From positions 1-34,612 of the forward strand of contig SZOV01000029.1 of the NCBI GenBank assembly GCA_030263375.1: 34,612 nucleotides of DNA. Reading direction: 5' to 3'. The notes under the pieces are model-generated. The model was not told the DNA's origin. It worked only from the letters and a program-made list of their open reading frames with translations, and searched no databases. Source of the stretch: Deltaproteobacteria bacterium PRO3. Lineage in GTDB: Bacteria; UBA10199; DSSB01. The first letter of the stretch is position 1. Each line of letters starts with the position of its first letter. The translations under genes were made by a program, and so were the position numbers. This document shows, one piece after another, positions 1-34,612 of the stretch.

Positions 1-234
1 AAGTGCATGTACTGCGGGCTCTGCACCGAGCCCTGTCCGACGGGGGCCATCCACTTCGTGCCTGAGTTCGAGCGCGCCTCCTACTCGCTGGAGGAGATGG
101 TCTCGCACTTCGTGCCGGAGGGCGATTACGTGGTGCCCTACAAGCCGCCGAAGAAGGACAAGGGCGAGGAGGGGGCGAAGGCGGAAGAGGGCGGCGCGGC
201 CGAGGCGGCGCCGGAGGGGACGACCCTGAATTAG
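1..234 (+). CDS. nuoI: NADH-quinone oxidoreductase subunit I, C-terminal part (5' end outside window)
   Basis: This is the tail of the ferredoxin-like subunit that carries electrons through two [4Fe-4S] clusters (N6a, N6b) in the connecting arm of complex I. The reading frame is open from base 1 and ends with TAG at 232-234. It begins inside a Cys-x2-Cys-x2-Cys-x3-Cys-Pro motif (KCMYCGLCTEPCP), the second cluster motif of NuoI. The family stretch TGAIHFVPEFERASYSLEEM follows. After about residue 50 comes a charged Lys/Glu/Ala-rich tail of about 28 residues (PKKDKGEEGAKAEEGG...), which looks disordered and lineage-specific. nuoJ follows after a 256-bp gap, so nuoI probably ends one transcription unit. 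It is the only nuoI in the window, because cluster 2 has none. The N-terminal half and the first cluster motif cannot be seen. Confidence 0.95.
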   Translation, partial: KCMYCGLCTEPCPTGAIHFVPEFERASYSLEEMVSHFVPEGDYVVPYKPPKKDKGEEGAKAEEGGAAEAAPEGTTLN

Positions 235-302
235 GTTTCTGTAGGTTTTTCTGCCGCCTTCGACAAAAAATTTCTGAAATCGCGGTTTTAGCGGCCTCTG
301 TC

Positions 303-385
303 GGGGCCGTTCGCGAACGGCCCCAACGGGGCTTGCGACGATGCGAAAGTTTAGGATTTTAACGGCCTCCCGCAAGGTGGCCGTT
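303..385. repeat. Palindromic repeats in the nuoI-nuoJ gap
   Basis: Positions 303-324 form a perfect 22-bp palindrome (half-site GGGGCCGTTCG). A second inverted repeat follows, with AACGGCC at 361-367 and GGCCGTT at 379-385. Both share the core GGCCGTT/AACGGCC. The same half-sites occur at 23272-23314, and a similar architecture (GGGGCGAAC...GTTCGCCCC) recurs between cluster 2 genes. The first palindrome lacks a T-run, so it is not a classical intrinsic terminator. It could still fold in RNA and separate nuoI from nuoJ. Confidence 0.7.
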
Positions 386-389
386 CCGC

Positions 390-418
390 TTGACTTGGGA
401 GCCTAGCCTACGTAATTA
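390..418 (+). promoter_or_regulatory. Possible sigma70-type promoter for nuoJKLMN
   Basis: TTGACT at 390-395 and TAATTA at 413-418 are separated by 17 bp, a good match to housekeeping -35 and -10 spacing. The nuoJ start is about 70 bp downstream. The stretch 405-485 is AT-richer than its surroundings. If real, it lets the J-N membrane module be transcribed separately from nuoI and the genes before it. This is a motif match only. Confidence 0.4.
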
Positions 419-490
419 GCGTCCGCCCGATATTCTAGCCGGACACAGCAGGTAGTTGTTTTAATTAAGAAATTTGAGCCGATACCCAAA

Positions 491-991
491 ATGAGCCCTA
501 TCGAACCCCTAGTCTTCACCGGCCTCTCGGCCCTCACGATCACGGCCTGCGCCCTGATCGCCTTCTCGCGGAACCTGGTCTACTCGGCCTTTTCCCTGCT
601 GGGCGCCTTCGCCGGCATCGCGGGCCTGATGATCCTCTTGGGCGCCGACTTCGTCGGCATCATCCAAATCCTGGTCTACGTCGGCGGCATTTTGGTGCTC
701 TACCTCTTCGCCGTCCTCATGACCGCCGGCATCGGCGACGTGAAGCTCTCCAACCCGATGATCTCGGTGAAGATCGCCGTTCCGGCCTTGCTGCTCCTGC
801 TGCTCCTCTTGGGCAAGCTGATCTACGGCACCACCTGGTTCGTCGTCGAGGCGCCCCAGGCCCAGCCGACCACCGCCGCCATCGGCCAGACCCTCTTGAA
901 AGAATACCTGCTGCCCTTCGAGCTGATCTCGATCCTGCTCTTGGCCGCCCTGGTGGGCGCCGTGGCCGCCGCGCGCCGGGAGGTCAAATGA
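491..991 (+). CDS. nuoJ: NADH-quinone oxidoreductase subunit J (cluster 1)
   Basis: NuoJ is a small integral membrane subunit of the complex I proton-pumping arm, next to NuoA, NuoK and NuoH. The product is 166 residues with about five hydrophobic helices. It carries the family signature NLVYSAFSLLGAFAGIAGLM, followed by LLGADFVGIIQILVYVGGIL around residues 50-70. This is the conserved third helix, whose pi-bulge takes part in the active-to-deactive transition in studied enzymes. The C-terminus ends with LVGAVAAARREVK, typical of the family. The start ATG at 491 gives the usual length, with no strong Shine-Dalgarno sequence. The gene overlaps nuoK by four bases (ATGA), which indicates translational coupling. 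A second copy (15948-16448) lies in cluster 2; the two are clearly diverged, so this is not a recent duplication. Confidence 0.97.
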   Translation: MSPIEPLVFTGLSALTITACALIAFSRNLVYSAFSLLGAFAGIAGLMILLGADFVGIIQILVYVGGILVLYLFAVLMTAGIGDVKLSNPMISVKIAVPALLLLLLLLGKLIYGTTWFVVEAPQAQPTTAAIGQTLLKEYLLPFELISILLLAALVGAVAAARREVK

Positions 992-1293
992 TCACCCTCC
1001 AGCACTTCCTGATGGTCGGCGCCATCGTCTTCGCACTGGGGATCTACACGGTGGTCACCCGCCGCAACGCCCTGGGCATCCTGCTGGGCACCGAGCTCGT
1101 GCTCAACGCCGCCGCCCTCAACATGGTCGCCTTCGGCTACTTCGGCAACAAGGTCGTCGAGGGCTCGGTTTACGCGCTCTTCGTCATCGTCCTGGCCGCC
1201 GCCGAGGCCGCGGTGGCGCTGGCGATCGGCCTGATGATCTTCCGCAATTTCAACACGATCGACGCGACCTCCGTCGATGAGATGAGGGGATGA
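988..1293 (+). CDS. nuoK: NADH-quinone oxidoreductase subunit K (cluster 1)
   Basis: NuoK is the MrpC-like three-helix subunit of the complex I membrane arm. It supplies part of the charged axis linking quinone reduction to the antiporter-like subunits. The product is 101 residues, the normal length. The two conserved buried glutamates are present: Glu36 in LLGTELVLNAA and Glu73 in [13 protein letters not shown], matching Glu36 and Glu72 of the E. coli protein. A strong ribosome-binding site (GGGAGG at 978-983) lies inside the end of nuoJ. The start overlaps the nuoJ stop (ATGA), and the stop overlaps the nuoL start (ATGA), so J, K and L are translationally coupled. Confidence 0.97.
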   Translation: MITLQHFLMVGAIVFALGIYTVVTRRNALGILLGTELVLNAAALNMVAFGYFGNKVVEGSVYALFVIVLAAAEAAVALAIGLMIFRNFNTIDATSVDEMRG

Positions 1294-3458
1294 GCTTGCT
1301 GCCTTTCTTTCTACAATATTCCTGGGTGATCCCTTTGGCCCCCCTGGTGGGCTTCCTGATCAACGGCCTGGGGATTTTTCTGGGCCTGCCCTACGCCAAG
1401 TCGAAAAAATTCTCCGGCTTCATCGCCTGCCTGGCCATCTTCGTCGCCTTCGTCTTCGCGGTCGGCGTCTTCTATAACTTGATGGGGCTGCCGGCCGAGG
1501 AGCGCTCGGTCACGCGCTACCTATATACCTGGCTCGCCTCCGGCAACCTGAAGGCCGACGCGGCCTTCCTGATCGACCCCTTGAGCTCGGTCATGATGCT
1601 GATCATCACCGGCGTCGGCTTCCTGATCCACGTCTACTCGACGGGCTACATGGCGGAAGACCCGAGCTACCCGCGCTTCTTCACCTATCTCAACCTGTTC
1701 TGCTTCGCGATGCTCCTCCTGGTGATGGGCGACAACATCTTCATGCTCTTCATCGGCTGGGAGGGCGTGGGTCTCTGCTCTTATTTGTTGATCGGCTTCT
1801 GGTACACCCACACGCCCAACGCGGTGGCGGGGATGAAGGCCTTCGTCGTCAACCGCATCGGCGACTTCGCCTTCATGGTCGGCGTGGCGCTCTTGTTCTG
1901 GGCCCTGTTCAGCGAGGGGCACGCGACGGTCAGCTTCAAGGAAATCGGCCAGCACGTCCACAGCCTGCAGAACGTCCAGTTCGCCGGCTTTCCGGTCCTG
2001 GTCGTGGTCGGCATCCTGCTCTTCATCGGCGCCACCGGCAAGTCGGCGCAGATCCCGCTGTATGTTTGGTTGCCCGACGCCATGGCCGGCCCGACGCCGG
2101 TCTCGGCCCTGATCCACGCGGCCACCATGGTCACCGCCGGCATCTACATGATCGGCCGGATGAACTTCGTCTACACCCTGGCGCCCGAGGCCCTGATCGT
2201 CGTCGCCACCGTCGGGGCGCTGACCGCGATCTTCGCGGCCACGATCGGCTTCGCGCAGAACGACATCAAGAAGGTCCTGGCCTATTCGACGGTCTCGCAG
2301 CTGGGCTACATGTTTCTCGGCATGGGCACCGGGGCCTACGTCACCGGCATCTTCCACCTGATGACCCATGCCTTCTTCAAGGCCTGCCTCTTCCTCGGTT
2401 CGGGCTCGGTCATCCTGGGCATGCACCACGAGCAGGACATGCGGCGCATGGGCGGGCTGCGCAAGTACATGCCGGTCACCTACTGGACCTTCCTTTTGGC
2501 GACGATCGCGATCGCGGGGATCTTCCCCTTCGCGGGTTTCTTCAGCAAGGACGAGATCCTCTGGAAGGCCTTCGAGCGCGGCGGCGCCCAGCCCTGGTAC
2601 TACGTGCTTTGGGGGCTGGGACTCCTGGGCGCGATGGGGACGGCCTTCTATATGTTCCGCGCGGTTTCGATGACCTTCTTCGGCGAGCTGGGCGCGCGGG
2701 CCCACGAGATCCCCGCGGCCGAGGCCGCGGCCCACGACCTGCACCACGACGACGAGGAAGAGCCGCACGACGCGCATGACGCCCACGACGCGCACGGCCA
2801 CCACGCCCACCACCCGCACGAGTCGCCCAAGTCGATGCTCTTCGCCCTGGTGGTCCTGGCCTTCCTCTCGGTGGTCGGCGGCCTGATCGGCATCCCCTAC
2901 GCCTTGGGGCACTTCGCGCACATCCCCAACTTCTTCGAACACTGGCTTCAGCCCGTCTTCGCCGGCGCGCACGGCGCGGCCGCGGCCCACCACGAGGTGC
3001 ACGCCGTCGAGTACTTCCTGATGGCCCTCTCGGTGACGGTGGCCGGACTCTCGATCTTCCTGGCGATCAACCTCTATACCAAGCGCCAGGAAATCCCGCG
3101 GCGCTTCGTCGAGAAGTACCCGCGGCTCTACAAGCTGGTCCTCAACAAGTATTACGTCGACGAGATCTACCAGGCCCTCGTCGTGAAGCCCCTGCTGGCC
3201 CTCAACGACATTCTGGCGACCTTCGACCAGGTGGTGATCGACGGCTTCGTGAATTTCCTGGGCAAGTGCACCCGCGCCCTCTCGACCATCTCGGGCTTCT
3301 TCGACAAGACCTTCGTCGACGGCCTGGTCAACCTGGTGAGCGACACGACGATCGCCGCCGGCGGGCAGCTGCGCAAGATTCAAACCGGACGCATCCAAAA
3401 CTACCTCTACGCCGCGATGGCGGGCGTCCTGGTGCTGATGATTTGGAAATTGTTTTAA
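1290..3458 (+). CDS. nuoL: NADH-quinone oxidoreductase subunit L with His-rich loop (cluster 1)
   Basis: NuoL is the distal antiporter-like proton-pumping subunit of complex I. The product is 722 residues, longer than the roughly 610-640 typical for NuoL. Key pumping residues are visible: Glu158 in [14 protein letters not shown] and Lys251 in [18 protein letters not shown], followed by the [17 protein letters not shown] helix. Residues 482-510 are an unusual His/Asp-rich insert with 12 histidines in 29 residues, including a repeated Asp-Ala-His unit. It lies in the loop after the GTAFYMFRAVSMTFFG helix. A second His-containing, Ala-rich loop lies near residues 560-575 (AHGAAAAHHEVHAVEYF). The C-terminal part (FVEKYPRLYKLVLNKYYVDEIYQ) corresponds to the lateral helix HL and the final membrane helix. 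The start overlaps the nuoK stop. The cluster 2 paralogue lacks the long His tract. Confidence 0.97.
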   Translation: MSLLPFFLQYSWVIPLAPLVGFLINGLGIFLGLPYAKSKKFSGFIACLAIFVAFVFAVGVFYNLMGLPAEERSVTRYLYTWLASGNLKADAAFLIDPLSSVMMLIITGVGFLIHVYSTGYMAEDPSYPRFFTYLNLFCFAMLLLVMGDNIFMLFIGWEGVGLCSYLLIGFWYTHTPNAVAGMKAFVVNRIGDFAFMVGVALLFWALFSEGHATVSFKEIGQHVHSLQNVQFAGFPVLVVVGILLFIGATGKSAQIPLYVWLPDAMAGPTPVSALIHAATMVTAGIYMIGRMNFVYTLAPEALIVVATVGALTAIFAATIGFAQNDIKKVLAYSTVSQLGYMFLGMGTGAYVTGIFHLMTHAFFKACLFLGSGSVILGMHHEQDMRRMGGLRKYMPVTYWTFLLATIAIAGIFPFAGFFSKDEILWKAFERGGAQPWYYVLWGLGLLGAMGTAFYMFRAVSMTFFGELGARAHEIPAAEAAAHDLHHDDEEEPHDAHDAHDAHGHHAHHPHESPKSMLFALVVLAFLSVVGGLIGIPYALGHFAHIPNFFEHWLQPVFAGAHGAAAAHHEVHAVEYFLMALSVTVAGLSIFLAINLYTKRQEIPRRFVEKYPRLYKLVLNKYYVDEIYQALVVKPLLALNDILATFDQVVIDGFVNFLGKCTRALSTISGFFDKTFVDGLVNLVSDTTIAAGGQLRKIQTGRIQNYLYAAMAGVLVLMIWKLF

Positions 3459-3468
3459 AGGATAAGGT

Positions 3469-4989
3469 ATGCCGAACTTTCCGATTTTGACCTTGCTGAC
3501 CTTCACTCCCCTGCTGGGGATCCCGGTGATCGCCCTCATCCCGAAGGCCAAGGAGAGCCTCGTCAAATGGGTGGCGCTGCTCGCGACCCTGCCGGCGCTG
3601 GGGCTGGCCGTGAAGCTCTACCTCGAGTTCGACCGCACCACCAAGGCCATCCAATTCGCCGAGGGTCCCATCGACTGGATCAAGCCCTTCAACATCCAAT
3701 ATTTCATGGGCGTGGACGGCATCTCGGTGACCATGGTCATCCTGACCGCGCTCATCAGTACCATCTGCATCGTCGCCAGCTTCAACATCGAGAAGCAGGT
3801 GAAGGGTTATTTCACGCTCTTCCTTCTGCTCGAGACAGGCATGATGGGCACCTTCCTGGCCCTCGACTTCTTCCTCTTCTTCATCTTCTGGGAAATCATG
3901 CTGCTCCCGATGTACTTCCTGATCGGCATCTGGGGCGGGCCGCGCCGCGAGTATGCGGCGATCAAGTTCTTTCTCTACACCTTGGCCGGGTCGGTCCTGA
4001 TGCTCTTGGTGATGATCGCCTTCTACCTCTACAGCGAGGGCAACACCTTCAACCTGATCGCCCTGCAAGATCTCAAGCTGCACGCCGGGCCCCTGAGCGC
4101 CCACGGCGTCCGCATGGCCTGCTGGGTGGGGCTCTTCATCGCCTTCGCGATCAAGGTGCCGGTCTTTCCGTTCCATACCTGGCTGCCGGACGCCCACGTC
4201 GAGGCGCCGACGGCGATTTCGGTCATCCTGGCCGGCATCCTGCTGAAGCTGGGAACCTACGGCATGCTGCGCTTCAACTACCAGCTCTTCCCCGACATCA
4301 CGGTCGAGTTGGTCAAGTGGATCGCCGTCCTGGGCGTGATCAACATCATTTACGGCGCGCTCTGCGCGATGGCGCAGAAGGACTTCAAAAAGCTGATCGC
4401 CTACTCCTCGGTCAGCCACATGGGCTTCGTGCTTTTGGGCATCGCCAGCTTCACCGCCGAGGGCATCACCGGCGGCGTGCTGCAGATGTTCAACCACGGC
4501 ACGATCACCGCCATGCTGTTCTTGATCGTCGGCATCATCTACGACCGCGCCCACCACCGCGACATCAACGGCTTCGGCGGCCTGGCCACCGCGATGCCCA
4601 AGTACGCGGTGTGGACGACCATCGCCTTCTTCGCGGCCTTGGGCCTGCCCGGTCTTTCCGGCTTCATCAGCGAGGCCCTGGTCTTCCTGGGCTCCTTCAA
4701 GAATTGGCCGATGCTGACCGCGATCGCGGTGACCAGCGTGGTCTTGACCGCGGCTTACATGCTGTGGACCTTGCAGCGGGTCTTCCTGGGACCGCTCAAC
4801 GAGAAGTACAAGGATTATCCGGACATCAACCGCCGCGAGGCCCTCTGCCTGCTGCCCTTGGCGGTCATCGTCTTGATCCTGGGCGTCTACCCGAAGCCCG
4901 TGATCAACATGATGTCGGTGTCCTTGAAGGGAATCAACGAAGCCCTGGTGCCCTACGGCGCCAAGGTCGCCTCGGTATTGGGACTGTGA
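3469..4989 (+). CDS. nuoM: NADH-quinone oxidoreductase subunit M (cluster 1)
   Basis: NuoM is the middle antiporter-like subunit of the complex I membrane arm. The product is 506 residues, the normal family length, with about 14 membrane helices. The essential channel charges are present: Glu142 in IFWEIMLLPMYFLIG and Lys229 in FAIKVPVFPFHTWLPDAHVE. The VEAPTAISVILAGILLKLGT broken helix and KDFKKLIAYSSVSHMGFVLLG complete the proton path. The start ATG at 3469 follows an AAGGATAAGG purine stretch ten bases after the nuoL stop. nuoN begins seven bases after the stop, so M belongs to the J-N unit. The gene has the same high GC as its neighbours and shows no damage. Confidence 0.97.
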   Translation: MPNFPILTLLTFTPLLGIPVIALIPKAKESLVKWVALLATLPALGLAVKLYLEFDRTTKAIQFAEGPIDWIKPFNIQYFMGVDGISVTMVILTALISTICIVASFNIEKQVKGYFTLFLLLETGMMGTFLALDFFLFFIFWEIMLLPMYFLIGIWGGPRREYAAIKFFLYTLAGSVLMLLVMIAFYLYSEGNTFNLIALQDLKLHAGPLSAHGVRMACWVGLFIAFAIKVPVFPFHTWLPDAHVEAPTAISVILAGILLKLGTYGMLRFNYQLFPDITVELVKWIAVLGVINIIYGALCAMAQKDFKKLIAYSSVSHMGFVLLGIASFTAEGITGGVLQMFNHGTITAMLFLIVGIIYDRAHHRDINGFGGLATAMPKYAVWTTIAFFAALGLPGLSGFISEALVFLGSFKNWPMLTAIAVTSVVLTAAYMLWTLQRVFLGPLNEKYKDYPDINRREALCLLPLAVIVLILGVYPKPVINMMSVSLKGINEALVPYGAKVASVLGL

Positions 4990-4996
4990 TCGCCTC

Positions 4997-6484
4997 ATGC
5001 AATCCTTAGATAACATCGCCAGCCTCTGGTATTTCCTCCCCGAGTTTCTGCTCACGGCGGTTTTCGTCTTGATCTTCCTGGTCGACCTGCCGAAGGCCTG
5101 GAGCGAGAAGCGTCTGCTGGCGCCCGTCCTGGCGGCCCTGGGCCTGGTGGGCTACATCGGCCTGACGGTCTACTCCTGGGACTTCCCGAAGGCGGCCGCC
5201 TTTCACGGCATGATCGTGATCGACCCCTTCACCAATTTCTTCCGCATCTTCGGCGCCGTCGCGGGCCTGGTGACGATCTACTTCAGCCTCAAGGCGAAGG
5301 AGCTCGCCGAGGCGAGGGCGGAGTACTGGGCCATCCTGCTCGGCATCGTGATCGGTATGCCCATGCTGGCCGCTTCCAACAATCTGCTGATGATCTACTT
5401 GGCGATGGAACTGGTCAGCATCCTCTCCTACATCATGGTCGGCTATCTGCCCAACTCGCGGAAGAGCGCCGAGGCGGCGCTCAAGTACGTGCTGTACGGG
5501 GCGACGGCGAGCGGCATCATGATCTACGGGCTCTCGCTGATCTTCGGCGTGACCGGCACCCTCGATGCCATCCAGATCCGCCACTTTCTCGAGGCCAACC
5601 CCGCCGAGCGCGCGACCCTCTTCGTCGGCCTGCTGATGGCCTTCGCCGGCTTCGGCTACAAGATCTCGGCGGTGCCCTTCCACATGTGGGCACCGGACGT
5701 CTACGAGGGCGCCCCGACCCCGGTCACCGCCTTCCTCTCGGTGGGCCCGAAGGCCGCCGGCTTCGCGATCGTCCTGCGCTTCATCTACACGGCGCTGACC
5801 CAGCCGCAGGGCGGCGAGTTCATCCCGCTCAAGTTCTTGGACATCTCGGACCTGCTCTCGCTCTTCGCGATCGCGACGATGGTCTTGGGCAATCTGCTGG
5901 CGATCCAGCAGAAGAACATCAAACGGTTCCTCGCCTATTCCTCCATCGCCCACGCCGGCTACATGCTGATGGCCGCGGCGGCGATGAACGTCCAGGGCAT
6001 CCAGGCCGTCCTGTTCTACCTGATCACCTACTTGATCATGAATTTCGGCGCCTTCGGCGTCGCGATCCTGGTGCAGAACGAGCTGGGCACCGAGGACATC
6101 GAAGGGTTCAAGGGCCTGGCCAAGCGCGGCCGCTGGGCGCTCTTCGTCTCGCTGGCGATGGCGATGTTCCTCTTCTCGCTGACCGGCCTGCCGCCCTTCA
6201 TCGGCTTCGTCGGCAAATTCTATCTCTTCGCGGCGGTCCTCGAGGCCAAGCTCTACGTCCTGGCCCTGATCGGCGTCCTCAACAGCGTCGTCAGCCTTTA
6301 CTACTACGCCCGCGTCGCCAAGTTCATGTTCTTCGACGATCCCGCCGACGAGCGCACGCTGGCGGCCAGCTCGCGCGGCCTCTCGCAGGTCCTGCTGGGC
6401 CTCGCCGCGGCGACGCTGGTCTTCGGGCTGTTCTGGAAGTCGTTGGCCTACATCTCCCAATCTTCCGCGGATTTGCTGCTCTAA
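4997..6484 (+). CDS. nuoN: NADH-quinone oxidoreductase subunit N (cluster 1)
   Basis: NuoN is the antiporter-like subunit nearest the connecting arm of complex I. The product is 495 residues with about 14 membrane helices, as expected. Conserved charges are Glu138 in AMELVSILSYIMVGYLPNS, Lys222 in FGYKISAVPFHMWAPDVYEG and Lys252 in SVGPKAAGFAIVLRF. The segment QQKNIKRFLAYSSIAHAGYMLM is also diagnostic. It ends cluster 1. Only 21 bases separate its stop from the stop of the convergent fic gene. A weak GAGA/TCTC mini-hairpin followed by T-rich sequence lies at about 6490-6510, but I see no convincing terminator. The upstream ribosome-binding site is weak, so coupling to nuoM is likely. Confidence 0.97.
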   Translation: MQSLDNIASLWYFLPEFLLTAVFVLIFLVDLPKAWSEKRLLAPVLAALGLVGYIGLTVYSWDFPKAAAFHGMIVIDPFTNFFRIFGAVAGLVTIYFSLKAKELAEARAEYWAILLGIVIGMPMLAASNNLLMIYLAMELVSILSYIMVGYLPNSRKSAEAALKYVLYGATASGIMIYGLSLIFGVTGTLDAIQIRHFLEANPAERATLFVGLLMAFAGFGYKISAVPFHMWAPDVYEGAPTPVTAFLSVGPKAAGFAIVLRFIYTALTQPQGGEFIPLKFLDISDLLSLFAIATMVLGNLLAIQQKNIKRFLAYSSIAHAGYMLMAAAAMNVQGIQAVLFYLITYLIMNFGAFGVAILVQNELGTEDIEGFKGLAKRGRWALFVSLAMAMFLFSLTGLPPFIGFVGKFYLFAAVLEAKLYVLALIGVLNSVVSLYYYARVAKFMFFDDPADERTLAASSRGLSQVLLGLAAATLVFGLFWKSLAYISQSSADLLL

Positions 6485-6505
6485 ATTCGGGAGACGCCTC
6501 TCACT

Positions 6506-7558
6506 TTATTTTAATCGGTAATGAGCCGTCTTACGTTCCCCGACCATGACGAGCTGACCTCTCTCTTTCAATCTCGCTAGAATGCTTTTCAATGTCACTC
6601 GTTTGATCTTGGATTCCCTTTCCAAAAATCCAATGCTGACTGGTTGATGGTCCCGGATCAGGTCGAAGACCTGTTGCTCCAACTTAGTCAGCGTCCCCGG
6701 CGCTTTGGGTTTGATCTTGTCGCGCAAGAATTGCGTTTGCTTATCCAGCACCTTCAGGAAGTATAGAAACCACGGATTCAAGTCAGGTTGGGTTTTTAAC
6801 GTGGCCTGTGTTTGGCGAAGGGCGATGTAATATTGTTCCTTGCTGTCTTCGATGATCTTTTCGTTCGAGGAGTACATGCAGAAGTCATATCCCGATTTCA
6901 GCAGACAGAGGTCCGTCAAAAGGCGGCTGATCCTTCCGTTTCCGTCGCGAAAGGGGTGGATGGCTAAAAAGGAGACGATGAATGCGGCAACGACCTCGAG
7001 GTCGGCATAGTTCGGATTTTGAATATATTCCTCGTAATCTCGAACTAACTCCCGCATGGCGGCCTCCGTCTGGGGGCCCGGCGGGGTTGTTTCAAACAGG
7101 GTTTCTTGTTCGCCGGTTTCGTGGTCGATGCGAATCACCGAATTGGCGATGTTTTTATAGGTGCCCCGCTGATTCAGCGGGAAGATGGATTCCGGAAGAT
7201 AGGCCATCATCATTTGGTGAAGGGAGCGAATCGTGTGTTCCGTGAGGGTGAGATCCTGATGATGGTCGAAGATATATTTTTTGCAATCGATGTACCCGGC
7301 GACCTCCGCCTCGTCGCGGTCGCGTATGGTTCGAATCTTGAGCCCCGAAAGCCGCTTTAGGATCTCTTCGTCGGAGAGCTTGGCCCCTTCAATGCGAGTC
7401 GAGGCGCCCGCGGAGGTGATGATCACCGTCTTCTGAAGAGAGGCATAGAAGTCTCGCTCTGTGTCGGCTTGGGTCTTCCATTCCGTGCGAAACTGGGTGA
7501 CTTTTTGAACGAATTGCAGGACCTCGGGAATTAGGGGAGATTTTAAGAGGCCTTCCAT
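6506..7558 (-). CDS. Class II Fic family enzyme with C-terminal winged helix
   Basis: Fic enzymes usually transfer AMP from ATP to protein hydroxyls, and some remove AMP or use other substrates. The product is 350 residues. Residues 201-212 form a full active-site motif (HPFRDGNGRISR) with catalytic His201. Ser53-Thr-Arg-Ile-Glu57-Gly58 matches the N-terminal inhibitory helix motif [S/T]xxxE[G/N]. This places it in class II, where inhibitor and catalytic domain are in one chain and no separate antitoxin is needed. Residues about 295-350 (LEQQVFDLIRDHQPVSIGFL...) look like a winged helix-turn-helix, which suggests DNA binding and autoregulation. The start ATG at 7558 has no Shine-Dalgarno sequence. 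Codon use and GC are clearly lower than in the nuo genes around it, suggesting acquisition by transfer. The target is unknown. All catalytic residues are intact. Confidence 0.93.
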   Translation of the reverse strand: MEGLLKSPLIPEVLQFVQKVTQFRTEWKTQADTERDFYASLQKTVIITSAGASTRIEGAKLSDEEILKRLSGLKIRTIRDRDEAEVAGYIDCKKYIFDHHQDLTLTEHTIRSLHQMMMAYLPESIFPLNQRGTYKNIANSVIRIDHETGEQETLFETTPPGPQTEAAMRELVRDYEEYIQNPNYADLEVVAAFIVSFLAIHPFRDGNGRISRLLTDLCLLKSGYDFCMYSSNEKIIEDSKEQYYIALRQTQATLKTQPDLNPWFLYFLKVLDKQTQFLRDKIKPKAPGTLTKLEQQVFDLIRDHQPVSIGFLERESKIKRVTLKSILARLKERGQLVMVGERKTAHYRLK

Positions 7559-7561
7559 TAA

Positions 7562-7620
7562 GTATACTAATAATTATGTCATAAATAGAAATCAATCTAT
7601 AAATTATGCTATAAAATAGC
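7562..7620 (-). promoter_or_regulatory. AT-rich promoter/operator region of fic with two similar sites
   Basis: Just upstream of the fic start (minus strand) is a TATACT hexamer (complement of 7562-7567) that resembles a -10 box lying very close to the ATG. Two related near-palindromic sites follow: ATTATGTCATAAATAG at 7574-7589 and ATTATGCTATAAAATAG at 7604-7620. They are spaced about three helical turns apart. Their repetition and near-dyad cores (TATGTCATA, TATGCTATA) suggest an operator, possibly bound by the winged helix of the Fic protein itself. The binding is inferred. Confidence 0.4.
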
Positions 7621-7696
7621 CTAATAAAATCAATTTATCAGCAATCCATCGTTGGGCTTCCCCAATCTTTGCCTAAAATAATCGTTTACAGAGGTA

Positions 7697-7845
7697 GCTT
7701 CCCCCCGCCCGGGGATACCCTCTTCACTTTTTTGGCCCGACCTCAAGCCGGGCGGGCCAAAGGTCGGGAAGCCCCTGTCATCCAGGCTTCAGGGTGAGGG
7801 GCTTCCCGAAACCCGTTCCGAGGGTATCCCCGGGCGGGGGGAAGC
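7697..7845. repeat. 149-bp element with perfect 26-bp inverted ends and two inner hairpins
   Basis: This fills most of the 334-bp gap between fic and the chromo-barrel gene. Positions 7697-7722 and 7820-7845 are perfect 26-bp inverted repeats (outer end GCTTCCCCCCGCCCGGGG). Inside are two further stems: 7731-7739 with 7753-7761 (TTTGGCCCG/CGGGCCAAA), and 7764-7776 with 7797-7809 (TCGGGAAGCCCCT and its complement, 13 bp). The whole can fold as a three- or four-way junction. It is very GC-rich next to AT-rich sequence at 7559-7690. It has no coding capacity and no obvious target-site duplication. It could be a miniature inverted-repeat element, a structured RNA, or a strong two-way terminator for the genes around it. 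Confidence 0.75.
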
Positions 7846-7892
7846 GGGCAAAGACACCCCAGGAACGCGTAAAATCGGAGATGTCTAAAAAC

Positions 7893-8324
7893 TTAAGGCG
7901 CCCGGTACCGATTTGGCCCAACCCACTCGTTCCAATTATTTCCATAGCCGTCATAGTGGATGAACAAGCGGTCGCCCTTCTTCTTGAGGACCCGCGCTGG
8001 CCACCACTTGTCCCCCCAGAGCACCGAGACCGGATCCCCCACCTGGAAGGCGCCGGGGACGAAGACGGCGGCGGGAGAGCCGCCGAGGACGCGGATGCGC
8101 CCCGGCCCGACCCATTCATCCCAAGAGTTGTTGTAGCCGTCGTAATGAATGTAGCAGCTGTTGCCCTTGGCCTGCCGGACCGTGGCGGGGTACCAACGTC
8201 CCTTCCATAGGACCTCGGCCTTGTCGCCGGGGGCGCAGACCAAGGCCTGGGCCTCGGAGGTGAAGGTGAGGGCGAGGGTCGCAAGGGCCAAGAGGCTTAA
8301 GGCCAGGCTGAAGGACCGCTTCAT
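7893..8324 (-). CDS. Exported protein with two chromo-barrel/Tudor-knot-like repeats
   Basis: The product is 143 residues. Residues 1-27 form a signal peptide (MKRSFSLALSLLALATLALT..., probable cleavage after SEAQA), so it should be periplasmic or secreted. Two tandem repeats follow, about residues 33-77 and 96-140. Each has the pattern GD-x-V-LW-x3-WWPA-x-V followed by IHYDGYxNxWxEWVGPxR. This resembles the chromo-barrel/Tudor-knot fold of eukaryotic MOF and MRG15 proteins (YVHYxGxNxRxDEWV), which bind modified peptides or nucleic acid. The ligand of an exported bacterial version is unknown. A single Cys occurs in the N-terminal segment and another in repeat 1. It is transcribed divergently from nuoA, with 177 bp between them. 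The family assignment rests on the aromatic pattern only. Confidence 0.8.
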   Translation of the reverse strand: MKRSFSLALSLLALATLALTFTSEAQALVCAPGDKAEVLWKGRWYPATVRQAKGNSCYIHYDGYNNSWDEWVGPGRIRVLGGSPAAVFVPGAFQVGDPVSVLWGDKWWPARVLKKKGDRLFIHYDGYGNNWNEWVGPNRYRAP

Positions 8325-8446
8325 GGGGATCCCCTTTCTTTAAAAGAGATTTTTGGCTAAAAACAGGGACTTAGTGTAAGGAAGCCTCAGGGCTTTGCCG
8401 AGCGAAATTTGCGGCCTTTCCAACGATATTTTGCCCCGGTTTAACC

Positions 8447-8473
8447 TTGACTTCGGGGGAGGGCTGCAATAGG
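8447..8473 (+). promoter_or_regulatory. Weak candidate promoter for nuo cluster 2
   Basis: TTGACT at 8447-8452 is a fair -35 match. The best -10 candidate is CAATAG at 8468-8473, with a short 15-bp spacing. It lies in the 177-bp divergent gap (8325-8501), about 30 bp before nuoA, and no better pair is apparent there. The TTGACT context resembles the candidate at 390-395 upstream of cluster 1 nuoJ. Confidence 0.25.
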
Positions 8474-8501
8474 CGAAGGCCCGGAACTACTTAAAATCCT
8501 T

Positions 8502-8885
8502 ATGGAAGTCCCCTTTCATTCCTATCTGCCCCTGCTCTTCGTCCTGCTGCTGGGATTGGGCTTCGCCGGGGCCTTTCTCGTCCTCTCCGCCAGTTTCGGG
8601 CCCAAAAAACCGACCGCGAGCAAGCTGGACGTCTACGAGTGCGGGGTTCCGCCGACCGGCGACGCGCGCAATCGCTTCTCGGTGAAGTTTTTCCTCGTCG
8701 CGATGATCTTCCTGCTCTTCGACGTCGAGGTGGTGTTCCTCTTTCCCTGGGCGGTCTTGCTGAAAGAATTCAAGGCCGCGGGGACCGGGCTTTTCGCCTT
8801 CGGGGCGATGGGCCTCTTCCTCTTGATCTTGGGCCTGGGCCTCCTCTACGAATGGAAGCGGGGGGCCCTGGATTGGGAAAAATAG
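8502..8885 (+). CDS. nuoA: NADH-quinone oxidoreductase subunit A (cluster 2)
   Basis: NuoA is a three-helix membrane subunit of complex I that helps close the quinone cavity beside NuoH and NuoB. The product is 127 residues. The diagnostic loop is present: SKLDVYECGVPPTGDARNRF, with the conserved Cys. The second helix follows with FLLFDVEVVFLFPWA, whose acidic residues are conserved in the family. The C-terminus ends in YEWKRGALDWEK. The ATG at 8502 gives the standard N-terminus; no strong ribosome-binding site is visible. nuoB starts 27 bp downstream. It is the first gene of cluster 2 and follows a divergent promoter region. Confidence 0.97.
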   Translation: MEVPFHSYLPLLFVLLLGLGFAGAFLVLSASFGPKKPTASKLDVYECGVPPTGDARNRFSVKFFLVAMIFLLFDVEVVFLFPWAVLLKEFKAAGTGLFAFGAMGLFLLILGLGLLYEWKRGALDWEK

Positions 8886-8911
8886 GTTTTGTCTAAAGGT
8901 TGTCCTTCGTC

Positions 8912-9442
8912 ATGGCCGCGACCGGAGAAAACAACATATTGACCACCAAGCTGAGCGAGGTGATCGCCTGGGGGCGGAAGTACAGCCTCTGGCCCATGCC
9001 CTTCGGCACGGCCTGCTGCGCGATCGAGTTCATGGGCGCGGTCTCGGCGGTCTTCGACATCTCGCGCTTCGGCGCCGAGCTGGTGCGGTTTTCCCCGCGG
9101 CAGTCCGATCTGCTCTTGGTGCTGGGGACGATCAACTACAAGCAGGCGGCGATTTTAAAGAAGATCTACGAGCAGATGTGCGAGCCCAAGTACGTGATCG
9201 CGGTCGGCGCCTGCGCCACCTGCGGAGGGTTTTACGACAACTACGCGGTGTTGCAGGGCATCGACGAAGTGATCCCGGTCGACGTCTACGTGCCAGGCTG
9301 CCCGCCGCGGCCCGAACAGATCCTGTTGTCCATCGTGAAGCTGCAAGAGAAGATCGACGCCCAGGCGCGGGGCGAGGTGGCCAAAGATGTGAAGCGCGCG
9401 GCGCCGGAAATTTTATATTCCTCGAAGGTGCCGACGGTATGA
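8912..9442 (+). CDS. nuoB: NADH-quinone oxidoreductase subunit B (cluster 2)
   Basis: NuoB holds the terminal [4Fe-4S] cluster N2, which reduces quinone, and sits at the base of the connecting arm. From the ATG at 8912 the product is 176 residues. The N2 ligands are the tandem Cys35-Cys36 in [11 protein letters not shown], Cys101 in GACATCGG and Cys130 in [10 protein letters not shown] further Cys104 is not a canonical ligand. The quinone-site region [20 protein letters not shown] is intact. An in-frame TTG at 8900 would add four residues; I prefer the ATG because AAAGGT (8895-8900) is then placed as a ribosome-binding site. A repeat-bearing gap separates the gene from nuoC. Confidence 0.97.
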
Positions 9443-9447
9443 ACGTC

Positions 9448-9503
9448 GGGGCGGACCTCTCGTTCGCCCCATAGCAAGGACGGGGCGACGAGCACGAGCC
9501 CCG
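9448..9503. repeat. Palindromic repeat pair between nuoB and nuoC
   Basis: Positions 9448-9470 read GGGGCGGACC...GTTCGCCCC, an imperfect palindrome, and 9481-9503 read CGGGGC...GAGCCCCG, a second one. The architecture (two hairpin halves around a short spacer) and core sequence match the repeats at 11782-11842 and 13090-13157, but this copy has diverged more. It begins six bases after the nuoB stop and ends six bases before nuoC. Confidence 0.65.
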
Positions 9504-9509
9504 AAGCAA

Positions 9510-9971
9510 ATGGTCCTCGAAGCGATACAATCCATCAGTCCCGAAGCCTCCCTCGAGCGAGGGCAGGTGGTCGCCCAGGTGCGCCGCGAAAACCTCCGCA
9601 AGGTGCTCAAGGCCTGCAAGGAGGACCCGCGGCTTCGCTTCGACTTCCTGATGGACGTCGTCGGTGTGGACTACCTGGGGCAGAAGCCGCGCTTCGAGGT
9701 GGTCTATCTCCTATATTCCTCGGCCACCAACCACCGCCTCCGCGTCAAGGTGCGGGTGGACGAGGGTGAGAGCCTCCCCAGCATGGTCGGCCTCTGGGCC
9801 AGCGCCGACTGGGCGGAGCGCGAGGTCTGGGACATGTACGGGATCAAATTCGAGGGCCATCCCAACCTGAAGCGCATCCTGCTCTTCGAGGAGTTCGAGG
9901 GCCATCCGCTGCGCAAGGACTACCCGACCGAGCGCCGGCAGAAGATCCCCAAGATCGAGGAGAGCCTGTGA
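9510..9971 (+). CDS. nuoC: NADH-quinone oxidoreductase subunit C (cluster 2)
   Basis: NuoC (30-kDa subunit) is a soluble structural subunit of the complex I connecting arm that packs against NuoD and NuoB. The product is 153 residues, short but within the family. The core signature is present at about residues 95-135: [20 protein letters not shown], then [24 protein letters not shown]. Before this lies the alpha/beta domain with [15 protein letters not shown]. It is separate from nuoD, unlike the nuoCD fusion of E. coli. The stop overlaps the nuoD start (GTGA). The start ATG at 9510 follows a palindromic repeat and has no clear ribosome-binding site. Confidence 0.96.
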
Positions 9972-11167
9972 GCGTCGCCGCCGAGAAAACCGATGCCCTC
10001 AAGCCGAAGCCGGTGTACTTAAACCTCGGCCCCTCGCACCCCACCATGCACGGGACGCTGCGCCTGTTCTGCGAGATGGACGGCGAGACGATCAAGCGCG
10101 CGGCCGCCGAGTTCGGCTACCTGCACCGCGGTTTCGAGAAGCACGCCGAAAACAGCACCTGGACGCAAGTCATTCCCTACACCGACCGCCTCAACTACGT
10201 CAGCGCGATGATGAACAACGTCGGTTACTGCAAGGCGGTGGAGGAACTGCTGGGCCTCGAGATCCCCGAGCGCGCGCAGACGATCCGCGTCATCGTCTGC
10301 GAGATGAACCGCATCATCGACCACCTGGTCTGCGTGGGCACCAACCTGGTCGACATCGGGGCCCTGACCAACTTTTGGTATTATTTCAACGCCCGCGAGA
10401 AGTTCTACAACATCATCGAGAAGCTCTGCGGCGCGCGCCTGACCACCGCCTACACCCGGATCGGCGGCCTGATGCGCGACCTCTATCCCGGCTTCGCCGA
10501 CGAGATGAAGGCCTGCCTGAAAGACCTGCACAAGGCCGTCCAAGACGTCACCGGCCTGCTCAATACCAACAAGATCTTCCTCAACCGCACCGTGGGCGTC
10601 GGCCCCATCGGCAAGGAAGACGCGATCCAGCACGGCTTCACCGGCCCCTGCCTGCGCGCGACCGGCGTGGCCCTGGACCTGCGCAAGGCCCAGCCCTACT
10701 ACGGCTACGAGACCTACGACTTCGAGCTGGTGGTCGGCGAGCACGGCGACTGCTACGACCGCATCATGGTGCGCTTCGAGGAGATGCGGCAGAGCGCCCG
10801 GATCATCGAGCAGGCGATGGAGCGCCTCAAGCCGGGCCCGGTCATGACCGACGACAAGCGGGTGGCCCTGCCGCCCAAGGTCGAGGTCTACACCAACATC
10901 GAGGCCCTGATGAACCACTTCAAGCTGATCTACGAAGGCATCCGCCCGCCGGCGGGCGAGGTCTACAGCTACACCGAGGCGGCCAACGGGGAGCTGGGCT
11001 TTTACATCGTGAGCGACGGCAGCGGCACGCCCTACCGCGTGAAGTGCCGGCCGCCCTGCTTTCCCATCTTCCAGGCCTATCCGAAGATGGTCGAGGGGAA
11101 GATGCTGGCGGACGCGATCGCGATTTTGGGAAATTTGAACATCATCGCCGGAGAGTTGGATAGGTAG
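9968..11167 (+). CDS. nuoD: NADH-quinone oxidoreductase subunit D (cluster 2)
   Basis: NuoD (49-kDa subunit) forms the quinone-binding pocket together with NuoB and is related to the large subunit of [NiFe] hydrogenases. The product is 399 residues, the normal length. Seen in order: [16 protein letters not shown] near the N-terminus (with the quinone-site His), [14 protein letters not shown], the [18 protein letters not shown] segment, [13 protein letters not shown], and the C-terminal [14 protein letters not shown]. Hydrogenase-type nickel ligands are absent, as expected. The start is GTG at 9968, overlapping the nuoC stop by four bases, so C and D are coupled. Downstream is a 134-bp gap filled by an octamer-based inverted repeat. 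Confidence 0.97.
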
Positions 11168-11174
11168 ATATAAA

Positions 11175-11292
11175 TAAGTGTCGAAGTGTCTGAGTGCCTA
11201 AGTGTCTAAGTTTTTAGGTGCGGAACCCGCGAATATAGGGGCTTAGGCGAAAGAAACTTAGGCACTTGGACACTTAGGCACTTAGGTACTTG
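11175..11292. repeat. Long inverted repeat of 8-bp units between nuoD and nuoE
   Basis: The left arm (about 11175-11215) is a run of degenerate 8-bp units with consensus TAAGTGYC (AAGTGTCG, AAGTGTCT, GAGTGCCT, AAGTGTCT). The right arm (about 11253-11292) carries the complementary units (CTTAGGCACTTGGACACTTA...). Aligned by eye, about three quarters of the roughly 40 positions pair, giving a long imperfect hairpin with a loop of about 37 bases. It differs from the GGGGCGAAC repeats nearby. It fills nearly the whole gap up to the nuoE start. Confidence 0.75.
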
Positions 11293-11301
11293 AATCCGTA
11301 T

Positions 11302-11775
11302 ATGGCTTTTGAATTTACAAGCGAGCACAAGCGCCAGTTCGAGGAGATCTTAAAACGGTATCCCGTCAAGCGCGCCGCCATGCTCCCGGCCCTGTGGCTG
11401 GTGCAGCGCCAGGCCGGTTGGATCTCGCACGAGGCGATGGAGTACGTCGGCGGCCTCTTGGGCCTCTCCGCGGCGAAGGTCTACGAGGTGGCGACCTTCT
11501 ACACGATGTTCAACCTGAAGCCGGTGGGAAAATACCACTTCCAGGTCTGCCGCACCTTGCCCTGCCAGCTGGTGGGCGCGGAGAGCGTCACGGAGCACCT
11601 CCAGAAGAAGCTCGGCGTCAAGCTGGGCGAGACCAGCGCCGACGGGCGCTACACGCTGACCGAGGTCGAGTGCCTGGGCTCCTGCGGGACCGGGCCGATG
11701 CTGCAGCTGAACGACGATTATCACGAGAATTTAACGGTGGAGAAATTGGATGCGCTGATCGCGTCCTTAAAATGA
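11302..11775 (+). CDS. nuoE: NADH-quinone oxidoreductase subunit E (cluster 2)
   Basis: NuoE is the thioredoxin-like [2Fe-2S] (cluster N1a) subunit of the NADH-oxidising module. From the ATG at 11302 the product is 157 residues. The four cluster ligands are Cys83 and Cys88 (CRTLPC) and Cys124 and Cys128 (ECLGSCGTGP), the C-x4-C ... C-x3-C pattern of the family. The N-terminal helical domain is typical, with ALWLVQRQAGWISHEAMEYV and KVYEVATFYTMFNLKPVGK. An in-frame TTG at 11290 could add four residues, but it lies inside the repeat and has less support. The gene is bounded on both sides by palindromic repeats, so it is isolated from nuoD and nuoF instead of overlapping them. Confidence 0.97.
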   Translation: MAFEFTSEHKRQFEEILKRYPVKRAAMLPALWLVQRQAGWISHEAMEYVGGLLGLSAAKVYEVATFYTMFNLKPVGKYHFQVCRTLPCQLVGAESVTEHLQKKLGVKLGETSADGRYTLTEVECLGSCGTGPMLQLNDDYHENLTVEKLDALIASLK

Positions 11776-11781
11776 TTTGTA

Positions 11782-11842
11782 GGGGCGAACCTCGTGTTCG
11801 CCCCCGAGCACGGACGGGGAGGGCGAACACGAGGTTCGCCCC
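11782..11842. repeat. Perfect 22-bp inverted repeat between nuoE and nuoF
   Basis: Positions 11782-11803 and 11821-11842 are exact reverse complements (22 bp) around a 17-base spacer. Each arm is also nearly self-complementary (GGGGCGAAC-CTCGT-GTTCGCCC), so it can fold either as one long stem or as two hairpins. The right arm ends only six bases before the nuoF ATG, where a ribosome-binding site would normally be. It is the same family as 13090-13157. Confidence 0.9.
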
Positions 11843-11848
11843 AAAAGA

Positions 11849-13093
11849 ATGGAAAAGATCCTGACCAAAAATTTCGGCCTGAAAGACTCCCACACCCTCC
11901 CGGTCTACGAGTCGACGGGCGGCTACGGCACGCTGAAGAAGCTCTTCGCCATGCAGCCCAAGGACGTGGTGGAAGAGGTGAAGCAGTCCGGCCTGCGCGG
12001 CCGCGGTGGGGCGGGCTTCCCGACCGGCATGAAGTGGAGCTTCGTGCCCCAGGACAACCCCAAGCCGAAATACCTCTGCGTCAACGCCGACGAGAGCGAG
12101 CCGGGGACCTTCAAGGACCGCTACATCCTCGAGCTCGACCCGCATCGCCTGATCGAGGGCATTATCATCTGCTGCTTTGCGATCCGCGCCCACACGGCCT
12201 ATATCTACATCCGCGGGGAGTTCGTCTTTCCCTACCGTCGCATCGAGGCGGCGGTGCAGGAGGCCTATGCCAAGGGCTACCTGGGAAAGAACATCCAAGG
12301 CAGCGGCTACGACCTGGACGTCTTTGTTCACCGCGGCGCCGGCGCCTACATCTGCGGCGAGGAGACCGCGCTGATGGAGTCGCTGGAGGGCAAGCGCGGG
12401 ATGCCGCGGCTCAAGCCGCCCTTTCCGGCGGTGGTCGGGCTCTTCGGTTGCCCGACGGTCATCAACAACGTCGAGACCATCGCGGCCCTGCCTTACATCC
12501 TCGAGCAGGGCGCGGCGGGCTACCGCAAATTCGGCACCGAGAAGAGCCCCGGCACCAAGCTGTTCAGCGTCAGTGGCCACGTGCAGCGCCCGGGCAATTA
12601 CGAGGTGCCGCTGGGTTATCCGCTGAAGAAATTGATCTATGAGGATTGCGGCGGGATGCGGGACGGCAAGGCGCTCAAGGCCGTCATCCCCGGAGGGTCC
12701 TCGGTGCCCGTCCTCACCGCTGCCGAGGCCGAGGAGGTCACGCTGGACTACGAGGCCTTGGCGGCCAAGGGCTCGATGCTCGGCTCGGGCGGCGTCATCG
12801 TCATGGACGAGACGGTCGATATGGTGAAGGCCCTGACCAATTTAGCGCACTTCTACTCCCACGAGTCCTGCGGGCAGTGCAGCCCCTGCCGCGAGGGCAC
12901 GGGCTGGTCGCACAAGATCCTGAAGCGCATGCTGGCGGGGGAGGGGCGTCCCGGCGATCTCGAGCAGCTCGAGAAAAACGCGGACCACATGATGGGTAAG
13001 ACGATCTGCGTCCTGGCCGACGCGCTGGCGATGCCGATTCAGAGTTATTTGAAGAAATTCCGGAAAGAGTTTGAAGCTTATATAAAGATGTAG
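11849..13093 (+). CDS. nuoF: NADH-quinone oxidoreductase subunit F (cluster 2)
   Basis: NuoF binds NADH and FMN and holds [4Fe-4S] cluster N3, the electron entry point of complex I. The product is 414 residues, slightly short of the usual 420-450. Seen in order: LRGRGGAGFPTGMKWSF near residue 50 (Gly-rich nucleotide site), NADESEPGTFKDRYIL (FMN site), GAGAYICGEETALMESLEGK, GCPTVINNVETIAALPYIL, and the N3 ligands Cys341, Cys344 and Cys347 in SCGQCSPCREGTGW with Cys387 in KTICVLADALAM. All are intact. The start codon follows the right arm of an inverted repeat, with only CCAAAAGA between them, so no real Shine-Dalgarno is present. The stop TAG is the second to fourth base of the next repeat copy. 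Confidence 0.98.
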   Translation: MEKILTKNFGLKDSHTLPVYESTGGYGTLKKLFAMQPKDVVEEVKQSGLRGRGGAGFPTGMKWSFVPQDNPKPKYLCVNADESEPGTFKDRYILELDPHRLIEGIIICCFAIRAHTAYIYIRGEFVFPYRRIEAAVQEAYAKGYLGKNIQGSGYDLDVFVHRGAGAYICGEETALMESLEGKRGMPRLKPPFPAVVGLFGCPTVINNVETIAALPYILEQGAAGYRKFGTEKSPGTKLFSVSGHVQRPGNYEVPLGYPLKKLIYEDCGGMRDGKALKAVIPGGSSVPVLTAAEAEEVTLDYEALAAKGSMLGSGGVIVMDETVDMVKALTNLAHFYSHESCGQCSPCREGTGWSHKILKRMLAGEGRPGDLEQLEKNADHMMGKTICVLADALAMPIQSYLKKFRKEFEAYIKM

Positions 13094-13157
13094 GGGCGAA
13101 CCTTGTGTTCGACCTCTTCGTCTCTGCAGGGAGGGCGAACACAAGGTTCGCCCCTAC
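13090..13157. repeat. Inverted repeat between nuoF and nuoG
   Basis: The left arm starts at 13090 (GTAGGGGCGAACCTTGTGTT...) and the right arm is 13133-13157. The arms are complementary at 24 of 25 positions. The nuoF stop codon (TAG 13091-13093) lies inside the left arm. The nuoG ATG is seven bases beyond the right arm. It is the same family as the copy between nuoE and nuoF, differing mainly in the loop of each arm (CTTGT against CTCGT), with paired changes that keep the stem. Confidence 0.9.
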
Positions 13158-13164
13158 GGAACCT

Positions 13165-14661
13165 ATGCCGAATATCACGATCGACGGGAAACAAATCACG
13201 GTCAAAGATGGCACCAGCGTCTTCGAGGCTGCGCGCCAGCACGGCATCGAGATTCCGCATTTCTGCTATCATCCCAAGTTGAGCGTCGCCGGCAACTGCC
13301 GCATGTGCCTGGTCGACATCGAGAAGATGCCCAAGCCGGCGATCTCCTGCAACACCGTTGCGACCGAGGGCATGGTCGTCCACACCCAGACCGAGAAGGT
13401 CAAGGCCCTGCAAAAGAATGTCCTCGAATTTATTTTGATCAACCACCCGATCGATTGCCCCGTCTGCGACCAGGCGGGCGAGTGCAAGCTGCAACAGTAT
13501 TACATGAGCCACACGCTTACGGACTCCAACTTCCGCGAGCAGAAGGTCAAGAAGCCGAAGAAGGTCGACTTGGGTCCCTACGTCATGCTCGACGACGAGC
13601 GCTGCATCCTTTGTACGCGCTGCGTGCGCTTCTGCGACGAGGTCACCAAGACGGGCGACCTCTGCGTCACCCAGCGCGGCGACCGCTCGACCCTGACCAC
13701 CTTCCCCGGCAAGCAGCTCGACAACAAGTATTCGCTCAACACCGTCGACATCTGCCCGGTCGGGGCGCTGACCAGCAAGCCCTTCCGCTTCCAGTGCCGC
13801 GTGTGGTTCCTGAAGAGCACGCCCTCGATCTGCACGGGCTGCTCCACCGGCTGCAATATCCAGATCAACCACCATGACGGCAAGGTCTACCGCTACCTGC
13901 CTCGGGAGAACGAGGCGGTCAACCAGTGCTGGACCTGCGACGAGGGGCGGCTTTCCTACGACTTTATCAACGAGGGCCGCCTCTACCGCCCCAGCGTCCA
14001 CGAGGGCGACAAGGTCGAGGGCGTCCCCGCGGCGAGCGCCTTGGCCGAAATCGCGGGCGCCTTGCAGCGTCTGGCGCCCGAGGACGCGGTCTTCGTCGGT
14101 TCGGCCTACGAGTCCAACGAGAACAACGCGGCGCTCAAAAAATTGGCCGAGGCCCTGGGCGTGAAGGACCTGCAGTACTCCGCCCACGAGGTCGACAACC
14201 CTTACGCCGACGACTTTTTGATGAAGGCCGACAAGAACCCCAACCGCGCGGGTGTCGAGCGGCTGGGCTTTCAGCCCTTCCGCGGCGGGACCCAGGCCAA
14301 GGTGGTGGTGGCCCTGGAAGGCCTGGGCAAGTCCGACTTGGCGCGGCTGAAATCGGAAGAGCCGCTGCTTTTGGTGCTGCTCGCCAGCAACCAAAGCGAG
14401 ACCGCCGACTACGCCGACGTGATTCTGCCGGCCGCGACCTTCGCGGAGCAGGAGGGGAGCTTCACCAACTTCCAAAACCGGGTGCAGAAATTCGACAAGG
14501 CCCTGGAGCCGGAAGGGGCGATCAAGCCTGCTTGGCAGTGGATTGCCGAGATCGCCCGGGCGATGGACAGGGATTTGAAGATCGCGGGCGCGGAGCGCCT
14601 GTTGGAAGAGTCTTTTGGTTTGAAGTACGCGGACCTGGGAACCTCCGGAAAGGTCTTGTAG
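13165..14661 (+). CDS. nuoG: NADH-quinone oxidoreductase subunit G, compact form (cluster 2)
   Basis: NuoG carries several Fe-S clusters that pass electrons from NuoF to the connecting arm. The product is 498 residues, far shorter than E. coli NuoG (about 908) or Thermus Nqo3 (about 783). The N-terminal half is complete. Ligands for the [2Fe-2S] cluster are Cys34, 45, 48 and 62; for N5, His94, Cys98, 101 and 107; for N4, Cys147, 150, 153 and 197. The optional N7 motif C-x2-C-x3-C-x27-C is also present (Cys223, 226, 230, 258). The shortening is in the molybdopterin-oxidoreductase-like part (residues 259-498). It retains only the terminal LLVLLASNQSETADYADVIL-PAATFAEQEGSFTNFQNRVQ region and a short linker. 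I chose the ATG at 13165; an in-frame ATG at 13105 would encode a stretch derived from the repeat. Confidence 0.96.
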   Translation: MPNITIDGKQITVKDGTSVFEAARQHGIEIPHFCYHPKLSVAGNCRMCLVDIEKMPKPAISCNTVATEGMVVHTQTEKVKALQKNVLEFILINHPIDCPVCDQAGECKLQQYYMSHTLTDSNFREQKVKKPKKVDLGPYVMLDDERCILCTRCVRFCDEVTKTGDLCVTQRGDRSTLTTFPGKQLDNKYSLNTVDICPVGALTSKPFRFQCRVWFLKSTPSICTGCSTGCNIQINHHDGKVYRYLPRENEAVNQCWTCDEGRLSYDFINEGRLYRPSVHEGDKVEGVPAASALAEIAGALQRLAPEDAVFVGSAYESNENNAALKKLAEALGVKDLQYSAHEVDNPYADDFLMKADKNPNRAGVERLGFQPFRGGTQAKVVVALEGLGKSDLARLKSEEPLLLVLLASNQSETADYADVILPAATFAEQEGSFTNFQNRVQKFDKALEPEGAIKPAWQWIAEIARAMDRDLKIAGAERLLEESFGLKYADLGTSGKVL

Positions 14662-14685
14662 GGCGGGCCCATTCTTGCCCTCACC
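14658..14685. repeat. Partial palindromic repeat between nuoG and nuoH
   Basis: The sequence GTAGGGCGGGCCCATTCTTG followed by CCCTCACC overlaps the nuoG stop (TAG 14659-14661) and fills the 28-bp gap to nuoH. It starts with GTAGGG like the copy after nuoF and has a short GGGC/GCCC stem (14661-14664 with 14677-14680). It looks like a decayed or half-length relative of the nearby repeats. The relationship is less certain than for the others. Confidence 0.45.
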
Positions 14686-14689
14686 GTAA

Positions 14690-15937
14690 ATGCTAACGAT
14701 TATTTTAAAAATCCTAATCCCCTTCCTTGTGATCATGCAGATCCTGCCCTTCCTGATCTGGCTCGAGCGCAAGGGGGCCGCCTACATCCAGGACCGCCGC
14801 GGGCCCAACCGCGCCTCCATCCTGGGCCTGCGCCTGGGCGGCTTGATCCACAGCCTGGCGGACGTGGTGAAGCTGGTCTTCAAGGAGGACATCGTCCCCA
14901 GCCAGGTGAACAAGTTCGTCTACACCCTGGCGCCCTTCCTCGCGATGGCCGTGGCCTGCATGACCTTCGCCGTCATCCCCTGGGCCGCGCCGCTCGATTG
15001 GAAGGGGGGCCTCTTCACCCTGCAGGCCGTCGACCTCAACGTCGGCATCCTCTACCTCTTCGCGATCGCCTCGATGGGCGTCTACGGGATCATGCTGGCG
15101 GGCTGGGGGAGCAACAACAAGTACTCCCTCTTGGGCGGGCTGCGCTCCTCGGCGCAGATGATCTCCTACGAATTGACCTTGGGCCTCTCGGTGGTGGGCG
15201 TCCTGATCCTGGCCGGGAGCCTCGAGCTGAACGCCATCGTCCAAAACCAGGGCGCCAATCCGCTCTCCTGGAACGCGATCCGCCAGCCGCTGGGCTGCAT
15301 CCTCTTCGTCGTCTCCGCCTTCGCCGAGACCAACCGCCTGCCCTTCGACCTGCCCGAGGCCGAGGCCGAGTTGGTCGCCGGCTACCACGTCGAGTACAGT
15401 TCGCTGAAGTTTGCGCTTTTCTTCATGGCCGAGTACGCCAACATGATCGTCGCCTCGGCCCTGATGGCGACGCTCTTCTTCGGCGGCTGGCAGGTGCCCT
15501 TCGTCTCCACCGAGGCGCTGCGGGCCCACGCGACGCCCATCCTCTATTATTCGGTCTTAGGCATCGGGGTCTTCTCGATCCTGGCGGGCTGGTTTTTGGC
15601 GCGCCGCAAGCCAAAGGTCGTCTATCACGACGCCCGCGACCGCGAGACCAAGGTGCTTGGCATCCCGGCGATCTTGGTCGGGATGGCGCTGGTGGTGGGG
15701 CAGGTTCTGCTGGGGCCGCTGGCCTTGGGCGAGACCGGCTCGCAGGTCGCCGCGGCGGCCTTCCAGTTCGGCGCCTTTTTGCTGAAGATTTTGTTTTTCT
15801 GCTGGGTCTTTATCTGGGTACGTTGGACCCTGCCGCGCTTCCGCTACGACCAGCTGATGAACCTGGGCTGGAGGGTGATGCTGCCCCTGGCCTTGCTGAA
15901 CGTGGTGGTGACGGCGGGGATTTACCTTTGGTGGTAA
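14690..15937 (+). CDS. nuoH: NADH-quinone oxidoreductase subunit H (cluster 2)
   Basis: NuoH is the membrane subunit that docks the hydrophilic arm and forms the quinone tunnel. The product is 415 residues, longer than E. coli NuoH (325), with extra hydrophobic sequence toward the C-terminus. Diagnostic segments are the N-terminal WLERKGAAYIQDRRGPNRAS, GLIHSLADVVKLVFKEDIVP, and the acidic quinone-side loop SAFAETNRLPFDLPEAEAEL with VAGYHVEYSSLKFALFFMAEY. The C-terminal VRWTLPRFRYDQLMNLGWRV is also typical. The extra length comes from a segment of about 90 residues between FGGWQVPF and FQFGAFLLK, with two or three more hydrophobic stretches around a basic loop (ARRKPKVVYHDARDRETKVL). No ribosome-binding site is obvious before the ATG at 14690. 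In cluster 2, nuoJ and not nuoI comes next. Confidence 0.97.
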   Translation: MLTIILKILIPFLVIMQILPFLIWLERKGAAYIQDRRGPNRASILGLRLGGLIHSLADVVKLVFKEDIVPSQVNKFVYTLAPFLAMAVACMTFAVIPWAAPLDWKGGLFTLQAVDLNVGILYLFAIASMGVYGIMLAGWGSNNKYSLLGGLRSSAQMISYELTLGLSVVGVLILAGSLELNAIVQNQGANPLSWNAIRQPLGCILFVVSAFAETNRLPFDLPEAEAELVAGYHVEYSSLKFALFFMAEYANMIVASALMATLFFGGWQVPFVSTEALRAHATPILYYSVLGIGVFSILAGWFLARRKPKVVYHDARDRETKVLGIPAILVGMALVVGQVLLGPLALGETGSQVAAAAFQFGAFLLKILFFCWVFIWVRWTLPRFRYDQLMNLGWRVMLPLALLNVVVTAGIYLWW

Positions 15938-15947
15938 GAGCGAATTC

Positions 15948-16448
15948 ATGAACGGCTTCACGATCTTATTTTACGCCTTGGCCGCCCTGGCGGTGATCTC
16001 CGCCACCGGGGTGATCAGCTTCCGCCATCCCGTGTACTCGGCCCTCTCGCTGGTCGTGACCCTGATCTCGCTCGCGGGGCTCTTCGTGACCCTGCAGGCG
16101 GACTTTTTGGGCGTCATCCAGGTCTTGACCTACGCCGGGGCCATCCTGGTGCTGTTCATTTTCATCATCATGCTGCTCAACCTGGAAGACAGCGAGTTGC
16201 ACGAGCGCGGCTACGGCCTGGGCGGAAAGTTTCTCTTGGGCCTGGTCAGCCTGGGCCTCTTTCTTTCCCTGGGCTACCTGGTGACGCGCCCCAAGCTGGG
16301 CGTCGCGGTCCTGCCCGAGGGTTTCGGCTCGGTCTATGGGCTGGGGCGGGAGTTGTTTACGAGCTATGTGATCCCCTTCGAGCTGGCGGGGATCCTGTTG
16401 ACCGTCGCCCTGATCGGCGCGGTCCTGTTGGCGAAACGGAAGTTGTAG
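15948..16448 (+). CDS. nuoJ: NADH-quinone oxidoreductase subunit J (cluster 2)
   Basis: This is the second NuoJ of the window, a membrane-arm subunit of complex I. It has 166 residues, identical in length to the cluster 1 copy but clearly diverged in sequence. Signature segments are HPVYSALSLVVTLISLAGLF and LQADFLGVIQVLTYAGAILVLFIFIIML, the latter being the conserved third helix. The N-terminal stretch ALAVISATGVISFRHPVYSA is also typical. The gene starts ten bases after the nuoH stop, where every standard A-N operon would carry nuoI. There is no remnant of a ferredoxin-like sequence in that gap, so nuoI is absent, not degraded, at this site. nuoK follows after six bases. Confidence 0.97.
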   Translation: MNGFTILFYALAALAVISATGVISFRHPVYSALSLVVTLISLAGLFVTLQADFLGVIQVLTYAGAILVLFIFIIMLLNLEDSELHERGYGLGGKFLLGLVSLGLFLSLGYLVTRPKLGVAVLPEGFGSVYGLGRELFTSYVIPFELAGILLTVALIGAVLLAKRKL

Positions 16449-16454
16449 AGACGA

Positions 16455-16772
16455 ATGATCACGATCCATCACTACCTGGTTTTATCCGCCGCCCTGTTCG
16501 TGCTGGGCTTCGCCGGGGTCGTGCTGCGCCGCAACGCCTTGATCATCTTCATGTCGATCGAGCTGATGCTGAACGCCGTGAACCTCTCCTTCGTCGCCTT
16601 CGCGCGGCATTGGGGCAACGTCGACGGACAGCTGGCGGTGTTTTTCGTGATCGTGCTGGCCGCGGCCGAGGCCGCCGTGGGCCTGGCCATCGTCGTCTTG
16701 GTCTTCCGCCGCCGCGCCACGGTGCAGACCACGGCGCTCAACACCTTGAGGGACGAAACGCGTGCGTCTTAG
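16455..16772 (+). CDS. nuoK: NADH-quinone oxidoreductase subunit K (cluster 2)
   Basis: This is the three-helix MrpC-like membrane subunit of complex I, cluster 2 copy, 105 residues. The conserved membrane glutamates are Glu36 in [18 protein letters not shown] and Glu72 in [18 protein letters not shown], exactly the E. coli numbering. The N-terminus [18 protein letters not shown] resembles the cluster 1 copy (MITLQHFLMVGAIVFALG). The gene ends with an 11-bp overlap into nuoL, whose GTG start lies inside it. Confidence 0.97.
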
Positions 16773-18687
16773 TTACATCATCCTGTTTCCGCTGCTGGGC
16801 GCCCTGATCAACGGGGCCCTGGCCCTGCGCGCCGCCCGGCGCGGCAAGCCCGCGGACGAGGCCCTGGTCAGCCTGATCGGCGTCCTGCTGCCGACCGCCG
16901 CCTTCGCTGTCGCCTTATATTTGGGCCTTCCCTTCCTGAAGGGCGCCGAGAAGCCGCTCGGCGAGAACCTCTTCAGCTGGATCGCCGTCGGCAACTTGCA
17001 AATCGAGGCCAGCCTCGCCCTCGACCGCCTCTCCACGATCATGGTCCTGATCGTCAGCGGCGTCGGCAGCCTGATTCACCTCTATTCCGTCGGCTACATG
17101 AAGGGCGATCCCGGCTACGCCCGCTACTTCGCCTATCTCAACCTGTTTTTGACCGCGATGCTGATCCTGGTCTTGGCCGACGACCTGCTTTTGCTCTTCG
17201 TCGGCTGGGAGGGCGTGGGGCTCTGCTCTTATCTTTTGATCGGCTTCTGGTTCGAGGACCCGGTCAAGGCCTACGCCGGGAAGAAGGCCTTCGTCGTCAA
17301 CCGCATCGGCGACTTCGGCTTTTTGATCGGGATCTTCATGATCCTGGCGACCTTGGTGCCGCAGCTCCCGCACGCGATGCCCATTCTCAACTTCGGCGTC
17401 CTCAAGCAGTACGCCCCGGCCCTGGCCACGGTCGCCCCGCTGATCTGCCTTTTTCTCTTCATCGGCGCCACCGGCAAGTCGGCCCAGATCCCGCTCTACG
17501 TCTGGCTGCCCGACGCGATGGCCGGCCCGACGCCGGTCTCGGCCCTGATCCACGCGGCCACCATGGTCACGGCCGGCGTCTACATGGTCGCGAGGCTCTT
17601 CTTCCTCTTCGACCTGGCGCCGCAGACTCTCGAAATCGTCGCGACGGTGGGCGCCTGCACCGCGCTCTTCGCGGCCCTGATCGGCCTGGTGCAGAACGAC
17701 ATCAAGAAGGTCCTGGCCTATTCGACCGTCTCGCAGCTGGGCTATATGTTCCTGGCCGTCGGCGTCGGGGCCTACAGCGCGGGGATTTTCCACGTCATGA
17801 CCCACGCCTTCTTCAAGGCCTGCCTCTTCCTGGGCTCCGGCTCGGTGATCCACGCCCTGAGCGGCGAGCAGGACATCCAAAAGATGGGCGGCCTGCGCAA
17901 GGCGATGCCGATCACCTTCGCCACCTTCCTCGTCGCCACCCTGGCGATCGCGGGCATCCCTCCCTTTGCGGGCTTCTTCTCGAAGGACGAGATCCTCTGG
18001 CAGGCCTACCACCGCGGCCACACGAATCTCTGGATCCTGGGGATGATCACCGCGGCCCTGACCAGCTTCTATATGTTTAGGCTCTTCACCCTGACCTTCC
18101 TCGGGAAGGAACGCCTGACGGAGCACGCCAAACACCACCTGCACGAGTCGCCCTTCAGCATGACCTCGGTCTTGATCGTCTTGGCGATCCTCTCGGCGGC
18201 GGGGGGCTTCCTGGGCGTGCCGCACGCCCTGGGCGGGCACAACTGGATCGCGACTTGGCTGGGCCTGGAGGCGCACGCGGCGGAGGCCGGCGCCGAGGTC
18301 CTCGAGCGCAACCTGGCCTTCGCCTCCGCGGCCCTGGCGGCGGCCTCGGCCCTGTTGGCGACGCTGCTCTACCTCAAGTTTCCGAATCTGCCGAAGACCC
18401 TGGCGGAGAAGTCGCGCTTTCTTTATCGCCTGCTGCGCGAGAAGTTCTACGTCGACGAGTTTTACGATTTCGCGATCGTGCGGCCCATCCGCGCCTTCAG
18501 CGATCGTTTCCTCGCGCAGGACATGGACCAGGGCCTGATCGACGGCCTCTTGGTCAACGGCTCGGCGCGCTTCGCCTCCTGGATGGGCAGCCTGGTCAGC
18601 GTCCTGCAGGGCGGCCTGGCCAACAACTACGTCTTTTACTTCCTGCTCGGCGTGGGCGGGTTCATCTTCTTCATGGTGGTGCGCTAA
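16762..18687 (+). CDS. nuoL: NADH-quinone oxidoreductase subunit L (cluster 2)
   Basis: This is the distal proton-pumping subunit of complex I, cluster 2 copy, 641 residues, a normal NuoL length. The start is GTG at 16762 inside the end of nuoK. Key residues are Glu150 in [18 protein letters not shown] and the channel Lys in [40 protein letters not shown] and [20 protein letters not shown] follow. The equivalent of the His-rich loop in the cluster 1 copy is short here ([16 protein letters not shown]). The C-terminal amphipathic region ([20 protein letters not shown]) and final membrane helix are present. The stop directly abuts the nuoM ATG, with no spacer. Confidence 0.97.
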
Positions 18688-20195
<1,508 letters not shown>

Positions 20196-20199
<4 letters not shown>

Positions 20200-21695
20200 C
20201 CCTCGACGTCGGACAACTTTGGGATGCCGCCTGGCCCGCCTTGACTTTACTGATCGGCTCGCTGGCCTCGCTGTTCACGGCGGTCTTTCCGGCGCGGCAC
20301 CAGGCTAGGCTGACCGCGGTCCTGGCGGCCGTGACCTTCCTACTCAGCGCGCAGGGCTTCTATTATCAATGGGAATTGGGGCATACGCAGGCCTTGGATC
20401 TCTTGGTCGTCGATCCCTTCTCCCTGTTTCTCGGCATTCTGATCTCGTTGATCGGCTTTGCGACCGTCCTGATCGCCTATCCTTATTGGCTCTCCCAGTC
20501 CGAGGCCATTCCCGAGTTTTTCTCGCTGCTGCTCTTCTCCGCCTTCGGGATGGTCACGATGGTGATGACGACGCAGCTCTTGGTCTTCGTCCTGGGCCTC
20601 GAGATCATGAGCCTCTCGCTCTACGCGCTGGCGGGCCTGCGGCGCTACGATCCGCGCTCGGGGGAGGCGGCCTTCAAGTATTTCCTGCTGGGCTCGGTGG
20701 CCACCGCCTTTCTCTTGCTGGGGATTTCCTTCCTCTATGGCGCGACCGGCACCTTGGACCTGGCGCGTCTCCCGCAGGTCTTCGCCGATCCCGGGATGGG
20801 GACGATCTTCAAGCTGGGGGCGCTCTTGATCCTCTTGGGCTTCGCCTTCAAGGTGGGCGCGGTGCCCTTCCACTTTTGGGCGCCCGACGCCTATGACGGC
20901 GCGCCGATGCCGGTCACCGGCTTTATGGCGACGGGGGTGAAGGTCGCGGCCTTCGGCGCCCTGGTCCGCGCGGTCCAGGCCCTCCTGCCCCAGGCCGAGC
21001 TGCCCTTGCAGCGCTGGGTCGTGATGCTCTCCTTCGCGACGATGCTCGTCGGCAACCTGGTCGCCCTGCGGCAGCGTCACCTGAAGCGCATCATGGCCTA
21101 CAGCTCGATCGCCCACGCGGGCTACCTGCTCTTGGGCGTCGCGACCCTGCTGGGTGCGGGCGGTTTTCGCGGCGAGGCCTTAAGTCCTATCCTCTTCTAC
21201 CTGATGGTCTACAGCCTGCTCACCTTGGGCGTCTTCGCGGTGCTGAGCGTGCTTTCCAGCCGCGGGGAAGAGGTCAACGAGATCCAGCAGCTCGACGGCC
21301 TGAGCGAGAGACACCCGGCTCTGGCGGCGGCCTTGAGCGTCTTCTTGATCTCGCTGGCCGGCGTCCCGCCGACGGCGGGATTTTTGGCGAAGTACTATCT
21401 CTTCAGCCAGGCCGTCGAGGTGGGTCTCTATCCCCTGGCGATCGGCGGCATCCTGGCCAGCGCGATCTCTTTGTACTATTACCTGGGGCCGATCGTGCGG
21501 ATGTATTTCCACTCCAAGGAAAAGGCGCTGCAGGCGCCGCGCACGGCGCCGAGTCTCAAGCTGCTGCTCGCCTTGATGATCGCGGGGGTGTTTTATCTGG
21601 GGGTGTTTCCGAAGGCGGCGCTGCAGATCACGCGCACGACCCGGATGATTTCCGCGAGCCCGACTTCCCTGGGCGGCTTTACCCCGGGGCCTTAG
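20196..21695 (+). CDS. nuoN: NADH-quinone oxidoreductase subunit N (cluster 2)
   Basis: This is the antiporter-like subunit proximal to the connecting arm, cluster 2 copy. The ATG at 20196 gives 499 residues and overlaps the nuoM stop (ATGA), with an AGGAGG-like ribosome-binding site (GGGAGGAGG at 20178-20186). A longer in-frame extension upstream lies within nuoM and is not credible. Conserved features are the Glu in VLGLEIMSLSLYALAGLRRY, the Lys in FAFKVGAVPFHFWAPDAYDG, the Lys in ATGVKVAAFGALVRA, and RHLKRIMAYSSIAHAGYLLL. It ends cluster 2. The following 155 bp hold only a small AGGGC-TTT-GCCCT hairpin (21785-21797) as a possible terminator. Confidence 0.96.
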
Positions 21696-21812
21696 ACTTA
21701 TCCTTGGGACCGATTAAAAACATTAATTAATTCAATGAGTTTTGTTGATAATGGCCCCGGCGGTCGATCTCCGTTTTTGCGACAAGGGCTTTGCCCTCCG
21801 CAATTTTGGTTG

Positions 21813-21848
21813 AGTTATACGTAGTTTTCAAAGAAGCTACGTATAACT
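21813..21848 (+). promoter_or_regulatory. Perfect 12-bp inverted repeat just before the nucleotidyltransferase-fold gene
   Basis: AGTTATACGTAG at 21813-21824 and CTACGTATAACT at 21837-21848 are exact reverse complements around a 12-base spacer. The second arm ends two bases before the ATG at 21851, over the normal ribosome-binding site. In DNA it would suit a dimeric repressor; in RNA it would form a hairpin that masks the start. No separate Shine-Dalgarno is visible. Which role applies cannot be told from the sequence. Confidence 0.65.
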
Positions 21849-21850
21849 AC

Positions 21851-22891
21851 ATGGAACGTATCTCCCTCGAAACGCAAACGCTATATAACGAGCTGATGGA
21901 GCAATTAAGCGCCCAAGAGGCGCATCGCTCGATTGGGCACCTGCCGGGGACCTTCGTCACCAAGAAGGTCAAGGGGGGCATCTACTATTATTTTCAATAT
22001 TCCACGCCAGGCGGGGTGTTGAAGCAGATCTACCTGGGCAAGGAAGATGCGGTGCTTCAGAGGGTTCTAGAAAAATTTGAGAAAGAAAGACCGCTATTCC
22101 TTGCAGAGCAAAAAAACATCCAAAGGCTCTGCGCCCAGCTTCGGGTCGGAGGCGCCCTGGTGACGGATGCGTCTTCCGGCAGGGTGCTCAAGGCGCTTGC
22201 CGATGCCGGCGTCTTCCAGGGCGGGGGCGTCTTGGTGGGAACCCATGCTTTTTCCGTTCTGGGGAACTTGCTGGGGTATCGTTGGGAAGGGGCGGGCCTC
22301 AAGACCCAGGACGTGGACTTGGCGTCCCCCGCGGTTCTCGATGTCGCCGTTCCGGAAAACTCCGCGGATATCCCGAAGGCTTTGGAGTCCTTGGAAATGG
22401 GGTTCCTGCCGGTTACCGGCTTTCACCCCAGCGACCCCTCGACTTCTTTCAAGGTGCGCGGCCAGGCCCTGCGGGTCGACCTGCTGACGCCGGAGCAAAG
22501 CCCTCACCGGAAAAAATCCGTGCTGATTCCTCGCTGGAACGCGTGGGCCCAGCCGCTGCGATATTTGGATTACCTATTGGAGGACACGGTGAGGGGTGCA
22601 GTCATCGACGGCGGGGGCATATTGGTGTATGTCCCCACGCCGGCACGTTTCGCCTTGCATAAGTTGATCGTTTCTCAGGAGCGCAGCGTTGCTTTCCATG
22701 GAAAAGGAGAAAAGGATTTGCGGCAAGCCGCCCAAATCCTTGAAGTGTTGGCGGCGGAACGTCCGGGAGATTTGACGATGGCTTGGAAAAACCTTAAGGG
22801 CCGAGGGGTGGATTGGGTCAAGAAGGCCAAGGCCGGATTATCGGCCCTGCGAAGATGGTCGCAAAGGGATTACGTGTCTTTGTTTGAATAA
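21851..22891 (+). CDS. GSU2403-type nucleotidyltransferase-fold protein
   Basis: The product is 346 residues from the ATG at 21851. Residues about 120-160 hold a minimal nucleotidyltransferase-like core: GGGVLVGTHAFSVLGNLLG followed by TQDVDLA, with the metal-binding pair Asp154 and Asp156. A third acidic position is likely in ALRVDLLTPE. The N-terminus (LETQTLYNELMEQLSAQEAH) and the LPGTFVTKKVKGGIYYYFQY segment match proteins annotated as GSU2403-like nucleotidyltransferases. Their substrate is not established, and some relatives belong to toxin-antitoxin modules. No partner gene is adjacent. Codon use and GC are lower than in nuo, and the AT-rich flanks suggest lateral acquisition. A TTG at 21791 would extend it through the inverted repeat and is unlikely. 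Confidence 0.8.
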   Translation: MERISLETQTLYNELMEQLSAQEAHRSIGHLPGTFVTKKVKGGIYYYFQYSTPGGVLKQIYLGKEDAVLQRVLEKFEKERPLFLAEQKNIQRLCAQLRVGGALVTDASSGRVLKALADAGVFQGGGVLVGTHAFSVLGNLLGYRWEGAGLKTQDVDLASPAVLDVAVPENSADIPKALESLEMGFLPVTGFHPSDPSTSFKVRGQALRVDLLTPEQSPHRKKSVLIPRWNAWAQPLRYLDYLLEDTVRGAVIDGGGILVYVPTPARFALHKLIVSQERSVAFHGKGEKDLRQAAQILEVLAAERPGDLTMAWKNLKGRGVDWVKKAKAGLSALRRWSQRDYVSLFE

Positions 22892-23028
22892 AAATAATAT
22901 TTTCCGAGGTTTATCGAAGTCAAACAACTATTTCCCCCTGCCTCCGAAGTATTCCCGTTCCAACAAGCTTTTATCTTTCGAGTTTTATTGTTTAGACGGT
23001 CCGTGGCGAGGCCGTCGTTCCGGGGCAC

Positions 23029-26000
23029 ATGAAGACGGGTTCCTATCGAGGCGATTTTTCGGGCCGGGCGCCGCTGCGCGCGGATCGGCCCGTGCTTCCT
23101 TCCACTCCTGAAAACGAAGCGATATTCGGCCGGGCCGCGCTGGCGGAATTGGCGGAGTTGGCTCGCGAGGGCGATGACTCCTTGTTCGCGGCCGGGGTCT
23201 TGAATCTTGCGGGGCGTCTGCAGGCGGAGGATCGGCTGGAAGCGGCGGCGGAGTTATACGCCGTCGTCGCCGGGGCCGTTCCCCCCTTAACGGGAGACAA
23301 GCGCGAACGGCCCCTACAAGCGCGCGCGCAACGGCACTTGGACGGGCTTCACGGGAAAGGCACATTTGAGTACCGAGCCGAATTCCTGCTCCGCCGCCTC
23401 GCCAAGGACGCGACGCACCCCTCTTCGATCTTAGCGATGGGCGCCGCGGGCCTGGCCTTCCGCCTGACGCGCGCGGCGACCTTGAGCCGACTGGCCATGT
23501 CGCCGGCGGGATTTTTTACCCGTGGCCTGGGTCTGCGCGCGGGCGGCGCCTTGGCGGGATTTGGCGTCGAGACCCTCGCCTTCACCGCGGTGGGGAAGGG
23601 CGGGGCGGTCCTGTTCGGCGAGCCGGTCGACTTAAGCCCGCGGGCCTGGGTCCGCGATGGCGCCGCCGGGGCCTTGACCTTGGGGGCCTTGAAAGGCGCG
23701 GGCGCCTTGACGCAGGCGGGCCTGCGCCGCTGGGCGGCGGGCCAAGGGGCTCTCGCCGCGGCGACGCGCGGCCTTGCGCCGCAAGCGGCGATGTTCGGAG
23801 GCATCCTCCTCGCACATAGGCTTGAGGAATCCCTGGGCTGGCGTCCCGCCTCTTCCAACTCGGTCCGCGTCGGCGACGCCCTTGCCACTTCGGTCCACTT
23901 TCGCGTCGGCGGTCGGCTGGCCGGCGCCCTCTTGGGGCGCCGATTCAAGGCCTTGGAGGCCGGCCTCGATCTACAGGCGGCGCAGGCCTCGCGCGGCGAT
24001 CCGCGAATTTTAGCGCTGGCGACCGGGTTGGCCCCCGCGGGTGGTGGGTGGTTGAATCCCGGATTTGCCGCCGTCTCGAATCCTCTCGAATCCCGTCCCA
24101 TGCTTTCCCAAGCCCAGTCCGAGGGCGGCGGCGCGCGATCGGAGACCTTTCTCAACGTGAAGCAAATCGAGACGAAGCTCTCCCGTGGCAACATCCTCTT
24201 GGACCTGGCCACGCGCGAGGCCGCGATGACGCGGGGGATGGTGCACCTGATGTATTCCCTGGAGGACGGCTTTACCAGCCTCCTGCACGGCTACCGGACG
24301 AAGGAGTCGTCTCTGCTCCAGGGGCCGCTGGTCGCGATGCTGCGGCAGGATCCGGGCTTACGCAAATTCCTTCTCGATCACGGCTCCGAGCCGGCCAAGC
24401 ACCTCTGGGCCTTGATCGACGTGGACACCGGCGAGCTGCAACGGATTGTCGCCTTCGACCGAGTCAAGCGCCCGCGCAGCGTTCTGCTGTGGGATCCGCG
24501 GGCCGCCGTCCAGGGCGAGCGCGCGACGCGGTCCCCGGTCGTGTCGCTGGATTTCGGCCAGCATCGTCCCGAATTTCCCTACGTGGTCTCGCGCCTGTAT
24601 TCTTGGGATGCGAAAGCGAAGGTCTTGTCCCAGGACATTCCTGCGCCCACGCCGCGCTACAACGACCTGGGCGTGGAGGAGGCCTACCGTCCGGAGCGAC
24701 AGGCCGAGTTGCTCGCGGCGGATCGCTTGAAAATCCGCATCTTTCCGGAGACCGCGCAGGAATTGCACTTTGAAATCGGCAGACCCGCTTCTCCCGCCTG
24801 GCGGCTAAGCGATGCCAGGGGCGGGCTCTTGCTCGCGATGAGCCGGACAGGGGAAGGACACTATTTCGAATTCAGCCGTTTCGCCCCGGCCCTGACGATG
24901 CCGGCGCGTCTGGAGCCGGCCGGGGAGAAGACGGGCCGCCAGGCGACGCCTCCCGCGGCCGAGCCGAAACCGCCCGTGCGTCAGGCCAAGGCGGCCAAGC
25001 CCAAGGGCCCGGTGAAGCCGAGCCTCGAGGAGGCGGGGCCGGCGGCGAAAAAAGAAAAGCCCGCCGCGGCGGTGGCTGCCCCCGAGCCCCAGCCTGCGCA
25101 GGAACCGAGCCCGCAGCTCCGGCAGGCCCTCGCGGCCTTGGCGGAGCTGGAAAAACTCCCCGGTGAAAATTCCAAACAGGTCCGACAGGCTTTGACGAAG
25201 CTGCGCGCCGAATTACGGCTTCTCTCGAAGCCGGAATTGGAAATCGCCGTGGACGCCATCGCCGGCAAACTCGAGACCTTGCTTTGGCTGAGCGAGCCGG
25301 CCGAATCCTTCTTCCGCCAAGAGTTGCCGCATTGGCCGGTCTTCCTGCGTCTTCGCTTCGCCGTCGCGCTCAGCGCCTATCTCGCCGACCCCGCGCCGCC
25401 GCGCCGCGCACAGAGCTTTGGGATGTTTCGTGAAATCGTCCCGCGCTTGGAGACCTGGGAGCTGCAAGAATTGCAGGCCGCCTTGGAGAAAAAATTTCCC
25501 CGCGGCAGCCTGACTCCCGACCGCCGCATGATGGTCGACCAGGTCCGCATCCTGATCCGCGACGCCTTGGGTCCGCGGGGCGGCTCCCTTCCGCCCGCGA
25601 CTCCGCTGGCCTTGCTGCTCGGGGCGGCGACCTTGCTGGACCCCGGGAAGGCGGAGGCCGCGACGGGGGATTTTCTGATGAGCGTCGCCAACGCCTCGCG
25701 GGCGGTGCCGCCGCTGGGCGCGGCCTTGCTGGCCGGGGCCGTCACCTTCGTCTTGCGCAGCCGCGCGGCGCGGCGTCTCGGCAACGAGGCCCTCGCCCTG
25801 GGCAGCGCCTTCCTGTCGCGGCTCAGCGGAGGGAAGACCCCCATCGTCCTCGCGCGCGAGGGGGCGCATCCTTATGAGCTCCACCTGCCGGATCTCTCCC
25901 ATTGGCTGCGCAAGGGCGCCGAGGCGGTGATCGCCAAACGCGAAGGACGGGAGATGTCCCTCAAGACCTCCTGGCTGAGCGCGCGCCTGCCCGCCTACGA

Positions 26001-26469
26001 GAACCTGCCGCCGGGGACCCTGCGCCTGAACTTCCGGATCGAGGAGGGCGACCGGCAGGGCATCGCGGTGGTGTATCTGGAAAAGGACGCGTTGCACCTG
26101 CAAAACCTGGAGACCGACCGGATGCGGCCCGGCGCCGGGACCCTGCTGATCGATTGGCTGGCGACGCAAGCGGCGCTGCGCGGGCTGCGCTTTCACCTTC
26201 GCGACACGCACAACCCGCAGATTTTCCGGATCTTGAATCGCGAGCGGATTTTCGCGCCGGGGACCGCGTGGGCGGAAGGGTTTTTCCACGACCCTTTAAC
26301 CGCGGAGAAGATCCGGGTCGCAGGGCCGGTCGAGGATCCCCTCTTCGCGGAAGAGCGCCAAGCCGCAGCCTTTCACATTACGGGGATCCTAAACCCAATG
26401 CGCCTGCCCTTTTACTTGCGTCGGCGCGAGGGCGCCGACGCCTTGGCGCTACCCAAGGGTCGTCAATAG
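23029..26469 (+). CDS. Large Ala-rich protein of unknown function with possible C-terminal acyltransferase-like domain
   Basis: I do not recognise this 1146-residue protein. Residues 1-135 are Ala/Glu-rich and helical (AALAELAELAREGDDSLFAA). Residues about 135-290 are Gly/Ala-rich and hydrophobic with Arg (ILAMGAAGLAFRLTRAATLS, GGALAGFGVETLAFTAVGKG), possibly membrane-associated. Residues about 350-620 look globular, with DFGQHRPEFPYVVSRLYSW. Residues 623-695 are a disordered Ala/Pro/Lys linker. Residues about 854-930 contain two hydrophobic stretches. Residues about 990-1090 (GIAVVYLEKDALHLQNLETD, GAGTLLIDWLATQAALRGLR) loosely recall a GNAT acyltransferase core. There is no signal peptide. 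A palindromic repeat is embedded in frame near residues 80-100. The 3' end overlaps the convergent CoA-binding gene by 21 bp. The start codon is only moderately supported. Confidence 0.75.
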   Translation: MKTGSYRGDFSGRAPLRADRPVLPSTPENEAIFGRAALAELAELAREGDDSLFAAGVLNLAGRLQAEDRLEAAAELYAVVAGAVPPLTGDKRERPLQARAQRHLDGLHGKGTFEYRAEFLLRRLAKDATHPSSILAMGAAGLAFRLTRAATLSRLAMSPAGFFTRGLGLRAGGALAGFGVETLAFTAVGKGGAVLFGEPVDLSPRAWVRDGAAGALTLGALKGAGALTQAGLRRWAAGQGALAAATRGLAPQAAMFGGILLAHRLEESLGWRPASSNSVRVGDALATSVHFRVGGRLAGALLGRRFKALEAGLDLQAAQASRGDPRILALATGLAPAGGGWLNPGFAAVSNPLESRPMLSQAQSEGGGARSETFLNVKQIETKLSRGNILLDLATREAAMTRGMVHLMYSLEDGFTSLLHGYRTKESSLLQGPLVAMLRQDPGLRKFLLDHGSEPAKHLWALIDVDTGELQRIVAFDRVKRPRSVLLWDPRAAVQGERATRSPVVSLDFGQHRPEFPYVVSRLYSWDAKAKVLSQDIPAPTPRYNDLGVEEAYRPERQAELLAADRLKIRIFPETAQELHFEIGRPASPAWRLSDARGGLLLAMSRTGEGHYFEFSRFAPALTMPARLEPAGEKTGRQATPPAAEPKPPVRQAKAAKPKGPVKPSLEEAGPAAKKEKPAAAVAAPEPQPAQEPSPQLRQALAALAELEKLPGENSKQVRQALTKLRAELRLLSKPELEIAVDAIAGKLETLLWLSEPAESFFRQELPHWPVFLRLRFAVALSAYLADPAPPRRAQSFGMFREIVPRLETWELQELQAALEKKFPRGSLTPDRRMMVDQVRILIRDALGPRGGSLPPATPLALLLGAATLLDPGKAEAATGDFLMSVANASRAVPPLGAALLAGAVTFVLRSRAARRLGNEALALGSAFLSRLSGGKTPIVLAREGAHPYELHLPDLSHWLRKGAEAVIAKREGREMSLKTSWLSARLPAYENLPPGTLRLNFRIEEGDRQGIAVVYLEKDALHLQNLETDRMRPGAGTLLIDWLATQAALRGLRFHLRDTHNPQIFRILNRERIFAPGTAWAEGFFHDPLTAEKIRVAGPVEDPLFAEERQAAAFHITGILNPMRLPFYLRRREGADALALPKGRQ
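23272..23314. repeat. Copy of the GGCCGTTC palindromic repeat inside a coding region
   Basis: GGGGCCGTTC at 23272-23281 and GAACGGCCCC at 23305-23314 are exact complements around 23 bases, followed by CTACAAG. The same half-sites make the 22-bp palindrome at 303-324, and GCCCCTAC endings resemble the GTAGGGGC edges of the nuo repeats. Here the element is read in frame (about residues 82-96), contributing AVPPLTGDKRERPLQ. Confidence 0.55.
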
Positions 26470-26841
26470 GCAAGTCCCGTCCCCGATTACGTTGAGGCCG
26501 TTTTCCTCCGCCATGCGGATGGCCGCGGGGCTCTGCGCCCCCGGCTGCATCCAGATATGGCGGATACCTTTTTGGATCGCCTGGCCGACTACCGCCTCGG
26601 TGATCGGCGGCGGGGTGATGATCGAGATGCTGGCGACCTCCGGCGGAAGGTCGAGGACGCTGGCGAAGCAGGAGAATCCTTCGATCTCCCGCTCGCGGGG
26701 GTTGACGGGATAAGCCCGATAGCCGTGCTCGAGGTATTTGCGCAGGACGCGGTTGCCGTACTTGTTGCGGTCCCGCGAGGCGCCGACGACGCCGAAGGCC
26801 GGGGAGCTCAGGAATTTTTCGATTTGTTCGCGGCGGGCCAT
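26449..26841 (-). CDS. CoA-binding domain protein (YccU type)
   Basis: The product is 130 residues, a single Rossmann-like domain of the CoA-binding type (CoA_binding_2) also found in succinyl-CoA synthetase alpha subunits. The family core is visible: FGVVGASRDRNKYGNRVLRK near residue 17, the strand AYPVNPREREIEGFSCFAS, PEVASISIITPPPITEAVV, and HIWMQPGAQSPAAIRMAEEN with the conserved Gln-Pro-Gly. Its physiological role is not defined; relatives bind CoA and may act as regulators. It lies 25 bp downstream of the Rho-like gene on the same strand and is probably cotranscribed. Its 3' end runs 21 bp into the convergent large protein gene. Confidence 0.9.
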   Translation of the reverse strand: MARREQIEKFLSSPAFGVVGASRDRNKYGNRVLRKYLEHGYRAYPVNPREREIEGFSCFASVLDLPPEVASISIITPPPITEAVVGQAIQKGIRHIWMQPGAQSPAAIRMAEENGLNVIGDGTCLLTTLG

Positions 26842-26866
26842 GGAAGCATTAGAGCACCCGCTTGAC

Positions 26867-27850
26867 CTACTGTAAACCGCCTTGAACCGCCTTGAGCAGG
26901 TCGGCGTTGCGCGGATAGCGCTGGAGGGTCTCGAGGAGCTTTTTGCCCGCGTCGATGGGATTGAGGCCGGCCAAGAAGCCTCGGATCTTCTGCATTGTCG
27001 CGTATTCCTCGGGGCTGAGCAGCTTCTCCTCCTTGCGCGTCCCGGAGGCCGGGACGTCGATGGCGGGGAAGATGCGCTGCTCGGCCAGGCGCCGGGAAAG
27101 CACGAGTTCCATGTTGCCGGTGCCCTTGAACTCTTGAAAGATATACTCGTCCATCTGGCTGCCCGTGTTGATCAGCGCTGTGGCGAGGATGGTGATCGAG
27201 CCGCCTTCCTCGAGCTTGCGCGCGGCGCCGAAGAAACGGCGCGGGACCTCGAGGGCGTTGGCGTCGACGCCTCCGCTCAAGGTCTTGCCGCTGCGGGCTT
27301 CGCGGTTGTGCACCCGCGCCAGGCGGGTCAGCGAATCGACGACGATGACGACGTCCTTGCTCTCGTTGGCCAGGGCCACCGCGTCTTCCAGCAGGGTATT
27401 CGCGGTCTGGATGTGGTGATCGGTGTCGTGGTCGGAGGAGGAGGCGCGGATCTCGGCGGGGACCGAGCGCTTGAAGTCGGTGACTTCCTCGGGCCGCTCC
27501 TCGACCAGGAGGGCGAAGAGCTTGACCTCGGGGTTGTTCTTCGCGATCGCGTTGCAGAGGTCTTGCAGCAGGGTGGTCTTGCCCGCCTTCGGCGGGGCGA
27601 CGATCAGGCCGCGCTGGCCCTTGCCGATGGGGCAGACCAGGTCGAAGACGCGCATCGACAGCGGGCCGCCCTCGGTCTCGAGGCGCAGGCGTTCGAAGGG
27701 ATCGATCGAGGTCTTCGCGACGAAGGCCGTGAACGCATCCGATTTTCGTGGATCCGGTCGTCCCATGCGGCCCTGCGGGTGGTGGCGCTGCGGAGGGCCG
27801 GAGTGCCGGCGGTCCGGACGACCGCCGCGGGAATAGCGTTGATGTCTCAT
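26867..27850 (-). CDS. rho: Transcription termination factor Rho lacking the N-terminal RNA-binding domain
   Basis: Rho is a hexameric RNA helicase that terminates transcription. This product is only 327 residues, against 419 in E. coli. The motor is intact: P-loop APPKAGKTTLLQ (Lys91, Thr92), catalytic Glu118 in EERPEEVTDF, Walker B VIVVDSLTR (Asp172), Q-loop LSGGVDANAL, R-loop EFKGTGNMEL, and arginine finger Arg272 in SGTRKEE. The helical and cold-shock-like N-terminal domain, which is the primary RNA site, is missing. In its place is a basic, Arg/Gly/His-rich segment of about 47 residues (MRHQRYSRGGRPDRRHSGPP) before DPFERLRLE. An in-frame TAA three bases upstream of the codon before ATG (27850), and a divergent gene 145 bp away, leave no room for the lost domain. 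The stretch SSSDHDTDHH also departs from the usual STFDEP. It may be the only Rho or a divergent paralogue. Confidence 0.93.
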   Translation of the reverse strand: MRHQRYSRGGRPDRRHSGPPQRHHPQGRMGRPDPRKSDAFTAFVAKTSIDPFERLRLETEGGPLSMRVFDLVCPIGKGQRGLIVAPPKAGKTTLLQDLCNAIAKNNPEVKLFALLVEERPEEVTDFKRSVPAEIRASSSDHDTDHHIQTANTLLEDAVALANESKDVVIVVDSLTRLARVHNREARSGKTLSGGVDANALEVPRRFFGAARKLEEGGSITILATALINTGSQMDEYIFQEFKGTGNMELVLSRRLAEQRIFPAIDVPASGTRKEEKLLSPEEYATMQKIRGFLAGLNPIDAGKKLLETLQRYPRNADLLKAVQGGLQ

Positions 27851-27995
27851 AGATTAGGCTGGGGGAGATAAAGCACTTTCCACCCCCGACGTCCAAGGAA
27901 TTTTGGAGACTTTTTAGACCAAAATAAGTACCTTTCCGTCCTCCTACCTACCGAATGGTCCCACGTTTCGGGACGCTTGAAAAGCTGGAGGACCC
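27851..27995. other. Divergent intergenic region between rho and the large envelope protein gene
   Basis: This 145-bp stretch must hold promoters for both directions. A GGAGG ribosome-binding site lies at 27987-27991, five bases before the ATG at 27996. AT-rich patches occur at 27897-27930 (TTTTGGAGACTTTTTAGACC). I could not pick a convincing -35/-10 pair on either strand, and no ribosome-binding site is seen for rho. Confidence 0.5.
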
Positions 27996-30900
27996 ATGCC
28001 TCGACCGATTTCCCGCATTTTCTTGGCGTTCTTCGCCATCCTGCTCTTTTGTGCAAAATCCCAAGCCGCCCCGATGAGCCCCGATCAGGTGCCCGAAACC
28101 CTGCGTCCCTGGATCGCCTGGGCCCTCCACGATCACGAGGAACAAGGCTGCCCCTTCCTCAACGCCTCCGGTGATTCGCGCGTCTGCGGCTGGGCCGGGC
28201 GCCTCGATCTGAGCATCGACGAGAAGCAGGGTGCCTTCAGCCAGTCATGGCTTTTATATAAGGATGACTGGGTGCCCCTCCCCGGCGACGAGAAGCGCTG
28301 GCCCCAAGGCCTGCGCGTCGACGGCCAACCCGCCGCAGTTGTCCTGCGCGGCGAGGTCCCGAGCGTCTTTTTGAAAAAGGGCCCCCACAGCCTCACCGGC
28401 TCCTACGTCTGGGACGCCATCCCCGAAAGCTTTCAAATCCCCCCCGCGGTGGGCCTGCTGAAGCTCAGCGTGAAGGGGGCCCCGGTCGACTTCCCGCAAT
28501 GGGACGAACAGGGCTTGTTATGGTTGGAGAAAGACTCCGCGCAAGAGGGCGGGGAAGAGCGCCTCGACGTCCGCGTCAACCGGCTCGTCGACGACGACAT
28601 CCCGCTCTACCTGGTGACCCGCATCACGCTCGAGGCCGCGGGCAAGGCCCGCGAGGCGGTCCTGGGGAAGCTGCTCCCCGACGGCTTCAAGCTGGTCTCC
28701 ATCGACTCGCCCATCCCGGCGCGGGTCGAGCCGGACGGCAGCCTCAAGGTCCAGGTGCGGGCGGGCACCTGGGATCTCACCATCAAGGCGCGGCACCTGG
28801 GTCCGGTTTCCGACTTAACCCTGCCTCAGGCGGAGCCTCCCTTGGCCCCCGAGGAGGTTTGGGTCTTCAAGGCCCATAACAACCTGCGCCTGGTTTCGGT
28901 CGAGGGGCTCCCTTCCATTGACCCGCAGCAGACGACCTTGCCCGCCGACTGGAAACAGCTTCCCGCCTACCGCATCCGTCCCGGCGAGACGATGAAGTTG
29001 GTGGAGCGCCGCCGCGGCGACGCCGACCCCGCGCCCGACCAGCTCACCTTGTATCGCCGGCTTTGGCTAGATTTTGACGGGACGGGTTACACGATCCAGG
29101 ACGCCCTCTCCGGCACGATGAACCGCAGCTATCGCCTCGAGATGAATCCCCCCGTGCAGCTGGGCCGCGTCTCGGTGGACGGGCAGGACCAATTCATCAC
29201 CGCGCTCGCCGGCGACAAGCGCGCCGGCGTCGAGATCCGCCAGGGGCAGCTGCAGGTCAGCGCCGACAGCCGCCTGCCGGACCTGACCCGCAGGATCCCG
29301 GCGATCGGCTGGAACAACGATTTTCAAAAGGTGAGCGGCGAGCTGAACCTGCCGCCGGGTTGGACGCTCTTGGCCGCCACCGGCGCCGACGAGGTGCCGG
29401 GTACCTGGATCTCCGACTGGAACCTGCTCAACATCTTCATGGTCCTGATCCTGTTCCTGATCTTCGCCAAGCTCTGGGGGAAATGGTGGGGGCTCTTGGC
29501 CCTCTTTGCCCTCGCGCTCACCTATACCGAGCGCGACGCCCCGCAATGGGTGTGGCTGGCCCTGCTTGGTGGTTGCGCGCTGCTGCGCTTGCTCAAGCCC
29601 GGGAAGCTTCGCAGCTTGGTCCGCGTCTACGTCGGCATCACCTTGGTGGTCTTGGTGGCGATCGCCGTGCCCTTCATGGTGCAGCAGCTGCGCCAGGCGA
29701 TGTACCCGGTGCTGGAGCACTCCTACGCCTATCTGGACGCCGAGGGCGGCAACGCCCTCTATCCCTCGGGACGGGGCAAAGGTTTCACCTTGGGCGGTGC
29801 CCCCGCGCCGCAGGCGGTGCAAACGGAGGCCTACGCTCCGCCTCCGCCGCCCGCCGAGGCCGTGCAGGAACAGCTCGCGGCCGACGAGGCCACCCAGCCC
29901 TCCACGGTCCTGCGCTCGAAGCTGAAGCGCGAAGAGCCCCAGCGGCAGATGGTGGTGGCCGGCAAGGCCTCGGGGAAATTCGGTTACTACGACCAAAAGA
30001 CCCAGGAAAACTTATTGCAGCAGCGCCCGGGCACCAAGGTGCAGACCGGCCCGGGACTGCCGACCTGGAGCTGGAACCGCTTCGAGCTGCGCTGGAACGG
30101 ACCGGTCGAGAAGAGCCAAGAGTTGATCTTGTTCTTGGTGCCGCCGGCGATCAACTTCCTCCTCGCGGTCTTGCGCGTCGTGCTGCTCGCGCTCTTGGTG
30201 CTTTGCGTCTTGGGCTTGCCGGGGACCTTCTGGCCCAACTTTCTCAAGGCCCGCAAGGCCGCGACGGCGGCGGTTTTGTTGGCCGCGGCCCTGAGCCTGG
30301 CGCCGCAGTCGGCGCGGGCGGATTACCCCTCCAAGGAGCTGCTCGACGAGCTGCGGGAGCGGATTCTGCAAAATCCCGAATGCTTCCCCGACTGCGCCTC
30401 GGTCTCGCGCATGCAGTTGAATGTCGCCGGGCGCCAGCTGCGAGCGATCCTCGAGATCGGCGTGGAGGGGACGACGGCGGTTCCCCTGCCGGGATCTTTT
30501 GAAGAGTGGTCCCCGCAGACCGTGAGCGTGGACGGGCAGCCCTTCGCGGCCCTGCATCGCGACGACGAGGGGCAGTTGTGGATCCAGTTGACGCCCGGCG
30601 TGCACCAGGTCGTGATCGAGGGCCCGCTGCCCGAACGCCCCAGCGTCCAGATCGCCCTGCCGCTCAAGCCGCATTACCTGCAGGCGCAGGTCAGCGATTG
30701 GAGCCTCGAGGGACTGCAGGACAACGGCCTCACCGCCGACAACCTCCAGTTGACGCGGCTGCAAGGCTTGAGCCCCGACGCCGCGGCGCCCAAGGAGACG
30801 AGCCTGCCGCCCTTCTTCACGGTGGAACGCAGCCTGATCCTCGGCCTGACCTGGGAGGTACAGACCCGCATTGTCCGCCTCTCCCCGCCGGGCACGGCCT

Positions 30901-32180
30901 TCCTGACTGAGATTCCCCTACTGCCCGGCGAATCGGTCACCGACGCCGACGTCGAGGTGAAGGACGGCAAGGTCCGCGTCAGCATGGGACCCAACGCCAT
31001 GGACTTCTCCTGGCGATCGGTCCTGGCCGAGACCGACAAGATCCAGCTGAAGGCGACCGAGTCGGATGCCTTGATGGACATCTGGCGCCTCGACTTGAAT
31101 CCCGTCTGGCACTTCAGCGCGACGGGCATCCCGCCCGTGCACCCCGAGAGCGCGACACAACGCTGGCCCATCGAGTGGCGCCCCTGGCCGGGGGAGGAGC
31201 TGACGCTGGCGATCAGCCGGCCCGCCGGCGTTCCGGGGCAGACCCTCACCATCGACCGCAGCCTCCTGGTCCTGAAGCCGGGCCTGCGCTTCACCGAGTC
31301 GTCGCTCTCGCTGACGATGCGCAGCAGCCTCGGCGGGCAGCACGTCCTGACCCTGCCCGAGGGCGCGGTACTGCAGTCCGTGCAGATCAACGGCGCCGCG
31401 CAGCCGATCCGCCAAGAGGGCCTGAAGGTCACCCTCCCGCTGGTTCCGGGCTCGCAGCGCGTCGAGCTCAACTGGCAGCAGCCGCTCGCCCTCAAGACCT
31501 ATTTCAAGTCGCCCGACCTGAAGCTGGGGACGAGCAGCGTCAATGCCGAGCTGCAGATCCACCTGCCGAGCAATCGCTGGGTCCTCTTTACCGGAGGGCT
31601 CCGCGTCGGGCCGGCGGTCCTTTTCTGGAGCCTTTTGGCCGTCCTGCTGCTCGTCTCGATCGGCCTGGGCCGCAGCGGTCTCAGCCCCCTGAAGACGCAC
31701 CAGTGGATCCTGCTGGGTGTGGGGCTGACGCAGGTGCCGATCTGGGCCTCCATCATCGTGGCGGGCTGGATCTTGGCCCTGGCCTACCGCGAGCGCAAGC
31801 CCCTGGCCGGCAACTTCAGCTTCGATCTCTTCCAAATCCTGCTCGTCGCCTGGACCTTGGCGGCCCTCATCGTGATCTTCGTCTCGATCCACCAGGGGCT
31901 CCTCGGCATGCCCGACATGCAGATCGCCGGCAACGGCTCGAGCAGCACCTTCCTGCGCTGGTACAAGGACCGCACCGGCGACGTCCTGCCGCAGGTCTGG
32001 GTGGTCTCGGTGCCGCTCTTCTGCTACCGCCTGGCCATGCTGGCCTGGGCCCTCTGGCTGGCGCTGGCCCTGCTGCGTTGGCTGCGCTGGGGCTGGGCGA
32101 GCCTGACCCAAGGCGGGGCCTGGCGGGCCCTGCGGGTGAGGCGGGCCCCGACTCCGCCGCCTCCCCCGCCGGCCGCATGA
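27996..32180 (+). CDS. Large multi-pass envelope protein with duplicated beta-rich periplasmic modules
   Basis: I do not recognise a named family. The product is 1394 residues. Residues 1-25 form a signal peptide (ISRIFLAFFAILLFCAKSQA). Residues about 26-475 are beta-rich and likely periplasmic. Hydrophobic helices follow at about 477-495, 505-530, 541-565, 708-746 and 751-768. The last resembles an internal signal sequence (AVLLAAALSLAPQSARA). A second beta-rich region spans about 775-1205, and four or more helices close the protein (1207-1225, 1235-1265, 1278-1301, 1336-1366), ending in a Pro-rich tail. The two extracytoplasmic halves share a pattern: a Cys-containing start, then W-x-PxxxxVDGQPxA, then L-x2-G-x-H. 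This suggests an old duplication or fusion. A Pro/Ala/Glu-rich linker lies near 600-640. The ribosome-binding site is good. The histidine kinase gene 87 bp downstream may be functionally linked. Confidence 0.8.
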   Translation: MPRPISRIFLAFFAILLFCAKSQAAPMSPDQVPETLRPWIAWALHDHEEQGCPFLNASGDSRVCGWAGRLDLSIDEKQGAFSQSWLLYKDDWVPLPGDEKRWPQGLRVDGQPAAVVLRGEVPSVFLKKGPHSLTGSYVWDAIPESFQIPPAVGLLKLSVKGAPVDFPQWDEQGLLWLEKDSAQEGGEERLDVRVNRLVDDDIPLYLVTRITLEAAGKAREAVLGKLLPDGFKLVSIDSPIPARVEPDGSLKVQVRAGTWDLTIKARHLGPVSDLTLPQAEPPLAPEEVWVFKAHNNLRLVSVEGLPSIDPQQTTLPADWKQLPAYRIRPGETMKLVERRRGDADPAPDQLTLYRRLWLDFDGTGYTIQDALSGTMNRSYRLEMNPPVQLGRVSVDGQDQFITALAGDKRAGVEIRQGQLQVSADSRLPDLTRRIPAIGWNNDFQKVSGELNLPPGWTLLAATGADEVPGTWISDWNLLNIFMVLILFLIFAKLWGKWWGLLALFALALTYTERDAPQWVWLALLGGCALLRLLKPGKLRSLVRVYVGITLVVLVAIAVPFMVQQLRQAMYPVLEHSYAYLDAEGGNALYPSGRGKGFTLGGAPAPQAVQTEAYAPPPPPAEAVQEQLAADEATQPSTVLRSKLKREEPQRQMVVAGKASGKFGYYDQKTQENLLQQRPGTKVQTGPGLPTWSWNRFELRWNGPVEKSQELILFLVPPAINFLLAVLRVVLLALLVLCVLGLPGTFWPNFLKARKAATAAVLLAAALSLAPQSARADYPSKELLDELRERILQNPECFPDCASVSRMQLNVAGRQLRAILEIGVEGTTAVPLPGSFEEWSPQTVSVDGQPFAALHRDDEGQLWIQLTPGVHQVVIEGPLPERPSVQIALPLKPHYLQAQVSDWSLEGLQDNGLTADNLQLTRLQGLSPDAAAPKETSLPPFFTVERSLILGLTWEVQTRIVRLSPPGTAFLTEIPLLPGESVTDADVEVKDGKVRVSMGPNAMDFSWRSVLAETDKIQLKATESDALMDIWRLDLNPVWHFSATGIPPVHPESATQRWPIEWRPWPGEELTLAISRPAGVPGQTLTIDRSLLVLKPGLRFTESSLSLTMRSSLGGQHVLTLPEGAVLQSVQINGAAQPIRQEGLKVTLPLVPGSQRVELNWQQPLALKTYFKSPDLKLGTSSVNAELQIHLPSNRWVLFTGGLRVGPAVLFWSLLAVLLLVSIGLGRSGLSPLKTHQWILLGVGLTQVPIWASIIVAGWILALAYRERKPLAGNFSFDLFQILLVAWTLAALIVIFVSIHQGLLGMPDMQIAGNGSSSTFLRWYKDRTGDVLPQVWVVSVPLFCYRLAMLAWALWLALALLRWLRWGWASLTQGGAWRALRVRRAPTPPPPPPAA

Positions 32181-32267
32181 CGCGAGAAAGGCTTGGGCAT
32201 CCGCCGCTCTTCCGTTAGAATCGGGGTTCCTGGGCCGGATGAGGCGGGAAGGGTGTGAGGGCGAGGG

Positions 32268-34612
32268 ATGGAAAAGATTGCCGCGAACGCGACGGTGTGG
32301 ATGGCCGCCCCTTCGGCCGCGAAGGGGGGAGGGCCGGCCAAGGCCACCACGGTCAACCGCGAGATCCTCCGCTACATCGCGATCTATTTCGGGGGCATGG
32401 GGCTGCTCTTCCTTCTGCTCGCCCTGGGCGCGGCCTGGGTGGGCAAGACCACCTGGTTCACGGTCGGCCTGATCTTCGTCTTCGTGGCGGCCAATCTTGG
32501 GCTCTACCTCTGGGCCTATCTTTCCGCCAAACCCTTTCCCATCCTGGTGGCGCAGACCGCCTTGGGCGGCCTGCTTTGCCCGGCGGCCTACCTGCTAGCC
32601 GAAGGTATCCTCGCCCCCTGGTGGCCTGGCTACGCGATCATGGCGCTCAGCGGCTCTGTGGCCTGGGCCCTGCAAAGCGCCAAGCCGATGTGGGCGCGCC
32701 TGGTCCTGGCCTATTACCTGGTCAACCTGATCCTCGCCTCCTGGCTGGGGCTTCCGAGGGTCGACTACTACGACCTGGCGTTGCGCGCAGGCCTGATCGC
32801 CTTGATGGGTGTCCTGCTGGTCCAGCTCACCGACATCCTCTCGCAGAGCCTGAGCAAGGTCTACGAGCGCTCCCTCCAGCACCGCAAGGCCAAGGAGGAG
32901 CTGAAAGAGCTGGACCGCCTCAAGGAAGACTTCTTCGCCAACGTCTCGCACGAGTTCCGCACGCCGATCACGCTGACGCTGGCGCCGCTCGAGGCCGCGC
33001 TCAAGGGGCGCTACGGAGATTTCGGGCCGGAGCTGCGCGGCCAAGTCGGCATCATGATCCGCAACCAGCAGCGGCTCCTCGGCCTGATCAACCAGATCCT
33101 CGACATCTCGAAGGTAAACGCCGGCGCCGCCACGCTGAAGGCCGCGCGGATCCCGGACTTCAACGCCTTCGTCCTGGAGCGCCTCGAGTCCTTCCGCCCG
33201 GCCGCCGAGGCCCGGAAGATCGCCGTGAAGCACTCCTTCGATCCCCTGGTGAGCGGCATGGAGATCTACATCGACCGGGAAAAGTTTGACAAGATCCTGC
33301 TCAACCTCCTCTCCAACGCCCTCAAGTTCACCAAGGAAGGCTCCATCGAGGCGAGCACGGAGATTCAGGGGGAACGCCTCGTCCTCAAGGTCGCCGACAC
33401 CGGCATGGGCATCCGGGAGAGCGAGCTGCCCCACGTCTTCGACCGCTTCCGCCAGGCGGAGGGCAGCTCCACCAAGGACTTCGCCGGAACCGGCCTGGGC
33501 CTCGCCCTGGTCCGCGAGTTCGCCCGGCTGCACGGCGGAGACGTGACGGTTTCCAGCCGCTACGGCCACGGCACCGCCTTCGAGGTGACGGTCCCGATGG
33601 GCAAGGCGCACCTCCCGCCCAACGCCGTCGTCGATTTCGTCGAGGAGGAGTCGAGCACTTCCGCCCCGCTGGCGCTCGCCGAGCAGCAGCCGGTCGACGA
33701 GGCGAAGGCCAACTGCGAGGAGCTCAACGCCGAGGTGGAGCGGCTCCGCGACCCGGAGAAAGCTACTATCGTCTGCGCCGAGGACAACCCGGAGCTGAGA
33801 TATTTTTTGCGGGACATGCTGATGGACGCCTACAACGTCTTCGTCGGCGCCAACGGGGCGGAGGGTCTGGAGTTGGTGAAGAAGCACCGGCCCGACCTGA
33901 TCCTCTCCGACGTGATGATGCCGGTGATGAACGGCGTCGATTTCTGCAAAAAGGTCCGCGAGGAGCCGACGCTGCGGCCCATTCCCTTCGTCATGCTCAC
34001 CGCACGCTCAATGGCCTCTTCCAAGCTGGAAGGCCTGGAGGAGGGGGCCGACGACTATCTGACCAAGCCCTTTTCCGAGTCGGAGCTGTTAGCGCGGGTA
34101 AAGAATTTGATCTCGCTGCGCCGCCAGCAGGTGAAGCTGGAGCGCGAGCTGGAGGCCGCGCGCGCCATCCAGTTCTCGCTCTTGCCCCGGGTGCCGCAGT
34201 CCTTCGCCGGCGCCAGACTCGATTTTCTCTACCACCCCTCCGCGGAGCTGAGCGGCGATTTTTGCGACATCCTGCCGAAGAGCGATTGGGTCTACTTCTA
34301 CCTGGCCGACGTGACGAGCCACGGCACCGCCTCGGCGCAGGTCACTTATTTATTGAAGGAGATTTTCGCCCAGCTGGTGGAGGGTGCGGCTGAGCCGCCG
34401 GCCCTGGTGGACTTGGTGCGCGAGGCCCAGCGGCGCTTCGCCTCGCATCATCTGAAGTACGGCGTGGCCTTGCAGTTCGCCCGCCTCCATCTCCCCGGCA
34501 GGGCCCTCGAGCTGCTGCGCTCCAGCGCCCCGCCGCCGCTGAAGGTCGGCGGCGCGGAGGGGCCGCAGAGCCTGAAGGTGCGCCCCAGCCCCTCGCTCTC
34601 CTCGGAGGCCCC
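32268..34612 (+). CDS. Membrane hybrid histidine kinase with receiver and PP2C/SpoIIE-type phosphatase (3' end outside window)
   Basis: The reading frame is open from the ATG at 32268 to the window end (781 residues, incomplete). Residues about 35-185 contain some six membrane helices with no recognisable sensor domain. A coiled linker leads to the dimerisation helix with phospho-acceptor His228 (FFANVSHEFRTPITL). The ATPase domain has the N box with Asn350 (NLLSNALKFT), then DTGMGI, FDRF and GTGLGLALV. A receiver domain follows at about residues 505-625 with phospho-acceptor Asp548 (ILSDVMMP) and Lys600 (YLTKPF). After a short helical linker (VKLERELEAARAIQFSLLPR) comes a PP2C-like domain, with metal-site acids Asp664 (SGDFCDI) and Asp681 (ADVTSHGTASAQ). 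Such serine phosphatases act in partner-switching sigma-factor or stress pathways. All key residues seen are intact. The ribosome-binding site is weak (GCGAGGG). Confidence 0.93.
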   Translation, partial: MEKIAANATVWMAAPSAAKGGGPAKATTVNREILRYIAIYFGGMGLLFLLLALGAAWVGKTTWFTVGLIFVFVAANLGLYLWAYLSAKPFPILVAQTALGGLLCPAAYLLAEGILAPWWPGYAIMALSGSVAWALQSAKPMWARLVLAYYLVNLILASWLGLPRVDYYDLALRAGLIALMGVLLVQLTDILSQSLSKVYERSLQHRKAKEELKELDRLKEDFFANVSHEFRTPITLTLAPLEAALKGRYGDFGPELRGQVGIMIRNQQRLLGLINQILDISKVNAGAATLKAARIPDFNAFVLERLESFRPAAEARKIAVKHSFDPLVSGMEIYIDREKFDKILLNLLSNALKFTKEGSIEASTEIQGERLVLKVADTGMGIRESELPHVFDRFRQAEGSSTKDFAGTGLGLALVREFARLHGGDVTVSSRYGHGTAFEVTVPMGKAHLPPNAVVDFVEEESSTSAPLALAEQQPVDEAKANCEELNAEVERLRDPEKATIVCAEDNPELRYFLRDMLMDAYNVFVGANGAEGLELVKKHRPDLILSDVMMPVMNGVDFCKKVREEPTLRPIPFVMLTARSMASSKLEGLEEGADDYLTKPFSESELLARVKNLISLRRQQVKLERELEAARAIQFSLLPRVPQSFAGARLDFLYHPSAELSGDFCDILPKSDWVYFYLADVTSHGTASAQVTYLLKEIFAQLVEGAAEPPALVDLVREAQRRFASHHLKYGVALQFARLHLPGRALELLRSSAPPPLKVGGAEGPQSLKVRPSPSLSSEA

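What the first reader, a model, noticed from the sequence alone, without database searches (positions are those of the whole stretch)
7697..7845. 149-bp cruciform-like element with perfect 26-bp inverted ends beside fic
The 26-bp arms match exactly and enclose two further perfect stems of 9 and 13 bp, so the whole can fold as a multi-branched junction. It is much more GC-rich than the adjoining AT-rich DNA. Perfect arms of this length decay quickly unless recent or selected. Options are a non-autonomous mobile element, a structured RNA, or a strong terminator between two minus-strand genes.
Basis: seen in the sequence. Interest (0 to 1): 0.52.

Follow-up and report, generated by a model that had tools for sequence, protein, structure and literature searches.

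The report
Shape-conserved bacterial hairpin repeat family
The 149-bp hairpin beside the fic gene is one of a family of dispersed bacterial DNA repeats whose folded shape, two stems with touching loops on a long stalk, is kept while the letters of the stalk and stems change freely, which makes it an unusually clear case of inheritance of shape over sequence.

Summary
In detail: 26-bp perfect arms at 7697-7722/7820-7845 enclose two hairpins, and no shuffle folds as well. It is not unique. A covariance model finds related elements in 9 of 46 genomes of the phylum, 1 to 31 rows per genome (24 in the window's own). Copies share a three-way junction whose two hairpin loops are complementary to each other (kissing). 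All 33 modelled pairs change on both sides somewhere, with 97% of cells paired. Arms differ between copies (56 distinct in 62) yet are perfect in 50 of 62. G-T and A-C mismatches are equally rare in the stems (17 versus 25), unlike tRNAs of the same genome (23 versus 0). This suggests the stems are kept perfect at DNA level, probably by template switching, rather than by selection on an RNA. In the window copy the core is inverted relative to its conserved flanks, which such switching can also cause. Two sites examined are empty in a sister species. Best reading: a new family of non-autonomous, probably mobile palindromic repeats, working like REP/REPIN or MITE elements but a member of neither. 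The mobilising enzyme, and whether the working molecule is ssDNA or RNA, are unknown. Not a terminator.

The parts
7697..7722 (+). P1 left arm (26 bp), perfect complement of 7820-7845
   Evidence: P1 arms of 62 copies
7723..7730 (+). junction strand J1/2 (TTCACTTT), mostly conserved between copies
   Evidence: alignment A1
7731..7761 (+). P2 hairpin: stem 7731-7742/7750-7761, loop 7743-7749 (TCAAGCC)
7745..7749 (+). AAGCC in the P2 loop, proposed kissing partner of 7785-7789
   Evidence: covarying loop-loop complement
7764..7809 (+). P3 hairpin: stem 7764-7776/7797-7809, loop 7777-7796
7785..7789 (+). GGCTT in the P3 loop, proposed kissing partner of 7745-7749
7810..7819 (+). junction strand J3/1 (AACCCGTTCC), conserved
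7820..7845 (+). P1 right arm (26 bp)
7846..7870 (-). conserved left-end (LE) flank motif, here on the 3' side of the core: TTTGCCC next to the arm on the minus strand
7684..7696 (-). conserved right-end (RE) flank motif (TACCTCTGTAAAC on the minus strand), here on the 5' side of the core; with the LE it shows that the core is inverted relative to its ends
6449..7893 (.). stretch that holds fic (6506-7558, minus) and the element and is absent at the orthologous site of sister genome G001
   Evidence: Fic by Pfam

Best explanation
The element is one copy of a family (type A) of non-autonomous, probably mobile palindromic repeats. One strand folds into a long stalk (P1) that carries two hairpins (P2, P3) joined at a three-way junction, with the two hairpin loops paired to each other. 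Shown: dispersed copies, conserved fold, covarying kissing loops, two-sided change in all modelled pairs, conserved end motifs in many copies, and two sites empty in a sister species. Inferred: (1) the folded single strand, more likely DNA than RNA, is what an unidentified mobilising enzyme or host protein recognises, so junction and loops are conserved; (2) the stems are kept perfect because DNA synthesis switches template between the arms, so a mutation in one arm is copied into the other; (3) the inverted core of the window copy is a by-product of such a switch or of recombination between its arms.
For: Copies: BLAST finds 5 places in the own genome besides two arm self-matches; model R2 finds 9 of 46 genomes of the phylum, with 24, 10, 8, 20 and 31 rows in G000, G002, G001, G004, G008 and one each in G007, G032, G033, G042. 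Fold: 97.1% of 2115 cells paired, 33 of 33 pairs with two-sided change, 705 two-sided against 8 one-sided cells, 0 of 500 shuffles reaching the covariation score (0.850; mean 0.205), best slid version 0.269. Kissing: 49 distinct loop pairs, mean Watson-Crick run 4.51 against 3.35 when reshuffled, 0 of 20000; pairs include AAGCC/GGCTT, CTGCC/GGCAG, CGGCC/GGCCG, TGGCC/GGCCA, TTGCC/GGCAA, AGGCC/GGCCT. DNA-level upkeep: G-T 17, A-C 25 in the modelled helices against G-T 23, A-C 0 in 34 tRNAs of the same genome, Fisher p 4.6e-7; outer arms 1460 pairs, 13 not Watson-Crick (A-C 8, G-T 2, other 3), 50 of 62 perfect, 56 distinct. Orthologs: 7 comparisons, first direction, 59 pairs changed on both sides and still paired, 15 with one base changed (G-T 2), 10 with one base deleted, 2 changed on both sides and unpaired. 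Mobility: window site and G000:C2:61861 empty in G001; end motifs. Template switching homogenises arms and inverts spacers (PMC8604942, passages) and can maintain RNA hairpins (PMC8794818, passages).
Against: No mobilising gene was found: none of 10 Y1-transposase loci holds a type A core within about 1.5 kb, and Y1 genes also occur in genomes without type A (G005, G006; G010, G012). No target duplication was established. The empty window site lacks the whole fic stretch, so the element may have arrived with fic rather than by itself. Several copies sit at the same locus in two or three species, so many are old. Conserved loops, junction and covarying kissing are also what an RNA would show. 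Alignment A2 was fitted to the structure and leans towards it. The end motifs were recognised by a loose regular expression and by eye; 17 of 29 genus copies were not callable. Type B arms do not show the parity (G-T 5, A-C 1).
Confidence: 0.6

Rival explanations
1. A structured non-coding RNA, transcribed from many loci or as part of mRNA 3' ends, whose fold and kissing loops are the function; the copies spread by some other process.
For: Conserved loops and junction, covarying kissing loops, two-sided changes; core on the same strand as the upstream gene in 29 of 45 orientable copies, p 0.07.
Against: G-T not above A-C in stems while tRNAs of the same genome show 23 to 0; outer pairs of a 25-bp stalk should be free to drift if only folding mattered, yet 50 of 62 stalks are perfect; no promoter- or terminator-like site at the window copy; no Rfam match; core not in a fixed relation to its flanks in the window copy.
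Confidence: 0.25
2. A cis-acting mRNA element (3'-end stabiliser, attenuator or RNase III site) like those reported for REP, ERIC or Correia elements, kept for its effect on neighbouring genes.
For: Mostly between genes; among 45 orientable copies 16 are convergent and 7 divergent; the window copy lies between two minus-strand genes.
Against: Copies also lie between divergent genes; presence varies between sister species; a plain hairpin would do, so kissing loops and junction stay unexplained.
Confidence: 0.1
3. An intrinsic transcription terminator between the two minus-strand genes.
For: Position and strong hairpin.
Against: 0 terminator-like sites and no U-tract beside the stalk; copies L009 and L010 lie beside separate terminator-like hairpins with T-runs (by eye).
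Confidence: 0.02

Closest known systems
REP / BIME / REPIN elements mobilised by TnpA-REP (RAYT) Y1 transposases
   Same: Many intergenic palindromic copies; some in inverted pairs; a GTAG-like foot (RE read on the other strand is GGTA, followed by G at the arm) in the subfamily with RE TACC; folded ssDNA as substrate is plausible; compensatory changes in the REPIN spacer hairpin were reported (PMC3116915, passages).
   Different: REPs are 20-50 nt with a conserved tetranucleotide (PMC8266576, passages). Here the copies are about 140-190 nt, with a three-way junction and kissing loops, stems not conserved in sequence, and no core beside the Y1 genes scanned.
MITEs (Correia, ERIC, YPAL and others)
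   Same: 50-500 bp, intergenic, multicopy, non-autonomous; Correia elements can invert (PMC10969869, passages).
   Different: MITE inverted ends are shared in sequence between copies; here the perfect arms differ from copy to copy and no autonomous partner was found.
Double-hairpin elements of fungal mitochondria
   Same: GC-rich, potentially mobile hairpin repeats (PMC10085805, passages).
   Different: Organellar; the detailed pattern of stem and loop conservation is recalled, not read. In sponge mitochondrial repeats the stems are conserved and the loops vary, the reverse of this case (PMC2800124, passages).
Stem-loop repeat families of bacteria catalogued by Cozzuto et al.
   Same: Repeated stem-loop sequences found across genomes (PMC2267715, passages).
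   Different: Found by sequence HMMs in 40 genomes; I saw no three-way-junction family with free stems in the passages read.

Membership tests
REP/REPIN | palindrome of 20-50 nt | tested here: not met
   window copy 149 nt; copies with a complete arm estimate 140-190 nt
REP/REPIN | conserved tetranucleotide, mostly GTAG, at the foot of the hairpin | tested here: inconclusive
   TACC follows the arm in many copies of one subfamily; absent in the GCTCGTGC subfamily and in the G008 copies inspected
REP/REPIN | a Y1 transposase (RAYT) gene flanked by the repeat | tested here: not met
   0 of 10 Y1 loci (flanks about 1.5 kb where available) hold a type A core; the 12 further Y1 matches were not scanned
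REP/REPIN | inverted pairs | tested here: met
   some copies only: L035, L094, L102, L107, L122
MITE | multicopy, intergenic, 50-500 bp, no transposase gene | tested here: met
   some long chance ORFs overlap the palindromes
MITE | terminal inverted repeats shared in sequence between copies and with an autonomous element | tested here: not met
   56 distinct arms in 62 copies; the LE pattern in G004 gave 13 hits, 12 at type A or B ends and 1 beside a partial core at a contig end
MITE | target site duplication | tested here: inconclusive
   two empty sites, flanks too diverged to call
Intrinsic terminator | GC hairpin followed by a U-tract | tested here: not met
Any Rfam 15 family | score above the family's gathering threshold | tested here: not met
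   0 matches in the window; at E up to 5 over 8 loci only 7 weak matches below threshold
Integron attC site | R'/R'' boxes and IntI association (recalled) | not tested
   only a glance for the boxes; no integrase search

The most novel reading that the evidence does not exclude
A mobile element class whose heritable identity is its folded shape: a kissing three-way junction recognised as single-stranded DNA by an unknown mobilising enzyme, with every stem letter free to change because template switching rewrites both arms together, and with a second module (type B) travelling beside it as a composite.
Probability: 0.3. Interest if true: 0.8.

Novelty: new variant of a known kind. Interest (0 to 1): 0.55.

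Why it matters
Compensatory change in stems is usually read as proof of a functional RNA. Here is a family with very strong stem covariation but no excess of G-U over A-C, and a copy with an inverted core, so it offers a natural test of how far template switching alone can produce the covariation signal, beside loops that covary by selection. It also points to an unidentified mobilising or structure-binding activity in a poorly studied bacterial phylum.

Tried and rejected
Rejected: intrinsic terminator; Rfam families; Y1/RAYT as neighbour gene (distribution also loose); an autonomous copy with the same left end in G004; an ORF insert in a type B copy is IS30-like by eye and a later insertion. 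Outside the phylum: three pattern hits in Verrucomicrobia and Spirochaetes were coding-like or unrelated sequence (model R2 also negative); two viral pattern hits were chance; other viral scans found nothing; plasmids and phages no match. A fixed-register test of the kissing loops used a wrong register and was replaced; it still gave 8 of 10000. A J1/2 to P3-loop pairing (CAC with GTG) was considered by eye and left unproven. Strand bias against GC skew was weak: 30 of 47 positive, p 0.08 by sign, 0.02 by rank. G000_C80 and G001_C250 share a locus with cores in opposite orientation, but arms and content differ, so I do not count it as an inversion. MFE-based G-U counts (209 and 149 on the two strands) mix in loop pairs and were replaced by fixed-helix counts. 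A first ortholog count that let flank helices in was replaced. Type B arms, for comparison: 657 pairs, G-T 5, A-C 1, other 5, 13 of 20 perfect, 20 distinct, so the parity is not shown for type B. Dropped rows: one search counts the 66 distinct of the 68 rows in A2, including three rows that are not clean copies (reverse-strand window match, partial L117, interrupted L134); one search drops 4 of 68 rows; one search drops 6 of 68. Some arms are short estimates of 6-8 bp where the search stopped at an offset, and L033 and L034 have identical cores.

Full report
Observation. The sequence at 7697-7845 is as described: 26-bp perfect arms, a perfect 13-bp stem and a stem with 9 perfect outer pairs. 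It folds to -119.2 kcal/mol with 0 of 200 shuffles as good. GC is 0.69 against 0.30 in the adjoining 150-base AT-rich stretch. Neighbours on the minus strand are a Fic protein (6506-7558) and an Agenet/Tudor-like protein (7893-8324); nuo genes lie on both sides.

It is a repeat family. BLAST of 163 bases finds five full or near-full places in the own genome and matches in 4 of 40 genomes examined, the own genome included. A covariance model from 22 copies (R1) found 13, 7, 7 and 20 rows in G000, G002, G001 and G004 and none in three other genomes of the family, and 5 of 46 genomes in the phylum. A second model from 68 matches (R2) found 9 of 46 genomes: G000 24, G002 10, G001 8, G004 20, G008 31, and single rows in G007, G032, G033 and G042. 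Some rows are partial or at contig ends. The copy in G032 has the full anatomy by eye; those of G007, G033 and G042 are looser. Two G001 contigs match in length, and in the sequence shown, named records of a Deltaproteobacteria MAG from lake water, so the host belongs to an uncultured lineage filed under that name; I recall that this may be the GTDB phylum UBA10199, which no call confirms.

Anatomy. Full copies have a stalk P1, hairpin P2, hairpin P3 and conserved junction strands. On 66 distinct rows, 97.1% of 2115 cells are standard pairs, all 33 pairs have two-sided changes, 705 cells are two-sided and 8 one-sided; 0 of 500 shuffles reach the covariation score (0.850, mean 0.205), and structures slid by one column or more score at most 0.269. 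The alignment was fitted to the structure, so these numbers lean towards it; on the MAFFT alignment of 22 copies, 25 of 38 predicted pairs already show two-sided change. The P2 and P3 loops are complementary to each other. Over 49 distinct loop pairs the mean Watson-Crick run is 4.51 against 3.35 (sd 0.12) after reshuffling, 0 of 20000. The shuffle does not remove relatedness, but several different pair types occur. In the window the partners are 7745-7749 and 7785-7789.

DNA or RNA? In an RNA, G-U is tolerated and A-C is not. Over the modelled helices G-T is 17 and A-C 25; in 34 tRNAs of the same genome G-T is 23 and A-C 0, Fisher p 4.6e-7. Cells are not independent, so the p-value is optimistic, and ARAGORN may choose stems that avoid A-C. 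In the outer arms of 62 copies, 13 of 1460 pairs are not Watson-Crick (A-C 8, G-T 2, other 3), 50 of 62 arms are perfect and 56 are distinct. Flank comparison gives orthologous copies at several loci. In seven comparisons, read in one direction, 59 pairs changed on both sides and stayed paired, 15 changed one base (G-T 2, A-C 4, other 9), 10 lost one base and 2 changed both without pairing; part of the one-base cases lie in extra flank helices or doubtful alignment. Concerted change with few wobble steps is what template switching between arms predicts: it is reported to homogenise arms and invert spacers (PMC8604942, passages) and to maintain RNA hairpins (PMC8794818, passages). It would not easily make two different loops complementary, so I read the kissing as selected.

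Ends and inversion. Beyond the stalk many copies share a left motif (TTT..TGCCC) and a right motif (TACC..CTGTGC or GCTCGTGC). With a loose expression, 11 of 29 genus copies show both in the forward sense, one, the window copy, shows both in reverse, and 17 cannot be called. The window copy's flanks match by eye: TTTGCCC on the minus strand beside the arm that ends at 7845, and TACCTCTGTAAAC beside the arm that starts at 7697, nearly as in G002:C27 (TACCTCTGTAAAG). So its core is turned round relative to its ends.

Mobility. In G001 the sequences matching window 5618-6448 and 7894-9438 lie 42 bases apart: fic, the AT-rich stretch and the element are all absent, so the element may have come with fic. 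At G000:C2:61861 about 380 bases holding an element correspond to about 35 bases in G001. Target duplications could not be called. Copies sit mostly between genes: of 50 examined, 16 convergent, 13 tandem same strand, 9 tandem opposite, 7 divergent, 5 not callable; the ORF caller is crude and several ORFs overlap the palindromes.

A second module. In G004 a larger structured repeat (type B, 18 places) lies downstream of type A in the examples I printed and shares its end motifs; in G000 at C80, C40 and C93 an A core is followed by B on the same strand. B arms are also long and variable: 20 copies, median 35 bp, 13 perfect, 20 distinct. Two A cores in inverted orientation also occur side by side.

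Comparison with the known. It works like REP/REPIN or MITE elements, but fails size and Y1 neighbourhood for REP and shared arm sequence for MITE. Literature searches on double-hairpin elements, REP and three-way junction, quasipalindromes, multicopy structured RNAs, palindromic elements and ssDNA transposition returned no paper that I recognised as describing this family; most were judged from the search listing only, and subscription journals are largely missing.

Verdict. A real, strongly structured repeat family, most likely non-autonomous mobile DNA; new in combination of features, a variant of a known kind. The mobilising enzyme and the nature of the functional strand remain open.

Noticed in passing
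L051, L054, L057 and others in G004; L053, L055, L058, L064, L066 in G000: Type B: a second, larger structured repeat with about 30-35 bp variable, mostly perfect arms and a conserved core (CTGACGAAGGAAG loop), often downstream of type A.
   Followed up: partly
L075 1687-2664: A 325-aa ORF that looks like an IS30-family transposase (judged by eye, no family search) sits inside a type B copy.
   Followed up: partly
window 6449-7893: The fic stretch is absent at the orthologous site of sister genome G001 and probably newly acquired.
   Followed up: partly
window 7893-8324 (minus): Small protein with Agenet/Tudor-like matches and, by eye, a signal-peptide-like start, encoded amid nuo genes.
   Followed up: no
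window 23029-26469 and 27996-32180: Two long ORFs (1146 and 1394 aa) without a Pfam match at E 0.001.
   Followed up: no
L129 (G008:C45) about 1465-1675: Around one G008 copy an additional 20-nt inverted repeat (TAGTCGTTCCTGAAAGAGTC and its near complement); seen on one side in L115 and L134, so some G008 copies have other ends than G000 copies.
   Followed up: partly
L026 and L087 (P2 loops): In one G004 and one G002 copy the P2 loop carries an extra hairpin of about 40-60 nt.
   Followed up: no
L041 1924-1998: A GTAG-starting inverted repeat of 17 bp near a Y1 transposase gene in G004: probably a true REP, unrelated to type A.
   Followed up: no
L015, L033, L075 and others (G004): A further palindromic repeat (TCATCCTGAGCGAAGCGAAGGATC) lies beside or between several type A and B copies.
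   Followed up: no
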